From NCBI GenBank assembly GCA_026415505.1, contig JAOAGY010000032.1, positions 358,159-422,158 of the forward strand: a stretch of DNA of 64,000 bases. The letters are read 5' to 3'. The first letter of the stretch is position 1. Every line of letters begins with the position of its first letter. The translations under genes were made by a program, and so were the position numbers. The DNA is from Chlorobiota bacterium (GTDB lineage: Bacteria; Bacteroidota; Ignavibacteria; Kapaibacteriales; NICIL-2). The notes under the pieces were generated by a model. It saw only the letters and a list, made by a program, of their open reading frames with translations. It had not been told where the DNA came from and made no database searches. This document shows positions 1 to 64,000 of this stretch, piece after piece.

Positions 1-124
1 TGTTGACCGGTTGGGTGATGTCCCCACCTTTGAAATTGCCCGGTGCACCGAGCACGAAAAAGTACACGCTGTATGCGACAATCAGTGCCAGCGTGATGAC
101 CACGACATTGAACAAGTTCTTCAT
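1..124 (-). CDS. MotA/TolQ/ExbB proton-channel family protein, N-terminal fragment
   Basis: The first 41 codons of a minus-strand gene whose remainder lies beyond the window edge. The reading starts MKNLFNVVVI, contains one hydrophobic stretch (residues about 5-28) and then the segment VLGAPGNFKGGDITQ. A leading membrane helix followed by FVLGxPxNF is typical of ExbB/TolQ-like proteins in Bacteroidota, which energise outer-membrane transport with TonB/TolA partners. The start lies 6 nt after the stop of the STAS gene, so the two are probably cotranscribed. The family call rests only on this short stretch. A different small membrane protein is possible. Confidence 0.5.
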   Translation of the reverse strand, partial: MKNLFNVVVITLALIVAYSVYFFVLGAPGNFKGGDITQPVN

Positions 125-130
125 AACGTG

Positions 131-526
131 TCAGTGAGTGGTGGATGATGACAATGATTCGATAGCCGATTGACGATCGCGAAAGATATCGAACACCATC
201 GAAAGTTTGGTGATCACGAATATGTTTTCCAGCGACTGACTCAAGCCGCAGAGAACGATTTTGCCGCCCTGTTTGGCAATGCTCGAATGTGCCGCGATCA
301 GCACACCGAGCGCCGTCGAGTTCAGATAGGTTACATTCGACATATCGAGCACGATTGCGCGATAGCCCGATTGAATCAGCTCGGTCAGCTTTGCCCGCAA
401 TTCATCGGTTTCGGTTCCACCGATGAACTGACCGCGCAACGTCACAAGCTCGACCTCGCCGATACGCTCGTGCTGAATACTCGCTGGTAGCATATCCGCA
501 ACATTCAGGTTCGAAATCGGCGCCAA
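131..526 (-). CDS. STAS-domain protein (anti-sigma factor antagonist type)
   Basis: 131 aa, a single STAS domain. Residues about 20-120 show the beta-alpha pattern of SpoIIAA/RsbV proteins, including YLNSTALGVL, where the Ser of NST occupies the position normally phosphorylated by a partner serine kinase. The C-terminal part (LENIFVITKLSMVFDIF) also matches the family. Such proteins bind an anti-sigma or switch kinase when unphosphorylated. No kinase or phosphatase partner is visible here. The gene starts 2 nt after prmC ends and is followed 6 nt later by the ExbB-like gene, so it sits in the pyrB-carB-prmC transcription unit. An internal Met at residue 12 is an alternative start. Confidence 0.85.
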   Translation of the reverse strand: MAPISNLNVADMLPASIQHERIGEVELVTLRGQFIGGTETDELRAKLTELIQSGYRAIVLDMSNVTYLNSTALGVLIAAHSSIAKQGGKIVLCGLSQSLENIFVITKLSMVFDIFRDRQSAIESLSSSTTH

Positions 527-528
527 AA

Positions 529-1431
529 CTACGACAGCACACGAGTTTCGTGCAAGGAAAAATTACGTAACACTGGATGGCTGAAGCAGTACGACCCGAT
601 CACAAAACGCTCGATGCCTGCTTCATCAGAGGCTATGACAACCTTTGCCTCGGCAAGGAGCTCGGCGATCGCCCGCGATTGACCGAAGCCGCACTCGAGC
701 GCAAAGCAACCATCCGCTGAGAGCAAATCAGGAAACACTTCCGCAAATCGTCGGAAAAACCGTAGCCCATCGCCGTCGTCGGTCAGTGCGACACGCGGCT
801 CGTGATGCAGCTCTGGTTCGAGTTGGGCGTATTCGTCGGCAGCGATGTAGGGTGGATTCGACACGATCAGGTCGAACCGCCTTTCGAGCGGCACACAATC
901 GAACACGTCCACACGCTCGAATATTGCGTTAGCGATGCCGTTTCGCTCGGCATTGGCATGCGCGACTGCAAGTGCGCTCTCGGATACATCCCAACCGACC
1001 ACTTGTGCGGAACGAAACTCGCGTGCCAGTGCGAGCGCGATGCATCCCGATCCACAACCGATGTCGAGAATACGACGCGGCTCGACGCCGACTCGCCTAT
1101 ATGTCGCGACGATGCCAGCGACGAGTGTCTCGGTTTCCGGTCGCGGAATCAACACAGCAGGCGTTACTGCGACGTCCAGTCCGTAGAACACGACACTGCC
1201 AACGAGGTACTGAATCGGCACGCGCGATTGCACGCGCTGCTCGACGAGCCGATCGAGCCGTTCGACCGACGCGGTATCGAGTGTGCGTTCAGGATGCGTA
1301 TGCACATCGAGCATACTGCAACCCGTCACTGCGCGAACAAGCAGTTCGGCTTCGCGACGCGACTCAGCGATACCCACCGCCCGAAGACGCTGCTCAATCT
1401 CGAAGTACGCTTGCGCGAGCGTCGTTGCCAT
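529..1431 (-). CDS. prmC: Peptide chain release factor N5-glutamine methyltransferase
   Basis: 300 aa from the chosen ATG (protein begins [10 protein letters not shown]). The open frame extends 20 codons further upstream but that part has no family character. PrmC/HemK methylates the Gln of the GGQ motif in RF1/RF2 using S-adenosylmethionine. The N-terminal helical domain ends at the linker [10 protein letters not shown], followed by the SAM-binding motif [14 protein letters not shown] and the catalytic NPPY motif ([11 protein letters not shown]). Length matches the family (about 280-300 aa). The start overlaps the 3' end of carB by 38 nt, indicating translational coupling. In many genomes prmC sits next to prfA, but here it follows pyrimidine genes. 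Confidence 0.95.
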
Positions 1432-4400
1432 TTTCGGACGAAAACACTTCCTGCAACGAGCGTACTCGATAGCTACTGCTGCGTAGCGCACGGATAGCCT
1501 CGAGCGATGCTTCCGCCGCCGCCAGCGTCGTGAAAAACGGAATCTTGTACTGCATCGCCGTCATGCCCATGATGTATTCGTCGTGGCGTGCACGCTCGCC
1601 GAGCGGCGTGTTGATGAGAATTTGCACCTCCCCGTTTTTGATGTGGTCTATGATGCTCGGACGTCCTTCGTAATGCTTGAGGACGGTCTCGGCTGGCACG
1701 CCGTGTTGGCGCAAGAATTCGGCAGTACCGCTCGTTGCGATGATGCCGAAGCCGAGTTCGATGTATCCGCGTGCGATCGCGACGGCATGTTCGTTTTTGT
1801 CCTCCGGTCGTAGCGAGAGAAACACCTTCCCCTCGCTCGGCACTCGACTGCCCGTTGCTTGATGCGCTTTGAGAAGTGCGGCACCGAAGGTCGAATCGAA
1901 CCCCATCACCTCGCCGGTCGAACGCATTTCGGGACCCGGGAAAACATTGACACGCTGGAATTTGGTGAACGGGAACACCGGCTCTTTGATCGCGACACCG
2001 CGAAGACCGAGTATGCCACTGCCGTACCCGAGTTCTCCGAGCGTCTTGCCGAGCATGACGTGCGTTGCGACTTCGACGATCGGAACGCCCGTCGCTTTAG
2101 CGATGAACGGCACCGTCCGCGACGCGCGAGGATTGGCTTCGAGCACGTAGATCGTGTCGCCCTGCAGTGCGTATTGCACGTTGAGCAAACCGCGCACCTG
2201 GAGCGCGCGTGCCAAGCGCTGCGTGTAGTCCACGATACGCCGCATTTGCTCGGTCGTCAAATTGTATGGCGGTACCACGCACGACGAATCACCAGAGTGA
2301 ATGCCCGCTTCTTCGATGTGCTGCATAATCCCGGCGATCACGACATCCTCGCCATCGGCAATGCAGTCGACGTCGAATTCGTAGGCATGTTCGAGGAAGT
2401 GGTCGATCAGCACCGGATGTTCCGGCGAATTCTCGAGCGCTTCGCGCGTGTAGCGCCGAACGGTCTCTTCGCGGTAGCAAATCTGCATTGCGCGCCCGCC
2501 GAGCACATACGACGGGCGCACCAGCACAGGATAACCGATCGCTTCTGCGACAGCGACAGCTTCGTCCTCGCTGCGGGCGGTGCCGTACGCAGGGCATGGG
2601 ATTCCGAGTTCGTCCAACAATTGCCCGAAGCGCTTGCGATCTTCAGCCAAATCGATGCCTTCCCAGGGCGTGCCGAACAACCGCACTCCAGCTTCGACGA
2701 GCGGCTCGGCGAGCTTCAGCGGCGTTTGCCCACCGAGCGTGACAATCACACCATCGGGACACTCCAGTTCGATGACGTTCATGACGTCCTCGAAGGTGAG
2801 CGGCTCGAAGTACAGCTTGTCGGCAGTGTCGTAATCGGTCGAAACCGTTTCGGGATTGCAGTTGATCATGATCGCTTCCCAGCCGAGCTTGTGTGCTGCC
2901 CACACAGCGCGCACACAACAGTAATCGAATTCGATCCCCTGTCCGATCCGATTCGGACCGCTGCCCAAAATGACCACCTTCGGTCGGCTCGATCGAATAG
3001 CCTCGTTTTCCTCACCGTAGGTCGAATAGTGGTAGGGCGTCTCCGATTCGAATTCGGCAGCGCATGTGTCGATGGTTTTGAACGTCGGCACTATCACCCA
3101 CTGCTTCCGCAGCGAGCGAATCTCGCCTTCGCTGCAACCGGACAAGACCGCCAGTTGCACGTCCGAAAAGCCGAGCTGTTTCATCCGGCGAAGCTCGGCT
3201 GGCGTAGTTCGTTCGGCAAGCGGTCGCTCGTCGCCTCCGACCGATTCGATCCAGCGATGTGCCGCTTCGACAATCTGCGCACATTGGTCGATGAACCACG
3301 GATCGTATCCCGTCAGAGCGTGAATTTCTTCGATGCTCATGCCGACACGGAGCGCATCGCACAGGTCGAACAGCGAGTTCGATGTTCGCTGCCCCAGTCG
3401 GCTGCGCAGTACTTGCATTTCGCTTTCGCCGAGCGCGGGCGGTGTGCGATAGTCGGCGCGATCGAAACCGAAACCGTAGCGACGTTTTTCGAGCGAGCGA
3501 ATCGCCTTTTGGAGCGCTTCCTTGAACGTGCGCCCGATCGCCATTGCTTCGCCGACCGATTTCATCTGCACACCAAGCCGATCTTCCGCCTCGCGGAACT
3601 TCTCGAAATCCCAACGCGGAATTTTGACGACGACGTAATCGAGTGCTGGCTCGAACGACGACGGTGTGCGGCGTGTGATGTCGTTCTGGATTTCGTCGAG
3701 TGTGTAGCCTACTGCCAGCTTCGCCGCGATTTTGGCGATCGGGAAACCGGTCGCCTTCGATGCCAACGCCGAGCTGCGCGACACGCGAGGATTCATCTCG
3801 ATGACGACCATACGCCCAGTACGCGGATCGACGGCGAATTGAATGTTCGAGCCGCCGGTATCAACGCCCACAGCACGAATGATGCGGATCGCAGCATCTC
3901 GCATGCGTTGGTATTCGCGGTCGGAGAGGGTCTGCGCCGGTGCGACTGTGATCGAATCGCCCGTGTGAACACCCATCGGATCGAAATTTTCGATCGAACA
4001 GACGATCACGACGTTATCGGCGCTGTCACGCATGACCTCCAGCTCGTATTCCTTCCAGCCGAGCACGGATTCTTCGACGAGCACTCGATGAATCGGCGAT
4101 GCGAGCAAGCCGTTGCGAAGCACGTCGGCGAACTCTTCCATGTTGTATGCGATGCCACCTCCGGTGCCGCCGAGCGTGAACGACGGTCGGATGATTGCCG
4201 GAAAGCCGATGTGCTCGATCGCTTCCAAGCCCTCTTCCACGCTCGTTACGAATGCTCCGCGGGGCATCTCCAAACCGCACTGTTCGACGACGCGCAAGAA
4301 CTCCATGCGGTCCTCGGCAAGACGGATCGCACGAAGATTCGAGCCGATGAGCTCGACGCCGTACCGCTCGAGCACACCGCGCTCGGCAAGTTCGACGGCG

Positions 4401-4693
4401 AGATTGAGTCCGGTCTGCCCACCCATCGTCGGCAGCAGCGCATCGGGTCGTTCTTTCGCGATGATTTGTTCGAGCGCATCGGCAGTGAGCGGTTCGATGT
4501 AGGTCGCATCGGCGATTTCGGGATCGGTCATGATGGTCGCTGGGTTCGAATTGACCAGCACGACCCGAAATCCGTCCTGGCGGAGCGCTTTGCACGCTTG
4601 CGTGCCGCTGTAGTCGAATTCGCATGCTTGCCCGATGACGATCGGACCTGAACCGATGATGAGGATCGAGTGAATATCTGTTCGACGTGGCAT
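1394..4693 (-). CDS. carB: Carbamoyl-phosphate synthase large subunit
   Basis: 1099 aa, close to the usual 1070-1080. It makes carbamoyl phosphate from bicarbonate, ammonia (delivered by the small subunit) and two ATP, feeding pyrimidine and arginine synthesis. Two homologous ATP-grasp halves are visible. The N-half begins [20 protein letters not shown] and has [18 protein letters not shown]. The C-half has [19 protein letters not shown] and [18 protein letters not shown]. An MGS-like allosteric domain follows (about residues 945-1075, starting near [11 protein letters not shown]). The start overlaps the pyrB stop by one base (TGATG), so the two are coupled. No carA is present in this window, so the glutaminase subunit must be encoded elsewhere. 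Confidence 0.97.
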
Positions 4694-5604
4694 CAGTGGG
4701 AAAGGAAATGTTCGACCAACTCAGTTGCGAAGATGTCGATCATCACTGCCATACGGATAAAAACGCCGTTGGAGACTTGCCGCTGAATCAGGCTGTGCTC
4801 GGATTCGACGAGCACAGCATCGAGTTCGATGTCGGGATTGACCGGACCGGGATGCAACAACCGCACACGCGATCCGACGAGATACTCGCGCCGAACGGCG
4901 TACCGGCGGCGGTAATCGCTCAGCGACGGGACAAGACCGCTGTCCATGCGTTCGCGTTGCAAGCGGAGAACGATCGCCGCATCTGCCCACTCGATCGCGG
5001 ACGCTGCATCGGGGAGCTGCACGATGCCGTCCGGCAGGTGCGACGGCATCAAAAGCGGCGGCGCGCACACGCCGACAATTGCACCGAGCATGCCGAGTAA
5101 CGCAGCATCGGAGCGATAAACGCGGCTGTGACGAATGTCGCCGATTATTGCGATGCGCTTTCCTTCGAGACTGCCGAACTCGTCGAGCAACGTCAGAGCG
5201 TCGAGCAGTGCTTGTGTCGGGTGCTCGTGGCAGCCATCCCCGGCGTTGACGATCGTGGCGTGCTTTGCGATGGATGCAGCGTGCTCGGCAGCGTCGCTTG
5301 CGCGGTGGCGGAGAACGATCGCATCGAATCCGATCGCTTCGAGCGTGCGAATCGTATCGGCAACGGTTTCGCCTTTTTCGATGCTGCTCCCTGCGCTCGA
5401 AAACGCAGCGACACGACAACCGAGCCTGGTTGCTGCAGCCTCGAACGAAAGGCGTGTTCGAGTGCTCGGTTCGAAAAACGCCAGCGCGACGGATTTATCG
5501 AGCCGAGGAAGAGCGCTCGCCTGTCGTATGGCGCGCGCCAGTGCGATGAGTCGGTGGCATCGCACGGCGCCGATTTGCGAGATACCGACAAGGTGTCGCT
5601 GCAT
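4693..5604 (-). CDS. pyrB: Aspartate carbamoyltransferase catalytic subunit
   Basis: 303 aa from the ATG giving [10 protein letters not shown]. The open frame continues far upstream, but that extension runs across the HU gene in another frame and is not coding. The enzyme condenses carbamoyl phosphate with aspartate. Visible motifs are the carbamoyl-phosphate loop [13 protein letters not shown], the HPTQ motif in [16 protein letters not shown], and [14 protein letters not shown] near the end. No regulatory pyrI-like gene is adjacent. carB follows with a 1-nt overlap, so substrate producer and consumer are cotranslated. Only 25 nt separate the start from the T-run of a strong terminator, which suggests attenuation control (see findings). 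Confidence 0.96.
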
Positions 5605-5629
5605 CGAGCATGTGAAGTCGAGTTCGTGC

Positions 5630-5655
5630 AAAAAAAAGCCGCTCGCGAGAGCGGC
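5630..5655 (-). terminator. Rho-independent terminator between HU gene and pyrB
   Basis: Read on the minus strand, a perfect 7-bp stem GCCGCTC/GAGCGGC with a 4-nt loop is followed directly by eight T residues. It lies 11 nt after the HU stop codon and 25 nt before the pyrB start. It is a textbook intrinsic terminator. Because nothing promoter-like fits between it and pyrB, it may be a conditional terminator. Confidence 0.9.
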
Positions 5656-5666
5656 TTCGGTGTCGG

Positions 5667-5966
5667 CTACTTTTTCGCCTTCGGCACTTTGCCGGAGTTG
5701 ACCACTTCGGCGAGTGCTTTGCCAGGTTTGAAGCGAGCCACTTTCCGCGCCGGAATCTTGATTTGTTCGCCGGTACGCGGATTCTTGCCCTTGCGTGCCG
5801 CCCGCTTGCTCACGGCAAATGTGCCGAAGCCAACGAGCGAGACGCTGTTCCCCTTCGCAAGCGATGCTTGAATCGCATGCAAAGTCGCATTGAGGGCGTT
5901 TTCGGCTTGCGCCTTCGACAACCCAGCAGTCTTGGCTATCGCCTCGACCAGTTCGCCTTTGTTCAT
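5667..5966 (-). CDS. HU family DNA-binding protein
   Basis: 99 aa starting MNKGELVEAI. Upstream in-frame codons (31 more) are rejected because they cross the promoter region. HU proteins are dimeric nucleoid proteins that bend DNA. The protein shows the conserved VSLVGFGTFAVSKRAARKG segment and the arm motif GKNPRTGEQIKIPA, followed by KVARFKPGKAL. The Lys-rich tail (KVPKAKK) is longer than in Escherichia coli HU. The gene has its own Bacteroidota-type promoter upstream and a terminator immediately downstream, so it is probably a single-gene unit with possible read-through into pyrB. HU and IHF subunits cannot be separated from sequence alone. Confidence 0.95.
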   Translation of the reverse strand: MNKGELVEAIAKTAGLSKAQAENALNATLHAIQASLAKGNSVSLVGFGTFAVSKRAARKGKNPRTGEQIKIPARKVARFKPGKALAEVVNSGKVPKAKK

Positions 5967-6010
5967 GGAAAAATCCCCGCAGATGGTGAAACATACCGAA
6001 AATTGCGCCG

Positions 6011-6042
6011 CAAACATACAGAGCCCGACGGCTACTTTGCAA
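6011..6042 (-). promoter_or_regulatory. Bacteroidota-type promoter of the HU gene
   Basis: On the minus strand, a -33 TTG (6042-6040) is followed after 21 nt by TATGTTTG (6018-6011), matching the Bacteroidota -7 consensus TAnnTTTG. It lies 45 nt upstream of the HU ATG. Confidence 0.65.
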
Positions 6043-6085
6043 GAAAAATTTTTCGCCAAATCACGCTCTGATGCGCCTTCCGGGG

Positions 6086-6568
6086 CTATCGGGGTCGCTC
6101 GATGCTCAAAATGCGATAGCGGATCGCCCCTGCTGGTGTCTTCGTTTCCACCGTCTCGCCGACCGTCTTGCCGAGCAAGACTTTTCCGAGCGGCGAGGTC
6201 ACCGAAAGCAAGTTTTTCTCGATGTCGGCTTCTTCGGCGCTGACGAGCGTGAAGGTCATCTCCGTGTTCGTGCGCTCGTTGAGTAGTCGAACAGTGCTGA
6301 AAATGTACACGCGATCGTCGTTCGGTAAATCCGAAGGGTCTATCACTTTCGCGCTTGCGAGCGTGCGTTCGAGCTTTGCAATGCGGATTTCGAGCAGCTC
6401 CTGTTCGTGCAGCGCTGCATCGTAATCGGCGTTTTCCGACAAATCGCCGTGAGAGCGCGCCTCGGCGATTTTTCTGGCGACCTCAGCACGCCCGTGCGTC
6501 TTGAGATGATGCAGTTCCTCTTGCAGTCGTTGCATCCGCTCGCGTGAGATGTACACAAAGTCTGCCAT
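6086..6568 (-). CDS. greA: Transcription elongation factor GreA/GreB
   Basis: 160 aa from the ATG giving MADFVYISRE. The 29 upstream in-frame codons are discarded as non-conserved. Gre factors enter the RNA polymerase secondary channel and stimulate cleavage of backtracked transcripts. The N-terminal coiled coil (about residues 5-75) carries the acidic tip GDLSENADYDAA, which holds the Asp/Glu residues that coordinate the second magnesium ion. The C-terminal FKBP-like domain includes SPLGKVLLGKTVGE. The length is typical of GreA. The gene is separated from ribBA by 100 nt containing a possible terminator and a -7 element. Confidence 0.95.
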   Translation of the reverse strand: MADFVYISRERMQRLQEELHHLKTHGRAEVARKIAEARSHGDLSENADYDAALHEQELLEIRIAKLERTLASAKVIDPSDLPNDDRVYIFSTVRLLNERTNTEMTFTLVSAEEADIEKNLLSVTSPLGKVLLGKTVGETVETKTPAGAIRYRILSIERPR

Positions 6569-6600
6569 AGCACTCTGTCGCAAAGGAAAAAACACAACTT

Positions 6601-6643
6601 CGACAAAAACAAGCGCAGCCGCTGCTGATCGGCTGGCGGCTGC
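6601..6643 (-). terminator. Possible terminator or attenuator downstream of ribBA
   Basis: On the minus strand, GCAGCCGC and GCGGCTGC form an 8-bp stem with a 13-nt loop, followed by the T-rich stretch GCTTGTTTTTG. It lies 26 nt after the ribBA stop. The loop is long and the T-run is offset by a few bases, so termination would be weaker than at the HU site. Confidence 0.5.
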
Positions 6644-6652
6644 AATCGCGTG

Positions 6653-6660
6653 CAAAGATA
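6653..6660 (-). promoter_or_regulatory. Candidate -7 element for greA
   Basis: The minus strand reads TATCTTTG, a full match to TAnnTTTG, 84 nt upstream of the greA ATG and just after the ribBA stop. No TTG is seen at the expected -33 distance. The possible hairpin at 6615-6643 would fall inside the resulting leader. Confidence 0.4.
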
Positions 6661-6668
6661 CGCCCGCG

Positions 6669-7883
6669 TCAGATACCGTCGAGCATGTGCCCCATCTTGA
6701 GCTTTTTCGTTTCGAGGTAGCGCCGATTGACCTCGTTCGGCTCGATGACGATCGGCACTCGTTCGACGATCTCCAGTCCGAAACTTGCCAACCCGACGCG
6801 CTTTGTCGGATTGTTCGTCAGCAGCCGCATTTTGCGCACGCCGAGATCGTAGAGAATCTGCGCACCGATGCCGTATTCGCGTGCATCGGGCTTGAATCCA
6901 AGGTGGACGTTGGCTTCGACGGTGTCGAGTCCGCGTTCTTGCTGGAGCTTGTATGCCTGAATTTTCGCGACCAAGCCGATGCCACGACCTTCTTGCCGCA
7001 TGTATAGCAACACACCGTTCCCTTCGCGCTCGATCGCACGCAATGCCGCATGGAGCTGTGCCCCGCAATCGCAGTGGAGCGATCCGAAAACATCGCCCGT
7101 CATGCATTCACTGTGGACGCGCACGAGGACCGGCTGTTCCGACACGATCTGCCCTTTGACGAGCGCGATGTGCTCTTTGCCGTCGCATTTGTTGACGTAC
7201 ACCTTGAAATCGAACTCGCCGAACTCGGTCACAAGACGCGTTTCGGCGCGTAGTTCGACCATTCGCTCGCGCTCGAGTCGGTAAGCGATCAAATCGGCAA
7301 TCGTCACGATCGCCATGCCGTGACGTCTGGCGAACTCGATGAGTTGCTCGCCGCGGAGCATCTCGCCGTCGTCGCCGACGATTTCGCAGATGACCCCGAC
7401 CGGCTCCAGCCCAGCCAGCGAGCACAAGTCCACGATCGCTTCGGTATGTCCGGCGCGTCGCAACACACCTTCATCGCGAGCGATGAGCGGAAAGACGTGC
7501 CCCGGACGCGCGAAGTCGCTCGGTCGCGACGACGGATCAGCCAGCGCACGAATGGTAACGCTTCGATCGGAAGCGGAAATGCCGGTCGTCGTTCCATGGA
7601 TGTAATCGACCGACACGGTAAATCCAGTGCCGTGCAGAGCGGTGTTCGACGTCACCATCGGCGCCAGAGCGAGTGCTTCGGCGCGTTCCCGTCGCATCGG
7701 GACGCAAATCAAACCGCGCGCATAGTTCGCCATGAAGCGCACGTGCTCCGGCATGCAGAACTGCGCTGCACAGGCGACGTCACCTTCATTTTCGCGCTCT
7801 TCGTCGTCGGCGATGACGATGAGCCGACCGGCGCGAAGCTCCTCGATCGCTCGTTCGATCGTGTCGAAACCAGGCGAAGCCAT
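6669..7883 (-). CDS. ribBA: Bifunctional 3,4-dihydroxy-2-butanone-4-phosphate synthase / GTP cyclohydrolase II
   Basis: 404 aa from the ATG giving MASPGFDTIE. Twelve further upstream codons are in frame but overlap yajC. The two domains catalyse the two entry reactions of riboflavin synthesis. The N-terminal RibB domain (about 1-205) has DDEERENEGD and RAGHTEA. The C-terminal RibA domain (about 210-404) has the zinc-binding SECMTGDVFGSLHCDCGAQL and RQEGRGIGL. The start is 4 nt after the yajC stop, so it ends the long mgtE-to-ribBA run. I saw no FMN riboswitch upstream, which is consistent with its internal operon position. Confidence 0.96.
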   Translation of the reverse strand: MASPGFDTIERAIEELRAGRLIVIADDEERENEGDVACAAQFCMPEHVRFMANYARGLICVPMRRERAEALALAPMVTSNTALHGTGFTVSVDYIHGTTTGISASDRSVTIRALADPSSRPSDFARPGHVFPLIARDEGVLRRAGHTEAIVDLCSLAGLEPVGVICEIVGDDGEMLRGEQLIEFARRHGMAIVTIADLIAYRLERERMVELRAETRLVTEFGEFDFKVYVNKCDGKEHIALVKGQIVSEQPVLVRVHSECMTGDVFGSLHCDCGAQLHAALRAIEREGNGVLLYMRQEGRGIGLVAKIQAYKLQQERGLDTVEANVHLGFKPDAREYGIGAQILYDLGVRKMRLLTNNPTKRVGLASFGLEIVERVPIVIEPNEVNRRYLETKKLKMGHMLDGI

Positions 7884-7887
7884 AGCG

Positions 7888-8235
7888 TCAGTCGTTGGAT
7901 TTCTTCTCGACCGTGGCAATAGCGACCTTTTCGAATCGAACGCGAACGTTATCGGCGATCTGAACGACGACCGTTTTCTCGTCGATGTCGGTCACCGTGC
8001 CATGGATGCCGGCACTGGTGATGACGCGGTCGCCGCGTTTGAGTTCGTCGAGCATCTTTTTCATCTCGCGCTGGCGTTTTTGTTGCGGGCGGATGATGAA
8101 AAAGTAGAACACCAAGATGATCAAGCCGAACATGACCACCGTCGAGATGAGCTGTCCGGTCGGATCGGGTGCCCCGGGTGTTTGCGCAAACAATGGAGCT
8201 GCGATGAGCAAAAGCAAGGCTATCGAACGTTGCAT
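7888..8235 (-). CDS. yajC: Sec translocon accessory subunit YajC
   Basis: 115 aa from the ATG giving MQRSIALLLL. The much longer in-frame extension overlaps tgt and is not coding. YajC is a small inner-membrane protein associated with SecDF. It has a short hydrophobic N-terminus, a strong membrane helix (about residues 32-50, TVVMFGLIILVFYFFIIRPQ) and the hallmark IIRPQQKRQREMKKML followed by LKRGDRVITSAGIHGTV. The first segment ends LFAQ, which looks like a cleavable or leader helix and is somewhat unusual. It lies between tgt and ribBA. A tgt-yajC neighbourhood is common in bacteria. Confidence 0.95.
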   Translation of the reverse strand: MQRSIALLLLIAAPLFAQTPGAPDPTGQLISTVVMFGLIILVFYFFIIRPQQKRQREMKKMLDELKRGDRVITSAGIHGTVTDIDEKTVVVQIADNVRVRFEKVAIATVEKKSND

Positions 8236-8279
8236 ACGACTGCGAGACGATTGGTTGAACACTTCGGTTACCGAGCCCT

Positions 8280-9425
8280 TCACCCTTCGTCGGGGTAATA
8301 CTGCTCGAGGAATTGGTGTGACCATTGACGGAAGGTGCCGTCGAGTATTTTCTGGCGTGCTGTTCGGACCAGCCACCGGTAGAATGCCAGGTTCTGCCAT
8401 GTCGCCAATGTCAGTCCCAATATCTCGCCACTGACGAACAGATGCCGCAAGTAGCCGAGCGAGTGCGGTTCGACGCCGAGTTCTTCCCACGCTGGTTCGA
8501 TCGGCTCGTCGCTGTGCTTGAAGCGCTGGTTGCGAATGTTGATGCGACCGCGCGTGGTAAAGAGCGTGCCGTTGCGGGCGTTGCGTGTCGGCATAACACA
8601 GTCGAACATATCCACACCGAGTGCGATCGAGCGGAGAATGTTTTGCGGTGTGCCGACACCCATCAGGTAACGTGGTTTGTCGTGCGGAAGGAGATCGGTC
8701 GAGAAATCGGTGACTTCGTACATCGCCTCGGTCGGTTCGCCCACCGCCAAGCCGCCGATAGCAAAGCCGTCGAACGGTTCGGCGCACAATTCCTCGATGC
8801 AACGCTTCCGCAAGTCGCGGTGGATGCCGCCTTGGATGATCGCGAATAGCTGCTGCCGATGTTCGTAGATCAGCGGCAACTGCTCGTGCACGCGCAGGCA
8901 CTGGCGCTCCCAACGGATGCTGCGGAACATGGCTGCCTCCGCGTTGCGGCGCTCGGCTGGATAGCCGATGCATTCGTCGAACGCCATCATGATATCCGAC
9001 CCGATAGCACGCTGTGTCGCGATCACGCTGGCGGGCGTGAACAAGTGGCGCGAACCGTCGATGTGAGAGCGGAACTCGACGCCGTCGTCGAACACACGCC
9101 GGAGCGTGTCGAGCGAATACACCTGGAAGCCACCGCTATCGGTCAGTATCGCACCATCCCAGCGCATCATTCGATGCAAACCACCGAGCGATTGCAGGAC
9201 GTCGGTTCCCGGACGCAAATACAAGTGGTACGTATTCGCCAGCAGCATCGTGTATCCGAGCGATGCAGCGATACGATGGTCGAGCGCTTTGATGGCACCT
9301 TGCGTGGCAACCGGCATGAACACTGGTGTTTCGACGATACCGTGATCGGTGCGAAGGATGCCCGCTCGTGCTTTTGTCTGGGCATCGGTGGCGACGATCT
9401 CGAAGGTTTGTTCACGTGTTCGCAT
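8280..9425 (-). CDS. tgt: tRNA-guanine transglycosylase
   Basis: 381 aa. It exchanges guanine-34 for preQ1 in tRNAs with GUN anticodons. Recognisable parts are TDSGGFQVYSL (active-site Asp), IIQGGIHRDLR, GGLAVGEP and FDCVMPTRNARNG, which carries the second catalytic Asp. The usual C-terminal zinc site (CxCxxC plus His) is missing: after INIRNQRF the sequence has no cysteines before YLRHLFVSGEILG. I recall Bacteroidota Tgt proteins lacking these cysteines, so this may be a lineage variant rather than decay. The start overlaps the preceding vanZ-like gene by 14 nt. Confidence 0.95.
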   Translation of the reverse strand: MRTREQTFEIVATDAQTKARAGILRTDHGIVETPVFMPVATQGAIKALDHRIAASLGYTMLLANTYHLYLRPGTDVLQSLGGLHRMMRWDGAILTDSGGFQVYSLDTLRRVFDDGVEFRSHIDGSRHLFTPASVIATQRAIGSDIMMAFDECIGYPAERRNAEAAMFRSIRWERQCLRVHEQLPLIYEHRQQLFAIIQGGIHRDLRKRCIEELCAEPFDGFAIGGLAVGEPTEAMYEVTDFSTDLLPHDKPRYLMGVGTPQNILRSIALGVDMFDCVMPTRNARNGTLFTTRGRINIRNQRFKHSDEPIEPAWEELGVEPHSLGYLRHLFVSGEILGLTLATWQNLAFYRWLVRTARQKILDGTFRQWSHQFLEQYYPDEG

Positions 9426-9774
9426 TGTGGCGAGTCGAGACGGTCAGACCAACAGCAGCACCGACTGCATCGGCGCACCAATCGAAAAAATCGGCAGTGC
9501 GACCCGGCACAAACGATTGATGAACTTCGTCGCTGGCAGCGAACACGAGTGCGACTGCCAGAGCAACGATTGCACGCCGCCGCGGAGCAAGGGGAAACGT
9601 TCCGACAGCGAGCGCTACTACCCAGCCGTACACCGCATACGCAGTGGCGTGATAGAGTTTGTCGGCAAGTGGGAACGGCTGCGATACGACATCGGCTCTG
9701 CTCGAAGCGACGAAAAAAGCGATGCTCAATGCAATCGCAGGAATGCGGCACATCCACCGTTGCAGCGTCGTCAT
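9412..9774 (-). CDS. VanZ-like membrane protein
   Basis: 120 aa with about three to four hydrophobic segments. The VanZ-family signature is clear: LADKLYHATAYAVYGW in the middle and ASDEVHQSFVPGRTADFFDWCADAVGAAVG near the end, with conserved Asp, Glu, His and Gln in DEVHQ. The biochemical role of this family is not established outside low-level teicoplanin resistance of VanZ itself, so no resistance function is inferred. It overlaps nnrDE by 4 nt and tgt by 14 nt, indicating cotranslation. Confidence 0.85.
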   Translation of the reverse strand: MTTLQRWMCRIPAIALSIAFFVASSRADVVSQPFPLADKLYHATAYAVYGWVVALAVGTFPLAPRRRAIVALAVALVFAASDEVHQSFVPGRTADFFDWCADAVGAAVGLTVSTRHNANT

Positions 9775-11282
9775 TGCCTATCGAGCAAAGTGCAACCGAC
9801 CGTGCCGAGCGCTTCGATAAGATGCGACGCTCTCGTCGCCAACTCTCCGTGACGCTCGGCTGCGATGCGCCCCGCTTCTGCATGGAGCGCTACTCCCATC
9901 CACGCCGCATCGAACTGCGAATAGCCTTGTGCCCAGAGCGCAGCGATGATGCCAGCGAGCACATCGCCGGTGCCACCGGTTGCGAGCGCGGGATTGTACC
10001 ACGTCGCCCAATACGTCCGTTCGGAGTCGGCGATCTGCACAGGAAAATCCTTGAGCACGACCGTCGCAGCAGTTCGTTTCGCCAACTCCTGGGCATGCAA
10101 GTGCGCATCACGAGCGATCTCGGCTGTACGCACACCGAGTATTCGAGCAAGCTCTCCCCGATGCGGCGTGAGTGTTACTCCACGCAACATGCGATCGGTT
10201 CGCACAGAACGAAGCGCATCGGCATCGACAACCAGCGGCACTCGTCCACTGCACGCAGCTATGATTTCGCCGACAAGCTCGATCGTTTCAGGGTGATCGC
10301 CAATTCCCGGACCTACGACGACCGCAGTAGCCTTTTCCAAGCGTTGCGAAACGAGCTCCCACGCACCACGATCGAGTGCCGGTTTGTCGTACCGATGCGG
10401 CATCACCTCTGGGAATAGCGCCGCATGGACCGCAGGCGTGACGAGTTCGACCAACCCCGCACCAGCCGCGACGGCTGCGTTCGCACACAGTGCTGCTGCA
10501 CCGGGCATCGCTTCCGAACCGGCGACGACCACGACGCGACCGTAATCGAACTTCGTCGTGCGCGGCGATCGCCGGCGATAGGCAGCAGCAAGATCGCCGC
10601 GATCGAGCAACCACACCGCTGCATTCTCGGCGAGTACGGGATAAGGAATTCCGATCGGAGCGATTTCGATCTCTCCGCAGACATCTGGACCGTCGCCGAC
10701 GAACAATCCGGTTTTGAGCGCTCCCATCGTGATCGTCAACTCCGCTCGGAAGCACGGCTCCGAAGCCGCGCCGCTATCGGCATCGAGTCCGGTCGGAACA
10801 TCGAGCGCGATGCGATGAACCTGCTGCTCGTTAGCCCATCCGACGAGCGTCGCCATCGGCTCGCGTGGAGCGCCACGAGCACCGACACCGAGCAATGCAT
10901 CCACGATAAAATCCGTGTGCGCAGGAAGTGTGCTCGACTCAGAACGACCGTTCCATTCGACGACCTCGATGCCGAGCGCACACGCTGCACGATAATTGAC
11001 GGCAGCATCGTGGGTCATTCGATTGAGGTCGCCGCAGAAAACGATCGTCACGCTCACCGATTCGTGCAAGTGACGTGCAAGTGCGAAACCGTCGCCGCCG
11101 TTGTTTCCGTTGCCACAAAGGATCGTCACATGCGTTGTGCGATCGAGGGCGTAACGCGATCGGATGATCTCCGCTGCCGAGCGTGCTGCGTTTTCCATCA
11201 GCACGAGCGATGGAATGCCGTACTGCTCGATCGCAGTGCGATCGGCTCGGCGCATGGATTCTGGGTGCAGTACCGGCTTCAT
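9771..11282 (-). CDS. nnr: Bifunctional NAD(P)H-hydrate epimerase / ADP-dependent NAD(P)H-hydrate dehydratase
   Basis: 503 aa, a fusion that repairs hydrated NADH and NADPH. The N-terminal YjeF_N epimerase (about 1-215) has LMENAARSAAEI, GNGNNGGDGFALAR and the substrate-loop Asp region ALDVPTGLDADSG. The C-terminal ribokinase-like dehydratase (about 225-503) has VVVGPGIGDH, VDADALR, LTPHRGELARI and the nucleotide motif ATGGTGDVLAGIIAAL. The length is typical of the fused enzyme. It starts 6 nt after the FNR-like gene ends. A redox-cofactor repair enzyme next to an NAD(P)H-linked flavoprotein is sensible but may be coincidental. Confidence 0.95.
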   Translation of the reverse strand: MKPVLHPESMRRADRTAIEQYGIPSLVLMENAARSAAEIIRSRYALDRTTHVTILCGNGNNGGDGFALARHLHESVSVTIVFCGDLNRMTHDAAVNYRAACALGIEVVEWNGRSESSTLPAHTDFIVDALLGVGARGAPREPMATLVGWANEQQVHRIALDVPTGLDADSGAASEPCFRAELTITMGALKTGLFVGDGPDVCGEIEIAPIGIPYPVLAENAAVWLLDRGDLAAAYRRRSPRTTKFDYGRVVVVAGSEAMPGAAALCANAAVAAGAGLVELVTPAVHAALFPEVMPHRYDKPALDRGAWELVSQRLEKATAVVVGPGIGDHPETIELVGEIIAACSGRVPLVVDADALRSVRTDRMLRGVTLTPHRGELARILGVRTAEIARDAHLHAQELAKRTAATVVLKDFPVQIADSERTYWATWYNPALATGGTGDVLAGIIAALWAQGYSQFDAAWMGVALHAEAGRIAAERHGELATRASHLIEALGTVGCTLLDRQ

Positions 11283-11288
11283 CGCTGC

Positions 11289-11990
11289 TCACACGTGGAA
11301 CTGCTCGGTGAGGATGTGTGCTGGGGGCACGGCATGCTGCTTGAGCAGCGCACGCATATCGTCGAGCATTGGTTTGCCGCCACAGAGATAGAAGTAACTT
11401 GTCGCATCGAACGTGATGTCTGCCAGATGATCGGTGACGCGTCCGACACGTCCGTTCCATTCGTCGTCCGGTTGCGAAAGCGTAATGTCGTAGCGGAAGG
11501 TGTCGTGCTCGGCAGCAAGACGGTCGAACACATCCTTCCAGAAGATGTTTTCGCGGCGGCGCAATCCCCACAGCAAAAACGTCGTATGCCCATTCTGCCG
11601 ACAGAGCCACTCGGCAATCGGTCGAAGCGAAGCGATACCGGAACCCGTCGCGATAAGAACGTGGCGCACGGTTTTGTCTGTCTGCGGCACCAATCTTCCG
11701 AACGGCAAGACGACTTCAACGGGCGTACCCACAGGCGCTGTATCGAGAAATCTCGAAGCCAGTCCACCAGGAAGTCGCTCGATCAAAAGCTGAACGCGTC
11801 TGCCGCTTTCGTCGGGAAGATTGGTGATACTGTAGCTGCGACGTTGACCGTCGAGCACGATGTTGAGATATTGACCAGGCAGATACGACACTGCCTCGTC
11901 GAGTTGCAATGCAACTTCGAAGTACTTGCCGCCGACATCGGCATTGTGCCGTGATTCGATGCGAGCGAGGGTGTGAATCGGCTTTTGCAT
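11289..11990 (-). CDS. Ferredoxin/flavodoxin-NAD(P)+ reductase-like flavoprotein
   Basis: 233 aa, one FNR-type module without a ferredoxin domain. The FAD-binding half has PGQYLNIVLDGQRRSYSITNLP, where RxYS contacts the FAD phosphate. The NAD(P)-binding half has VLIATGSGIASLRPI and the C-terminal YLCGGKPMLDDMRALL. It ends at LTEQFHV, lacking the terminal aromatic stack typical of plant-type FNR. The electron partner is unknown. It is preceded by dedA with a 9-nt gap. Confidence 0.85.
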   Translation of the reverse strand: MQKPIHTLARIESRHNADVGGKYFEVALQLDEAVSYLPGQYLNIVLDGQRRSYSITNLPDESGRRVQLLIERLPGGLASRFLDTAPVGTPVEVVLPFGRLVPQTDKTVRHVLIATGSGIASLRPIAEWLCRQNGHTTFLLWGLRRRENIFWKDVFDRLAAEHDTFRYDITLSQPDDEWNGRVGRVTDHLADITFDATSYFYLCGGKPMLDDMRALLKQHAVPPAHILTEQFHV

Positions 11991-11999
11991 GTGATTTGC

Positions 12000-12671
12000 T
12001 CACGATGGAACACGAGAACCGAGCGCGCGACGACGCCCGCGAACGAGTTCGACGACCGCCGGTAGCGTCGAAATCACGATGATCGCAGCGATAACGAGCG
12101 TAAAGTTTTGCTTGACGATCGGAACGTTACCGAACCAGTAACCGAGCAACGTGAAACTGACGACCCACGCGACTGCACCGATGACGTTGAACGTCGCAAA
12201 CCGTCGGTAGGTCATCTCACCCAGCCCTGCGACGAACGGTGCGAACGTGCGAACGATCGGCACAAAACGCGCCAGCACGATGGTTTTTCCCCCGTGACGT
12301 TCGTAAAAAGCATGTGTCCGATCGAGATGCTCTTTTCTGATCCACCGTTGCCATCGTGGATGGGTCAAGATGAAACGACCGAACCGATCGCCGATCGTGT
12401 AATTGACCGCGTCACCGACGACTGCCGCAACGACGAGAGCACCGACGACAAGCTCCAATTCCAGCATCCCGAGCGCACAGAGCGAACCGACAGCAAAAAG
12501 CAGCGAATCACCCGGCAAGAACGGCGTTACGACGAGCCCTGTCTCGGCGAAGATGACGATGAACAAGACGACATACGCCCAACCGCCGCTCCATGCAACG
12601 ACATCGGCGATGTGGCGATCGAGATGCAGCAAAACGTCGAAGGCAGCAGTGAAAAAACTCATCGGTGACAT
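12000..12671 (-). CDS. DedA family membrane protein (SNARE-associated/VTT domain)
   Basis: 223 aa from the ATG giving MSPMSFFTAA. Another ATG three codons later is equally possible, and an in-frame ATG at 12719 would overlap murQ. DedA proteins are inner-membrane proteins implicated in lipid scrambling or undecaprenyl phosphate recycling. The family signature is strong: FLPGDSLLFAVG, VGDAVNYTIGDRFGRFIL, and RFVPIVRTFAPFVAGLGEM followed by a further membrane span. Four to five hydrophobic segments are visible. It lies 37 nt downstream of murQ. Confidence 0.92.
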   Translation of the reverse strand: MSPMSFFTAAFDVLLHLDRHIADVVAWSGGWAYVVLFIVIFAETGLVVTPFLPGDSLLFAVGSLCALGMLELELVVGALVVAAVVGDAVNYTIGDRFGRFILTHPRWQRWIRKEHLDRTHAFYERHGGKTIVLARFVPIVRTFAPFVAGLGEMTYRRFATFNVIGAVAWVVSFTLLGYWFGNVPIVKQNFTLVIAAIIVISTLPAVVELVRGRRRALGSRVPS

Positions 12672-12708
12672 CGAACGATGAAACTCGCTGGAGGCAAGAC
12701 GAACGTCG

Positions 12709-13641
12709 TTAGGTCGCATTATGAAGCTGGAGCGCACGACGGACGCTGCCACCGGCTCGATCGAGCAATGTTCGCGCCGTCGCTGCATCGCAAGCTGCCA
12801 TTCCCATGACGAGCGCGATCTTTACCTGACCATCTGCGCGTTCCAGCAACGACGATGCCGTATCGTAGTCACAGCCGACGATCCGCATCACGATACCTTT
12901 GGCACGTTCGCGAAGCTTGGCGCTGAGCGGCTGGACATCCACCATGATGTTGCCGTAGGTCTTCCCGATGCGAACCATGGATGCCGTCGAGAGCATGTTC
13001 AGCACGAGCTTCTGTGCAGTGCCCGATTTGAGTCGCGTCGAACCGGCGAGTATCTCCGGACCGACATTCGGCGCGATAATGCAGTCGGCTGCGACACCGA
13101 AGCGCTCGACTTGCTGACGATCGTTGGTCGTCACCAAAACGGCGAATGCACCTCGACGCTTGGCTTCGGCGAGTGCACCGAGCACGAACGGCGTCCGTCC
13201 CGATGCACTCAAACCACAAACCACATCGGCACTGGTTACGTGTTCGGCAGCAATTGCAGCAGCGCCGGCATCGGGATCGTCTTCGGCTCCCTCTTGCGCA
13301 GCGAATACCGCTTGCGGACCGCCGGCGATGATCGCACGAACCATCGTCGGCGGAACACCAAATGTCGGCGGACACTCGGACGCATCGAGGATACCGAGCC
13401 GACCGCTCGTCCCTGCGCCGACGTATATCAAGCGACCGCCACGGAGAAATGCTGTAGCAATCGCTTCGACAGCACGAGCGATGTTGGGTATTTCCTGACG
13501 AACAGCGACAGCAACGCGCTGATCTTCGTCGTTCATCAGCCGCAAAAAATCTTCGATCGCCAGCGAATCCATTGCAACCGAGGCGGGATTGAGTTGTTCG
13601 GTGCGCAGTCGCGATATCTCCTCGAACAGTGTGCGGCTCAC
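12709..13641 (-). CDS. murQ: N-acetylmuramic acid 6-phosphate etherase
   Basis: 310 aa from a GTG start whose codons overlap the mgtE stop as GTGA. A good Shine-Dalgarno sequence (GGAGGA) lies 9 nt upstream, which decides this start over the long in-frame extension. MurQ cleaves the lactyl ether of MurNAc-6-P in cell-wall recycling. It has the SIS-domain motif YVGAGTSGRLGILDASECPPTFG, the catalytic Glu region GAEDDPDAG, and LKSGTAQKLVLNMLST. The C-terminal UBA-like segment (KIALVMGMAACDAATARTLLD) is also typical. No MurNAc PTS or anmK is nearby. Confidence 0.96.
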   Translation of the reverse strand: MSRTLFEEISRLRTEQLNPASVAMDSLAIEDFLRLMNDEDQRVAVAVRQEIPNIARAVEAIATAFLRGGRLIYVGAGTSGRLGILDASECPPTFGVPPTMVRAIIAGGPQAVFAAQEGAEDDPDAGAAAIAAEHVTSADVVCGLSASGRTPFVLGALAEAKRRGAFAVLVTTNDRQQVERFGVAADCIIAPNVGPEILAGSTRLKSGTAQKLVLNMLSTASMVRIGKTYGNIMVDVQPLSAKLRERAKGIVMRIVGCDYDTASSLLERADGQVKIALVMGMAACDAATARTLLDRAGGSVRRALQLHNAT

Positions 13642-15017
13642 AGGAGCGTTCCTCCCAAAACGAGCATTGCCACGACAAAGTAGATGATGATTCCGCTGAC
13701 GTCGACGAGTGTCGCAATGAACGGTGCCGACGAGGTCGCCGGGTCGAATCCGAGACGATAGAGCGTCAGTGGCAGCATGGCGCCGATTGTCGTTCCCCAC
13801 AAAACGATACCGATCAATCCCAAACCGACCGTCAGCGCGATCAACAAATGATGCTCGCCATAAATCGGACCGAAAAGCAGTGTCCATGTCTCGATGCGGA
13901 GGAATCCCAATACACCGAGAATCGTACCCAACGCCAAGCCAGAAACGAGCTCTCGTCTCAGCACAAACCACCAGTCGGAAAATGAAATTTCTTGCAATGC
14001 CAACGCACGAGTGATAAGTGTTGCCGCTTGAGATCCGGAATTACCACCCGACGAAATCACCAGTGGCAAGAACAACACGAGCACAACCGCCCGTTCGATT
14101 TGCTTTTCGAAGAACGTCAGCGCAGTCGTCGTCAGCATTTCGCTGAGCATAAGAGCGGTCAGCCAACCTGCCCGCTTCTTGATGAGTACGCCGACCGGTG
14201 TGGCTCGATAGCTGATGTCGAGCGCTTCCATCCCACCGAGTTTTTGAATGTCCTCGGTCGCCTCTTGTTCTGCAACGTCGAAGACATCGTCGAATGTGAC
14301 AATCCCAACCAAGATGCCATTCGAATCGACGACCGGCAGAACCGACAAATCGAATTTCTCCATCATCCGAACGGCTGCTTCTTGATCGTCGAATGCAGAT
14401 AGCGACGGTGTTTCCTCCATCAAGTCACCGATCGTTGCTGTCGGCTCTGCCAAAATCAGCGAGCGCAGTCGAACAACGCCGAGCAAACGCCCACGGCGAT
14501 CGCAGACGTAAAGCCGATTGAGCGTTTCACTGTCGTGACCGTGCTGGCGGATGTATTCGAGAGCTTGTGCGACGGTCCACCCCGGCTCGATCGCCAGAAA
14601 ATCGGGCGTCATCAGACGTCCGACACTTTCCTCCGGATAGCCCAGCAGCCAGCGTGCCTCGCGGAGATCGTCGGGATCGAGTAGCGTCAGCAGGCGATTG
14701 GTGACGTGACCCGGCAATTCCGAAAGCAATGCCGTTCGATCGTCGGGCGGCAATGCCGACAGCAGTTGACGTGTTTCCGCATCAGTCAATTCACGGAGCA
14801 GATTGACCTGCTGATCCGGCTCCAAATACGCGAACACCTCGTGCGCTAAATCCTGCGGCAATGCTCGATAGAGCAAGACTCGCTCGTGTTTGTCCACGTT
14901 CAGCATGAGATCGGCGATCTCAGCAGGCGACCACGACGACAGTACCTCCCGTAGCAGCGACCACTCGCGCTGTTCGATCAGATCGTGAATTTCGGGCAGG
15001 AGCAATTCCTTGAGCAT
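13638..15017 (-). CDS. mgtE: Magnesium transporter MgtE
   Basis: 459 aa from the ATG giving MLKELLLPEI. The 37 upstream in-frame codons run into the promoter region. MgtE is a homodimeric Mg2+ channel gated by cytosolic magnesium. In order it has the N-terminal superhelical domain (about 5-125), two CBS domains (about 130-255, with LMTPDFLAIEPGWTVAQAL and LPVVDSNGILVGIVTFDDVFD), and a C-terminal membrane domain of five helices containing SSGGNSGSQAATLITRALAL and VDVSGIIIYFVVAM. It heads a nine-gene run down to ribBA. A candidate promoter is seen just upstream. Confidence 0.96.
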   Translation of the reverse strand: MLKELLLPEIHDLIEQREWSLLREVLSSWSPAEIADLMLNVDKHERVLLYRALPQDLAHEVFAYLEPDQQVNLLRELTDAETRQLLSALPPDDRTALLSELPGHVTNRLLTLLDPDDLREARWLLGYPEESVGRLMTPDFLAIEPGWTVAQALEYIRQHGHDSETLNRLYVCDRRGRLLGVVRLRSLILAEPTATIGDLMEETPSLSAFDDQEAAVRMMEKFDLSVLPVVDSNGILVGIVTFDDVFDVAEQEATEDIQKLGGMEALDISYRATPVGVLIKKRAGWLTALMLSEMLTTTALTFFEKQIERAVVLVLFLPLVISSGGNSGSQAATLITRALALQEISFSDWWFVLRRELVSGLALGTILGVLGFLRIETWTLLFGPIYGEHHLLIALTVGLGLIGIVLWGTTIGAMLPLTLYRLGFDPATSSAPFIATLVDVSGIIIYFVVAMLVLGGTLL

Positions 15018-15042
15018 GCGTCGCAGCGGAAAAAAGCCGTTG

Positions 15043-15050
15043 CAAAAATA
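15043..15050 (-). promoter_or_regulatory. Candidate -7 element for the mgtE operon
   Basis: The minus strand reads TATTTTTG, a full match to TAnnTTTG, 25 nt upstream of the mgtE ATG. No TTG is found at the expected -33 position. The same octamer serves rpsT on the opposite strand 43 bp away. Confidence 0.5.
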
Positions 15051-15070
15051 GCCAGACTGCACAGCTCGGT

Positions 15071-15101
15071 TTTGCATTCGCATGGGTGCATCGTATTTTT
15101 G
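15071..15101 (+). promoter_or_regulatory. Bacteroidota-type promoter of rpsT
   Basis: TTTG (15071-15074) is followed by a 19-nt spacer and TATTTTTG (15094-15101). This matches the Bacteroidota consensus of a -33 TTTG/TTG and a -7 TAnnTTTG. It lies 28 nt upstream of the rpsT ATG. It is the best promoter match in the window. Confidence 0.75.
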
Positions 15102-15129
15102 CAATCCGAAACGCACCATTGAAGTCACA

Positions 15130-15405
15130 ATGGCTCATCACAAATCGGCACTCAAGCGAATTCGCCAAGCGCGAAAACGCAATCAATACAACAAGCAGTG
15201 GAAATGGCTCATCAAGCAAGCAGTAAAGGCTGTGCGACGAGCCACCTCGTCAGAAGAAGCCGAAAAGCTTCTCCACGCTGCAGCAAAGGTCCTCGATCGC
15301 AGCGCTGCCCGTGGCGTCATCCACAAAAACACTGCAGCCAACAAGAAATCGGCGCTTGCGCGTTTCGTCAATAAGCACTTTGCGAATATTTCGACAGCGT
15401 CGTAA
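15130..15405 (+). CDS. rpsT: 30S ribosomal protein S20
   Basis: 91 aa starting MAHHKSALKRIRQ. The 16 in-frame codons upstream cross the promoter and are rejected. S20 binds 16S rRNA in the body of the small subunit. The protein is Lys/Arg-rich and helical with the family features HKSALKRIRQARKRNQYN near the start and GVIHKNTAANKKSALAR near the end. It is divergent from mgtE and is followed 6 nt after its stop by tRNA-Arg, so a single transcript probably carries both and ends at the hairpin at 15493. Confidence 0.97.
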   Translation: MAHHKSALKRIRQARKRNQYNKQWKWLIKQAVKAVRRATSSEEAEKLLHAAAKVLDRSAARGVIHKNTAANKKSALARFVNKHFANISTAS

Positions 15406-15411
15406 GTACGT

Positions 15412-15485
15412 GCACCCGTAGCTCAATTGGATAGAGCATCTGACTACGGATCAGAAGGTTTGGGGTTCGAATCCCTACGGGTGCG
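15412..15485 (+). tRNA. tRNA-Arg (anticodon ACG)
   Basis: A complete cloverleaf can be folded by hand. The acceptor stem GCACCCG pairs with CGGGTGC. The D-arm is GCTC/GAGC, the anticodon stem TCTGA/TCAGA with loop CTACGGA, and the T-arm TGGGG/CCCTA with loop TTCGAAT. The anticodon is ACG, whose A34 is normally deaminated to inosine by TadA to read CGU, CGC and CGA. The 3' CCA is not encoded, so the CCA-adding enzyme (gene at 61339-62832) would add it. Confidence 0.97.
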
Positions 15486-15492
15486 CGATGAC

Positions 15493-15539
15493 GAGCAGCC
15501 CTTACCGAAGCGAGAATTGGTAAGGGCTGCTCAATTTTT
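15493..15539 (+). terminator. Rho-independent terminator after rpsT/tRNA-Arg
   Basis: A perfect 14-bp inverted repeat, GAGCAGCCCTTACC and GGTAAGGGCTGCTC, encloses a 12-nt loop and is followed by AATTTTT. It lies 8 nt after the tRNA. The stop codon of the convergent minus-strand gene falls inside the right arm (15531-15533). On that strand no T-run follows the hairpin. Confidence 0.9.
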
Positions 15540-16499
15540 GGATGTCATCAATTGCTGGAGCTTGCGGCGAGCCAGAATCGCGGCATCACTGGAAGGAAAA
15601 CGCTCGATGAGAGCACGCAACAAGCTGCGTGCACGTTCAACCTCACCCTGCCTGTCGTAAATATCGGCGAGAAGATACATTGCGTCTGCTCGACGCGGAG
15701 ACTGTGTCGTTTGAAGCAATTTCCAGGAATCCTCTGCATCCTTGAGCGCTGAATTCAGTCGCCCTGCGAAATAATGTGACAGCGCGCGCCAATAGAGGTA
15801 TTCCCCTTTTTGGGGAGAACGGCGGTCAATGAGAGAGGTCAGTATTGCAACGGCTGAATCGAAGCGCTGGGCACGGATGGTAACCAGTGCGCTATCGAAT
15901 ACACGTTTCTCTTGAACATCAGTGGTCAGCGTAGCTTTCTTCTTCCGTTCTGGCGATGGGTCGTAGTGCTTGTCCTTCGTAGCAGTCTCTGTGGTGGTGG
16001 AACGTACAGGTGCTTTTTGCTTGGGTACGCGCTTTTTCGATGGGGAAACATCAGCTCGAGGCGGTGTTTCGATCGCTTGGTTATTGTCGGGTAGAATCAC
16101 TCCGCTACGATTTCTGCGCGATTGTTTGCTGATAGCACTGTCACGAGGCGGTGGTTCGGGTCCAGCGATGATACTGTCCGGACTTCCCACGGGGATTGAT
16201 GCTCGTTGTCGCTGCAAGGCTGATTCGACCGTGCGCCGCAGTGCTGCCATGTCACTTGCCAGTGTATCCAGTCGCGATTCGATGGCAGCTTGACGGCGAG
16301 CGATTTCATCCATATATGCGCGGAGAGGCAACAACCGTTGCCGCTCGCCAGTGGTGTCGGTGCGATCACCGGCGGGTTGTGGTTGCACCGATGCCGATGT
16401 TGTCGCACCTTTGCGCGGTGGAGATTGCAACGAACGACATCCGGTCCAACTCCACACGAGCAGGATCGTTATCGCGATCGGTACACTGAGACCAGCCAC
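15531..16499 (-). CDS. TPR-containing lipoprotein, YbgF/CpoB-like architecture
   Basis: 322 aa. The N-terminus is a hydrophobic signal ending WSWTGC, a plausible though non-canonical lipobox, so the protein is probably an outer-membrane lipoprotein. Residues about 55-100 form a heptad-rich coiled coil (MDEIARRQAAIESRLDTLAS). A long Pro/Ser/Lys-rich linker follows, and the C-terminal third (about 200-318) holds TPR-like helices such as AMYLLADIYDRQGEVERARSLL. Coiled coil plus TPR resembles YbgF/CpoB of the Tol-Pal system, but no tol/pal genes are adjacent, so the role is inferred only from architecture. Confidence 0.75.
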   Translation of the reverse strand: MAGLSVPIAITILLVWSWTGCRSLQSPPRKGATTSASVQPQPAGDRTDTTGERQRLLPLRAYMDEIARRQAAIESRLDTLASDMAALRRTVESALQRQRASIPVGSPDSIIAGPEPPPRDSAISKQSRRNRSGVILPDNNQAIETPPRADVSPSKKRVPKQKAPVRSTTTETATKDKHYDPSPERKKKATLTTDVQEKRVFDSALVTIRAQRFDSAVAILTSLIDRRSPQKGEYLYWRALSHYFAGRLNSALKDAEDSWKLLQTTQSPRRADAMYLLADIYDRQGEVERARSLLRALIERFPSSDAAILARRKLQQLMTSKN

Positions 16500-16531
16500 A
16501 CACTACCTCCATCGGGGAGGATGGTTGGATG

Positions 16532-16825
16532 CTAAAGCTCGATTTCGTGCAACGTCGAATACCGCACATCCCGTGCCATGCGGTTGATGCGGTTGATGTA
16601 GTCGTTGTACTCATCGCGTTCGAGCAAGCGATCCTCGCTCGAATCGAACTCTTCTTTGGACGGATAGATCGTCAGTTCGGTGTATTCGTGATTTTTTCCT
16701 TCGAAGACGTAATACTCGATGCCTTCTTCCGCATAGATTGCTTTCAACCGGCGAACGAGCTCACGATATTCATCGAGTCGCTCCGGGTCAATAACATAGG
16801 TCATCGAAAAGAGAACTTTCGCCAT
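16532..16825 (-). CDS. Conserved hypothetical protein, small alpha/beta
   Basis: 97 aa, not assigned to a family. The sequence MAKVLFSMTYVIDPERLDEYRELVRRLK suggests a beta strand followed by an amphipathic helix, then strands around EYYVFEGKNHEYTELTIY and a charged C-terminal helical region. This beta-alpha-beta-beta pattern resembles dimeric ferredoxin-like (antibiotic-biosynthesis-monooxygenase or NIPSNAP-type) barrels, but that is only a fold guess. No membrane or signal segment is present. It lies 48 nt downstream of the E1-beta gene. No function is assigned. Confidence 0.7.
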   Translation of the reverse strand: MAKVLFSMTYVIDPERLDEYRELVRRLKAIYAEEGIEYYVFEGKNHEYTELTIYPSKEEFDSSEDRLLERDEYNDYINRINRMARDVRYSTLHEIEL

Positions 16826-16873
16826 GTGACAGTATGGTCGAAGTAGTGAAACAACTACGAAAATACGGGCACT

Positions 16874-17848
16874 TCAATAGCGAAGCGCTTTCTCCACTGC
16901 TGCTTTGATCGTAGCGGCATTGGGCAGCACAGCTTGTTCGAGTGTCGGTGCGAACGGCGTCGGTGCGTCGAATGCTGCGACTCGCTGAATCGGTGCATCG
17001 AGCCACTCGAAGCAATGCTGCGCAATACGAGCAGCGATTTCGCCGCCGAATCCACCGGTCAGTACTGCTTCGTGCGCGATTACCACACGCCCTGTTTTGC
17101 GCACCGATGCAAAAACGGTTGCTTCATCGAACGGAACCAGCGTTCGGATATCGAGCACTTCAACCGAAATACCAGTCGCTGCGAGTTGATCGGCTGCATC
17201 GAGTGCCATGTGGACCGCCGAACCATAGGCGACGACCGTCACGTCGTTTCCTTCTCGAACGACAGCCGCCTGACCGAGCGGAACGACGTAATCGCCTTCG
17301 GGTACATCCTGCCGGATTTTCCGGTACAGTCCCTTATGCTCGAAAAAGAGCACTGGATTGTCGTCACGTATCGAAGCGAGCAACAGTCCCTTCGCATCGG
17401 CTGGAAATGCGGGACACACTACCTTCAATCCGGTTGCGTGAACGAACCAGTTTTCAGGATTCCGCGAATGGAAGGGATTAGCGCCGACACCGCCCCCGCT
17501 GGGACCGCGAACGACAAATGGGACGCCTATTCCCCACCGATACGCTGTAGTCCCTGCGACATTGACGATCTGGTTGAAGCCATCGGTGATGAAATCCATG
17601 AATTGCATCTCAACGACTGGACGCAGACCATCGAGAGCAGCACCGATAGCTGCACCGATGATAGCCGCTTCGGAGATCGGTGCATCGAGGACGCGCTCTG
17701 GACCGAACTCTTCGAGAAATCCTTTGGTGACTTTGAACGCGCCGCCATAGACACCGATGTCTTCACCGATCAAGAAAACACGCTCATCGCGACGCATCTC
17801 CCACCGGAGCGCATCGCTGATGGCTTCGAGGTAAGTCATCAACGGCAT
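16874..17848 (-). CDS. pdhB: 2-oxo acid dehydrogenase E1 component, beta subunit (pyruvate dehydrogenase-like)
   Basis: 324 aa, the typical length for a separate E1-beta chain. It pairs with E1-alpha to decarboxylate pyruvate or a branched-chain 2-oxo acid using thiamine diphosphate. Family features are FLIGEDIGVYGGAFKVTKG, DAPISEAAIIGAAIGAAL (with the Glu that activates thiamine), EMQFMDFITDGFNQIVN and GANPFHSRNPE. Neither E1-alpha, E2 nor E3 genes are present nearby, so substrate specificity cannot be set and a branched-chain enzyme is possible. It starts 12 nt after the NuiA-like gene. Confidence 0.92.
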   Translation of the reverse strand: MPLMTYLEAISDALRWEMRRDERVFLIGEDIGVYGGAFKVTKGFLEEFGPERVLDAPISEAAIIGAAIGAALDGLRPVVEMQFMDFITDGFNQIVNVAGTTAYRWGIGVPFVVRGPSGGGVGANPFHSRNPENWFVHATGLKVVCPAFPADAKGLLLASIRDDNPVLFFEHKGLYRKIRQDVPEGDYVVPLGQAAVVREGNDVTVVAYGSAVHMALDAADQLAATGISVEVLDIRTLVPFDEATVFASVRKTGRVVIAHEAVLTGGFGGEIAARIAQHCFEWLDAPIQRVAAFDAPTPFAPTLEQAVLPNAATIKAAVEKALRY

Positions 17849-17860
17849 TGTCGTATCCTG

Positions 17861-18292
17861 TCAGGTTTCCACGATCAACGTTCGAATACCGACGTAGTTG
17901 CCGTCGGATGTCCGTCCCCACAAGAAGACGTGGACAGTGCGTTCTCCCACCCAATAATGCTTCGGTTGTGTCACATTCGCAAAAAAAATCTCACGCATAC
18001 GTCGGAAATTTTCGCTTGCGCGGCGCTCGCTTTCATCGTGCCAGTCGTGAACTTCCGTGATACCTTCGAAGAATTCCTCCGGAGGAACTTCCGCAACCGA
18101 CATATCGCGGGATATGCCGAAGTATTCTACGAGCGCATCGAGCGACAATGCGCCACGCTCGGAAACATCCCACAAGAAGACATCCACGGGTGCATCGGTT
18201 TCGCTCGGATAGAGCAATCCGCCCGCGAGTTGATAGAGGTGACGATAGAGTCGCTGAGAATCGAGTTTATCGCCTGCCGTCGGTGGTGACAT
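17861..18292 (-). CDS. Nuclease A inhibitor-like (NuiA family) protein
   Basis: 143 aa from the ATG giving MSPPTAGDKL. An upstream extension overlaps the sigma gene and is not adopted. NuiA of Anabaena is a small inhibitor of a non-specific nuclease. The similarity is recognised from memory of the family: LAGGLLYPSETDAPVDVFLWD near the start, EEFFEGITEVHDWHDE in the middle, HYWVGERTVHVFLWGRTSDGNYVGIRT and the C-terminal IVET. Many family members sit in genomes without a cognate nuclease, and none is seen here, so an inhibitor role is unproven. It lies 4 nt after the primary sigma factor. Confidence 0.75.
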   Translation of the reverse strand: MSPPTAGDKLDSQRLYRHLYQLAGGLLYPSETDAPVDVFLWDVSERGALSLDALVEYFGISRDMSVAEVPPEEFFEGITEVHDWHDESERRASENFRRMREIFFANVTQPKHYWVGERTVHVFLWGRTSDGNYVGIRTLIVET

Positions 18293-18296
18293 AGTT

Positions 18297-19160
18297 TCAG
18301 CCCAAATAGGCGCGGAGTTCTTTCGAACGCGTGTTGTGACGCAGTCGGCGAATCGCTTTTTCCTTGATTTGTCGAACGCGTTCACGAGTCAAGCCGAGCT
18401 TTTCGCCGATCTCTTCGAGTGTCAGTTGCGGACAGCCATCGACCCCAAAGTAATAGCGTACGACAGCCGCTTCACGCTCGGGGAGTGTCGATAGCGCCTG
18501 ATGAATTTCATAGCAGAGCGATTCGTGAATGAGTTCGGAATCGGGCGGCGGCTGAGATTCGTTCGGAAGAATGTCGAGCAATCTGCTCTCTTCACCGTGC
18601 ACGAAAGGCGCGTCAATCGAGAGGTGGCGTCCCGAGATGCGCATCGTTTCGGCGATCTCGCCGATGTTCATCCCCAGCTCTTCAGCCATCTCTGCTGGCG
18701 TCGGTTCGCGTTCGTACCGCTGTTCGAGCTCGCTGAACTTCTTGCTGATCTTGTTGAGCGCACCGACGCGATTGAGCGGCAGCCGGACGATACGCGATTG
18801 TTCTGCCAGCGCTTGCAGGATACTTTGGCGGATCCACCACACCGCATAGGAGATGAACTTGAAACCTCGCGTTTCGTCAAAACGTTTTGCAGCTTTGATC
18901 AATCCCAGGTTGCCCTCGTTGATGAGATCGCCGAGCGAGAGTCCTTGGTTCTGGTACTGCTTGGCAACCGAGACGACAAACCGCAAGTTCGCTTTGACGA
19001 GCCGCTCGAGCGCAGCTTCTCCCTCTGGACCACCTTGACGGATCTTTCGCGCAAGCTCGATCTCCTCGTCGGGCGACAAAAGTTCGATCTTGCCGATCTC
19101 CTGAAGGTATTTGTCCAGGGACTGGCTCTCGCGATTGGTATATTGTTTCGTTATGCGCAT
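18297..19160 (-). CDS. rpoD: RNA polymerase primary sigma factor, Bacteroidota type
   Basis: 287 aa. It starts [25 protein letters not shown], the characteristic opening of Bacteroidota housekeeping sigma factors, which lack region 1.1. Regions follow in order: 1.2; 2 ([13 protein letters not shown], with [15 protein letters not shown] for -10 binding); 3 ([15 protein letters not shown]); and 4.2 ([24 protein letters not shown]). This sigma recognises TAnnTTTG -7 elements, which are found several times in this window. It precedes the NuiA-like gene by 4 nt. No TAnnTTTG was found in its own 66-nt upstream gap. Confidence 0.95.
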
Positions 19161-19226
19161 TCTTCACACCACCAGTGGTAGAACAAACGCCGTTGCAAGG
19201 GTGTTTTGACGGATTGAGAGCTGATT

Positions 19227-19436
19227 CTATTGCTTTGGCTTGTCGAGCAAATTCTCGTATCTGGCGCGCCGAGCGGGTAACTCAGCCATGATACGGCGAC
19301 GATCTTTTGGCGACATCAGTGCCCATCGAGCAATTTCTTGCCGCGATCGAAAGCATCCACAGCAGAGCTTAGTTGTGCGATCAATCCGGCACACATTGCA
19401 ACACGGGGTTTCTATGCTGCTACCGATCGGTTCCAT
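19227..19436 (-). CDS. DUF1289 family small cysteine-rich protein
   Basis: 69 aa. Four cysteines form the DUF1289 pattern TPCCNVCRIDRTTKLCCGCFRSRQEIARW, followed by MSPKDRRRIMAELPARRARY. The arrangement PCxxVCxID...CxGCxRxxxEIxxW is diagnostic of the family, which probably binds a metal. No biochemical function is established. The start overlaps the 3' end of the S41 protease gene by 17 nt. Confidence 0.88.
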   Translation of the reverse strand: MEPIGSSIETPCCNVCRIDRTTKLCCGCFRSRQEIARWALMSPKDRRRIMAELPARRARYENLLDKPKQ

Positions 19437-21063
19437 GAGCTGTCATGAAGAATTTTCGATACGACGAGCTACGAAGAATCTCGGCAGCAGCGACAACGAC
19501 CGCATCGGACGGTTCCTGTTGCATAGCGATCTGGCGATCGGTCAAGAAACGATTGCGGATTTCTTGCTCCAACGCCGCAACGATCGCGCGCCCATGCTCG
19601 TACACCAGCCGCGAACGCTCCGCTCGCAATAGTTGAGCGAGCCGCTCGATGTGCTGAACCGACCTTTGCCCCCACTCATCCACCCGAGCCTGATCGGCAA
19701 GACGCTGCACTTTGCCGAGCACCGACGACGATGCGCTCTGCGACTGTTCGACATATCGAACGAACGCGCTCAAGAGTTGTGCTTGGTTGAATGCCGCCGG
19801 CGCAGAATGCAGGCGACTCGTATAGTGTGTGGCGAAGTTGACGATCGCTGTTCGACCGATTGCGGGAGGAACACTGTCCCGATCGGCGCTTTCGAGTACG
19901 ACGTCCGGCACAATGCCCGCTCCACTGACGATCGCACGCCGGTACTTGAGTGTCCTGAATGTCTTCTGCTGTTCGGTGTCGAGTCCTCGATGTATCCAGC
20001 AGTCAGGGCAGAATCGGTGCACTTGTTGTATCGAGCGACCCGACGGTGTGTAATAACGTGCCGTCGTCAACTTCAACGCAGCATTGTACGGGAGCGTAAC
20101 GACTGTCTGCACTAAACCTTTGCCCAGCGTCGTATCGCCAACGACAACGGCGCGATCGTTATCCTGAAGCGCACCGGCAAGAATTTCACTCGCGCTGGCG
20201 CTGTGGCTATTGACGAGCACTACAACCGGAATAGTCGTATCGGTGTATGGCATTGAACGAGCAGTGTACACGCGTTGATTGCTGCCGTTTCGATTTTTCG
20301 TTATCACGATCGTGTCTCCGGGACGGAGAAACATCTCGGCAATACTGACCGCAGCTTCGAGCAACCCACCCGGATTGTCACGAATGTCAACAATCAAGCC
20401 ACGCAATTGGTGCACTGAACGCAAAGAATCGAGCGCCGAACGGAATTCTTCCGGTGCACGGCGCGAAAAACGGTCCAATCGAACCACACCGATGCCCCCC
20501 TCGATGATGCCCGCGTACATCACATTCCGCACGACGATTTCTTCACGCGTGAGCCGGACATCGAATGTATCTGTACCTCGTAACAATCGAAGACGGACGG
20601 TTGTCCCGACGGAGCCGCGCAAATACTTTCTCGCTTCTTGCGCGATAGCCGGAGTAACGGCGATCGAATCAATCGCAAGCACAACATCGCCGATGCGAAC
20701 TCCTTCGCGGTGTGCGGAGGTCCCCTCGGTCAATCCGACCACAGTCAGCGTACTGTCGAGCGTTGCCAGACGAATACCCACCCCGATATACTTTCCTTGC
20801 AGAAGAAAATCCAGATCAGCCGTTTGCTCTTCGCGGTAGAATTCCGTGTACGGATCAAGTTTGGAGAGCATGTGCTCGATCGCTTCGTTGACCAGTTCGT
20901 CCGGTTCGATCGGCTGGACGTACTGATCGTTGATTTCACGAACAATCGTTCCGAACAGCTCTATAGCACGACTCAATCGCAGGTACGGAGTCTCCTGAAC
21001 GGTAATCCAACCGATCGCGCACGCTGTGATACAGAAGCTAATGGCGAGGATGCCACGATTCAT
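19420..21063 (-). CDS. S41 family carboxy-terminal processing peptidase
   Basis: 547 aa from the ATG giving MNRGILAISF. An earlier in-frame ATG would overlap glyQS. An N-terminal hydrophobic segment anchors or exports the protein to the periplasm. A PDZ domain follows (about 80-165: KYIGVGIRLATLDS...GVRIGDVVLAIDS). The protease core has VDIRDNPGGLLEAAVSIAEMFL, the Ser-containing NSHSASASEILAGAL and the Lys in GDTTLGKGLVQT, giving the Ser/Lys dyad. The C-terminal 180 residues are helical and not assigned. Such CtpA-like proteases trim periplasmic or envelope proteins. It lies 7 nt downstream of glyQS. Confidence 0.93.
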   Translation of the reverse strand: MNRGILAISFCITACAIGWITVQETPYLRLSRAIELFGTIVREINDQYVQPIEPDELVNEAIEHMLSKLDPYTEFYREEQTADLDFLLQGKYIGVGIRLATLDSTLTVVGLTEGTSAHREGVRIGDVVLAIDSIAVTPAIAQEARKYLRGSVGTTVRLRLLRGTDTFDVRLTREEIVVRNVMYAGIIEGGIGVVRLDRFSRRAPEEFRSALDSLRSVHQLRGLIVDIRDNPGGLLEAAVSIAEMFLRPGDTIVITKNRNGSNQRVYTARSMPYTDTTIPVVVLVNSHSASASEILAGALQDNDRAVVVGDTTLGKGLVQTVVTLPYNAALKLTTARYYTPSGRSIQQVHRFCPDCWIHRGLDTEQQKTFRTLKYRRAIVSGAGIVPDVVLESADRDSVPPAIGRTAIVNFATHYTSRLHSAPAAFNQAQLLSAFVRYVEQSQSASSSVLGKVQRLADQARVDEWGQRSVQHIERLAQLLRAERSRLVYEHGRAIVAALEQEIRNRFLTDRQIAMQQEPSDAVVVAAAEILRSSSYRKFFMTAHGTDR

Positions 21064-21070
21064 TGAAGGA

Positions 21071-22498
21071 TCACTGGTGTTGCAATACAGCCGAAAAATA
21101 CTCAACGAGCCGATCGGCGGCTATTCGTTCCTGGAGCATGGTGTCACGGTGGCGTATCGTTACGGTGCCGTCGGCTATCGTTTGACCGTCAACAGTAATG
21201 CAGTACGGTGTACCGATTTCGTCTTGACGGCGATAGCGTCTTCCGATCGCACCGCTGTCGTCGTACTGCGTCTTCCAGCGCCGCTGGAGATCGCGATAAA
21301 TTGCTTCGGCACGCTCGGGCATACCTTCTTTGTTGACCAGCGGGAATACGGCGATCTTGACGGGTGCTAATTGTGGATGAAACCGCAGTACGGTCCGCAC
21401 CTCGGTCTTACTATCGGTAGATGGTACCTCTTCTTCACTGTATGCATTGCAGAAAAACGCCATGAACGAACGCGTCGCGCCGACCGACGTTTCGATCACG
21501 TATGGAATGAATTTTTGCCCTGTATATGGATCGGTGTATTCGAACCGCTTGCCGCTGTATTCTTGGTGGCGGCGGAGATCGAAATCCGTCCGTGAGTGAA
21601 CACCTTCGATTTCCCCCCACCCGAAGGGAAACTCGTATTCGATGTCCGCTGCTGCGCTCGCGTAGTGAGCGAGTTTTTCGTGTGGCGTCACTCGTAGCGC
21701 TTCCGCTCGCATTCCGAGAGAGAGAAACCACTGGTAACGTTGTTCGAGCCAATAGTCGAAATACTGCTGTTCGCTTCCAGGCACGATGAAGTACTGCATC
21801 TCCATCTGCTCGAATTCTCGCGTTCGAAAGAGAAAGTACTTCGTGTTGATCTCGTTGCGGAACGCCTTCCCGATTTGTGCGATCCCGAATGGCAGCTTGC
21901 GCCGAGAGCTATCGAGAACATTTTTGAAGTTGACGAAAATCCCTTGCGCTGTTTCGGGTCGAAGATAGACGACGCTGCTTTCATCTTCGACCGGTCCGAT
22001 GTACGTCTTGAACATCAAGTTGAAGTATCGCACAGGAGTCCAGTCACGCGAGCCGCTGACAGGATCGGGAATCTGCGCTTCGACAATGATGGTGTAGTAA
22101 TCGTCGGCAGTCTTTGCATTCCGCAAACGATCAGCCAGTGCATCGGCTTCCGCAGTTTTACCCTTGCTACGGAGCCGCGCGATGTATTCCTCGATGAGCG
22201 TATCTGCACGGTAACGAGCCTTACTGGTTCGATTGTCGATCATTGGATCGGCGAACTGCTCGACATGGCCGCTTGCATGCCACGTGCGCGGATGCATCAA
22301 GATGGCTGCATCGAGTCCTTCGATATCGTCGCGCAGCGTCATCGCGCGCCACCATTGCTCTTTGATGTTGCGAAGCAATTCGACACCGAGCGGACCGAAA
22401 TCCCAACATCCGTTGAGCCCGCCGTACACTTCCGACGATTGGAACACAAAGCCGCGGCGCTTAGCCAGCGACACGATCGTATCGAGCGACACTGTCAT
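21071..22498 (-). CDS. glyQS: Glycyl-tRNA synthetase, dimeric class II type
   Basis: 475 aa, single-chain alpha2-type GlyRS, unlike the separate alpha/beta enzyme. It charges tRNA-Gly. Class II motifs are visible: RGFVFQSSEVYGGLNGCWDFGPLG at the start, LRPETAQGIFVNFKNVL, FGIAQIGKAFRNEINTKYFLFRTREFEQMEMQ (motif 2), and PYVIETSVGATRSFMAFF (motif 3). A C-terminal anticodon-binding domain begins near LAPVKIAVFPLV. It sits 27 nt after the orphan ABC permease. Confidence 0.97.
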   Translation of the reverse strand: MTVSLDTIVSLAKRRGFVFQSSEVYGGLNGCWDFGPLGVELLRNIKEQWWRAMTLRDDIEGLDAAILMHPRTWHASGHVEQFADPMIDNRTSKARYRADTLIEEYIARLRSKGKTAEADALADRLRNAKTADDYYTIIVEAQIPDPVSGSRDWTPVRYFNLMFKTYIGPVEDESSVVYLRPETAQGIFVNFKNVLDSSRRKLPFGIAQIGKAFRNEINTKYFLFRTREFEQMEMQYFIVPGSEQQYFDYWLEQRYQWFLSLGMRAEALRVTPHEKLAHYASAAADIEYEFPFGWGEIEGVHSRTDFDLRRHQEYSGKRFEYTDPYTGQKFIPYVIETSVGATRSFMAFFCNAYSEEEVPSTDSKTEVRTVLRFHPQLAPVKIAVFPLVNKEGMPERAEAIYRDLQRRWKTQYDDSGAIGRRYRRQDEIGTPYCITVDGQTIADGTVTIRHRDTMLQERIAADRLVEYFSAVLQHQ

Positions 22499-22525
22499 CG
22501 AATCATCGTTCGAGAAAAGATGGAA

Positions 22526-23347
22526 CTAACCTTTGAGAGCACCAGCAGTCAACGCTGTGATTATGGTTCGTTGGAATGCAAGAAACACGATGATCACAGG
22601 AAGTGCAGCAATACTGGCACCCGCCATCAAATGCCCCCAGTCCACCGACTGCTTGCCGACATAGAACGCGATCGCGACGGGCAAAGTTCGATGCGCTTCA
22701 TCGTTGGTCAACAAGAACGGGAACAGAAACGAATTCCAGTTTGCCAGAAATGTGTACACAGCCAACACCACCAGTGCGGGACGAGCCAGCGGAGCGACAA
22801 TACCGAACATGAGTCGCATCTCACCGGCACCATCGAGCCGTGCAGCTTCTTCCAACTCTACCGGCAACGCCTGAAGATACTGGTGTAGCAAAAAAATTCC
22901 GAACGGTGTTACCATCCAAGGAACGATCAGTGCTGCGTACGTATTGATCCAGCCGAACGCGACCATCATTCGATAGAGCGGAATCATGAGCACATGCTGC
23001 GGCACTGCCAACATACCGATCACGCTCGCCCAGATGAACGGCGACGATCGCATGCGTTTGCGAGCCAAACCATACGCAACGACGAAGCACAACGCCACAT
23101 TGCTTGCAGTCACAACAAGCGCGACGAATACAGAGTTGGCAAAGTACATTCCAAAATTGTCGCTCTGGAGCGTTTCGACGTAATTCCGCACTGACCAGGG
23201 AGCCGTGGCGAGTTCGACAATGCTACCGTACCGCTCAGGATACTCGTGAAAGGAGAGCAAAAGCATCCATGCCATCGGAAAAATCATCACGACCGCACCG
23301 AGAACGAGCACAGCAATTGGGAACGAACGCGCGATACTATGCCGCAT
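22526..23347 (-). CDS. Carbohydrate ABC transporter permease, MalG family (orphan)
   Basis: 273 aa from the ATG giving MRHSIARSFP, which overlaps the nadD stop by 11 nt. It has six hydrophobic segments. The EAA loop that contacts the ATPase is clear (ELEEAARLDGAGEMRLMFGIVAPLARPAL). MalG/UgpE-type features include AWMLLLSFHEYP near the start and ending in ITALTAGALKG. No partner MalF-type permease, binding protein or ATPase is in the window, so its substrate is unknown and it must assemble with distant gene products. The cotranslational overlap with nadD is unusual for a transporter subunit. Confidence 0.88.
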   Translation of the reverse strand: MRHSIARSFPIAVLVLGAVVMIFPMAWMLLLSFHEYPERYGSIVELATAPWSVRNYVETLQSDNFGMYFANSVFVALVVTASNVALCFVVAYGLARKRMRSSPFIWASVIGMLAVPQHVLMIPLYRMMVAFGWINTYAALIVPWMVTPFGIFLLHQYLQALPVELEEAARLDGAGEMRLMFGIVAPLARPALVVLAVYTFLANWNSFLFPFLLTNDEAHRTLPVAIAFYVGKQSVDWGHLMAGASIAALPVIIVFLAFQRTIITALTAGALKG

Positions 23348-23945
23348 GGCTGGCAGCGTAGAGTTTGTGACGGCGAATATAGCGACGCACTGCATCGGGA
23401 ACGAGGTATCGGATCGAACGTCCGTCGGCACAGTACCGACGAATCATACTCGATGAAATGGCGATCGTGGGCATCTCGACACGAACGATGCGTCCGCCGT
23501 ACCGCTCCAATTCGTGCTGTGCGTGATCGAGGGCTATGTTCTCGCGCGGCGCCACAAGGATGGTAACTCGCTGGAGAATTTCTTCCCAGCGATGCCACCG
23601 TTGGAATTGAAGGAATTGATCGGCACCGATGATAAGATGGTACGCATCATCGGGGCGCTGTGCTTGGAGTTTCTCGATAGTTTCGATCGTGTAAGAAATC
23701 GTCGAACGCGCAATTTCCAGGTCGAGCGCACGCAGTCGAGGATTTGTGCGGGCGACGATCTGTGCCATGCGAAAGCGTCGGTACGGCGCAGCATGCCCGC
23801 GATCGCTGCGCAAGGGCGATTGATAAGCTGGGACGAGATAGCAAGCGTGAAGCCCTGCCTGTTCGATGCAATGCTCAGCGAGAATGCAATGCCCGATATG
23901 GATAGGATCGAACATGCCGCCGAAAATCCCGACACGAATACCCAT
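23337..23945 (-). CDS. nadD: Nicotinate-nucleotide adenylyltransferase
   Basis: 202 aa. It transfers AMP from ATP to nicotinate mononucleotide in NAD synthesis. The nucleotidyltransferase motif GIFGGMFDPIHIGHCILAE includes the (H/T)xGH site. VPAYQSPLR follows, and the C-terminal motif ISSSMIRRYCADGRSIRYLVPDAVRRYI is typical. The length is normal for the family. It is 18 nt downstream of nuoF and overlaps the following permease by 11 nt. Confidence 0.95.
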   Translation of the reverse strand: MGIRVGIFGGMFDPIHIGHCILAEHCIEQAGLHACYLVPAYQSPLRSDRGHAAPYRRFRMAQIVARTNPRLRALDLEIARSTISYTIETIEKLQAQRPDDAYHLIIGADQFLQFQRWHRWEEILQRVTILVAPRENIALDHAQHELERYGGRIVRVEMPTIAISSSMIRRYCADGRSIRYLVPDAVRRYIRRHKLYAASHAA

Positions 23946-23963
23946 GCGAATTGTAGGCAGTAA

Positions 23964-25298
23964 TTAGCTCGGCAAAAGTGTCGCGACCGAAGCTCGGCGC
24001 CCATGCACGACATTGAGCGGCACGAACGTCCGACGAGGTTTGACACGTGCAGCGAAGTCGTCCCAGAATTTTCGTAAGAAACCCTGAACGGGCCATGCGG
24101 CTGCATCGCCGAGCGCGCAGATCGTGTTACCTTCGATTTGACCGGCAACATTCACCAGCAAATCAAGATCTTCGGTTGTCGCATCACCAACGACGATACG
24201 ATGGAGAATTTTCTCCATCCACCCACACCCTTCACGGCACGGAGTGCACTGCCCACATGACTCATGGTGGTAGAAATGCGTAATGCGTAGCAGAACTCGC
24301 GGTATATCGGTGTCTTCATCCATGACGATGATACCGGCAGTCCCGATGTACGTGCCGTACTTGCGCAAATCGTCATTGTTCATGACGACGCCTTCGATTT
24401 CATCTCCCCGCAACGGCGGCATCGAAGAACCACCGGGAATAACTGCCTTGACTTTCTTTCCGCCCGGTACGCCGCCGCCATGCTTGTAGATGAGGTCGGT
24501 CAGCAACGTATCGGTCGGAAGCTCATAGACACCTGGCTTGTTGATGTGGCCGCTCAAGCCATAGAGAAGCGTCCCGGGATGTCCCGAAGCTCCAATTACC
24601 GCATAGCTCGCAGCACCGAGCGAGATAATCGCCGGCACCGTCGCGATCGTCTCGACATTGTTGATCGTCGTCGGCATTCCCCAGAGACCTTTTTGCGCGG
24701 GGAATGGTGGTTTATAGCGTGGGTATCCACGATCGCCTTCGAGCGAACTCATCAATGCAGTTTCTTCCCCGCAGATGTATGCGCCTGCTCCTTTGTGGAC
24801 AACGATATCGAGCCAGTAGTCGCCACCGAACGTTTCGGTCATGCGTTTGCCGACGAATCCGCGATCGTATGCTTCATCGAGCGCATTTTCCATCATGCGA
24901 ACCCACTTGTGATATTCGCCGCGAATGTAAATGAACGCTTTCGTGATCCCCATCGCATAACCTGCTATGAGGATACCTTCGATGAGCTGATGTGGATTGA
25001 ACTCGAATATCTGCCGATCCTTGAACGAGCCGGGTTCCGATTCGTCACCATTGATAGCCAGGTACTTCGGCTTGTCGTTTCCCTTCGGCATGAAACTCCA
25101 CTTCAAACCTGTCGGGAAACACGCACCGCCACGACCCCGCAGCCCAGAGCATTTGATTTCTTCGATGACCTGATCGGGCGTCATCGTCAATGCCTTGCGA
25201 TACGCATCGTAGCCGCCGTGTGCCAAATACACGTCGAGCCGATGCAACTCAGGTATTCGAGGCAAGACAAGATGGGGTACGGTGTAGTTCATCGCCAT
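23964..25298 (-). CDS. nuoF: NADH-quinone oxidoreductase subunit F
   Basis: 444 aa from the ATG giving MAMNYTVPHL. The second ATG, two codons later, is also possible. NuoF binds NADH, FMN and one 4Fe-4S cluster in complex I. It has the NADH/FMN motifs SGLRGRGGACFPTGLKW and GAGAYICGEETALMSSLEG, and the cluster-binding HESCGQCTPCREG with a later C in NTICALGD. No other nuo genes are adjacent. It could therefore belong to a scattered complex I or to a related NAD-linked hydrogenase or formate dehydrogenase. A -7 element lies 18 nt upstream. Confidence 0.93.
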   Translation of the reverse strand: MAMNYTVPHLVLPRIPELHRLDVYLAHGGYDAYRKALTMTPDQVIEEIKCSGLRGRGGACFPTGLKWSFMPKGNDKPKYLAINGDESEPGSFKDRQIFEFNPHQLIEGILIAGYAMGITKAFIYIRGEYHKWVRMMENALDEAYDRGFVGKRMTETFGGDYWLDIVVHKGAGAYICGEETALMSSLEGDRGYPRYKPPFPAQKGLWGMPTTINNVETIATVPAIISLGAASYAVIGASGHPGTLLYGLSGHINKPGVYELPTDTLLTDLIYKHGGGVPGGKKVKAVIPGGSSMPPLRGDEIEGVVMNNDDLRKYGTYIGTAGIIVMDEDTDIPRVLLRITHFYHHESCGQCTPCREGCGWMEKILHRIVVGDATTEDLDLLVNVAGQIEGNTICALGDAAAWPVQGFLRKFWDDFAARVKPRRTFVPLNVVHGRRASVATLLPS

Positions 25299-25315
25299 CG
25301 TATCCAATGTTCGTG

Positions 25316-25323
25316 CAAAAATA
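25316..25323 (-). promoter_or_regulatory. Candidate -7 element for nuoF
   Basis: The minus strand reads TATTTTTG, matching TAnnTTTG, in the 31-nt gap between rluE and nuoF. No TTG is seen at the -33 distance, which would fall inside the end of rluE. Confidence 0.45.
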
Positions 25324-25329
25324 CACGCA

Positions 25330-25902
25330 CTATTGCTGGAGAAGTCGCTGCCGCTCCGAAGCACCGAGCACTCGCCATTGACCGGGTTCGATCCTAAGCT
25401 CTTCGCGACGAAGCGCGCCGATCGCGACACGTATCAAGCGAAGCACGGGATGCCCGATCGCAGCGAGCATCCGTCTGACTTGGCGATTTTTCCCTTCGAC
25501 GAGAACGATCTCCACCCACGAATCGGGTACGGTCTTGCGGTAACGAATCGGTGGATCGCGAGGCGGTACATTCGGCGGAGGATCGAGCAGTCGTGCCCGG
25601 CACGGCAATGTTCGGTACCCACCGATGACAACGCCGCGCTCGAGTACTGCAAGCATATCCGGCGATGGAATTCCTTCGACCTGCGCCCAGTAGGTACGAC
25701 TGTGGCGCTGAGACGGATCGAGCAGACGACCGACGATCCACGATTCATCGCCAAGCAAAAGCAAACCTTCACTATCACGGTCGAGCCTGCCAATGGGATA
25801 AACGCCTGGCGGAAAGCCGAACTCCGCCAGTGTTCGATGCGATGGATGTTCGGGCGTGAATTGACTGATCACACCGAAGGGTTTGTCGAAAGCGATGATC
25901 AT
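25330..25902 (-). CDS. rluE: rRNA pseudouridine synthase, RluE-like (RsuA family without S4 domain)
   Basis: 190 aa. It isomerises a uridine in 23S rRNA if orthologous to RluE. The active-site motif YPIGRLDRDSEGLLLLGDE carries the catalytic Asp. Other RsuA-family parts are FDKPFGVISQFTPE at the start, RTYWAQVEGIPS, and VEGKNRQVRRMLAAIGHPVLRLIRVAIG. It lacks the N-terminal S4 domain found in RsuA/RluB, which supports the RluE/RluF-type assignment. It follows the OmpA-family gene by 9 nt. Confidence 0.9.
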   Translation of the reverse strand: MIIAFDKPFGVISQFTPEHPSHRTLAEFGFPPGVYPIGRLDRDSEGLLLLGDESWIVGRLLDPSQRHSRTYWAQVEGIPSPDMLAVLERGVVIGGYRTLPCRARLLDPPPNVPPRDPPIRYRKTVPDSWVEIVLVEGKNRQVRRMLAAIGHPVLRLIRVAIGALRREELRIEPGQWRVLGASERQRLLQQ

Positions 25903-25911
25903 CGCTGACGA

Positions 25912-28098
25912 TCAGGGTCGGTCGAGATACGCTCGCGATGGACGAGGATGTTCGACCTCGATTTTCACCGTCCGAGCATGAAAGCGACCTTCGGGGAGAT
26001 CGTTGTTGTAGTTGACCGTATCGGGTCCGATACCCTCTGTGTGTGCAACAGGATACGAGAGCAATTTGGCGACGGCTTCAGCACGTCGTTTGGATAGTTC
26101 CATGTTGTACTGTAACGAGCCAGTCCGATCGGTCGAGCCAACAACCGAGACAGTCGAGCCAGGTTGAATCCGTCCCCGAACGAACGCGATCACGGACCGG
26201 CTCGCCTCCGAAGGCTCAGATTTACCAGCATCGAAAAGCATCAGGATATACCGGTCAACTTCCGTCACTTGTTGCCGTGAGCGTAGTTCTACGAGTGTGA
26301 CGACGCTGAGTGGAATTTCGTGACGTTGCGTTTGCACGCCGACACCCTCTTGTTCGATACTGATAGAGACCAGCAGTGGCGAGCGATCGGACCGCGACAG
26401 CCTCTTCATAACGTCGCTGCCTAATTCGATATCGAGCTGCGACGGGCATTGCCCTTGTCCGCTTCCTTTGTAGAGGACGCGATGCGCATGTTCGACCGTA
26501 ATATTCCACCGTTGGATCGGTGTCGGACTGGCGATCTCCGTCGCAATTCGTACATGACGTGTCGCGCTGACGAGTGTCGTATCGCGTATCATGACTGGCT
26601 GCAGCAACTCGTTGTCCGAATACAACTCGACGCGCTGATTCTCGGTACTCCCATCGTCGTGCCGTTCATTCGATGGTTTTTTCGGAACTCCAACTGGTAG
26701 CAACTCGATGCGTGACGAGTCAATCTGCCACGTTTCGCGCAAGTAATTCGCTATAACTTCGGCACGCTGCCGAGCAAGATTCCGCCAGTTCGGAATCGCC
26801 TGCTGCTCGCGACGCGACACACAACCCTTGATTCGGATTGGTAGCGACGGATTTTGACGCAATCCCGAACCGATAATGTTGAGCAAAGAATAGTAGGTAT
26901 CCATTTGGTCCAGACTGACTCTCGGCACATATGCCGACGCATCATTTCGAGTGATCTGTCGGTATCGCGTACTCAAGGTGCTGGAACCATACTCAAAGAA
27001 CACATACGGCAGTAGGGGATGGAAATCCGTCCACACGATCTCTCGACAACGGAGAGTATCGAGCTCGACAAGAGTCGAATCCGGCATACGTTCGAAGACA
27101 TGCACGGCGATTGTCGCCGCCCCGATGGGCTTTTCTTTCCGAATGCGGCGTTCGTATATCTGGTGGCAGTGGACGTATTCGTATCGTGCATCGTCTGTTT
27201 CGTTGACCACCGTTCGATAGGTTGTTGAAATCAAGATCGTCGTATCGGTCTCGTTCTCGGGTACGACTTTTACCACTGTATCGCGCTGCATGAGCGTATC
27301 GCGAACTATCGGTTTGGATGTCGGGATCGTCACCTTCACCGAGACACCTGCACGAATCCACCACGAGCGCCACTGTAGATCAGTGGTGTGGCGTGCAAGC
27401 GGAATATTGACGAAGATTTCTGGGACTACCGCGAAACGTTTTTCAATCGGAACATTGTACGACAGCCCCACCAATCCGTAGAGTTCGTATTTCCGTGCAT
27501 TGGGTATGTCCTCCTCGATTGTACGCCGAACTGAATTACCTCCGACAAAGACTGCTTGGCTGCCCGAAACAACAACCTGCTCGGTCTGGCGAAACGTTGC
27601 CGAATACACCCACGCCACCCGTGCACCACCATGAAAGCGCAGATTGTCGTGGAACGGTGGTGTGTACTCGACCATCCCATCTCCGCCAAACGACGCCAAC
27701 GAAGCGGCTATCGAGTGAACGATCGAACCATCGGTCGGTACGCCGGCAACGATGAATCGTTGCGATTCGTGAGCAGCAAGTTCGACCCTTTGCAATGCAA
27801 AGCCGACGCGCAACGCTAAGTGGAACGACGCCGTCGTTTGATTGGCAGTAATCAGAGACGACAGGGGTGAATTGACGAGTGCCCCGAATGCAATTCCCTC
27901 GCCCGTAGCATCTCCGAACGGGACAGGGGGCTTCGATATATCGCCGAGTTGCGTAAAACCGCCTGTACGATGCAACGTCGCTCCGCCGTGCGAGAAAATG
28001 CCGAACTGGATCGGATTGGTCGTATCGATAACGATTTGTCCTACGACAGAAGCCACAGCTAACACGAAGGTACCGAGCCACTGAACAAGCGCTTTCAT
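25912..28098 (-). CDS. Secreted OmpA-family protein with two OmpA-like domains
   Basis: 728 aa with a signal peptide (first 20 residues, ending ASVVGQ). Residues about 25-255 look like an outer-membrane beta-rich region with repeated GARVAWVYSATF-like strands. Two regions resemble the peptidoglycan-binding OmpA C-terminal domain. The first, about 365-495, contains WRNLARQRAEVIANYL then ENQRVEL. The second, about 615-716, has GSTDRTGSLQYNMELSKRRAEAVAKLL. A linker with beta character separates them. It probably tethers the outer membrane to the cell wall. The ATG overlaps the stop of the upstream T9SS gene (ATGA), so the pair is likely one functional unit. Confidence 0.82.
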   Translation of the reverse strand: MKALVQWLGTFVLAVASVVGQIVIDTTNPIQFGIFSHGGATLHRTGGFTQLGDISKPPVPFGDATGEGIAFGALVNSPLSSLITANQTTASFHLALRVGFALQRVELAAHESQRFIVAGVPTDGSIVHSIAASLASFGGDGMVEYTPPFHDNLRFHGGARVAWVYSATFRQTEQVVVSGSQAVFVGGNSVRRTIEEDIPNARKYELYGLVGLSYNVPIEKRFAVVPEIFVNIPLARHTTDLQWRSWWIRAGVSVKVTIPTSKPIVRDTLMQRDTVVKVVPENETDTTILISTTYRTVVNETDDARYEYVHCHQIYERRIRKEKPIGAATIAVHVFERMPDSTLVELDTLRCREIVWTDFHPLLPYVFFEYGSSTLSTRYRQITRNDASAYVPRVSLDQMDTYYSLLNIIGSGLRQNPSLPIRIKGCVSRREQQAIPNWRNLARQRAEVIANYLRETWQIDSSRIELLPVGVPKKPSNERHDDGSTENQRVELYSDNELLQPVMIRDTTLVSATRHVRIATEIASPTPIQRWNITVEHAHRVLYKGSGQGQCPSQLDIELGSDVMKRLSRSDRSPLLVSISIEQEGVGVQTQRHEIPLSVVTLVELRSRQQVTEVDRYILMLFDAGKSEPSEASRSVIAFVRGRIQPGSTVSVVGSTDRTGSLQYNMELSKRRAEAVAKLLSYPVAHTEGIGPDTVNYNNDLPEGRFHARTVKIEVEHPRPSRAYLDRP

Positions 28099-30140
28099 TG
28101 GAACACGACTCCAACGACCAACGAACGCTCGCCACTGGCAACACGGAGGAAGTACATCCCGCTGGGCAGATCGCCACGAACAAGCATCACTCGACCATCG
28201 GCAAGTTGTGCTTGTGAGGGATGAAATGCCATGACCCGTTCGCCCATCGCAGTGTACAGCTCGACCAATGGAGCATCACTGGCGCGTGGGATCGAGAGAA
28301 CAACTACCGCCGACTCTTGGATCGGATTGGGCACGACGCTGACTGTAAACGCGCCACCTTCGGGACTGACTAAACGAATGCCCCAGGAATCTTGCCAAAT
28401 GTCTGTGAACGTGTAGTGTCCGCCCGATTGGGTATAGCTGGACACGATCCGCGTTCCAGAAGCATCGAGAAATTCCACAGAGTCAATTTCGACCGTCACT
28501 GATGGCAGTTCCCCAAGTGCAGCAACTAAACGAAGCAGTGCAACTGTGTCGCCTGAGCGAAATTTTCCCTCCTGCGGTCCGGTGTCGAGCCACTGAACGC
28601 AGTATCCATCGTAAATCGATTGGCGGAGATCGGAACGTAATGGCGCAGCAACAGTCGCATTCCAGCGCAAACGCAGGCGAAGCTGAACAGCTGGCAATAT
28701 CCCAAGCAATGCTGGTGGTTCCACCAGCTCATCGAGCACAATCGCGACCGTGAAAGTATCGTGCGTGCTGATCGCTCCGCTGCTGAGCCGGAACCGCGCA
28801 TGCATGTAGGGATACAGCCCAACCGTGAAATCGCCGCACATACCGTAAGCCCGCCGCTCACCGTACCCGATTGTCCAGCTTTGGAGGCGTCCCGCGGTTG
28901 CTTCGAGAGAATGTGCATCGTCACCGAGTCGGCGATACCCTATACGGTCGCTACTTCCTCGAACGCTCGCCCACTGACCGCTCCACGGTGCACCGTCAAC
29001 ACGTACCGATGACGTTGCACTACTATCGGCAGCGAGTACGATATACTGCTCCGAATACACCCGAAAGACGCCATCGCGAAGCTGCGGCGATACGACCTGT
29101 GCTGCAGGCATTCGTGCCGAGATGGGAGGAACCATCATTGCGCATCGTGCAGCGACATTTTCTGTACCCGGTCTTCGGAACACGAGCACCATAATCGGTC
29201 GAGATGACTCGAAGGCAGTACTGGCGGACACCTGTACCCGAACGCATTCTCCAGCGTTGACCATCACAGAGTCATCCCCGAAACGAATCCTGGTTGAGTC
29301 CCCGACCGCTGCGACGATCGCATCATCGTCACTGACGCGTGTGCCACCTGCAGGCTCGGGGAATGTCGGGACGACGTAGTCGGTTCCCCAATATTCTGCC
29401 GGGAGTAGTTGCTCGAAATACATACCGTCGCTCGTTCGTGAACCGAAGAATACGGCGACCGGTTGCGATGCACGAACTACAACACCCTCCGCATGCGTGG
29501 AATCGCGCGACGCTGCGGTTTCAATCAAGCACTGCTCGCCGGCATCGAGGAGAATGCGATGTTCTTCCCCAGGTCCGATCGTCGTTCCGTTGATGCGCAA
29601 CGGCGCTTGCCCAGCACGGAGAACGACTTCAGCGCTACTCGGTGACACGATTGACGCACGGATCGGGTATGGCGAGCTATCCTGTGCTACTCCTGCTGAA
29701 AGTGGCAATTGCGTCGGTACAATGTATGTTCGATTCAGTACTACGTTCGGCAGCACTGCTGTCGCCTCGCCACCGAGACTATCGCTTGCCATTGCAGCGA
29801 CGAGAATAGGTTCGTCCGAATGCAAGCGAATCGTTGCACACGGGGAGAGTCCGTAGGGTTGTGCAAGATGAACACGTGGTATTGCGACTCTGACACTGTT
29901 GCGGGGATCGCTGAGCCTAACCGTTGTTGTGTATTCTATCCCATCTGCACATGCGACGTAGGCGATCGAGCAGGTCGTTGCATTCGATGGCAGAAGAAAA
30001 AGGTACAGCGAGTCGCTCTGTACATTTCCGACGATGCTCCCGAACGAAACCACAAAGTCCGTCCCCCACAGCGCGCCCTGCGCCAAAAGCGGCAGCGGTA
30101 TCAACAAAGCCACCAGCATACGTAACAACCGTCCTTGCAT
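28095..30140 (-). CDS. Secreted protein with IgGFc-binding-like N-terminus and T9SS sorting domain
   Basis: 681 aa with signal peptide (LRMLVALLIPLPLLAQGA). The start of the mature part, WGTDFVVSFG, and the later EYWGTDYVVPTF recall the IgGFc-binding N-terminal fold found in many secreted Bacteroidota proteins. That call is from memory and tentative. The C-terminal 85 residues form a T9SS type A sorting domain: VSVVPNPIQESAVVVLSIP, VELYTAMGERVMAF, LPSGMYFLRVASG. The protein is thus predicted to be exported across the outer membrane and probably surface-attached. It overlaps the OmpA-family gene by 4 nt. The function is unknown. Confidence 0.8.
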   Translation of the reverse strand: MQGRLLRMLVALLIPLPLLAQGALWGTDFVVSFGSIVGNVQSDSLYLFLLPSNATTCSIAYVACADGIEYTTTVRLSDPRNSVRVAIPRVHLAQPYGLSPCATIRLHSDEPILVAAMASDSLGGEATAVLPNVVLNRTYIVPTQLPLSAGVAQDSSPYPIRASIVSPSSAEVVLRAGQAPLRINGTTIGPGEEHRILLDAGEQCLIETAASRDSTHAEGVVVRASQPVAVFFGSRTSDGMYFEQLLPAEYWGTDYVVPTFPEPAGGTRVSDDDAIVAAVGDSTRIRFGDDSVMVNAGECVRVQVSASTAFESSRPIMVLVFRRPGTENVAARCAMMVPPISARMPAAQVVSPQLRDGVFRVYSEQYIVLAADSSATSSVRVDGAPWSGQWASVRGSSDRIGYRRLGDDAHSLEATAGRLQSWTIGYGERRAYGMCGDFTVGLYPYMHARFRLSSGAISTHDTFTVAIVLDELVEPPALLGILPAVQLRLRLRWNATVAAPLRSDLRQSIYDGYCVQWLDTGPQEGKFRSGDTVALLRLVAALGELPSVTVEIDSVEFLDASGTRIVSSYTQSGGHYTFTDIWQDSWGIRLVSPEGGAFTVSVVPNPIQESAVVVLSIPRASDAPLVELYTAMGERVMAFHPSQAQLADGRVMLVRGDLPSGMYFLRVASGERSLVVGVVFQ

Positions 30141-30211
30141 GGCACTCTGCGCCGAGGGTGGATGATACGAACACTGCGCACCGACCGATGTCGGTTACAG
30201 TTCGATGAGAA

Positions 30212-31336
30212 TTATCGGCGAGCGGAAGCCGAAGCTGAAATTCGGCGGCAGAGATCGAGCATTTTATCAGCAGACTTGTCCCACGAAAAGCGTCGCGCCC
30301 ATTCGACAGCACCACGCGACAGTTCAAGCCTCAATGCAGAATTGCTCACGATGCATTCGATTCGTTCAGCGAGTGCGACGGTGTCACCGAACGGATACAA
30401 CAACCCCGACTGTCCCTCGCATACTGCGTCCCGCAAACCAGGAACATCGGCTGCGATGACCGGGGTCCCACATGCATTCGCTTCGATGACTGTGATCCCC
30501 CATCCCTCTTTCATCGAAGTATTGACAACACACCAGCTCCTGCTCAAGTGTGCAATTTTTTCGGCTTCGCTGACACGCCCTGTCCAGTGAACACGATCTG
30601 CTATGCCGAGCGAAGCAGCGCGTTGCTGGAGTGCCGGCACGTAATCGCCATCGCCGACAAAATACAGTTGGGCATCGGGGAATTTCCCTGCGACAATTGC
30701 GAATCCATCGAGCAAGTGATCGGGACACTTGTAGCGCTTGATGCGTCCGAAATACGTGATCATCGGGAACGGCGCTTTCTCACCCACAATCATCGGGAAT
30801 GCTGCGTGCTCGATGCCGTTGTACACGATCGTCAATTGTTCAGGTGGGAAGCCTCGCGCGATAAACTCGTCGCGTGTGCTTTCGGAAACGACTGCAAAAT
30901 GCTGCTGCCGATAGACGATCGGCACGAGCTTCTCCGCAGCGTACACGTACATCCCCCGGATGGGATCTACCTCGCGGAAAATCGAACGTCCGAAAAAGTG
31001 GTGACTGATACACAACAGCGGACGATGAACGTAGAGCGGTGTCCAAAAGGGAATCTTGTTGATGTCGTCGACGACGACATCAGGCTCGAAACGACGGCTC
31101 AGGCGCCGGTACTCCCACGGTACGAGAAAATTGAACAACGACCGCGAACCACGTCGAACGACGTAGATACCATCATCGAGCATTTCCTCGCCTTTGGCGC
31201 CCCGGTAGTGACATGCCAGCAAAACAACTTGGTGTCCGCGTTTGGCGATACGCGAGAAGATTTCGTGCAAATGTGTTTCTGCTCCTCCGGCAAGCGGATG
31301 AGTCTTGTCTTGCCAGTTCAGAACAAGGATCGTCAT
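30212..31336 (-). CDS. Glycosyltransferase family 4 (GT-B)
   Basis: 374 aa from the ATG giving MTILVLNWQD. An in-frame ATG seven codons upstream is possible. It is a GT-B, GT4-type enzyme with the N-terminal acceptor domain starting HPLAGGAETHLHEIFSRIAKRGHQV and the donor domain with ITYFGRIKRYKCPDHLLDGF, LYFVGDGDYVPAL and the E-x7-E motif KEGWGITVIEANACGTPVIA. It probably transfers a sugar to a lipid- or polysaccharide-linked acceptor. The donor is unknown. It follows secG by 33 nt. Confidence 0.92.
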   Translation of the reverse strand: MTILVLNWQDKTHPLAGGAETHLHEIFSRIAKRGHQVVLLACHYRGAKGEEMLDDGIYVVRRGSRSLFNFLVPWEYRRLSRRFEPDVVVDDINKIPFWTPLYVHRPLLCISHHFFGRSIFREVDPIRGMYVYAAEKLVPIVYRQQHFAVVSESTRDEFIARGFPPEQLTIVYNGIEHAAFPMIVGEKAPFPMITYFGRIKRYKCPDHLLDGFAIVAGKFPDAQLYFVGDGDYVPALQQRAASLGIADRVHWTGRVSEAEKIAHLSRSWCVVNTSMKEGWGITVIEANACGTPVIAADVPGLRDAVCEGQSGLLYPFGDTVALAERIECIVSNSALRLELSRGAVEWARRFSWDKSADKMLDLCRRISASASARR

Positions 31337-31369
31337 CGGTACGCTGACTCGGAGCACAAGAGCAGCGCA

Positions 31370-31696
31370 TTACTTCTGAGCGGGTGCAGCAGGAGAGGTC
31401 GGTGCTGGCACATCGGTAGGAGCTTCGGCACCTTCGACACGTGGACGTTGCTCTGAACCGGAGCTTGGCAAGAAAAATTTGTTGACCGCATACGAAAGCA
31501 CAAGCAACACTGTTGCCAGTACGATCGTCGTTTTGATGATAAAATCCGCTGCCCGCCGCATCCCCATCATCGAACCGAATTGCCCACCGATAGCGCCGAT
31601 TCCGCTGGCGGCATCGCCCTTACCTGGCTGCAGCAGGACAACTCCGATCAGCAGTAGGCTGACAACAAAAGCCAAAATCATCAACAAGGTGTACAT
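31370..31696 (-). CDS. secG: Preprotein translocase subunit SecG
   Basis: 108 aa with two membrane helices. It starts MYTLLMILAFVVSLLLIGVVLLQPGKGDAASGIGAIGG, the SecG signature, followed by the second helix (TIVLATVLLVLSYAVNKFF) and a Pro/Ala/Glu-rich cytosolic tail. SecG assists SecYE and SecA in export. A -7 element lies 30 nt upstream in the divergent region shared with uvrC. Confidence 0.95.
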   Translation of the reverse strand: MYTLLMILAFVVSLLLIGVVLLQPGKGDAASGIGAIGGQFGSMMGMRRAADFIIKTTIVLATVLLVLSYAVNKFFLPSSGSEQRPRVEGAEAPTDVPAPTSPAAPAQK

Positions 31697-31725
31697 TGCC
31701 TTCGCAAAGTATGATGCTACCTGCG

Positions 31726-31733
31726 CAAATTTA
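31726..31733 (-). promoter_or_regulatory. Candidate -7 element for secG
   Basis: The minus strand reads TAAATTTG, a full match to TAnnTTTG, 29 nt upstream of the secG ATG. No TTG is found at the usual -33 spacing. It lies in the 74-nt gap shared with uvrC, for which no comparable plus-strand element was seen. Confidence 0.45.
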
Positions 31734-31770
31734 CGCTACAATTGCTTCTTCATTCGTTTTTCTTCTCGGT

Positions 31771-33645
31771 ATGGGCACTGCTGAACATTCGCACACATTG
31801 CTCGACAAGGTCGCCACGCTACCGGATCAGCCGGGTGTCTATCTATTCAAGGACGCGACTGGGACGATACTCTACATCGGCAAAGCAAAAAACCTGCGAC
31901 AGCGCCTGCGGCAATACTTCGATCGCTCTCGAGCACACGATGCAAAAACGGTAGCGATGCTCCGGAGAGCTTCTGCGCTCGATTGCATCGTCACCGATAC
32001 CGAAGTCGAAGCACTGTTACTCGAAAACAATCTCATCAAAGAGCACAAGCCGCGATACAACATTCTTCTCAAAGACGACAAGACCTATCCTTACATCTGC
32101 GTGACCGCCGAAGAATTTCCCCGCATATTCCCCACTCGGCGCATCGTCCGTGACGGAAGTCTGTACTTCGGACCGTATGCCGACGTTCAGTCCATGCACT
32201 TTCTGCTCAAACTATTGCGAACGCTGTTTCCAATTCGGAGCTGCACTTTGCCGCTCACCGAAGACACCATTGCACAAGGGAAGTACAAAGTATGCTTGGA
32301 TTACCACATCGGAAAATGCGAAGGTCCGTGCGCCGGGCTGCTCAGCAAGGACCGGTATCGCCGCTATATCGAACAAGCAATCGAGATACTGCGTGGCAAG
32401 ACAAAAACTGTCGAGCAACAGCTTGAAGCCGAAATGGCACAGCTTGCCGACGAGTTGCAGTTCGAACGTGCTGCCATCGTTCGAGACCGACTCGGCAGAC
32501 TCCGTTCCTACGCTGCAAAACAAAAAGTCGTCTCCGCCGAATTCGTTGACCGCGACATCGTCGGCTACACAGAGCAGGACGATTACTCTTGTGTCGTCGT
32601 TCTCGTCACGCGCGAGGGCAAAGTCATCGGCAAGCGCAACTGGATTGTGCCGTCATCCGAGACGACCGGCGCACAGATAGTGCGCTCGGTAATCGAGCAG
32701 TGGTATCTCGACTCCGAAGATGTCCCGGCTGAAATACTCTTGCCGTTCGATCTTGGCGACGAGGCAGATTTTTTGATACAGTGGTTCGCCGCCGAGCGAC
32801 AAGCGCGAGTCAAGCTCAGCGTGCCAAAAATCGGCGACAAGCGTAAACTCGTCACGCTGGCGTGTAGCAACGCGGAATACCAGTTGCGCGATTACCTGCT
32901 CAGTCGTGCCCGCCGTGAGCAGGCGGTTCCTCGAACGCTGGCAGCATTGCAACGCGATCTCCGATTACCCAAGCCTCCACTGCGTATCGAATGCTTCGAC
33001 AATTCACACCTGCAAGGCTCCGACTACGTATCCTCGATGGTCGTATTCATCGAAGGCAAGCCACGCAAGAGCGAATACCGACGCTATCGGCTCAGGGATG
33101 TCGCGGGAAACGACGACTTTCGTGCGATGGCAGAAGTCATCCGCAGGCGATACGAACGCGTTCTCCGAGAGAATCTTCCGCTTCCCGACTTGATCATCGT
33201 TGACGGCGGCAAGGGACAATTATCGGCTGCATCCGACGTGCTCGACCATTTGGGGATTTCCGATAGAGTCCCGATTGTCGCTCTGGCAAAACGACTCGAA
33301 GAAATTTTCGTACCAGGTGAACGCGATGCGATATTGCTTCCGCGGACATCGAGCAGCCTTCGATTGATGCAGCAGATTCGCGACGAAGCACACCGCTTTG
33401 CTGTCGAATATCATCGTCTGCTCCGCTCGAAGCGGACATTGCGCACCGAACTACTCTCGCTGCCGGGCATCGGTCGAACCACGGCGACCAAGCTACTAAA
33501 ACACTTTGGTTCGATCGCTGCTATCGAAAATGCGAGCATCGAGCAATTGACTGCTGTCGTCGGCGCACGGATCGCGCGAACGCTCTACGACACACTCCAC
33601 GCTCGACGCTCCAACACCGACGGACCTTCCATCGAGGAAATGTGA
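31771..33645 (+). CDS. uvrC: Excinuclease ABC subunit C
   Basis: 624 aa from the ATG giving MGTAEHSHTL. The 25 in-frame codons upstream lie in the intergenic region. UvrC makes both incisions in nucleotide excision repair. It has the GIY-YIG domain (PGVYLFKDATGTILYIGKAKNLRQRLRQYF), the UVR helix pair (ELQFERAAIVRDRLGRLR), the RNase H-like endonuclease (RIECFDNSHLQGSDYVSSMVVF, LIIVDGGKGQLSAA) and a C-terminal helix-hairpin-helix (LLSLPGIGRTTATKLLKHFGS). The length is standard. It begins a five-gene plus-strand unit, with the next start overlapping by one base. Confidence 0.97.
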   Translation: MGTAEHSHTLLDKVATLPDQPGVYLFKDATGTILYIGKAKNLRQRLRQYFDRSRAHDAKTVAMLRRASALDCIVTDTEVEALLLENNLIKEHKPRYNILLKDDKTYPYICVTAEEFPRIFPTRRIVRDGSLYFGPYADVQSMHFLLKLLRTLFPIRSCTLPLTEDTIAQGKYKVCLDYHIGKCEGPCAGLLSKDRYRRYIEQAIEILRGKTKTVEQQLEAEMAQLADELQFERAAIVRDRLGRLRSYAAKQKVVSAEFVDRDIVGYTEQDDYSCVVVLVTREGKVIGKRNWIVPSSETTGAQIVRSVIEQWYLDSEDVPAEILLPFDLGDEADFLIQWFAAERQARVKLSVPKIGDKRKLVTLACSNAEYQLRDYLLSRARREQAVPRTLAALQRDLRLPKPPLRIECFDNSHLQGSDYVSSMVVFIEGKPRKSEYRRYRLRDVAGNDDFRAMAEVIRRRYERVLRENLPLPDLIIVDGGKGQLSAASDVLDHLGISDRVPIVALAKRLEEIFVPGERDAILLPRTSSSLRLMQQIRDEAHRFAVEYHRLLRSKRTLRTELLSLPGIGRTTATKLLKHFGSIAAIENASIEQLTAVVGARIARTLYDTLHARRSNTDGPSIEEM

Positions 33646-35240
33646 TGCCGACTGCGTTGGAATTACTCCTCCATCGTTTGGACGAGTTGCGGCGCAGTCC
33701 GTACCGGGTACGCTATCAGGTACCGTCACTGTGGATACCACCACACCTGCATGCTGGCATCCGACGATTGGACAACCCCGCCGACTATTACTACCGAATC
33801 GTCAGCAGCATTCTCGCTCGACCGTATCAGCAACAATGTGCATTCGGCGAAAACGAGCTGATATACCTTGCATTCATCCGCCTCACAACAGCGTGGGATC
33901 ACGATGGCAGCGGTGTGATTTCGTACCGCCCCGGCAACGATGGCTGGAGACAAACTGGCACCCTACTCAAGACCATCGCACTGCTTCCCTACCTGAAATC
34001 GCTCGGTGTAACGACTCTGCTTTTGTTACCGCCTACTTCGCATGGACGCTTGCGAATCAAAGGCAACCTCGGTTCACCCTATGCTCCGCGAGACCATCGG
34101 GCGATCGAAGAAACGTTGAGCGAACCGATACTGCAGCTCGGAGCAGAAACGGAATTCTCCGCTCTTGTCGAGGCATGCCATCGTATGGGCATCCGACTAC
34201 TGGTCGAGCTTGCTTTACGCGTAGCATCGTTGGATTGTCCCCTCATCGCCGAACATCCTGATTGGTTCTACTGGGTACGTGCCGACGCACCCGATCCCCT
34301 CATGCCACCACATTTCACCGATGATCAACTTCGAGCAATCGAACGATGCATCAAGTGCGGGGACTTTGCCGCACTTCCAGAACCACCCGCAGAATATCGA
34401 GACCTCTTCGTCGAGCCTCCGCAGAACGTTTGGTGCCTACCGGATGGATCGTTTGTCGGTATCACGGCAGATGGTCTCACGTGCCGCGTACCGAGCGCAT
34501 TTGCAGATTATCCGCCGAACGACCGCCAACCAGTGTGGAGCGACATCACCTACTTTCAGCTCCACAGGAACGCACGATACAACTACATCGCCTACAACAC
34601 CGTTCGTTACTATATGCCCCAGCTCGATGGGCACGAGAATCGGTCGCTTTGGGAATATCTGACCTCGATCGTCCCTGATTACATTGAGCGATTTGCAATC
34701 GATGGAATCCTGCTCGATATGGGGCATGCATTCCCGCGTCCGTTGCATGCTCTCATCGTCGAACGGTCACGTCAGACCGACCCTCGGACGATCTTCATCG
34801 AAGAGAGCTTCGATCGTGCAGACCGCATTGCAAGCACATTCGGCTACGATGCTGTTGTCGGTGACGTCTGGCATTATGCCCGTTCGATCGAATCCCTCCG
34901 CCGATTCGCTACCGAGCTTGAACGGCTGCCCTCGCTTCGATATTTGGCGACGCCCGACACACACAACACGCCTCGTATCGCATCGAGCGGAATCGAAGCA
35001 GCACTGTACGCGTATTCGATTTGCTCACAACTACCCAACGGTATCCCAATGGTGACCACCGGCAGCGAGCTGGGCGAAATCATGCCGATCAACACAGGAC
35101 TCGATTTCACCGAGAACGAATTAGCGATTTACTCCGCTCAGCGACTCCCTTTGTTTTCGGGACACGTTCTCCGGTGGGATACTCCCGACATCCGTCTTCT
35201 GCGGTTTCTGGTCGGGCTGTACGGTACGCGCTCACGCTAA
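33645..35240 (+). CDS. Divergent alpha-amylase-superfamily (GH13-like) protein
   Basis: 531 aa from the ATG (TGATG junction with uvrC). A GTG one codon earlier is possible. The TIM-barrel pattern of GH13 is seen in LKTIALLPYLKSLGVTTLLLLPP, NLGSPYAPRDHRAIEE, VEACHRMGIRLLVELALRVAS, and EHPDWFYWV. Candidate catalytic residues are the nucleophile Asp near 358 (IDGILLDMGHA), the acid Glu near 386 (RTIFIEESF) and the Asp near 438 (TPDTHNTPR). The arginine that is invariant two residues before the nucleophile is replaced by Leu, so activity is uncertain. It has no signal peptide and ends without the usual C-terminal beta domain. It has some GlgE-like flavour. Confidence 0.72.
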   Translation: MPTALELLLHRLDELRRSPYRVRYQVPSLWIPPHLHAGIRRLDNPADYYYRIVSSILARPYQQQCAFGENELIYLAFIRLTTAWDHDGSGVISYRPGNDGWRQTGTLLKTIALLPYLKSLGVTTLLLLPPTSHGRLRIKGNLGSPYAPRDHRAIEETLSEPILQLGAETEFSALVEACHRMGIRLLVELALRVASLDCPLIAEHPDWFYWVRADAPDPLMPPHFTDDQLRAIERCIKCGDFAALPEPPAEYRDLFVEPPQNVWCLPDGSFVGITADGLTCRVPSAFADYPPNDRQPVWSDITYFQLHRNARYNYIAYNTVRYYMPQLDGHENRSLWEYLTSIVPDYIERFAIDGILLDMGHAFPRPLHALIVERSRQTDPRTIFIEESFDRADRIASTFGYDAVVGDVWHYARSIESLRRFATELERLPSLRYLATPDTHNTPRIASSGIEAALYAYSICSQLPNGIPMVTTGSELGEIMPINTGLDFTENELAIYSAQRLPLFSGHVLRWDTPDIRLLRFLVGLYGTRSR

Positions 35241-35244
35241 TTTC

Positions 35245-37539
35245 GTGGCAGCATCGAAAACCATCGCGAGATGTAGCGTGACAGCACCCCTTCGCTTGCT
35301 CCGAAACGAATACATGCTGGCAGTAGCCGTGTTCTTGGCAACGACCTTTCTCTTCTTCCGTCCGCACATACTCGGCAAAGCGTATTTCTGGGATGATTTC
35401 GTCGAACAAGTGTATCCAAACCGTGTCTATGCAGGCAAGGTTCTCGCAGACGGAAAATTCCCTCATTGGAATCCCTACAGCTTCTGCGGCATGCCCTTTC
35501 AGGCGGACGTACAGACGGCGCTCTACTATCCGCCGTACATGATCTTCGATCGGGTGATCGGCGCACAGAGCCAGCACGGTGTCTATTGGTTGCAGTTGCT
35601 CATCATCGCGCATTTTTTCGTCGCACAGGTGACGATGTTCGCGTTGGCACGTCAGCTCAGGTTGTCTGCCATCGCTGCGATCATCGCCGCGGTCGGATAT
35701 GCATTCTCTGCACCTCTGGCGCTCCACACACACCATCCGATGTTCGTCGAGCATCTTGCATGGTTGCCGTTACTCCTTCGGCTCATACATCGCACGATCG
35801 TGACAGGCTCGATCGCTGCAATCGGTTGGGGCAGCCTCGTCGGTGGCACAATGCTGCTCTCAGGTGCACCGCAAATGAGCCTCTATGCTCTGTCGTTGTG
35901 TGCAATAATGGGTCTGTGGTGGAGCTACGGCGAACGCACCGATGGATGGAAATCTCGCCTTCTGGCGCTTTCGAGAACGGTGGCGATTCTGCTCATTGCC
36001 ATCGGGATGTACGGCATCCAATATTTTCCGTCACGGCAGTTAGCAACCGAATCGGAGCGTGCAACGCTCAGCTATGAGCAAGCAACAGAAGGCTCGCTGC
36101 GCCCGGAAGATTTGTTGACCGCGGTCGTTCCGAAAGCATACGGCGTTGCACTGCCGCCCGGCACACCGAACCCAATGCCGTACTACGGCTCCGAGCGAAC
36201 ATATTTGTACTGGGATACTGCGTTTTATTTCGGCATCGGGATTCTGGCGCTTGCAGTATGGTCAGCTATTGCGGGCTGGAAAGAAAGCTCGCTGGTGAAA
36301 CTGCTTGTCATTTCGACTATCGTCGCAATCGTATTTGCACTCGGTTCGAATGGGTTCCTCTACCAGCTCGTGTACCACCTACCGTTTTTCGGACAAGTGC
36401 GCATACCAGCGCGGATGATGTTTGTTGCATCGCTTGCTGCACCGTTGCTTGCTGGCTACGGGTGGGATCGTCTTTCGCGGGCAATGAGCACACGTCAACG
36501 GCTTACGCTCTACGCCGTGCTTGCGGCAACCGCCTTGCTCGCATTCGGTACGGCGATAGGTGCTCTCGTTTCGCCTCCAGAACGCGTTCTTCCGGCAATT
36601 CAATCGAGTGCATGGAGTCAAATCGTGCTGCTATCGGTCATTGGAATCATTGTCCTGCTCCGGGTCCGCGGATTTCGTCAAGGATGGCTCGGTCTTCTTA
36701 TCGCAGCAACGACTTTTACCGATCTTTATGGTGCGCATGCTGCGTTCAGTCGTGCTCGACAAAATCCTGCTGCTGAATATCGGGCAGCATTCCCGACCGA
36801 GTTACGCCAGCTCTTGCTTCCGATGCCGCCGCAGGATGTCTTCCGCGTCTCGATGCGGCGTCCCGAAATCATCGCACTCAAACGCAATCAGGGATTGGTT
36901 GACGGCGTGATGTTGTTCGAAGGCTACAACCAACTTCTGCTGAAACGGCGGCATCCGGCTGTCGCTTCTCCAGAGAAAGTTGCCGACTTGCTCGCAATCC
37001 GATGGACGATCGGACGCGACAATCTCGGCCGATGGGCATTTCTACCGCGAGCGACTGCCTACCCAATGGCGTGGCTCGTTCATCAGGTACGAGTCGTCGA
37101 AACTGAGCGTGTCGCAGACGTCATGCGAAGCGATACGACAATTGACTACCGCTCCGTTGCAGTTCTCGAGCAAGAGCCTCCGGTGATGGTCGGACCATCC
37201 ACAACTGGCGACAGTATCGCTATTGTGCAATACGACAATGACCGCCTGCGTTATTACGTTCGCTGTTCAACGGCAGCAGTTGCTGTACTGAGCGAGATTT
37301 TTTATCCAGCTTGGCGAGCATACGTGGACGGTAAGCCAACCGAGTTGTTGCGCGCCAATTACTGCCTGCGGTCGGTCGCCGTCCCAGCCGGCGAACACAC
37401 GATCGAACTGCGGTACGAAAGCGCAGCGTACTCGACCGGCTCGTTGGTAACCGCAGCATCGCTGGCGGCAGCGCTGGTGATAGTAGCGCTCGACACTATC
37501 CGACGTTTACAATCTCGGACACGCTCCACCGAACGATGA
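35245..37539 (+). CDS. YfhO-like integral membrane protein
   Basis: 764 aa, using a GTG start just after the GH13-like gene. A GTG at 35278 and an ATG at 35314 are alternatives. About 11-12 hydrophobic segments fill the first 480 residues. The N-terminal loop (FFRPHILGKAYFWDDFVEQVYPNR... FPHWNPYSFCGMPFQADVQTALYYPP) and the C-terminal extracytoplasmic domain (SEIFYPAWRAYVDGKP...VPAGEHTIELRYES) match YfhO-type proteins, which resemble GT-C glycosyltransferases and are linked to glycosylation of cell-wall polymers. Substrate unknown. It overlaps the HAD gene by 4 nt. Confidence 0.82.
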   Translation: MAASKTIARCSVTAPLRLLRNEYMLAVAVFLATTFLFFRPHILGKAYFWDDFVEQVYPNRVYAGKVLADGKFPHWNPYSFCGMPFQADVQTALYYPPYMIFDRVIGAQSQHGVYWLQLLIIAHFFVAQVTMFALARQLRLSAIAAIIAAVGYAFSAPLALHTHHPMFVEHLAWLPLLLRLIHRTIVTGSIAAIGWGSLVGGTMLLSGAPQMSLYALSLCAIMGLWWSYGERTDGWKSRLLALSRTVAILLIAIGMYGIQYFPSRQLATESERATLSYEQATEGSLRPEDLLTAVVPKAYGVALPPGTPNPMPYYGSERTYLYWDTAFYFGIGILALAVWSAIAGWKESSLVKLLVISTIVAIVFALGSNGFLYQLVYHLPFFGQVRIPARMMFVASLAAPLLAGYGWDRLSRAMSTRQRLTLYAVLAATALLAFGTAIGALVSPPERVLPAIQSSAWSQIVLLSVIGIIVLLRVRGFRQGWLGLLIAATTFTDLYGAHAAFSRARQNPAAEYRAAFPTELRQLLLPMPPQDVFRVSMRRPEIIALKRNQGLVDGVMLFEGYNQLLLKRRHPAVASPEKVADLLAIRWTIGRDNLGRWAFLPRATAYPMAWLVHQVRVVETERVADVMRSDTTIDYRSVAVLEQEPPVMVGPSTTGDSIAIVQYDNDRLRYYVRCSTAAVAVLSEIFYPAWRAYVDGKPTELLRANYCLRSVAVPAGEHTIELRYESAAYSTGSLVTAASLAAALVIVALDTIRRLQSRTRSTER

Positions 37540-38231
37540 TCCAGGCAGTCATTTTCGATCTCGACAACACGCTCGTTGATTTCATGGCGATGAAACGACA
37601 AGCTATCGATGCTGCTATCGTCGCCATGATCGATGCTGGTTTGGATTTGACATTCGAGAAAATTCGCTCGCACATTGACCAGATTTACCAAGAACAAGGC
37701 ATCGAGTATCAGCGCGTTTTCGATCAGCTCTTGCACGAATGCTTGGGTAGAGTTGATTACCGGATACTTTCGGCAGGAATCATCGCCTACCGCCGAGCAC
37801 GAGAGGCAGCGCTGACGCCGTACCCGCATGCAACAGCGACTCTGATGCAGCTTGTTCGACGCGGCATTCGACTCGGTGTTGTCTCCGATGCACCTGCACG
37901 CGAGGCATGGCTACGCCTGTGCTACATCAACTACCACCACTTGTTCGAGGCAGTGGTCACCTATGACGACACCGGCGAACGCAAGCCGAGTCCGAAACCA
38001 TTCCTGACAGCACTGGCACAATTGGGCATTTCACCGAAGAATGCGATCATGGTCGGCGACTGGGCAGAACGCGACATGGTCGGCGCAAAAAACGTCGGCA
38101 TGCTCACCGCCTTTGCCAAGTACGGTGATGCGTTCGGCAATCAGAATGTCGTTGCCGATTTCGTGCTCGATGACATCAGCGACCTTTTGACCGTCATTGA
38201 TTCCATCAACAACGAACCGACTCGACGATGA
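37536..38231 (+). CDS. HAD superfamily hydrolase (phosphatase), subfamily IA
   Basis: 231 aa. HAD motif I is FDLDNTLVDF (nucleophile Asp), motif II is GVVSDAP, motif III the Lys in GERKPSPKPF and motif IV GDWAERDMVGAKNVGM. The helical cap lies between motif I and II, typical of subclass IA such as phosphoglycolate phosphatases. Substrate cannot be read from sequence. The start overlaps the yfhO-like stop by 4 nt and its stop overlaps def by 4 nt. Confidence 0.92.
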   Translation: MIQAVIFDLDNTLVDFMAMKRQAIDAAIVAMIDAGLDLTFEKIRSHIDQIYQEQGIEYQRVFDQLLHECLGRVDYRILSAGIIAYRRAREAALTPYPHATATLMQLVRRGIRLGVVSDAPAREAWLRLCYINYHHLFEAVVTYDDTGERKPSPKPFLTALAQLGISPKNAIMVGDWAERDMVGAKNVGMLTAFAKYGDAFGNQNVVADFVLDDISDLLTVIDSINNEPTRR

Positions 38232-38794
38232 TACTCCCCATTTGTGTGTACAATCACCCAGTACTCCGGAAACGAGCCGAGCCGATCGAGGAAGTAACCG
38301 ACGAGATCGTCTCACTTGCAGAAAACATGTTCGAAACGATGGCGAACGCCAATGGTATCGGACTGGCAGCAAACCAAGTCGGCGTGCTTCGCTCGATCGT
38401 TGTGGTTGATATCAGCGAAATGGAGGATGGTGACGGCACGCCACCGCTATGTTTGCTCAACCCCACAATCGTAGCATCGTCTCCCGATGAGGTCGAATAC
38501 GAAGAGGGCTGTTTGAGTTTGCCGGGACTGCGCGACGTTGTCGTTCGCCCGTCGGCTGTGACAGTCGAATACGATGATCTCGATATGCGTCATCACCGGC
38601 TCGACGCAACGGGCTTGCTCGCTCGTGTTCTCCAGCATGAAATTGACCACCTCAATGGCGTGCTCTTTATTGACCGATTGCCAGCGATGCGTCGGGTCAT
38701 GCTCAAAAACAAGCTGAAAAAGCTCGAACGTGGCACCGTCGAATGCAACTATCCCTTCGTCCATCCACTCCGAAGCAAGGTCGAGACGACGTAG
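38228..38794 (+). CDS. def: Peptide deformylase
   Basis: 188 aa. It removes the formyl group from nascent proteins using a metal ion. All three motifs are intact: ANGIGLAANQVG (GxGxAAxQ), EEGCLSLPG (EGCxS) with the metal-binding Cys, and QHEIDHLNGVLF (QHExDH). The C-terminus (MLKNKLKKLERG) continues as in Bacteroidota-type enzymes. It is the last gene of the uvrC unit. Its stop is 2 nt from the stop of the convergent biotin carrier gene. Confidence 0.97.
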   Translation: MILPICVYNHPVLRKRAEPIEEVTDEIVSLAENMFETMANANGIGLAANQVGVLRSIVVVDISEMEDGDGTPPLCLLNPTIVASSPDEVEYEEGCLSLPGLRDVVVRPSAVTVEYDDLDMRHHRLDATGLLARVLQHEIDHLNGVLFIDRLPAMRRVMLKNKLKKLERGTVECNYPFVHPLRSKVETT

Positions 38795-38796
38795 CC

Positions 38797-39318
38797 TTAC
38801 AGAGTGCCGTCTGCTTCGATCGTGCAGAGGACGTCGCCTTTTTCGACAGTCACACCCGGTGCGACGGAGATACGTCGCACAATGCCAGTGGCTGGGGCAC
38901 GGAGGATGTTTTCCATTTTCATCGCCTCGAGGACGACAATGCTTTCGCCACGTCGTACAACCCCTCCTTCGGCGAGATGCACTGCTTTGACAAGTCCCGG
39001 CATCGGTGCTCGAACCATCGTCGAGCCGCGCTCTCGCTGTTCAGCTCGGCTAACCAGCGCGCGGAAATACTCCAACCGCTCAGGACAGCAACGGAGCGAG
39101 TACACATAGCCTCGGACGACGATTCGCACGATACCTGTAGGCTCACACTCTACGACAGCCGGTATCGTACCGCTATCGGTGCGAACGTGCCATATCCCCA
39201 CCTCTGGGCTGTGTTCGATCGTATAGGATGTTTCGCCGACCGTCGCAATTGGATCGTCACGTACAACAACCGTAAGCGCGCTACCGAGCACATCGCTTTC
39301 GACGATGTACGACCTCAT
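38797..39318 (-). CDS. Biotin/lipoyl-attachment carrier protein (biotin carboxyl carrier type)
   Basis: 173 aa from the ATG giving MRSYIVESDV. In-frame ATGs at 39351 and 39387 are alternatives. The C-terminal 75 residues form a biotinyl domain with the biotinylated Lys in VVLEAMKMENILRAPATG, preceded by RAPMPGLVKAVHLAEGGVV. The N-terminal half (about 1-90) is unassigned. The layout resembles the carrier subunit of propionyl-/acetyl-CoA or oxaloacetate-type carboxylases in Bacteroidota. No carboxylase or carboxyltransferase gene is nearby, so the enzyme it serves is unknown. Confidence 0.9.
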   Translation of the reverse strand: MRSYIVESDVLGSALTVVVRDDPIATVGETSYTIEHSPEVGIWHVRTDSGTIPAVVECEPTGIVRIVVRGYVYSLRCCPERLEYFRALVSRAEQRERGSTMVRAPMPGLVKAVHLAEGGVVRRGESIVVLEAMKMENILRAPATGIVRRISVAPGVTVEKGDVLCTIEADGTL

Positions 39319-39460
39319 GGACAACCTGATGATTTTCTCACTATGATGCATACGAATATACCACCAGGCTATGGTGCCCGGTGGCACATCACTTGCTGCA
39401 TAGAAAGCAGCGATAACGATATTTGCTGTAGTTCTCGATTACAGAACGTGGAGTCATAGC

Positions 39461-40867
39461 GTGCAACTATTGCGTGTAGCAATTGTTTTGCTGACACTGG
39501 CGGTAACCGTGCGCGCAGCGACGAGCGATAGCCTTGTACGCATCGTCCAGCTATCTCCACGTGAACTTCTCTTGGTAACGACTGCAGAACGAGTCGCACT
39601 ACGGGAAGATTTGTCGTCGCCAGCATTGCAAATCCGATTCGAGCTACTCGGCATCCGTCCCGCCGATAGCGTCCGCGAAGTTCCCCTCAAACTCGGCTCG
39701 ACATTCAGCGCAGTGTACGTCCGATATCGTCCAGCGGGATGCTTGGTGCTCATCGAGTGTTCCCAGCAGATCGGTCATGTCGTCGTCGAGCTGCCGTATT
39801 CCCACGCAGTGTACGTGCGAGCCGTTGATTGGAACGATCCTGCTGAAAACGTGCTCGCACTGGGGATGGTCGCATGGATGAACCGACAGTACACACGTGC
39901 TGTTGAGTTCTGGCGCAGCTCTTTGGCACAGGGAAAGCGGGAGGCATCTTTCTGGCTGGGTATTGCCGAATCGCTGCGAAACAACTATCGCTCGGTGGTG
40001 GACTACTTGTCACCGCTTGTGGATGGACGAGTTTCGATCATCCCCGATGTGTACGCGGCACTATCGCTTGCGACTAATGCACTCCAACAATCCGATCGAG
40101 CGTCGCTATATCGTGAACGCTTCGTTCGAGAAACCGGACGTAGTCGCATCGAGCAACCGCAGATTGGCTTCGATGACAATCGCACAACCGACAGCGCTCC
40201 ATCACTGCTGGATTTCTTCGGTCAGCAGTCTCGAGCAGTAACTTCCACCCCACAACCGACGCAGTCGGCTACTCCCACGCCATCCGATACCGACGTCTTC
40301 GCACAACTGCGCCGACTGCAACGACGCAGTGACTCCACCTCTTCGACGACCGACGTCACCCACTCGAGCGGAACGGGCTTTTCTGTTCTTATGCTCGGTT
40401 CCGGTGGGGCACTTTTGCTCATCGGGCTGTTCTTTTTGCGCGGTTATTTCCGCTGGCGGAAGCAACAGTTCGCACAAATGGCGGCAGCAATGGCATCGGA
40501 GCACTCGTCACCACCAGCGACACCCCAGAATGTTTTCGAGGAGCTGATGAAGATCGCTTCAGACGTTTCTGCTGAGTCCATCAGCAAGACCGACCAGCCT
40601 GCAGCACCAACGAGCGAGATCACCTCTGACACTCCAACACTTTTCGACTTCGACGAGGAAACCTACCGAACGACCCGACAACGAGCGCAGAAGCACGACG
40701 AAATACCGACTCTCGACGACCGCTTGTTTTACCAAGCCGATACCGAGTACCAGCTCAGCCATCAATCACCATCGGAAGTCGCATCGGACCTATCGGAACA
40801 AGAACGAGATCTGCTGCGCATTCTCGAGCAGCTTAGTCGGGAACGGAATACCGACGAGACGTCGTAA
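39461..40867 (+). CDS. TPR-like membrane protein with signal peptide and single membrane helix
   Basis: 468 aa using a GTG start. The N-terminus has a signal peptide (LLRVAIVLLTLAVTVRA). Residues about 110-220 contain helical repeats (ALGMVAWMNRQYTRAVEFWRSSL, SFWLGIAESLRNNYRSVVDYL) reminiscent of TPRs. A Ser/Thr/Pro-rich linker precedes one strong membrane helix (about 310-330, GTGFSVLMLGSGGALLLIGL) and an acidic, presumably cytosolic tail. This layout suggests an envelope scaffold with a periplasmic TPR region. I do not recognise a specific family. A weak -7-like GATATTTG lies about 30 nt upstream. Confidence 0.72.
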   Translation: MQLLRVAIVLLTLAVTVRAATSDSLVRIVQLSPRELLLVTTAERVALREDLSSPALQIRFELLGIRPADSVREVPLKLGSTFSAVYVRYRPAGCLVLIECSQQIGHVVVELPYSHAVYVRAVDWNDPAENVLALGMVAWMNRQYTRAVEFWRSSLAQGKREASFWLGIAESLRNNYRSVVDYLSPLVDGRVSIIPDVYAALSLATNALQQSDRASLYRERFVRETGRSRIEQPQIGFDDNRTTDSAPSLLDFFGQQSRAVTSTPQPTQSATPTPSDTDVFAQLRRLQRRSDSTSSTTDVTHSSGTGFSVLMLGSGGALLLIGLFFLRGYFRWRKQQFAQMAAAMASEHSSPPATPQNVFEELMKIASDVSAESISKTDQPAAPTSEITSDTPTLFDFDEETYRTTRQRAQKHDEIPTLDDRLFYQADTEYQLSHQSPSEVASDLSEQERDLLRILEQLSRERNTDETS

Positions 40868-40884
40868 AGTCAACCGTGATACGC

Positions 40885-40892
40885 TATCTTTG
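40885..40892 (+). promoter_or_regulatory. Candidate -7 element upstream of the T9SS-tail protein
   Basis: TATCTTTG matches TAnnTTTG fully and lies 35 nt upstream of the ATG at 40928. No TTG is found at the -33 distance. It would drive the T9SS-tail and PorV-like gene pair. Confidence 0.45.
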
Positions 40893-40927
40893 TCAAAGTG
40901 AACAAACAATCCGGTAACCGATCGCCT

Positions 40928-41389
40928 ATGAAACGATATTCGACTGCATTGTTCATAGCGACGACCTTGGCAGTACTCACATCCGCCACAGTGGCATCGC
41001 CGGTGGCTGAACTCCGATGTGGGCAGATTCACAGCCGGAACAAGGACCTTCTTGCGGCGACATCTTTCCAAGTGCCGGCACGTCTGTCCTCTAAAGCGCT
41101 CAACGACTCTTCGCGGAGGATTTCGCGTATCGTCGGGATTCAACTCGACGCCGCTAGTGATGAGCTTACCGTCCGACTCGAACTGTCGGAGAATCAATCG
41201 TGGCTGGAGATAGCGCTTTTCAACATGCTCGGCAAGCGAGTCAAGGATATTTTCCGCGGACAAACGACAGCAGACATCCCCATACGTGATTTCAGCGCGA
41301 GCATCAGCGATCTACCCAACGGACTCTACATCGTATCCGTTCAGGGTTCCAATGTTCGGCTCGCCGACAAAGTTTTCATCTCTCGTTGA
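40928..41389 (+). CDS. Small secreted protein consisting mostly of a T9SS type A sorting domain
   Basis: 153 aa from the ATG giving MKRYSTALFI. A GTG ten codons upstream is an alternative. It has a signal peptide (about 1-25). After a short polar stretch, residues about 70-153 match the T9SS type A C-terminal domain: VRLELSENQSWLEIALFNMLGKRVKDIF, then ISDLPNGLYIVSVQGSNVRLADKVFI. There is little room for a separate cargo domain (about 45 residues). The following PorV-like gene starts 11 nt after its stop, or overlaps it if a TTG start is used. T9SS tails are bound by PorV, so the neighbourhood is suggestive. Confidence 0.75.
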   Translation: MKRYSTALFIATTLAVLTSATVASPVAELRCGQIHSRNKDLLAATSFQVPARLSSKALNDSSRRISRIVGIQLDAASDELTVRLELSENQSWLEIALFNMLGKRVKDIFRGQTTADIPIRDFSASISDLPNGLYIVSVQGSNVRLADKVFISR

Positions 41390-41400
41390 TCGCCCGCGCG

Positions 41401-42399
41401 ATGGGGATCGCTGTTGTGCTCATACTCGTTATCGTCGCTGATTCGCTCTCTTCACAAGAGATAGCAACATCGGCTACGCAGGCGTACCAACTGCGCCCCA
41501 TCGGTGCACGAGCTGCAGCATTCTCCGGTATGCAAGTTGCCTGTGCAGACGATCCGACGGCACTGTTCAGCAACCCCGCTTGCATCGGCTATCTGATCGA
41601 TAAGCAGCTAATCACCGGCGGTGTCACGATGCTCTCGATGGGGCGTTCGCTCTCGAACGTAGCTGCCACCTTCGACATCGGCGATGCAATCTCCCTCGGA
41701 ACGGGTATCGTTGGGTACGACGCCGGCACTCTCGTCAGACGCGATGCTAACGGGACAGCCCTCGGCACAAACACAGTATGGCAGGGTTTTGCGACCATCG
41801 GCGCTTCGGCAAGACTCAACACGCAAACCAGCATCGGAGTCGCTGGACGGATTGCATACTCTTCGGCACCTGACCCCGCATCGACTGGCAGTGGCGCCGC
41901 TGTCGATGTCGGTTTTATCACGTCCTTGCTCGATGTCGCCACCTTCGGAGCGAGCATCCAGAATCTCGGCACGATGAAATTCGGCACAGAGCAGATTGCC
42001 TTGCCATGGATCGTTCGAGTGGGCGTGTGCAGCTACATTCCATTCGCCGAAGAAGTCGTCGAAACGACCTCTCCGACACTGGGAACGACGGATACAGTCA
42101 CAATTCCCAGTCGCGAGCGAGTTCTGTTCGGCATCGAAGCACAGCAACGAGCTGGAGCAACGACACCAACAATCATCGCTGGCTTCGAGGTCGTTCCTCA
42201 CCCTCTCTTCGCGATACGCGGTGGCATGGCGATCTACGGCGAAGAACTCGGCAAACCACGACTGTTCCCTGCAACGCTCCTCAGTGGTGGCATATCGGTA
42301 TGGCTGACGCCGTTGTATCCGCTCCGACTCGACTATGCGCTCGCACGTGGGTTTACTGCGCAATTCGTTCACACGCTCTCTCTGGTCGCCGACCTGTGA
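41401..42399 (+). CDS. PorV/PorQ-like outer-membrane beta-barrel protein
   Basis: 332 aa from the ATG giving MGIAVVLILV. A TTG at 41386 overlapping the preceding stop is possible. Signal peptide at the N-terminus. The mature start carries the family hallmark YQLRPIGARAAAFSGMQVACADDPTALFSNPACIGYL, as in PorV, PorQ and UPF0164 proteins. Regular alternating strands follow (ISLGTGIVGYDAGTLV, FATIGASARLNTQTSIGVAGRIAYSS) to the C-terminal HTLSLVADL. PorV shuttles T9SS cargo to the attachment complex. Whether this one is the T9SS subunit or a paralogue is not determinable here. Confidence 0.78.
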   Translation: MGIAVVLILVIVADSLSSQEIATSATQAYQLRPIGARAAAFSGMQVACADDPTALFSNPACIGYLIDKQLITGGVTMLSMGRSLSNVAATFDIGDAISLGTGIVGYDAGTLVRRDANGTALGTNTVWQGFATIGASARLNTQTSIGVAGRIAYSSAPDPASTGSGAAVDVGFITSLLDVATFGASIQNLGTMKFGTEQIALPWIVRVGVCSYIPFAEEVVETTSPTLGTTDTVTIPSRERVLFGIEAQQRAGATTPTIIAGFEVVPHPLFAIRGGMAIYGEELGKPRLFPATLLSGGISVWLTPLYPLRLDYALARGFTAQFVHTLSLVADL

Positions 42400-42459
42400 G
42401 CACGGCGTACCAGGTTTCCCACGTGCATTCCTCTACCGAACCTCGTTGCATTTGACAGA

Positions 42460-43614
42460 ATGTCGAGCCGTTTTCAACGCATCCGGCAACGTTGGTCAGT
42501 ATGGAGAACTGTAACGGCACTGCTGATTGTGGTGTTGACTTTTCCGTATGCAGCTGCTCCAGTATTCACGGTCATGCCGACGTCGTCATTTACGGGTACT
42601 ACCTGGTTCGATCCGTATGCAAATAGCTTCGGACAATGGTACACGGCAAACGTTCATCTTCATAGCCACAGTTGGTGGGGTACGACAGACGGACGGAAGA
42701 ATTCGCCCAAACAGATAGATTCCGTTTACAGAAAGCTTGGGTACAGCATTGTTGCTCTCTCGAATTATCAGCGTATTGACTCGCTCGGATACCGGTGGCG
42801 ACACCTTCCGTGTTACGAACACGGATACAACATCCAAAAGACTCACCAATTGGCGCTCGGGGCACGCTCGGTCGTCTGGCTCGACTGCATCTTACCGCAA
42901 ACACTTTTTGTCAAGCAGTGGATACTCGACGTGCTCCGCCCAACAGCCGAGGTGATCGTTCTGGCTCACCCAGCATTTGGGCGCCCAAGCTATCGCCCAT
43001 CTGATCTGGCGGTGCTTGCTGGTTACGACTGCATCGAGGTCTTCAATCACTACCGCACATCCCTGGCGCATTGGGATTCGGCGCTTTCGAACGGCATTGT
43101 CGCATGGGCTGTGGGCAACGACGATTGCCACGACGTCAGCAGCGATGGTGAAACTGGCGTCTGTCTGACCCTCGTTCAGTTGCCGAGTGACTGGCAACCG
43201 CACGACCTCTACGACGCCTATCGAAGAGGCAGAACGATCGCGGTACGAACGCGTCGAGCACAACTACCGCTCGGCACTCCGCGTCAGCGACTTTCAGAAG
43301 ACAGTCTCGTTGTGGAACTCGACCGAGCTGCCGATTCGATCCGCTTCATCGCCGATCGCGGGCATATCATCGCGATCGAGCGGAACACCTCGCGGGCAGG
43401 ATGCTCAACCCAGCCCAGGATGCACTATCTTCGTGCCGAAGTGTACAGTGGCGAAACGATCTACGCCCTCAACCCGATTGTGCGAGCAGAGAGAAGCAGC
43501 ATTATCCAAAATCGCAGGCTGATCGAAGATGTGCCGGCGACGCTACTCTACCGCCTCGTTTGGGCACTCATCTATGCCAACATCGCTGTGTCACTGCGTC
43601 GCAAAGTTGCATGA
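42460..43614 (+). CDS. Membrane-anchored PHP-domain-like metallohydrolase
   Basis: 384 aa. An N-terminal membrane helix (about 16-35) is followed by an extracytoplasmic PHP-like domain. Metal-binding motifs are NVHLHSHSWWG (HxH), VLAHPAFGRPSYRPSDLAVLAGYDCIEVFNHY (His and Glu) and WAVGNDDCHD (Asp, His). A hydrophobic segment near the C-terminus (VWALIYANIAVSL) could be a second anchor. PHP proteins are usually phosphoesterases, but no substrate is evident. It overlaps the ArnT-like gene by 4 nt (ATGA), suggesting a shared envelope glycan role. Confidence 0.75.
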   Translation: MSSRFQRIRQRWSVWRTVTALLIVVLTFPYAAAPVFTVMPTSSFTGTTWFDPYANSFGQWYTANVHLHSHSWWGTTDGRKNSPKQIDSVYRKLGYSIVALSNYQRIDSLGYRWRHLPCYEHGYNIQKTHQLALGARSVVWLDCILPQTLFVKQWILDVLRPTAEVIVLAHPAFGRPSYRPSDLAVLAGYDCIEVFNHYRTSLAHWDSALSNGIVAWAVGNDDCHDVSSDGETGVCLTLVQLPSDWQPHDLYDAYRRGRTIAVRTRRAQLPLGTPRQRLSEDSLVVELDRAADSIRFIADRGHIIAIERNTSRAGCSTQPRMHYLRAEVYSGETIYALNPIVRAERSSIIQNRRLIEDVPATLLYRLVWALIYANIAVSLRRKVA

Positions 43615-45275
43615 TGAACTCTTGGATGAAGCGACCGACGACGTTGCTTGTTGTATTCGTTGCAGTCACGGTTATCCCGTTGTTGGGCAATGCCTATCTT
43701 TTCGACTGGGACGAAGTAAATTTTGCTGAATGCGCGCGTGAAATGCTCGTCAGCGGCGACTGGCTTCATCCGACGATTGACTTTGCGCCATTTTGGGAAA
43801 AACCGCCGCTTTTCTTCTGGCTTCAGGCAGCAGCGATGAAAATATTTGGCGTCAACGAGTTCGCTGCTCGCTTGCCGAACGCTCTCGTTGGCATCGCAAC
43901 GGTACTGCTGCTTGCCACCACCGGACGCCGCTGGTTGGACGATACTTTCGGTACCTTGTGGGCGTTGAGCTGGATTGGTTCGCTTCTACCTCAGTTCTAC
44001 GTGCATTCGGGATTGATCGATCCGCTCTTCAATCTTCTGATGTTCGCATCCATCGTCTGCGCTGTAGAAAGTGCGAGCAACCGGCGACGATCGTTATGGG
44101 TGCTACTGTCGGGTATTTCGCTCGGACTGGCTGTCTTGACAAAGGGTCCAGTTGCATTGTTACTCGTCGGCGTTCCATTGACAATCGTATGGCTGCTACG
44201 CTACGGCTGGCGGCGTACCCTCTTCGACGGTGGAACGATTGCTGTGGTGAGTTCGCTGCCATTTGTGGTGTGGTTGGCAAGCGATCGAAGCCAGTATGGG
44301 CAATGGTTCATGCAATCGTTCATCGCTTATCAAATCCGATTGTTGACAACCGGCGATGCTGGTCACAGCGGACCGATCTATTACCATATCGTCGTATTGT
44401 TGCTCGGTTGTTTGCCGGCATCGTGGCTTTCGTTGGCAGCAGTACGCTCACGGCACCGTATCGCTTCGATCGAGGACAAATCGCTCGTGATGGCGTTGTT
44501 GTTCGGAACGGTCGTCGTGGTATTTTCGATCGTGCAAACAAAAATCGTGCATTACTCCTCGCTGGCATACTTTCCCCTGACGTATTTCGCGGCACATGTT
44601 CTCTACCACTTGTGGCGAGAAGACAACCGGCACTGGGCACTCGTCGTCAGCATACTCGGTTCTTGCCTGCTCGGTATCGCAATGGTCGCAACACCGATCG
44701 TCCTCGGCAATCGAGAACTCCTACTTCGCATCGTGCACGACGACTTCGCCCGAAGTATCGTCGAGACGACAACGGCACGTTGGGCGGGCATCGAATGGGC
44801 ACCAGGAGCACTGATTTTGCTTGCGGTCGGCACAGCGATTGTATTGACTGTTCGCCGGCTGCCACGTGCTGCGTTCGTTGTTGTGTTGGTCGGGAATGCA
44901 CTGGGTATTTCAGCGTTCTTGCGCGTCGTAGCACCGCGTATTCAGGATTTCACCCAACGAAGATTGGTCGAGTTCTGCAAAGCGTATGCGAATCGAGATG
45001 TAATCCTCCATCCGATCGGATTCAAAACATACGTGCACCTGTTCTACGGCAAACGTCGGATTGAACAAAGTCCCCGCGGGCTCGGCATACAACCTGCACA
45101 GTGGGAGTCGTATTTGCTCGACGGACATCCCCCCTTCGACGTCGTCTTCATCGCCAAACGAACGAAAGCGAGCGATCTGCTGCGTCGCCACGATCTTGTT
45201 CAACTCGACGATCCGAATTCTCCATGGCTCTTTTTGCTCCGTTCGCGCACGACATCGAACGGCTCTACTTTTTAG
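43611..45275 (+). CDS. ArnT/GT39-type membrane glycosyltransferase
   Basis: 554 aa from the first of two consecutive ATGs at the ATGATG junction. It is a GT-C membrane enzyme with about 11 helices. The first periplasmic loop has the catalytic-type motif YLFDWDEVNFAECAREML and the lipid-donor motif PFWEKPPLFFWLQ, as in ArnT and dolichyl-phosphate mannosyltransferase-like proteins. GLAVLTKGPVALLL is also typical. It probably uses a polyprenyl-phosphate sugar to modify an extracytoplasmic acceptor. The soluble C-terminal domain is short. The 3' end overlaps mpl by 52 nt. Confidence 0.88.
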   Translation: MMNSWMKRPTTLLVVFVAVTVIPLLGNAYLFDWDEVNFAECAREMLVSGDWLHPTIDFAPFWEKPPLFFWLQAAAMKIFGVNEFAARLPNALVGIATVLLLATTGRRWLDDTFGTLWALSWIGSLLPQFYVHSGLIDPLFNLLMFASIVCAVESASNRRRSLWVLLSGISLGLAVLTKGPVALLLVGVPLTIVWLLRYGWRRTLFDGGTIAVVSSLPFVVWLASDRSQYGQWFMQSFIAYQIRLLTTGDAGHSGPIYYHIVVLLLGCLPASWLSLAAVRSRHRIASIEDKSLVMALLFGTVVVVFSIVQTKIVHYSSLAYFPLTYFAAHVLYHLWREDNRHWALVVSILGSCLLGIAMVATPIVLGNRELLLRIVHDDFARSIVETTTARWAGIEWAPGALILLAVGTAIVLTVRRLPRAAFVVVLVGNALGISAFLRVVAPRIQDFTQRRLVEFCKAYANRDVILHPIGFKTYVHLFYGKRRIEQSPRGLGIQPAQWESYLLDGHPPFDVVFIAKRTKASDLLRRHDLVQLDDPNSPWLFLLRSRTTSNGSTF

Positions 45276-46693
45276 GCATCGGTGGCATCGCAATGGGTTC
45301 GGTTGCGATTGCATGCAGCCGGCTCGGTTACACGGTCAGCGGCTGTGACAGCGGCGTGTATCCGCCGATGAGTCATCTGCTCGACCGCAGTCGCATCGAG
45401 TACGCTCCATCATACTCCCCGGATCATATCGTCGCCTTCGCGCCCGATGCAGTGGTCGTCGGCAACGCCATCAGCCGAGGCAATCCCGCGCTCGAAGCAG
45501 CATTGGACAGGAACTACCCACTGCTTTCCATGCCGGAACTGTTGCGTTGGCGTTTTATGGCATCGAGCCGACGCATCGTCGTCAGTGGGACACACGGAAA
45601 AACGACGACGACAAGTTTGATTGCATGGATTCTCCAGCAATGCCGTATTCCGCTCGGTTATCTGATCGGCGGTGCAAACGACCGACTCGGCGACGCATGT
45701 CGCCCAGCGCCCGATGGTGGATACTTCGTCCTCGAAGGCGATGAATACGACACGGCGTTCTTCGACAAACGAAGCAAGTTTCTCCACTCGATGCCGCACC
45801 TACTGGTCATCACGAGCATCGAGTACGACCATGCCGATATTTTTCCGTCCTACGAGAGCGTGCTTGCAACGTTCGAACGACTCGTTCACTTGGTACCACG
45901 CAGCGGACGCATCGTCGTTTGCGCCGACGATCCGGGTGCACTCGCAGCATCTGCTCGGTCACTGGCACCTGTCGAGCGATACGGTGTAACCGACGACGCC
46001 GAGTGGCATGCCGAGCTGATCGGCACGGACACATCGGGGATGAACTTCCGGGTCGCACATCATGGCAACACATTCGGTGACTTTTTCATCGCCATGCATG
46101 GCACGCACAACCTTCGCAACGCAACTGCCGCGATCGCAATCGCTCACGCTGTCGGGCTCGATAGCACGAGCATAGCAAAGGCGATGGCATCGTTCGAGCC
46201 ACCGAAGCGGCGTTTCGAGATACTGTGCACATGGCGGGGTGCACTCATCGTCGATGATTTCGCCCATCATCCGACAGCAGTTCGAGCAACGATCGAGGCG
46301 GCGCGATTGCGCTTTCCCGATCGCCGTATCGTCGCGTGTTTCGAGCCACGTTCGAACACATCGGCACGAGCGATTTTTCAACGTCAGTTCGCCGATGCCC
46401 TGGCTCAAGCCAATGCCGTCGTTCTTTGCCCGATTTATCGAGCCGAACGCTACTCTCCCGCCGACCGTCTCGACCGAGAACGATTGTGCAGCGACCTTCG
46501 CCAGCGTGGAGTCGAATGCACTGTCATTCCCGATGACATGAACTGGGGTACACTCGCATTCGATACACTTTCGACGATTCTCCGTCACGGTGACGTCCTG
46601 CTGCTTTTGAGCAACGGCGACATCGGTGGGTTGCGGCAAGCGATTCTCGCCGATGCTACCAACGAAAGCCGAACACTGCAGCATTCGGTATGA
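45224..46693 (+). CDS. mpl: UDP-N-acetylmuramate:L-alanyl-gamma-D-glutamyl-meso-diaminopimelate ligase
   Basis: 489 aa from the ATG giving MALFAPFAHD. Any later ATG would remove the nucleotide motif LYFLGIGGIAMGSVAIA. Mpl reattaches recycled murein tripeptide to UDP-MurNAc. Mur-ligase motifs are VSGTHGKTTTTSLIAWIL (P-loop), EGDEYDTAFFDKRSKF, GTHNLRNATAAIAIA, DDFAHHPTAVRATI and FEPRSNTS. The DEYDxAFFDKRSKF form distinguishes Mpl from MurC. Together with murQ at 12709-13641 it indicates cell-wall recycling. The 5' end overlaps the glycosyltransferase by 52 nt and the 3' end overlaps the convergent DUF2279 gene by 38 nt. Confidence 0.93.
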   Translation: MALFAPFAHDIERLYFLGIGGIAMGSVAIACSRLGYTVSGCDSGVYPPMSHLLDRSRIEYAPSYSPDHIVAFAPDAVVVGNAISRGNPALEAALDRNYPLLSMPELLRWRFMASSRRIVVSGTHGKTTTTSLIAWILQQCRIPLGYLIGGANDRLGDACRPAPDGGYFVLEGDEYDTAFFDKRSKFLHSMPHLLVITSIEYDHADIFPSYESVLATFERLVHLVPRSGRIVVCADDPGALAASARSLAPVERYGVTDDAEWHAELIGTDTSGMNFRVAHHGNTFGDFFIAMHGTHNLRNATAAIAIAHAVGLDSTSIAKAMASFEPPKRRFEILCTWRGALIVDDFAHHPTAVRATIEAARLRFPDRRIVACFEPRSNTSARAIFQRQFADALAQANAVVLCPIYRAERYSPADRLDRERLCSDLRQRGVECTVIPDDMNWGTLAFDTLSTILRHGDVLLLLSNGDIGGLRQAILADATNESRTLQHSV

Positions 46694-47525
46694 GCCGTAT
46701 GCATGGAGAGGGCAAACGCGCGAGATTGAGGATGCGCAGAACCGATCGGAGCAGTGGACTATCGGTAGGAATCGCTTCGAGATTGTAATCGAGCGCTAAC
46801 CATATCTCGTGCTTCCCGCTGTACGTGTACAATCCACCGTCGGCGACGATACCGCGGACCGAATGACCGATTGCCACACCGACCGATCGCAGCCACCACG
46901 CACTGCTATCGGCGAGCAGAGCCGATAGCGGCAGACACAGCCAGTGGTACTGGCTTTCGTAATCGTCGAAGATCGAGCGATACAATCCGCGCTCGACATT
47001 GCCCGATGAATGGATCGAATACTTGTATCGCAGAGCTGCCAATAGCGGCAATCGTTCTCCCCACAGTTGTTGCGCGACAGGCAAGGCTGCACCAGCGACA
47101 TTTGCAGCGATATCTCCCCAGCTCCACCCCAAGTACGGGTAATCGGCACCGGAACTGGCAACCGACGTTGCATCTCGGTATTCGACGAGCGTTTGATTGA
47201 TCAGGGCTGTCGCTGCCCCGACGAGCGTTGCAACGGTCGTATCCACACCGCTCCAGACAAGACCCTCGCGCACAAGGATCGTGGTCGCATACGCCGCCAT
47301 CGCATGCCCGAATTTATCCGCCCCGGCAGCATAACCGGCATCTGCACCGCTGTTGACATAGAACGGTACCGACGTTTTCCAATAGTGTCGTGCCTGCGCA
47401 ATGTGCGATACCGTCAGCGCTGTAATCGTTCCTGCTCCGAATGGCACAAGTCGTTCCCACCGCACACCCGACGAATCGTGCGCCGAGAGACTGACCACGC
47501 AAACGATCACTGCTGCAACCTTCAC
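46656..47525 (-). CDS. DUF2279 family protein
   Basis: 289 aa with a signal-peptide-like start. Family features are WERLVPFGAGTITALTVSHIAQARHYW, DKFGHAMAAYATTILVREGL, a polar helix and YLGWSWGDIAANVAGAALPVAQQLWG, then ESQYHWLCLPLSALL. These match the DUF2279/YfiM-like proteins of Bacteroidota, presumed outer-membrane or periplasmic, of unknown function. Its start overlaps the upstream subtilase stop by 4 nt, so it may be cotranscribed. The 3' end overlaps mpl on the opposite strand. Confidence 0.83.
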   Translation of the reverse strand: MKVAAVIVCVVSLSAHDSSGVRWERLVPFGAGTITALTVSHIAQARHYWKTSVPFYVNSGADAGYAAGADKFGHAMAAYATTILVREGLVWSGVDTTVATLVGAATALINQTLVEYRDATSVASSGADYPYLGWSWGDIAANVAGAALPVAQQLWGERLPLLAALRYKYSIHSSGNVERGLYRSIFDDYESQYHWLCLPLSALLADSSAWWLRSVGVAIGHSVRGIVADGGLYTYSGKHEIWLALDYNLEAIPTDSPLLRSVLRILNLARLPSPCIRLIPNAAVFGFRW

Positions 47526-50500
47526 GGTACCACGACGAATTTTTGAACGACCGACTCGGTCCCATCGCTACTCAGGACACGATAGAGATAGACACCCGGC
47601 GGTAGCAGCGTTCCATCGCTCAATCGCGGTACCCAACGAACACCGCCGGTCGGATCATCGCAAACCAAGCGCGCCAACTCCACTCCAGCAGTAGTTGTGA
47701 CGACAACTGTTGCACCGAGCGGCACGTGCGCAAACCGCAATTCACTGTCTCGGTGTCGCGACCACGGCTGTGGGAATGCGCGCGTCGAATCGCTCGACAT
47801 TGCTGCGTAGAACCATGCTACAGTTTTTCCATCGCCCCTGGTCATGAGCTTCCCCGTCATTGATCGGAATGTGCGTGGGAACGTCATCGTGTACACCAGT
47901 CCTCGCGCCTCGTAACGATACTCTGCATCGAGAATGAACCGAAGTACTCGGCGATCGGCTGTGGTTTCGATGGCAGCAACGCGACCGTATGGCTGTACAT
48001 CGATATCCTCAGCATCAAGACTTGCCGGGTCAGGATCGTCATCGAATCGCACTGTGATCGAATTGCTGCTTGTTTCGACCAATCCGACAGCGGCGAATTC
48101 GGCTACCGATTGTGTTGCCGACCGAACGACAAGCGGCACAGTCGAAGCGGGCGAACGATTACCGAAAAGATCAGGCGTTCCTTCGTGCAATCGAATCGTG
48201 TAGAGTCCTTCAGAGAGCGGTTGCGATAGCCACACGAGCAGTCTGTTGCGACCGGAAGCAGCGGTGTATTCGACATTCCAAAGAGAGTCACCCTTTTCGA
48301 CACTTACCGACGCTGGAGAGACACCGTTTGGCGGGAGATAGCCGCTCGACCACAATCGCACAATCCGTTCGCCAGCATCGAGTGTATCGGCACGATCGAG
48401 TACGAGCGGTTCAGCACGGACAACCGTCACCGGGTCGCTCCAGTGCGAGCTATCCAGTTGCCGAATCGCTTGAACAGTTACGGTGCAGTATGTGCAGGGC
48501 GGTATTTGTGCTGTGCTCAATTCGACAGCGGTATCGGCAGTTTCAGCGACGATCGTGCCCTCGATCTTCACGCGGTACCGATCTGCGGCGTCGGGTGAGT
48601 ACCATCGGCAGACGAGATGTGCATTGGGCTGCAGCATCGCCTCGACAATAACCGGTGCAGCAAGCCGAGCGGGTTCGAACTCGTAGAACCGTGTGCGCAA
48701 GGTATCGAATCCACAGGTCAAGGCAAGTTCAGCGCGACCATTCCCATCGAGATCGGCAATCAACGCTCCATTCGATAGCACAGAATCACGCACAGCAAGC
48801 AGTTCCAGTCCGCCGTTTCGCCAGGTGAAGACATAGGCGTACGGGAACAGCGTCAGAACGATCTCAGCGTTCCCATCGCCATCGAGATCGCCCACAGAAA
48901 CGCCATTGTAATAGGGACGTCCGTAACGAACGCCCCAGAAGTAATCTTCCCAGATCGCTCGGTACCTATCCTGTGACACCGCTCGATACAGTGTAAAGTG
49001 CCACAGTGGTGGCTCGTATTCACCGATTGCATTGTATGCCGGAAACGCCGGCGCTCCTGCAAGTATTTCCGAGCGTCCATCGCCGTCGACATCGGCAGCA
49101 GCAACGAACTCTGTACCCGCACCCGCCATGAACGGTTGCGGAGGTGCGGAAAATTCGTGAACGAATCGCCCGTTCGACCATTGAGCAATTTCCAAATCGC
49201 CGTCACTGTCTGCGAACGCAATTTCGATATGCCCATCCTCATCGAAATCTCCGACGGCGCACAGCGGTGCAGAGATGGTGTTTATTGTGCGACCAGCTTG
49301 CGGCGGCGACGAAAACTCGATGCTGTCGAGCACACGGAATACGCCTCCTTGCATACCAACCGCGACGAGTGCATCGCTGGCAGCCATCTGCGAACCATCG
49401 AGCGCCAACTTTGTCCTGCGTGTTCGGAAGCCGAGTATTTCTGGATATCCATCGCCGGTGATGTCAGCCAGCGCTGCTGCCCAGAATGTGTGCGTTGCTG
49501 TATCACCCCAGATGACGCTATCGAAGGGGACCGGCTCGAACCGATAGAGTCGCGTATCACCAGCATCATATGTGAGCAGATCGGCTCGTCCATCCCGATT
49601 TGCATCGGCAGAGCCGCGCAGGAAAAGCGTCCGAGGCGATGATGCAACTGTACGGAAAGTATCGGCGCTGCGTTCGATAACCATGGCATGCTGTGGCATA
49701 GCCATCTCGGTTGCGACAATGCGACCGCCCCTGGCGAAGCTACCGCTCAGCAACAGCGGCACCGCGCTGTAGCCAGCGAGATTCCAATCCGCATTGGAAC
49801 GCGCATAACCGTACAACGCGATCGAATCGAGCACCGTCGTTGTCGTATCGGCATCGTCCCGTGCAGCGATGCGCACGCGATAGATTCCCTCCGGAAGCAT
49901 GGGAACGAGAACTGCATGCACTCGACGATACTGCCCATCGCCGCGGATATCAGCAACGGGTGCTCCGCCGAGCTGTTCGACCGATACACCGATTTCGCAG
50001 GCGCGGCTGGTGCGAACGACGACCGCCAGCCGTCGTTGCCTACCGAGCCATACCATGTGCGATGCTGCCGATTGAAACGATATCGAGTTGGACAAGCGGG
50101 ATACGACCACAGCATCTTCGATTGTCTTGCCAGTACGCAAAGACACACGCAGACGAAGAGTAACTGCAGAATCATTTCCCGAGAACACATTTTCGAATCG
50201 TCGCCGGTACCCGATCGCCGCAACAGTAGATGAATCCAGAACGCGAACCGAATCGCTCCCGATGCACAGTAGCTGCCACCGTTCGAGCAACGGATGCACG
50301 GCATCGAGCGCGACAGTCGCTCCCATGCGATCCGATGCGACTACGCTGCGGTGCAGCGGTGAGCTAATTCGCACCATGCCGCCAAGAGCTGCAAGTTCAC
50401 ATGCTCTTCGTGCCGAGACGATTCCATGTCCCCTTTGTAACTGCCACGGTTGAGTTGCTGGCATCGCGCTCCCAGCCAGAATCGTGCGCACATTGTCAGC

Positions 50501-51757
50501 GGTCAGCGACGGATCGAGTGCGCACAGCAGCGCAGCGACACCGCTGACAAGAGGCGCCGCAAACGACGTCCCGCTGACTGTTTCGACATTGCCACCAGCT
50601 CCAGCAACGGGCACATTTTGCCCGGGTGCGAGCACCCAGAGTCGTTCACCGTAGCTACTGAACAATGCGGGACGATTATCGGATGTAGCGGCACCGACAC
50701 TAATGACACCTGGCTCGTCGCTGGGATAATGTGGCAACGACGATCCGCTATTACCCGACGAAGCGACAACGACAACGTCAAAAGCTCGTGCCAACTCGAT
50801 CGCCGAGGCAACGAGTTTCGATCGCACAATGTCACCGAAACTGCAGTTGATCACGCGCGCACCATTGAGCACCGCATAAACGAGTGCAACAGCGATGTCA
50901 TCTTCATCGCCGAACCCCGTCGCATCGAACGCTCGCAAGACCATCAACTTCGCATCGAACGCAATCCCAGTGAAACCGCTTCCTCCAGGCGGGGATGCTG
51001 CAATCAACGATGAAACAGATGTGCCGTGCCCATTGTCGTCGAACGGGAATGGATCGCGTTCGAGCCCTAATCCACGACCATTCGATGCTTGGTAAACAAA
51101 ATTGTAACCGATGACGTCGTCGCTGTAGCCGTTGCCGTCATTGTCGAGACCGTCGAGATCGCCACTGACACTGTCGCGCTGCTCCCAGAACGGCCACGGA
51201 TCGAAACGACCGTTGGCGTTGAGATCCTCGCCAGCATTGATCCACAACGATTGCCGAAGCAAGGGATGTCCCCAATCAATGCCGGTATCCACGACACCAA
51301 CGACGACACCTTCTCCGGTGGATAGCTTCCACGCGCTCTGAGCTTCCAAGACATCGAGGTACCACTGCACTGGGAGCGGCTGGCGACTGTTTCTGCAATA
51401 CATGTCACCATCGAGCTTGTAGCGAAGCGGTGTCCAGGCTCGGACAACCGTTGTATCGAAACGCAACAAACGACGAAGGCTATCGGCATTATCGGTGTGC
51501 ACGACAGCGAAAGATCGAAGTCGATCGAGGCATATATGCACTCGATTGTTATCTGCACTGAACTGACGGGTGGATTTTTCACCGAGTCGCTGTTCGACAA
51601 GCGGCGCAGCCGTTCGGTACCGAGATACAAAGCGGAAGCAGTCCGCGCTCGTTCGGAACTCGACGACGAGCTTCTCACCCGCCGTAAGAGGCAGAGAAAC
51701 GGCGATCCAGAACGCTGTATGGATCAACAGGCAGAGTACATCAGCACATCGTCGCAT
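47522..51757 (-). CDS. Secreted S8 subtilisin-family protease with FG-GAP-like repeats and T9SS-like C-terminus
   Basis: 1411 aa. Order of parts: signal peptide (1-27); inhibitor-like pro-region (about 28-145); subtilase domain (about 146-450) with Asp157 in GVVDTGIDWGHP, His244 in DNGHGTSVSS, oxyanion Asn336 and Ser398 in VSGTSFAAPLVSG; then a beta-rich part (455-660). Six FG-GAP/VCBS-like calcium motifs of the type DxDGDGxxEI fall near 716, 765, 836, 889, 956 and 1001. A fibronectin III-like part (about 1035-1115) and a C-terminal tail (LPPGVYLYRVLSSDGTESVVQKFVVV) follow, typical of T9SS type A sorting. The catalytic triad is intact. Confidence 0.9.
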   Translation of the reverse strand: MRRCADVLCLLIHTAFWIAVSLPLTAGEKLVVEFRTSADCFRFVSRYRTAAPLVEQRLGEKSTRQFSADNNRVHICLDRLRSFAVVHTDNADSLRRLLRFDTTVVRAWTPLRYKLDGDMYCRNSRQPLPVQWYLDVLEAQSAWKLSTGEGVVVGVVDTGIDWGHPLLRQSLWINAGEDLNANGRFDPWPFWEQRDSVSGDLDGLDNDGNGYSDDVIGYNFVYQASNGRGLGLERDPFPFDDNGHGTSVSSLIAASPPGGSGFTGIAFDAKLMVLRAFDATGFGDEDDIAVALVYAVLNGARVINCSFGDIVRSKLVASAIELARAFDVVVVASSGNSGSSLPHYPSDEPGVISVGAATSDNRPALFSSYGERLWVLAPGQNVPVAGAGGNVETVSGTSFAAPLVSGVAALLCALDPSLTADNVRTILAGSAMPATQPWQLQRGHGIVSARRACELAALGGMVRISSPLHRSVVASDRMGATVALDAVHPLLERWQLLCIGSDSVRVLDSSTVAAIGYRRRFENVFSGNDSAVTLRLRVSLRTGKTIEDAVVVSRLSNSISFQSAASHMVWLGRQRRLAVVVRTSRACEIGVSVEQLGGAPVADIRGDGQYRRVHAVLVPMLPEGIYRVRIAARDDADTTTTVLDSIALYGYARSNADWNLAGYSAVPLLLSGSFARGGRIVATEMAMPQHAMVIERSADTFRTVASSPRTLFLRGSADANRDGRADLLTYDAGDTRLYRFEPVPFDSVIWGDTATHTFWAAALADITGDGYPEILGFRTRRTKLALDGSQMAASDALVAVGMQGGVFRVLDSIEFSSPPQAGRTINTISAPLCAVGDFDEDGHIEIAFADSDGDLEIAQWSNGRFVHEFSAPPQPFMAGAGTEFVAAADVDGDGRSEILAGAPAFPAYNAIGEYEPPLWHFTLYRAVSQDRYRAIWEDYFWGVRYGRPYYNGVSVGDLDGDGNAEIVLTLFPYAYVFTWRNGGLELLAVRDSVLSNGALIADLDGNGRAELALTCGFDTLRTRFYEFEPARLAAPVIVEAMLQPNAHLVCRWYSPDAADRYRVKIEGTIVAETADTAVELSTAQIPPCTYCTVTVQAIRQLDSSHWSDPVTVVRAEPLVLDRADTLDAGERIVRLWSSGYLPPNGVSPASVSVEKGDSLWNVEYTAASGRNRLLVWLSQPLSEGLYTIRLHEGTPDLFGNRSPASTVPLVVRSATQSVAEFAAVGLVETSSNSITVRFDDDPDPASLDAEDIDVQPYGRVAAIETTADRRVLRFILDAEYRYEARGLVYTMTFPRTFRSMTGKLMTRGDGKTVAWFYAAMSSDSTRAFPQPWSRHRDSELRFAHVPLGATVVVTTTAGVELARLVCDDPTGGVRWVPRLSDGTLLPPGVYLYRVLSSDGTESVVQKFVVVP

Positions 51758-51883
51758 ATTTCGAAACTACCGAATTATTCACCAACGCACCGTGCCTGAG
51801 CGCAGCATCGGACGATCGGGAGTGAAACTATTTGCCTGCGACGTTCGTTTTAGCGCTCGGTTTTCGTCGCACCTTTTTCAGCT

Positions 51884-53200
51884 ATGCAACGTACTCGCCT
51901 TGTTGGATTTGTCCTTGCGATTGTCTCACCATTTGCAGTTGCACAAACCACACTCGAACTGACGCTCGACGACGCAGAACGCCGCGCCATCGAAACGAGC
52001 AAGCTTCTTCGCTCCAGCCACGCGCGCGTTCAGCAAGCGCAACTTCGTACCGACGAAATTTCGACGTCGAAACTTCCGAGTCTCTCACTGCAGGGCGGCT
52101 ACACTCACCTGTCGCCTGTTCCAGCGCTTCAATTCGCCTTGCCAGGTATGCAGCAGCAGGTCACGCTTCTGCCGGTGATACTCGACCAAACACAGATTCG
52201 GCTTCAGCTTCAGCAAATTCTGTACGCAGGTGGTCGCATTACCGCAAGTCAGGATGCAGCATCGCTGCAGGCGCAAGCATCCGAAGAGGACTACCGGAGC
52301 GACGAGTTGAAGGTACGATTCGCGATTCGAGCCGCCTATTGGAATTTGTACAAGCTCCGAGCAACCCAGCAGGCATTGCAGCAGACGCTTCGCCAACTCG
52401 AAGCACGGGTCCGAGATGCTGAAAACCTTCAAAAAGCTGGATTGGCGATGAGCAACGACGTTCTCAAGCTGCGGGTCCAACTCGCCAATACACGCGCACA
52501 GTCTCTGGACCTCGAAGCACAAGAACAAGCACTCGCCGTCCAGTTGAACAACTCGATCGGCGTGCCGCTTTCAACACGCATTGTGCTCAAGACGGAACCG
52601 ACGGTCGAAGACACCACAGTTACCGACCTCGATCGGCTCGTCGCTGACGCTGTCCAAACTCGTCCCGATGTGAACGCGAGCAGTATGCGAGTTCGATCGG
52701 CAGAAGCATCTATCGCTGCCGCAAATGCCGCATGGTTACCGACGATTGCGTTCAATGCCAGCTACCTCTACGCCAATCCGAATCAGCGGATACTGCCAAA
52801 CCGCAGACAATTCGATGGAACATGGGATGTCGGCATCAGCATGAGTTGGAATCTCTGGAATTGGCTCCAACCGCAGTACCAAGTCGGGCAAGCTCGCGCA
52901 CAGTACGAACAAGCTCGCGCGACGACCGAATTGCTCCAAGACAACGTCGCGGTCGAAGTAACACAGAACTACGTCGCCCTCCGTCCCGCTCGCGAGCGCA
53001 TCAGTGTCGCGCACGAAGCACTCGTCCAAGCTGAAGAAAATTACACGCTCGTCGCGAATCGCTTTGCGTCCGGTCTCGCCACAAGTACCGATGTACTCGA
53101 AGCCGAATCGCTGCTGTTGCAGGCACGAACGAACGAAATCAGTGCGCGTGCCGACTACATGCTCGCCAAAGCTCGATTGCTCAATTCCCTCGGCAAGTAA
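51884..53200 (+). CDS. TolC family outer-membrane efflux protein
   Basis: 438 aa with signal peptide (ending AVAQT). It forms the outer-membrane tunnel of a tripartite efflux pump. Two homologous halves of long alpha-helical coiled coil and beta strands are evident. The first has LTLDDAERRAIETSKLLRSSHARVQQAQLRTDEIS and LPSLSLQGGYTHLS. The second has RVRSAEASIAAANAAWLPTIAFNASYLY. It ends in ADYMLAKARLLNSLG. It begins the efflux operon and the adaptor follows after 21 nt. Confidence 0.95.
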   Translation: MQRTRLVGFVLAIVSPFAVAQTTLELTLDDAERRAIETSKLLRSSHARVQQAQLRTDEISTSKLPSLSLQGGYTHLSPVPALQFALPGMQQQVTLLPVILDQTQIRLQLQQILYAGGRITASQDAASLQAQASEEDYRSDELKVRFAIRAAYWNLYKLRATQQALQQTLRQLEARVRDAENLQKAGLAMSNDVLKLRVQLANTRAQSLDLEAQEQALAVQLNNSIGVPLSTRIVLKTEPTVEDTTVTDLDRLVADAVQTRPDVNASSMRVRSAEASIAAANAAWLPTIAFNASYLYANPNQRILPNRRQFDGTWDVGISMSWNLWNWLQPQYQVGQARAQYEQARATTELLQDNVAVEVTQNYVALRPARERISVAHEALVQAEENYTLVANRFASGLATSTDVLEAESLLLQARTNEISARADYMLAKARLLNSLGK

Positions 53201-53221
53201 CAACTCTTCGTACATCTCACC

Positions 53222-54292
53222 ATGAAACACTGGAAGCTGATCGTTGCCACAGTCGTTCTTACAGGAGCTGTCATCGCCGTTCTCGCCCACAACAAACGCA
53301 CGATAGAAGAACGGCGCAGCGAGAATGTCCTCCAGACCATCATTCCTGTTGTTGTCGAACCAGTACGTTGGGATACGATCGAAAATCAGCTCGAACTCGT
53401 CGGGACGATCACCCCGAACAACGCTGTGCAAGTTGCTTCGGAAGCCAATGGGCGCATCGTCGCGTGCAATATCGAGCTCGGCAGATCGGTGCGACAGGGC
53501 GATGTGCTCTATGTACTCGATGATGAGTTGCGTCGAGCACAATTGCTTACTGCAAAAGCAAACTACGAAAAAGCCAAAAGCGACTCGGCGCGGTACTGGT
53601 TCCTCAAGCAAAAAGAATCCGTCACCGATGCACAATGGGAACAGGTTCTGCTTCAGTATCGCTTGGCTGAAGCTCAGTTGATCCAAGCACGACGAGCACT
53701 CGAGGATACGCGCATCAAAGCGCCAATCAACGGCGTCGTCACCGCTAAACGCGCAGATGTCGGCACGATGGTCAATCCCGGCACGATCGTCTGCGATTTA
53801 GTGGACGCAACGAAGCTGAAAGTCATGCTCGACGTCGCCGAGAAAGATGTCTTTTCGCTCGCGATCGGCGGCGAGGTCGAAATCCGAAGCGACATACTGC
53901 CAGGCAAAGTCTATCACGGACGCATCACCGCAATTGCCCCCAAAGCATCCGAAGCACATACGTTCCCGGTCGAAATCACCATCGCCCCACCCTATGGCGA
54001 ATTGAAGTCAGGAATGTTTGTTCGAGTTCGTTTTCTCAAGCTCGCTCCGATCGCCGGATGGGTAATTCCGCGCGATGCAATTGTCGGCAGCCTGCAAAAT
54101 GCACGTGTATTCGTTGTGGATACGACAGCGAAAACAGCCCATGAACGCACGATCCGTTGCGGTATCGAGCGAAATGGCTACGTCATCGTTCTCGACGGTC
54201 TTTCGCCCGGAGAGCAAGTCGTCGTCACCGGCACCAACGTCCTCACCGATGGAGCGACAGTTGTCATCAACACTGCGAGGAATACACGATGA
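53222..54292 (+). CDS. RND efflux periplasmic adaptor (membrane fusion protein)
   Basis: 356 aa. An N-terminal membrane anchor (residues about 4-23) has no lipobox Cys. The barrel-sandwich domain begins VELVGTITPNNAVQVASEANGRIVACNIELGRSVRQGDVLYVLDD. A hairpin helix follows (RAQLLTAKANYEKAKSD), and the second half-lipoyl region is DTRIKAPINGVVTAKRADVGTMV. The C-terminal beta-barrel and MP domain contain GMFVRVRF and LSPGEQVVVTGTNVLTDGATVVI. It links the RND pump to TolC. The stop overlaps the pump start (ATGA). Confidence 0.95.
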   Translation: MKHWKLIVATVVLTGAVIAVLAHNKRTIEERRSENVLQTIIPVVVEPVRWDTIENQLELVGTITPNNAVQVASEANGRIVACNIELGRSVRQGDVLYVLDDELRRAQLLTAKANYEKAKSDSARYWFLKQKESVTDAQWEQVLLQYRLAEAQLIQARRALEDTRIKAPINGVVTAKRADVGTMVNPGTIVCDLVDATKLKVMLDVAEKDVFSLAIGGEVEIRSDILPGKVYHGRITAIAPKASEAHTFPVEITIAPPYGELKSGMFVRVRFLKLAPIAGWVIPRDAIVGSLQNARVFVVDTTAKTAHERTIRCGIERNGYVIVLDGLSPGEQVVVTGTNVLTDGATVVINTARNTR

Positions 54293-57200
54293 CGATTACC
54301 GAACTCTCGATCAAGCGCCCCTCGCTTGTCGTCGTTTTCTTCACGATCTTGCTCCTTTTGGGTGCCTATAGCTACACGACGCTCCAGTACGAGCTATTGC
54401 CGAAGATGAACATTCCCTTCGTAACAGTCATCACGGCATATCCCGGTGCATCCCCCGAAGAAATCGAGGCGACTGTGACCAAACCGATCGAAGATGCTGT
54501 GTCGGGTGTGGACAAAATTTCCAGCATCACCGCGACATCTCAAGAAGGAGTTTCGATCGTTTCGATCGAGTTCGATCAGAGCGCGAAAATCGAGTTCGCC
54601 GTCCAAGACGTCCAACGGAAAGTCAGCGCAATCAAAGCCAAATTACCGAGCGGCGTCAAGGACCCGGTCATCAACAAAATTGCATTCGACGAAATACCCG
54701 TGTTGCGGATGGGAGCGACATCGTCGCTGCCTCCGCGTGACTTTTATCAATTCGTCCTCGACAATATCAAACCGAAGCTGAGTCGCGTACCTGGTGTCGC
54801 TGACGTTGTCTTGTTAGGTGGCGAGCAGCGGGAAATTCACGTCACGTTGGACCCTGCCAAACTCCGCACCTACAATATCTCGCTCACACAAGTTCAACAA
54901 GCCATTGCCGCAGCCAATCTCGATTTCCCGACCGGCAAAGTCGAGAACGACCAGACGCAATACATCGTCCGCCTCAGCGGCAAATTCGCCGATCTCGATC
55001 AGATTCGACAGCTTGTCGTTGCACGAACACCAAGGGGGCAAGAAATTCGCGTCGGCGATCTTGCCGAAGTCCGCGAAGCAAGCGCCGAACGGACGACGCT
55101 GTATCGCATCAACGGGAAGCCATCGCTTGGGATTTACGTCCAGAAGCAATCGGAAGCCAATACGGTCGATGTCTCGCGGGCAGTTCGTGCCGAGGTCGCA
55201 AAGCTCGAAAAGCAATTCGCCTACATAGGGCTTTCGATTACGATCGCCCAAGACGCATCGAGTTTCACGCTCGACGCAGTCCATGCAGTGCAATTCGATT
55301 TGGGCTTGGCAGTGCTCATCGTCGCTGCGGTCATGTTGCTGTTTCTCCACAGCATCCGCAATTCGCTCATCGTCATGCTCGCAATCCCGACGTCGCTGAT
55401 TACAACCTTTATCGGGATGCTCGCATTCGGGCTGACGTTGAATTTGATGACACTGCTGGGGATGTCGCTCGTAATCGGAATCCTTGTCGATGACTCGATC
55501 GTCGTTTTGGAGAACATCTACAAGCATCTCGAACACGGCGAGGACCGCTTCACAGCTTCGATCAGGGGACGCAATGAAATCGGCTTCGCCGCACTGGCAA
55601 TCACATTAGTGGACGTCGCAGTCTTTTTGCCTCTTTCACTCACGAGCGGAATCGTCGGCAACATTTTGCGCGAGTTCGCGCTCGTCGTTGTGACCTCGAC
55701 GCTTCTCTCTCTGCTGGTTTCGTTCACACTGACACCGATGCTCGCATCTCGATTCGCGCGATTGGAACGTTTGTCGCCGGCAACCCTGCTGGGGCGTATT
55801 GCGATCGCGTTCGAGCAATGGTTCGGTAGCGTCACCCAGCGATATGCATCGGCGCTGAAATGGACACTACGACACCGATGGGTGCCTCTTGTAGCAACAG
55901 GTGCGTCATTTTTAGTCGTGCCGATATTTTTTGCCAACGGACTGATCGGTTTCGAGTTCTTCACACAAGCCGATCGCGGTGAGTTCGCTGTGACGGTCGA
56001 GTTTCCGCCGAGCTATTCGCTCCAACAAACCGACATGCAGGCACGCCGAATCGAAAAGTTGTTGTTTTCGATTCCAGAAGTCGAGCGAGTCATCAGCGGC
56101 GTCGGTGTATCGAACGAAGGCGTCATCGGACAAAACTCGAACAACGTCGTTGAGTTCAACGTCACGCTCGTCCCGAAGAACCGTCGAACTCGCTCGACAG
56201 ACGAGATCGGCAACATCATCAAGCGCGAGTTGTTTACCATACCTGGCGTCAAAGCACGCGTCAATCCAGTCGGCATTTTCGGGACAGCGAACATGACGCC
56301 GGTGCAAATCGTCGTCAGCGGCAGCGACCGCCCCACAGTTGACTCCGCCGCGCAGATCGTCGCTTCTACGCTTCGTCGAATCCAAGGTGCAACCGATATC
56401 CGGCTCAGCAGCGAGGCAGGCAAACCTGAAGTCCTCGTCCAAGTAGATCGAAACAAACTCGCTCAATTTGGTTTGACGATTGCCGAGGTCGGTTCGACGC
56501 TCAATATCGCGCTGCAAGGCAACGACGACATCAAGTATCGGTACCGCGGGAACGAATATCCGATTCGAGTTTGGCTCGACGAAGCAGCGCGCACGAATCC
56601 CGATGTGATTACACACTTGACCGTATCGAATCGTTCCGGACAACAAATCGAAATCGGACAGTTCGCCACCGTCACACTCGGTACAGGACCGACCAAACTC
56701 CAACGACGCGATCGGAATCCCGCAGTGATCGTCTATGCGCAGACCTACGGTAAATCCAGTGGAAGCATCGCTGCCGAATTCGATCGTCTCATCGCCGGTA
56801 AACTGCCCATCGGTGTTCGATACGAGTACGCGGGCGACGTCAAGAACCAACGGCAGGGCTTCGGCGATCTCGGTATCGCGATGCTGGGCGCGATCATCTT
56901 TGTGTACCTCATCATGGTCGCGCTTTACGATTCGTACTTCTATCCGTTCGTGAACTTGTTTTCCATTCCCGGTGCTGTCTTCGGTGCATTCTTGGGATTG
57001 GCACTCTCGATGAAGAACCTCTCGATCATCGCGATGCTGGGACTCATCATGCTCATCGGCTTGGTGACCAAGAACGCGATTCTCTTGGTAGATCGAACGA
57101 TAGCGAATATCAAAGAGCGCGGGTTGCCGCTTCACGATGCATTGGTCGAAGCAGGACAATCGCGTCTCCGCCCCATCGTGATGACCACCGTCGCCATGAT

Positions 57201-57447
57201 CGTCGGAATGCTCCCGATAGCACTCAGTCGCAGTTCGGGCAGCGAGTGGAAGACCGGTTTAGCCTGGGCGCTTATCGGTGGATTGAGCAGCTCGATGTTC
57301 TTGACTCTGTTTTTGGTCCCATCTGTGTTCTCTTACCTGACGCAACTGTTCTCTCGCTTCCGTCGTCACAAACCGGAGCAATCATCCCTTGTGAATGGAA
57401 TCGGCGGACACGCGAAGGAAGTTGCTACAACCGATGCACAACATTGA
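54289..57447 (+). CDS. RND family efflux pump permease (AcrB/HAE-1 type)
   Basis: 1052 aa from the ATG giving MTITELSIKR. The extra upstream frame overlaps the adaptor and is not coding. It is a proton-driven exporter with 12 helices and two large periplasmic loops. The first loop begins YPGASPEEIEATVTKPIEDAVSGVD. TM4 carries the proton-relay Asp pair in IGILVDDSIVVLENIYKHL. TM10 carries the conserved Lys in IMLIGLVTKNAILLVDR, and GSEWKTGLAWALIGG near the end is typical. A GAGGA Shine-Dalgarno-like sequence precedes the start. Substrate is unknown. The 3' end overlaps the convergent outer-membrane gene by 23 nt. Confidence 0.96.
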   Translation: MTITELSIKRPSLVVVFFTILLLLGAYSYTTLQYELLPKMNIPFVTVITAYPGASPEEIEATVTKPIEDAVSGVDKISSITATSQEGVSIVSIEFDQSAKIEFAVQDVQRKVSAIKAKLPSGVKDPVINKIAFDEIPVLRMGATSSLPPRDFYQFVLDNIKPKLSRVPGVADVVLLGGEQREIHVTLDPAKLRTYNISLTQVQQAIAAANLDFPTGKVENDQTQYIVRLSGKFADLDQIRQLVVARTPRGQEIRVGDLAEVREASAERTTLYRINGKPSLGIYVQKQSEANTVDVSRAVRAEVAKLEKQFAYIGLSITIAQDASSFTLDAVHAVQFDLGLAVLIVAAVMLLFLHSIRNSLIVMLAIPTSLITTFIGMLAFGLTLNLMTLLGMSLVIGILVDDSIVVLENIYKHLEHGEDRFTASIRGRNEIGFAALAITLVDVAVFLPLSLTSGIVGNILREFALVVVTSTLLSLLVSFTLTPMLASRFARLERLSPATLLGRIAIAFEQWFGSVTQRYASALKWTLRHRWVPLVATGASFLVVPIFFANGLIGFEFFTQADRGEFAVTVEFPPSYSLQQTDMQARRIEKLLFSIPEVERVISGVGVSNEGVIGQNSNNVVEFNVTLVPKNRRTRSTDEIGNIIKRELFTIPGVKARVNPVGIFGTANMTPVQIVVSGSDRPTVDSAAQIVASTLRRIQGATDIRLSSEAGKPEVLVQVDRNKLAQFGLTIAEVGSTLNIALQGNDDIKYRYRGNEYPIRVWLDEAARTNPDVITHLTVSNRSGQQIEIGQFATVTLGTGPTKLQRRDRNPAVIVYAQTYGKSSGSIAAEFDRLIAGKLPIGVRYEYAGDVKNQRQGFGDLGIAMLGAIIFVYLIMVALYDSYFYPFVNLFSIPGAVFGAFLGLALSMKNLSIIAMLGLIMLIGLVTKNAILLVDRTIANIKERGLPLHDALVEAGQSRLRPIVMTTVAMIVGMLPIALSRSSGSEWKTGLAWALIGGLSSSMFLTLFLVPSVFSYLTQLFSRFRRHKPEQSSLVNGIGGHAKEVATTDAQH

Positions 57448-59338
57448 GCTGAACGTTCGGTAGAATTTGCACCGAGGAGCCGAGCGTCCGGCGAAGCTCG
57501 TACCATCCCGATAGTGTCAGTTCTACAAGATCGGTACGAAGGCGAAGCGCAACATCGGGTGCGATGCTACGCTGCGCGCTCGACAACTGCGACAGCGACG
57601 ATAGCGACATCTCTTGCACGAGCGCATACCAACGGCAGCCCATACCGATCGCCAGATCGCTTGTAAATGGGCGCCAGAGCAAAAGCCGGATGAATTGCTC
57701 ATAACCGCTACCGGTGGGACGCTCGGCGAAGCGCTCCCACGAAAAGTCGCCACGGAGGAACCAACGGAAATAGAGTTGCGCTTGCACTTCTGCATGCGTT
57801 GTTCGCAGCTCGATCGAATCGCGATAGATAAACTGACGGAAGGAAAAACTCGACGGCACACCGCTTCGCCCTTCGAAATCGTACGAAGTGTATTGCGCAA
57901 GTATCTCGACCGACGGGAACCAACCGATGGCTGAGTGCACATAAGCGAACCGACTCGCCAACCGAAACGAGCGATTCCAATTGCTCAAGGCGCTTCGCTG
58001 TGCTCGCAGAAAGACCAGATGCACCCCAGCATACTCGAATGTCGTCCGACTAACGAGGGACGACGACCATGTACGAGCCAACGATAGCCGGACACCGAGC
58101 GAGAGTTCGTCTCGATCGTCGTAATTGAGCGTGCTCGGAGTATCGTAGCGAACGATCGAGCTTTGTGCGGATAAGTGCAGGGTATCGCGCCAACCCATCT
58201 CGATGAAGCTCTCGCCCCACAATCGAGTGCGATGAGTGATGTTGTCTCGCATTCGTTCGCTCTGGCGCACATCCTCGACTAACTGTGGCGTCGGCGGTTC
58301 GAAGCGATCGAGCGTTGCATTGCTTTCATCTCGACAATAAATAGCAAGCCCCAGCGTGTGTAGCATGTTCGGTACCATGACAGAAATGGTAGCGACAACG
58401 CTCCCATTGAGTTCATCGAGACGACGACGCACGAACGTCAAGGAACTCTGCACATCAGGAGAATCGAAATAGCGTTCGACAGCGGCGATTTGCATCTCCG
58501 GTTGAACGGTCAATAGCAACCACCGCCCGGCTGATTGCTGCAGGGACCCTGCCACCGTCCAGCGCTCTTCGTCGCGATGTTCGAGAGCACGCTGCGTTCC
58601 GAGACCGAGCAATGTGAAATAGTCGCGAAGCTGGCGCTGATATCCCACTCGAAGACTAAATGGAACGAAATCCGAGCCTGCCGTAGTCGCAAGCTCGATT
58701 TGTGCCGTAGCATCGGCATTGCGACGCAGCGACAATCGAACGAACTGACCGCTCAGATCGGCACGCGCAGCAAGGTCGCCGACACTCAACTGACTGTACG
58801 TCCGTGAGCCGAAAACGATACCCTGTTCTTCGACACCGAGTTGAATCGTTCGCTCCCCACCACCGTAGAGTTCAGTATTACCGGCTGACCAGCTATAGCC
58901 TACTCCGCCGACCAACCGCACTCGCTCCAAACGCGAAATACCCAGCGATCGCGAATCGTTCGATACATCCCACTCGATGCGCGGGAATAAATCGAATTGC
59001 GGACTTAGTCGGAAGCGCCAATCCGCTCGAAGCTGCTCGTCATCCCGATACGACGGCGTACCCGTCAGCAACGAAGCGCCTCGATAGCGCTGCTGGAGCA
59101 AGAAGCTCCCACCCCACACCGACTGCCGAATGAGGGCGTCACCGAAGAAGAGCGATGTGAATGCCACTTGTGACACGCCATACGCTATTTGGGGCTGCAG
59201 CGAGACAGTGTCCGACAGTTGCGGTACAACCTGACTTGTACTGCTGACAGTCAAAGCGACCGCCAACACCGCTACAGCACAAGCATTTCGCTCATGTCGT
59301 TCCGCGTAAGCGCGGATCCGTCGCGTCGCGGAGCGCAT
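57425..59338 (-). CDS. Predicted outer-membrane beta-barrel protein of unknown function
   Basis: 637 aa. The N-terminus is Arg-rich followed by a hydrophobic stretch (ACAVAVLAVALTVSSTSQ), consistent with a signal peptide. A GTG start slightly downstream would give a more usual signal. The remainder alternates polar and aromatic residues in strand-length segments (ERVRLVGGVGYSWSAG, AEVQAQLYFRWFLRGDFSWERF) and ends in QLNVVHRL, as in barrel proteins. I do not recognise a family. The start overlaps the DppC-type permease gene by 47 nt, so it may belong to that transcript. Confidence 0.65.
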   Translation of the reverse strand: MRSATRRIRAYAERHERNACAVAVLAVALTVSSTSQVVPQLSDTVSLQPQIAYGVSQVAFTSLFFGDALIRQSVWGGSFLLQQRYRGASLLTGTPSYRDDEQLRADWRFRLSPQFDLFPRIEWDVSNDSRSLGISRLERVRLVGGVGYSWSAGNTELYGGGERTIQLGVEEQGIVFGSRTYSQLSVGDLAARADLSGQFVRLSLRRNADATAQIELATTAGSDFVPFSLRVGYQRQLRDYFTLLGLGTQRALEHRDEERWTVAGSLQQSAGRWLLLTVQPEMQIAAVERYFDSPDVQSSLTFVRRRLDELNGSVVATISVMVPNMLHTLGLAIYCRDESNATLDRFEPPTPQLVEDVRQSERMRDNITHRTRLWGESFIEMGWRDTLHLSAQSSIVRYDTPSTLNYDDRDELSLGVRLSLARTWSSSLVSRTTFEYAGVHLVFLRAQRSALSNWNRSFRLASRFAYVHSAIGWFPSVEILAQYTSYDFEGRSGVPSSFSFRQFIYRDSIELRTTHAEVQAQLYFRWFLRGDFSWERFAERPTGSGYEQFIRLLLWRPFTSDLAIGMGCRWYALVQEMSLSSLSQLSSAQRSIAPDVALRLRTDLVELTLSGWYELRRTLGSSVQILPNVQLNVVHRL

Positions 59339-60335
59339 CGCCGATCAGGTTGTAGCAGCTAACCGTTAGAAAAATCATCGAGCCCGGGAATACACCCATC
59401 CACCATGCGCTGACGTCGGAACGTGCCCGGAACAACATCGAACCCCAGGTCACGACAGTCGGCGGAACGCCGAAGCCGAGGAAACTCAACGCCGACTCGG
59501 TCAACACGGCACTGGCGACTCCGAATGCAGCAGCAACAAGGACCGGCGCAATCGCATTCGGCAACACATGATGAAACAGGATTCGTGCGGTCGAATAACC
59601 GAGTGCTTCTGCTGCAGCGACGTAATCGAGCGAACGGATGCGGAGCACTTCCCCACGTATCAACCGTGCGACTGTCGTCCAGTTCGTCAGCCCGATCACA
59701 GCCATGACGAGAGCCAAACGTCCGGTGTACACGACATCCTGCACCAATGCGACGATCGTAATGATGAAAAAGAATGTCGGGAGCGACAAGACGACCTCGA
59801 TTGCGCGTGAGATGACGACATCTACCCATCCGCCGAAGTATCCGGCAATCGCGCCGAGTACAATTCCGATCGCCAATGCAATACCCATTGCGATGAAGCC
59901 GATCGCAAGAGCTGTCCGCGTACCGTGTATCAGCCCTGCGAGAATATCGCGACCGATATCATCGGTGCCGAGCCAGTGGCGTGCCGATGGCGCTCGATCG
60001 CGCGGTCGCAGGATCGTCGGATCCACTGTCTCTGCCGAGTACGGTATCGGCGGGAAAACCACCCAGTCGTAATCGAGTTGCTGCCATTGTTTGTGTTGTT
60101 CGATGTCGTTCGATCGAGCAAGCCCGACAGTAGCTGCATACTGTTCAACGATCGGAACAAGAATGCGTCCGCGATACGATGCAACGATCGGCTTATCGTT
60201 GGCGAGGAAGTCAGCCGAGAGTGCAACGATACCGAGTGCGACAACGATCGCCAGCGCCACGACGCCGAGTCTGTTGCGTGCGTACTGTCGGCGAACATAT
60301 GCAGCGTAGCTCTGTTTACGAGGTCCGTTTCCCAT
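59292..60335 (-). CDS. ABC transporter permease, DppC/OppC (YejE-like)
   Basis: 347 aa. It has the binding-protein-dependent permease fold with LGTDDIGRDILAGLIHGTRTAL and EAA-like loop DYVAAAEALGYSTARILFHHVLPNAIAPVLV. Between the first and second membrane helix there is a large extracytoplasmic insert of about 80 residues (starting ANDKPIVASYRGRILVPIVEQY and ending VFPPIPYS), as in YejE of the microcin C/peptide system. It overlaps the DppB-type gene by 20 nt. No substrate-binding protein or ATPases are in the window. Confidence 0.93.
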   Translation of the reverse strand: MGNGPRKQSYAAYVRRQYARNRLGVVALAIVVALGIVALSADFLANDKPIVASYRGRILVPIVEQYAATVGLARSNDIEQHKQWQQLDYDWVVFPPIPYSAETVDPTILRPRDRAPSARHWLGTDDIGRDILAGLIHGTRTALAIGFIAMGIALAIGIVLGAIAGYFGGWVDVVISRAIEVVLSLPTFFFIITIVALVQDVVYTGRLALVMAVIGLTNWTTVARLIRGEVLRIRSLDYVAAAEALGYSTARILFHHVLPNAIAPVLVAAAFGVASAVLTESALSFLGFGVPPTVVTWGSMLFRARSDVSAWWMGVFPGSMIFLTVSCYNLIGDALRDATDPRLRGTT

Positions 60336-61329
60336 AGCTGATTCGTGGATCCACGACTGAATAGAGGATATCCGAAAGGAGAATGCCGATTAGCGTGAGG
60401 ACCGCACTCAACGTGAAAATCGCCATGACCATTGGATAATCGCGTGCGACGAGCGCACGGTATGATAGCTCGCCCATTCCGGGAATGCTGAAGATCGTCT
60501 CGACGATGACACTACCTCCGACGAGCCCGGGCAAAATTCCTGCAAGGAGCGTAACGATAGGAATGAGCGAATTCCTCATCGCGTGGACAAAAACGACACG
60601 TCGTTCCGACAATCCCTTCGCGCGTGCAGTGCGAATGAAATCTTGCCGAATCGTTTCGAGCATCGCGCTCCGCATCTGTCGCGAAATGAACGCAAAGGAA
60701 CCATACGTGTAAACAGCCATCGGCAATGCCAAATGCCAAAGGACATCGGCAAGTTTTTCACTCGTTGACAGGAAATCGAATCTGTAGGAAGTCAACCCGT
60801 GGGAAGGAAAAAGATACACGAACTCTGGATTGCAGACGAACGTCAGCGCAATCGTCGCTACCCAGAACGACGGTAACGAATACAGTGCAAAGAGCACGAC
60901 CGTGGACAGGCGGTCCAGTATGGAACCCGATCGTATCGCTGAATACACGCCCAGCGGGATCGCGACGAGATATGCTAAAGCAACAGCAGCGATATTCATC
61001 ACCAGGGTGACGGGCAGCCGCTCGGCGATTTTCTCCAGGACGGGACGATTGTCAATGAACGAGACCCCGAAATCGAGACGTGCGATATCAGCCAGCCACA
61101 GCACGTACTGCTCGACGATCGGGCGATCGAGATGCATTTGTTTTCGCCAGAGCTCGAAAGTCTCCTGGCTCATCACATTCCGCGCCGATAACGTGCCTTC
61201 CGCACCGACTCCTGCTTTGACGGCAGCCGGATCACCGGGTGCAAGGCGCGTCAGCCCGAATGCGATGAGCGTGATCACGAGCAGGGTCGGTATGAAAAGC
61301 AGAATGCGCTGGAGAATGTACTGCAGCAT
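60316..61329 (-). CDS. ABC transporter permease, DppB/OppB (YejB-like)
   Basis: 337 aa. Peptide-type ABC permease subunit with N-terminal LLFIPTLLVITLIAFGLTRLAPGDPAAVK and the conserved C-terminal region DFIRTARAKGLSERRVVFVHAMRNSLIPIVTLLAG, then GSVIVETIFSIPGMGELSYRALVARDYP. Six helices can be drawn. It forms the translocation pore with the DppC-type partner encoded just downstream with overlapping ends. The gene begins 9 nt after the CCA-adding enzyme ends. Peptides or other oligomers are the likely substrates. Confidence 0.94.
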   Translation of the reverse strand: MLQYILQRILLFIPTLLVITLIAFGLTRLAPGDPAAVKAGVGAEGTLSARNVMSQETFELWRKQMHLDRPIVEQYVLWLADIARLDFGVSFIDNRPVLEKIAERLPVTLVMNIAAVALAYLVAIPLGVYSAIRSGSILDRLSTVVLFALYSLPSFWVATIALTFVCNPEFVYLFPSHGLTSYRFDFLSTSEKLADVLWHLALPMAVYTYGSFAFISRQMRSAMLETIRQDFIRTARAKGLSERRVVFVHAMRNSLIPIVTLLAGILPGLVGGSVIVETIFSIPGMGELSYRALVARDYPMVMAIFTLSAVLTLIGILLSDILYSVVDPRISYGKRTS

Positions 61330-61338
61330 CGTATCCGC

Positions 61339-62832
61339 TCACGATTGAACGGTGGCGAATTTACCGTCCGACGGCTCGCGCTGAATCCGACGTCGAGAAA
61401 AACGTTCGTTCGCCTGACGTGCGAGTGCTTCGAATTCTTCGCGATGGTCGAGGAGATATTGCTTTGCGTCCTCGTGCGTGTTGGGAATCTTACCGTCGAG
61501 AATCGCTTGCTCGATCGCGTCTTTGATGGCACCGACTGCCGGCGACGGCGGCAAACTGAAAAGCTCCATGATCTCTTCCCCACGCACCGGCGATTGAAAC
61601 GCTGCCAGGCGATCACGTTCGCGTACTTCCTGGATTCTGCGATACACGATGTCGTAGTTGGCAAGATATTGCTCGGCACGCTGGCGATTCTGCGTGGTGA
61701 TGTCGGCGCGGCACAAGATGAACAAGTCGTCGAGCCATTCTCCAGCCTGAACGGCAAGCCGGCGCAAGGCAGAGTCGGTCACACCCTCATCGACGAGCGC
61801 CATTGGACGTTGATGCAAACGCACGAGCGTCTCGACATACGGCAGATGTTCCAACGGGAGCTTCAGACGTCGGAAGATTCGCTCCTGCCAGCGAGCGCCG
61901 AGTTCTTCGTGACCATGGAACGTCCAGCCGACACCGGGCACGAATTTTTTCGTCTTTGGTTTGGCGATGTCGTGAACCAGCGTCGCAAATCGCAGCCACA
62001 CGTTATCGCTGACGACAGCGACATTGTCGAGCACCTTCATGGTGTGAAAGAACACGTCCTTGTGTGCGTATCGCCGATCGCCGTCGGTTGCCAGTTCGAC
62101 ACCCGCCAAGCGGTCGAGCTCCGGAAAAACGTAACGCAGCAGCCCGATCTTGTGGAGAATCACAAATCCGATGCTCGGCTTCGGTGCAGCCAACATTTTG
62201 AGCAGTTCGTCGGTGATGCGCTCTTGCGAGACGATCGTTATGCGCTCAGCCATTTGTTTGATGGCGTCGAACGCATCGTCTGCCAAGCGGAATTGCAACT
62301 GCGCAGCAAATCGCGCGGCGCGAATCATCCGGAGCGGGTCTTCGTGAAAGGTTTCCTTCGGCGGGCGCGGCGTCCGCAACAAACGACGTTCGAGATCAGC
62401 CAGCCCTCCCGTCAGATCGACGATAGTGCCGGCTTCCGGACCGACCAACGGAACTGCCAAAGCATTGACGGTGAAATCGCGACGGAAGATGTCGTCTTCG
62501 AGGGTACCGTCGCTGACGATCGGCTTTCGTGAACGCTCGTCGTATATCTCCTTTCGCGTACCGACGAATTCGATCGTATGCTCGCCGAGCGGCACCATTG
62601 CGGTTCGGAATCGTTCGTACACGATCGCTTTCGAACGGAAGTGCCGCGCGACTTTTTCGGCGAACGACAAGGCATCGCCGATCACCGTGCAGTCAATATC
62701 GGTGCGCTGGCGACCGAGCAAGCGGTCGCGCACATAGCCGCCGACCAGATAAACCTGCATTCGATGTCGTCGAGCCAAGCGTTGTAGTTTGACGACGATC
62801 GTATCGTCGAGCGGAAATTCCATAGGCTCCAT
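61339..62832 (-). CDS. cca: CCA tRNA nucleotidyltransferase (poly(A) polymerase family) with HD domain
   Basis: 497 aa. An ATG three codons later is possible. It adds or repairs the 3' CCA of tRNAs, which the tRNA-Arg gene here lacks. Family motifs are YLVGGYVRDRLLGRQRTDIDC with the catalytic Asp pair, RRDFTVNALAVPL, HEDPLRMIRAARFAAQL, and a C-terminal HD-type domain (RFATLVHDIAKPKTK, FHGHEELGA). CCA-adding enzyme and poly(A) polymerase cannot be fully separated by sequence, but Bacteroidota members of this form are CCA enzymes. A -7 element lies upstream after the SusD terminator. Confidence 0.93.
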   Translation of the reverse strand: MEPMEFPLDDTIVVKLQRLARRHRMQVYLVGGYVRDRLLGRQRTDIDCTVIGDALSFAEKVARHFRSKAIVYERFRTAMVPLGEHTIEFVGTRKEIYDERSRKPIVSDGTLEDDIFRRDFTVNALAVPLVGPEAGTIVDLTGGLADLERRLLRTPRPPKETFHEDPLRMIRAARFAAQLQFRLADDAFDAIKQMAERITIVSQERITDELLKMLAAPKPSIGFVILHKIGLLRYVFPELDRLAGVELATDGDRRYAHKDVFFHTMKVLDNVAVVSDNVWLRFATLVHDIAKPKTKKFVPGVGWTFHGHEELGARWQERIFRRLKLPLEHLPYVETLVRLHQRPMALVDEGVTDSALRRLAVQAGEWLDDLFILCRADITTQNRQRAEQYLANYDIVYRRIQEVRERDRLAAFQSPVRGEEIMELFSLPPSPAVGAIKDAIEQAILDGKIPNTHEDAKQYLLDHREEFEALARQANERFSRRRIQREPSDGKFATVQS

Positions 62833-62845
62833 GCGTGTGTGCGTG

Positions 62846-62853
62846 CAAAATTA
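62846..62853 (-). promoter_or_regulatory. Candidate -7 element for cca
   Basis: The minus strand reads TAATTTTG, a full match to TAnnTTTG, 13 nt upstream of the cca ATG and just beyond the SusD terminator. No TTG is seen at the -33 distance. Confidence 0.45.
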
Positions 62854-62865
62854 CCAGTGACTTCG

Positions 62866-62908
62866 ACGAAAAGCAGCGGAGCCTTTGCCGCTCTGGCAAA
62901 GGCTCCGC
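62866..62908 (-). terminator. Rho-independent terminator after the SusD-like gene
   Basis: A perfect 14-bp inverted repeat, GCGGAGCCTTTGCC and GGCAAAGGCTCCGC, encloses a 5-nt loop (62890-62894). On the minus strand it is followed by TGCTTTTCG. It begins 22 nt after the SusD stop. The T-run is short, but the stem is very stable. Confidence 0.8.
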
Positions 62909-62930
62909 ACGTCGCCAGCACGATGGCTGC

Positions 62931-64000
62931 TTATTGATCCCACCACATCGGTTGGAACTTCCAGTCAGCACTGGTCGAGCCGGGCGGGATATTGGCGCCG
63001 TTGAACAAACGCTCGCTCTGCGGCAGCGGGAAACGCCGGGGGATGCGGTTACCGCTCATCGGTGTGAGTGTCGGGAAATTCGTCCGTCGCCAGTCTGTCC
63101 ACGTCTCGAATTGCGTGTAGAGTGCGATGTATTTCTGCGTCATGATCTGCTCGAGTGTCACATCACCGGCGGGGACGACGTTGGGATTCGACAGATACGT
63201 TTGAATGTCAGCATCGGCGACACCGAACCATTGCATCGAGGCACGGATGGCATCTTGGTATGCGGTCTTTGCCCCGCTCAGGTCGCCCGTGCGGAGCCGC
63301 GCTTCCGCTTCGATGAATTTCTGCTCGGCATACGATAGCAGCACAACCGGTGAGTTGATGGACGCGTAAAAGGCGCCGAGGTCGTCGTTATCCGGGATGG
63401 AATCAGTTGCGGTCTTCGGCTTGGCACCGATCATCGGGCGTCGCGGATCCTGCAAGCGATTCAGCAACCGGGCAAAGTATGGGGCAATGCGGATGTCGTT
63501 GCGATCTTGCACGAATCCAAACAATGGATTCGCATTCGTCGGACTCGACCCAAAACGCATGACCAGATCGTCGCTATTCGACGCAAATCCATTGGCTATC
63601 GCCGCGAGCGCAGCATTCGATGCGGCAGCGGCATCCCGCTTGGTCAGGTGAATCGCATAGCGCGCTTTGAGTGCATAGGCAGCTTTCTTCCACTTGGCAC
63701 GATCGCCACCGTAGAAGTAGTCTTCGCTGCCCGGGCTCAAGACAGATTGTTTGTCGAGGTCTTGGATAGCTTGATCGAGCCATTGACCGATCGTTTGATA
63801 CACCTGGGACTGGGGATCGTAGCGCGGCTGGGTATTCTGAGCACCTTTGAGTGCATCCGACAGCGGGATGTCGCCGAAGGCATCGGTGAGATTGCCAGCA
63901 GCATATGCCATCAGAATCCGTGCGACGCCGGCATAATGCGGCGAGTTCTGCGCTTCGGCTTTCTGGAGAAGGATGTTGGCATTGTTGAGTATGTTGACGT
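62931..64000 (-). CDS. SusD/RagB-like nutrient-binding outer-membrane lipoprotein, C-terminal part
   Basis: At least 356 codons. The 5' end lies beyond the window, so signal peptide and lipobox are not visible. SusD proteins cap TonB-dependent SusC pores and capture nutrients. Family features are VNILNNANILLQKAEAQ at the visible start, AYAAGNLTDAFGDIPLSDALKG, the TPR region (KWKKAAYALKARYAIHLTKRD), LLSYAEQKFIEAEARLRTGD, the ALYTQFETWTDWRRTNFP segment, and the end RIPRRFPLPQSERLFN. This matches the SusD-like_2 subgroup. The SusC gene is expected upstream, outside the window. Confidence 0.93.
   Translation of the reverse strand, partial: VNILNNANILLQKAEAQNSPHYAGVARILMAYAAGNLTDAFGDIPLSDALKGAQNTQPRYDPQSQVYQTIGQWLDQAIQDLDKQSVLSPGSEDYFYGGDRAKWKKAAYALKARYAIHLTKRDAAAASNAALAAIANGFASNSDDLVMRFGSSPTNANPLFGFVQDRNDIRIAPYFARLLNRLQDPRRPMIGAKPKTATDSIPDNDDLGAFYASINSPVVLLSYAEQKFIEAEARLRTGDLSGAKTAYQDAIRASMQWFGVADADIQTYLSNPNVVPAGDVTLEQIMTQKYIALYTQFETWTDWRRTNFPTLTPMSGNRIPRRFPLPQSERLFNGANIPPGSTSADWKFQPMWWDQ

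Follow-up and report, generated by a model that had tools for sequence, protein, structure and literature searches.

Retention of T9SS cargo is described for a few model species, through A-LPS and PorV for type A tails or PorP/SprF for type B. Type A tails in Bacteroidia go to PorV and are linked to A-LPS (PMC9143113, PMC12618676). PorP/SprF-like proteins are cognate shuttles for adjoining cargos, and where a Flavobacterium johnsoniae cargo gene accompanies a PorE-like gene, the cargo has been proposed to be static (PMC12618676). PorE, an OmpA-domain protein, is a T9SS component (PMC9143113) whose Asp-Asn-Arg triad residues bind stem peptide (PMC7192894). Published work also describes PorP–PorE–PG1035 of Porphyromonas gingivalis and Fjoh_3952–3951–3950 of F. 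johnsoniae as sets of a T9SS cargo, a cargo-binding barrel and a peptidoglycan-tied OmpA protein (PMC9143113, PMC12618676). SprF–SprB of F. johnsoniae places a barrel gene beside a surface adhesin gene, while Escherichia coli OmpA and Pseudomonas aeruginosa OprF join an eight-strand barrel to a periplasmic peptidoglycan-binding domain. To our knowledge, the latter two have one OmpA domain each and no paired secreted cargo.

Here we analyse a window (the whole 64,000-nt stretch under study) from an uncultured Chlorobiota bacterium (contig JAOAGY010000032.1) whose closest named relatives are Candidatus Kapabacteria. Two minus-strand genes, cargo first and anchor second (Table 1), are predicted to supply the three elements of the PorP–PorE–PG1035 and Fjoh sets, and lie together as those genes do in F. 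johnsoniae. The window pair differs from both in that barrel and two OmpA folds share one chain, the barrel has eight strands, the type A-model tail is preceded by a cohesin-fold domain, and the genome has no gene over the PorP/SprF cut-off. We propose, from sequence and structural models and with a probability of about 0.62, that the 728-aa protein serves as an outer-membrane anchor dedicated to the T9SS cargo whose gene immediately precedes its own.

Table 1. Positions of genes, domains and sites of the cargo–anchor pair in the window
Feature	Coordinates	Strand	Basis
T9SS cargo gene, 681 aa	28095..30140	(-)	ORF; PF17517 85.5 bits; TIGR04183 25.5 bits
IgGFc_binding (PF17517) head domain, residues 126-414	28899..29765	(-)	Pfam, E 5e-24, 85.5 bits
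Cohesin-fold domain, residues about 445-580	28401..28808	(-)	AlphaFold model; 2jh2 Z 12.6
Trp582, position of Cys in most paired cargos	28395..28397	(-)	codon TGG; alignment
T9SS type A C-terminal domain (CTD), residues 596-681	28098..28355	(-)	TIGR04183; PorU/PorZ CTD fold
ATGA overlap of cargo stop and anchor start, 4 nt	28095..28098	(-)	sequence
Anchor gene, 728 aa: barrel, beta domain, OmpA-1, Ig-like, OmpA-2	25912..28098	(-)	ORF; AlphaFold model
8-strand outer-membrane barrel, residues 31-257	27328..28008	(-)	model; NspA 1p4t Z 15.8, OmpA 1qjp Z 15.0
Barrel loop 1 (residues 45-63), on the outer side by topology	27910..27966	(-)	model; alignment
Beta domain, residues 264-360	27019..27309	(-)	model
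OmpA/Pal-like domain 1 (OmpA-1), residues about 361-496, incomplete triad	26611..27018	(-)	model; alignment
Ig-like beta domain, residues 502-600	26299..26595	(-)	secondary structure of model
OmpA-like domain 2 (OmpA-2), residues 608-719, complete triad D657/N665/R672	25942..26277	(-)	PF00691; 3td5 Z 13.9

Architecture of the anchor and its cargo

The 4-nt overlap of the two genes, read in a preliminary description of this DNA, is confirmed, and the anchor gene follows its T9SS cargo gene directly, as PorP/SprF-like genes do. The AlphaFold model of the anchor (mean pLDDT 88.8, pTM 0.53, 76-sequence alignment) contains the two OmpA folds that this description had supposed, together with an eight-strand barrel, and Pfam likewise finds two OmpA stretches. 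The barrel matches OmpA (1qjp, Z 15.0) and OprF (4rlc, Z 15.1); unlike those proteins, the anchor has three further parts between barrel and C-terminal domain, namely a beta domain, OmpA-1 and the Ig-like domain. The OmpA-1 model (residues 356–496) is closest to Pal (4pwt, Z 14.7, 113 aligned, rmsd 2.4) and that of OmpA-2 (608–719) to Acinetobacter baumannii OmpA (3td5, Z 13.9, 111 aligned, rmsd 2.1). Both domains had been called peptidoglycan-binding-like, which holds for the folds; the complete putative binding triad is present in OmpA-2 only. There it is kept across the family alignment (D657 in 76/76, N665 in 73/76, R672 in 76/76). In OmpA-1 the Arg is invariant (76/76), position 438 is Asn in 46/76 and position 428 is Asp in 14/76, and the window copy (Ser428, Trp438, Arg445) lacks the full triad. 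A C-terminal OmpA domain with an Asp-Asn-Arg triad is shared with PorE; the full-length NCBIfam PorE model scores 19.2 bits (cut-off 600) through the OmpA part alone, and Pfam finds no TPR or propeller in the window anchor. A G000 paralog (L017:5591-8314) combines PD40 repeats with two OmpA domains, a PorE-like layout.

The cargo has a signal peptide, judged by eye, and a type A tail that passes TIGR04183 (25.5 bits, cut-off 23) and falls below the cut-off of the Pfam T9SS tail model (17.3 against 27). Its C-terminal part was modelled with AlphaFold (P0002, residues 440–681, pLDDT 88.9). Structure searches with this model relate the CTD to those of PorU (6za2, Z 10.8) and PorZ (5m11, Z 10.4), and the preceding domain to 2jh2 (Z 12.6, rmsd 2.4, 122 aligned), cohesin-bearing chains making up nearly all of the top 28 matches. 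By sequence the domain is divergent: Pfam gives no cohesin match and a PDB sequence search with the cargo nothing, both at E ≤ 1, and a profile built without the window lineage finds it at E 0.0085, a stronger match coming from a profile with the window copy in its training set. Cohesin of the cellulosome shares this fold and has dockerin as its known partner, where we propose the barrel. The IgGFc_binding head is probably adhesive. The preliminary account of domains, sound on the OmpA folds, had included neither this head, nor the cohesin fold, nor the size and place of the barrel.

T9SS machinery and the PorP/SprF family

The organism encodes SprA (915 bits) and PorU (766.8 bits), both passing their cut-offs. 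PorP/SprF is found over cut-off in 0/5 genomes of the order (its own included) and in 0/10 class-mates. The sole TIGR03519 match in its own genome (11.6 bits, E 0.14, cut-off 90.55) falls within the barrel part of a window paralog. Profile comparison of the barrel with PorP/SprF (hhalign, A8 against A9) gives a probability of 79.3 and E 1.5e-5 over 121 columns, a result to be read in the light of the general likeness of barrels and of a comparison made without a control barrel family.

The pair recurs across the order

A tblastn of contigs with the single anchor protein found no relatives; a contig scan with alignment A2 found 343, of which 80 were kept. The anchor-family alignment (A5) covers 75 of these 80 loci, L113 and ORFs shorter than 640 aa being excluded, and alignments A6 and A7 omit 13 of the 61 upstream genes, mostly ones in which inspection by eye showed no T9SS-like end. 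A T9SS tail (E ≤ 0.1) is present in 49 of the 61 same-strand genes next upstream of anchor relatives, compared with 7 of 100 controls, other genes of these loci (Fisher p 3e-22, the loci being related and not independent). Gene calls there are crude, from codon-usage scoring in Python, and in 7/61 cases the upstream gene stops over 100 nt away from the anchor relative. A cohesin-domain HMM count of 56 upstream genes was set aside as circular, because nearly every upstream gene, with or without a tail, had gone into training the HMM.

The window pair itself was seen in three of five congeners, the check covering G001 (L063 = L147), G003 (L152) and G005 (L062 = L148), with 64–67% identity for the fetched part of the anchor, 43–50% for the cargo, and the identical 4-nt overlap in L062 and L063. 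Judged by sequence, it is one copy of a module found across the order; the coupling of the two genes suggested earlier fits the evidence, and their co-occurrence in relatives is borne out. Paired cargo heads vary, and most paired C-termini have a cohesin-fold domain ahead of the tail.

All 61 genomes contain at least ten anchor-profile matches each, not all of them separate full-length proteins (copy numbers are lower bounds, as scoring covered at most 19 candidates per genome, and at most nine in a further scan), and paralogs within one genome adjoin differing cargos. Among six own-genome cargos upstream of paralogs, the window cargo and C28 pass TIGR04183, C6, C17 and C29 fall below it, and in C12 a tail is weakly seen by Pfam alone; the cohesin-domain HMM gives E 8.5e-20 (C6), 2e-14 (C12), 7e-13 (C17), 4e-9 (C29) and 0.0085 (window). 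An own-genome cargo with no adjoining anchor (L027:13561-17646) also matches (E 7.5e-11).

Cargo and barrel vary together

Of 88 cohesin-domain matches in six genomes, 35 are followed by an A5 match within 1,500 nt downstream. Every one of these partners has its match in the barrel (23 in barrel and OmpA, 12 in the barrel only), and four lie in frames of 262–314 aa, too short for OmpA domains. None of the 16 A5 matches confined to OmpA domains follows a cohesin cargo, a class that may hide barrels too divergent to match (L016, with a weak OMP_b-brl_2, is an example). The other 53 of the 88 have no A5 match in that range, and 47 of 115 tested anchor-profile places have no recognised cohesin cargo upstream; a strict rule that each anchor has its own cargo adjoining is rejected on these counts.

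Across 43 pairs, barrel distances correlate with those of the cohesin domain (r = 0.73), the CTD (0.76) and OmpA-2 (0.74), and OmpA-2 with cohesin at 0.65. The partial correlation of barrel and cohesin given OmpA-2 is 0.49, and that of OmpA-2 and cohesin given the barrel 0.23; these values are uncorrected for the species tree, with near copies (L062, L063, L072, L091) omitted. By this measure the cargo C-terminus tracks the barrel in evolution about as tightly as does the barrel's own OmpA domain.

Loop 1 of most anchor relatives contains two cysteines, and 43 of 47 aligned cargos have one at the position of Trp582; the window pair lacks both. The sample comprised 115 places from the profile-match list of 61 genomes (G000 rows, late-start matches, a few contig-end places and the last rows left out), L258–L261, picked because a cargo was already known to adjoin, and eight own-genome loci; L218 (a stretch of N) and L179 (a Cys being visible by eye in its cargo tail) were dropped as unreadable. 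Among 121 pairs, some loci being counted twice, 112 have both cysteine sites, eight neither, one the cargo Cys only and none the barrel Cys only. Clustering by barrel identity gives 97 both, 6 neither and 1 mixed at 95% (n = 104) and 24, 3 and 1 at 40% (n = 28, p 0.001), the joint loss falling in only three lineages. Loop-1 cysteines are also kept in 43 of the 50 barrels for which no adjoining cargo was recognised; exclusivity to paired barrels is therefore rejected, and they may serve another role, for example an intra-loop bond.

Discussion

In the proposed mechanism, the cargo would exit through SprA and the outer face of the barrel would capture its cohesin-fold domain and T9SS tail. In most pairs the two are perhaps locked by a disulfide that joins the cargo Cys to loop 1 of the barrel, a bond absent from the window pair. 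OmpA-2 would grip peptidoglycan in the periplasm, so that a head, exchangeable between pairs, would be displayed on a wall-fixed stalk; the one-chain anchor would thus take the role that PorP/SprF plus PorE have in Bacteroidia. The upstream tails, the varied heads on a common C-terminus, the co-variation with the barrel, the cysteine co-loss and the OmpA-2 triad all point this way. Against it stand the many cargos and barrels found apart, the window pair's lack of both cysteines and its cohesin E of 0.0085; the cargo tail may also be cut off, type A tails being A-LPS-linked in Bacteroidia and PorU being present here. The earlier idea of a surface protein with a wall tether fits this evidence, with the correction that the modelled tether includes an outer-membrane barrel as well, seemingly the cargo-facing part.

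The barrel might instead be an SprF-like export shuttle merely steadied by its OmpA domains, the cargo then being released or passed to a different anchor, for instance A-LPS. The organism does encode PorU, the protein that processes type A tails in P. gingivalis. The cognate shuttles for adjoining cargos (PMC12618676) also favour such a role; the static cargos proposed there beside a PorE-like gene, and a wall-binding domain better suited to a static anchor, speak against it, and the 79% match over 121 columns makes homology of the barrel to PorP/SprF no more than possible. We consider a shuttle unlikely. SprB, a gliding adhesin, has a type B tail, unlike the type A-like tail of the window cargo; the nearest parallel to SprF–SprB is the short barrel-only frames after cargos. 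Among partners in six genomes, those matching in barrel and OmpA (23) outnumber those matching in the barrel only (12).

OmpA-like proteins are common envelope stabilisers, and with so many barrels and cargos apart the two genes could simply be co-transcribed, the 728-aa protein being an ordinary stabiliser of this kind and the cargo being anchored otherwise. The specific way in which the pair recurs, with differing heads but a single gene order, the joint loss of cysteines, and a cargo–barrel distance correlation above that of cargo and OmpA-2 make this quite improbable. A role for the OmpA protein as surface sensor or as T9SS assembly factor near the wall, with the cargo as its ligand or regulator, has a precedent in PorE (PMC9143113); at least ten profile matches in each of 61 genomes and differing cargos beside paralogs are unlike a single machine part, and we give this reading very little credence.

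Beyond the dedicated anchor at this locus, we suggest tentatively, and with the odds against it, an order-wide Kapabacteria display system in which the cohesin-fold plug and sorting tail of a T9SS cargo would be captured by its own wall-tethered barrel, mostly through a covalent loop 1–cargo disulfide, with OmpA-free barrels as a mobile or releasable version. If true, a fused barrel–OmpA chain replaces PorP/SprF–PorE in a lineage that lacks the family, and private outer-membrane partners exist for type A tails as well. The repeated two-gene unit, with exchangeable heads, a cohesin-fold plug and a wall-fused barrel, would offer a testable alternative for cargo retention and a rule by which cargo–anchor partners may be guessed in uncultured bacteria.

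Architecture of the proposed anchor and its cargo

The two genes lie on the minus strand, cargo gene first, and are joined by an ATGA, which bears out the 4-nt overlap of a T9SS gene and an OmpA-family gene in the preliminary description. That description also envisaged two OmpA folds and possibly a barrel in the 728-aa anchor; an AlphaFold model from a 76-sequence alignment (mean pLDDT 88.8) predicts all three. Its low pTM (0.53) makes the mutual placement of domains provisional. PDB matches are NspA, OmpA, OprF and OmpW for the barrel (Z 15–16), Pal for the first OmpA fold (OmpA-1, Z 14.7) and Acinetobacter baumannii OmpA for the second (OmpA-2, Z 13.9).

Genes of the pair and predicted domains of the anchor
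Feature	Position	Strand	Basis
Anchor gene, 728 aa	25912-28098	-	ORF, two OmpA stretches
Cargo gene, 681 aa	28095-30140	-	ORF
8-strand barrel of anchor	residues 31-257		AlphaFold
Beta domain of anchor	residues 264-360		AlphaFold
OmpA/Pal fold (OmpA-1) of anchor	residues about 361-496		AlphaFold
Ig-like domain of anchor	residues 502-600		AlphaFold
OmpA fold (OmpA-2) of anchor	residues 608-719		AlphaFold

PorE is described as holding the stem peptide through the side chains of Asp576, Asn584 and Arg591 (PMC7192894). OmpA-2 reproduces the spacing of this triad with D657, N665 and R672, kept in 76/76, 73/76 and 76/76 sequences. At the corresponding places of OmpA-1, Arg445 occurs in 76/76, Asn438 in 46/76 and Asp428 in 14/76 sequences, the window protein itself having Trp438 and Ser428. 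The two folds thus provide one complete predicted site; of the two peptidoglycan-binding-like domains proposed earlier, both stand as folds and OmpA-2 alone has the complete triad.

The cargo carries an IgGFc_binding domain (Pfam PF17517, E 5e-24) and ends in a type A T9SS tail (TIGR04183, 25.5 bits, cut-off 23). The model of its C-terminal part (pLDDT 88.9) shows a cohesin fold (2jh2, Z 12.6, rmsd 2.4) and, after it, a T9SS C-terminal domain (CTD; PorU Z 10.8, PorZ Z 10.4). Cellulosome cohesins bind partner proteins; the predicted fold would not by itself prove such binding here. The window copy of this shared C-terminal part is divergent (E 0.0085 against a profile made without its lineage). 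Other cargos of the same genome have heads with DUF7948 plus SBBP and Ig domains, weak VWA, weak WD40/HYDIN-like domains, CAP with an Ig-like domain, or PKD with weak SprB repeats, and their C-terminal parts can be aligned, the CAP cargo excepted.

Several loci show other arrangements. One own-genome 864-aa frame (L288:2269-4860 (-), G000:C40) combines IgGFc_binding (PF17517, 279.7 bits), in the window a separate gene, with a C-terminal barrel of the window's family (E 4.5e-16), and adjoins an ORF with a T9SS-like end. At a second own-genome locus (L287:1948-7156 (-), G000:C6), a barrel ORF that lacks OmpA domains (344-aa frame) comes directly after the gene of an IgGFc-binding protein ending in a T9SS-like stretch. 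At L017:5591-8314 (+), a paralog has PD40 repeats replacing the barrel, then two OmpA domains, a PorE-like layout, and its upstream partner is a CAP-domain T9SS cargo without a cohesin domain. At L028:11251-13944 (-), a single-OmpA protein directly follows a T9SS-tailed gene (29.8 bits) without a cohesin domain (E 0.41).

Recurrence of the gene pair

Among 80 loci chosen by similarity to the 728-aa protein alone, 67 have an upstream gene, on the same strand in 61. A T9SS tail (E ≤ 0.1) is found in 49 of these 61 versus 7 of 100 control genes, sampled from 210 others in the same loci (Fisher p 3e-22, related loci counted as independent); the two genes therefore co-occur in relatives, as the synteny search proposed at the outset was meant to establish. 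Gaps among the 61 are -4 nt in 12, -1 nt in 7 and ≤100 nt in 54. In the window's own genome, nine full anchor relatives were aligned (A1); six of them are immediately preceded by a cargo gene with a T9SS-like end, and two of these six tails pass the TIGR04183 cut-off. At least three of five congeners (G001, G003, G005) have the window pair itself; by eye, L062 (G005) and L063 (G001) share its neighbours, encoding a glycosyltransferase, a pseudouridine synthase, a NuoF-like protein and a cytidylyltransferase.

Elsewhere, the same ~500-aa gene replaces the T9SS cargo directly upstream of anchor relatives (L065:4344-5843, L067:4325-5833 (+)). By eye, an anchor paralog without adjacent cargo precedes ABC exporter-like and membrane-fusion-partner-like genes (L020:4984-10211 (+)), and a 311-aa MltB-type lytic transglycosylase-like protein overlaps a dual-OmpA gene end (L013:8071-9006 (+)).

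The two nearest named relatives, at 69 and 65% identity, come from Candidatus Kapabacteria MAGs, and labels among the best 80 of 343 relatives include Kapaibacterium, Ignavibacteria, Chlorobiota and Bacteroidetes, besides a few odd ones. A1 matched at least 10 times in each of 61/61 genomes, which range from genus to order; at most 19 candidates were scored per genome, and single OmpA domains may be included. The barrel alone matched in 47 of 296 genomes drawn across the phylum: among the matches listed, 25 genomes from genus to order (at least nine matches each), seven class-mates (three with at least nine) and 15 more distant genomes (one each).

The barrel as probable cargo partner

Across six genomes, 35 of 88 cohesin-domain matches have a match to the anchor alignment ≤1500 nt downstream, every one in the barrel; four of these partners lie in 262–314-aa frames, too short for OmpA domains. 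Cargo-adjacent are 23/44 barrel-plus-OmpA and 12/29 barrel-only matches, and 0/9 with both OmpA folds only, 0/7 with OmpA-2 only and 0/1 others. The remaining 53/88 have no such match within that distance; in Flavobacterium johnsoniae, some orphan cargos are described as sharing a distant shuttle (PMC12618676). Over 43 pairs, barrel distances correlate with those of the cohesin domain (r 0.73) and the CTD (0.76) about as well as with those of OmpA-2 in the same chain (0.74). The correlation between OmpA-2 and the cohesin domain is weaker (r 0.65), and partial correlations with the latter are 0.23 for OmpA-2 and 0.49 for the barrel. From these comparisons, the barrel appears to be the partner of the cargo.

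Loop 1, which barrel topology places on the outside, has two cysteines in most barrels, and most cargos have a single cysteine in the stretch between their cohesin domain and CTD. Among 121 readable pairs (some loci counted twice; two further pairs unreadable), both sites are present in 112, neither in eight and the cargo cysteine only in one (L165). Clustered at 95% barrel identity, 97 have both, six neither and one is mixed (n=104); at 40%, the figures are 24, three and one (n=28; p 0.001). The pairs lacking both sites belong to the window lineage, L099 and L261, with Trp at the cargo position in the window lineage and L261; L261 is among four places chosen for a visible cargo–barrel pair. 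An intermolecular barrel–cargo disulfide would explain this joint retention and loss, although the loop-1 cysteines are also kept in 43/50 barrels that have no recognised cargo next to them.

Relation to known systems

Porphyromonas gingivalis PorP is described as binding PG1035, a type B cargo, with PorE proposed to link PorP to the wall (PMC9143113). Most type B cargos of F. johnsoniae reportedly have a cognate SprF-like shuttle encoded next to them, and a cargo accompanied by a PorE-like gene appears to be static (PMC12618676). The window's genome encodes SprA and PorU and has nothing over the PorP/SprF cut-off, its sole weak match falling within a window paralog's barrel. The family exceeds this cut-off in 13/61 phylum genomes, and in 0/5 order genomes (own included) and 0/10 class-mates. 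A profile comparison of the barrel with the PorP/SprF family gave a probability of 79.3% (E 1.5e-5, 121 columns), which may reflect deeper homology or the general resemblance among barrels. Titles and abstract openings among the literature matches listed, in a search with subscription papers and preprints outside its scope, hold no description of the module.

We conclude that the module of two genes is real and recurrent, its layout and recurrence being well supported; its mechanism, we infer, is capture of the cargo by the anchor. The module would thus work like PorP/SprF plus PorE but, judged by the family cut-off, does not count as a PorP/SprF member.
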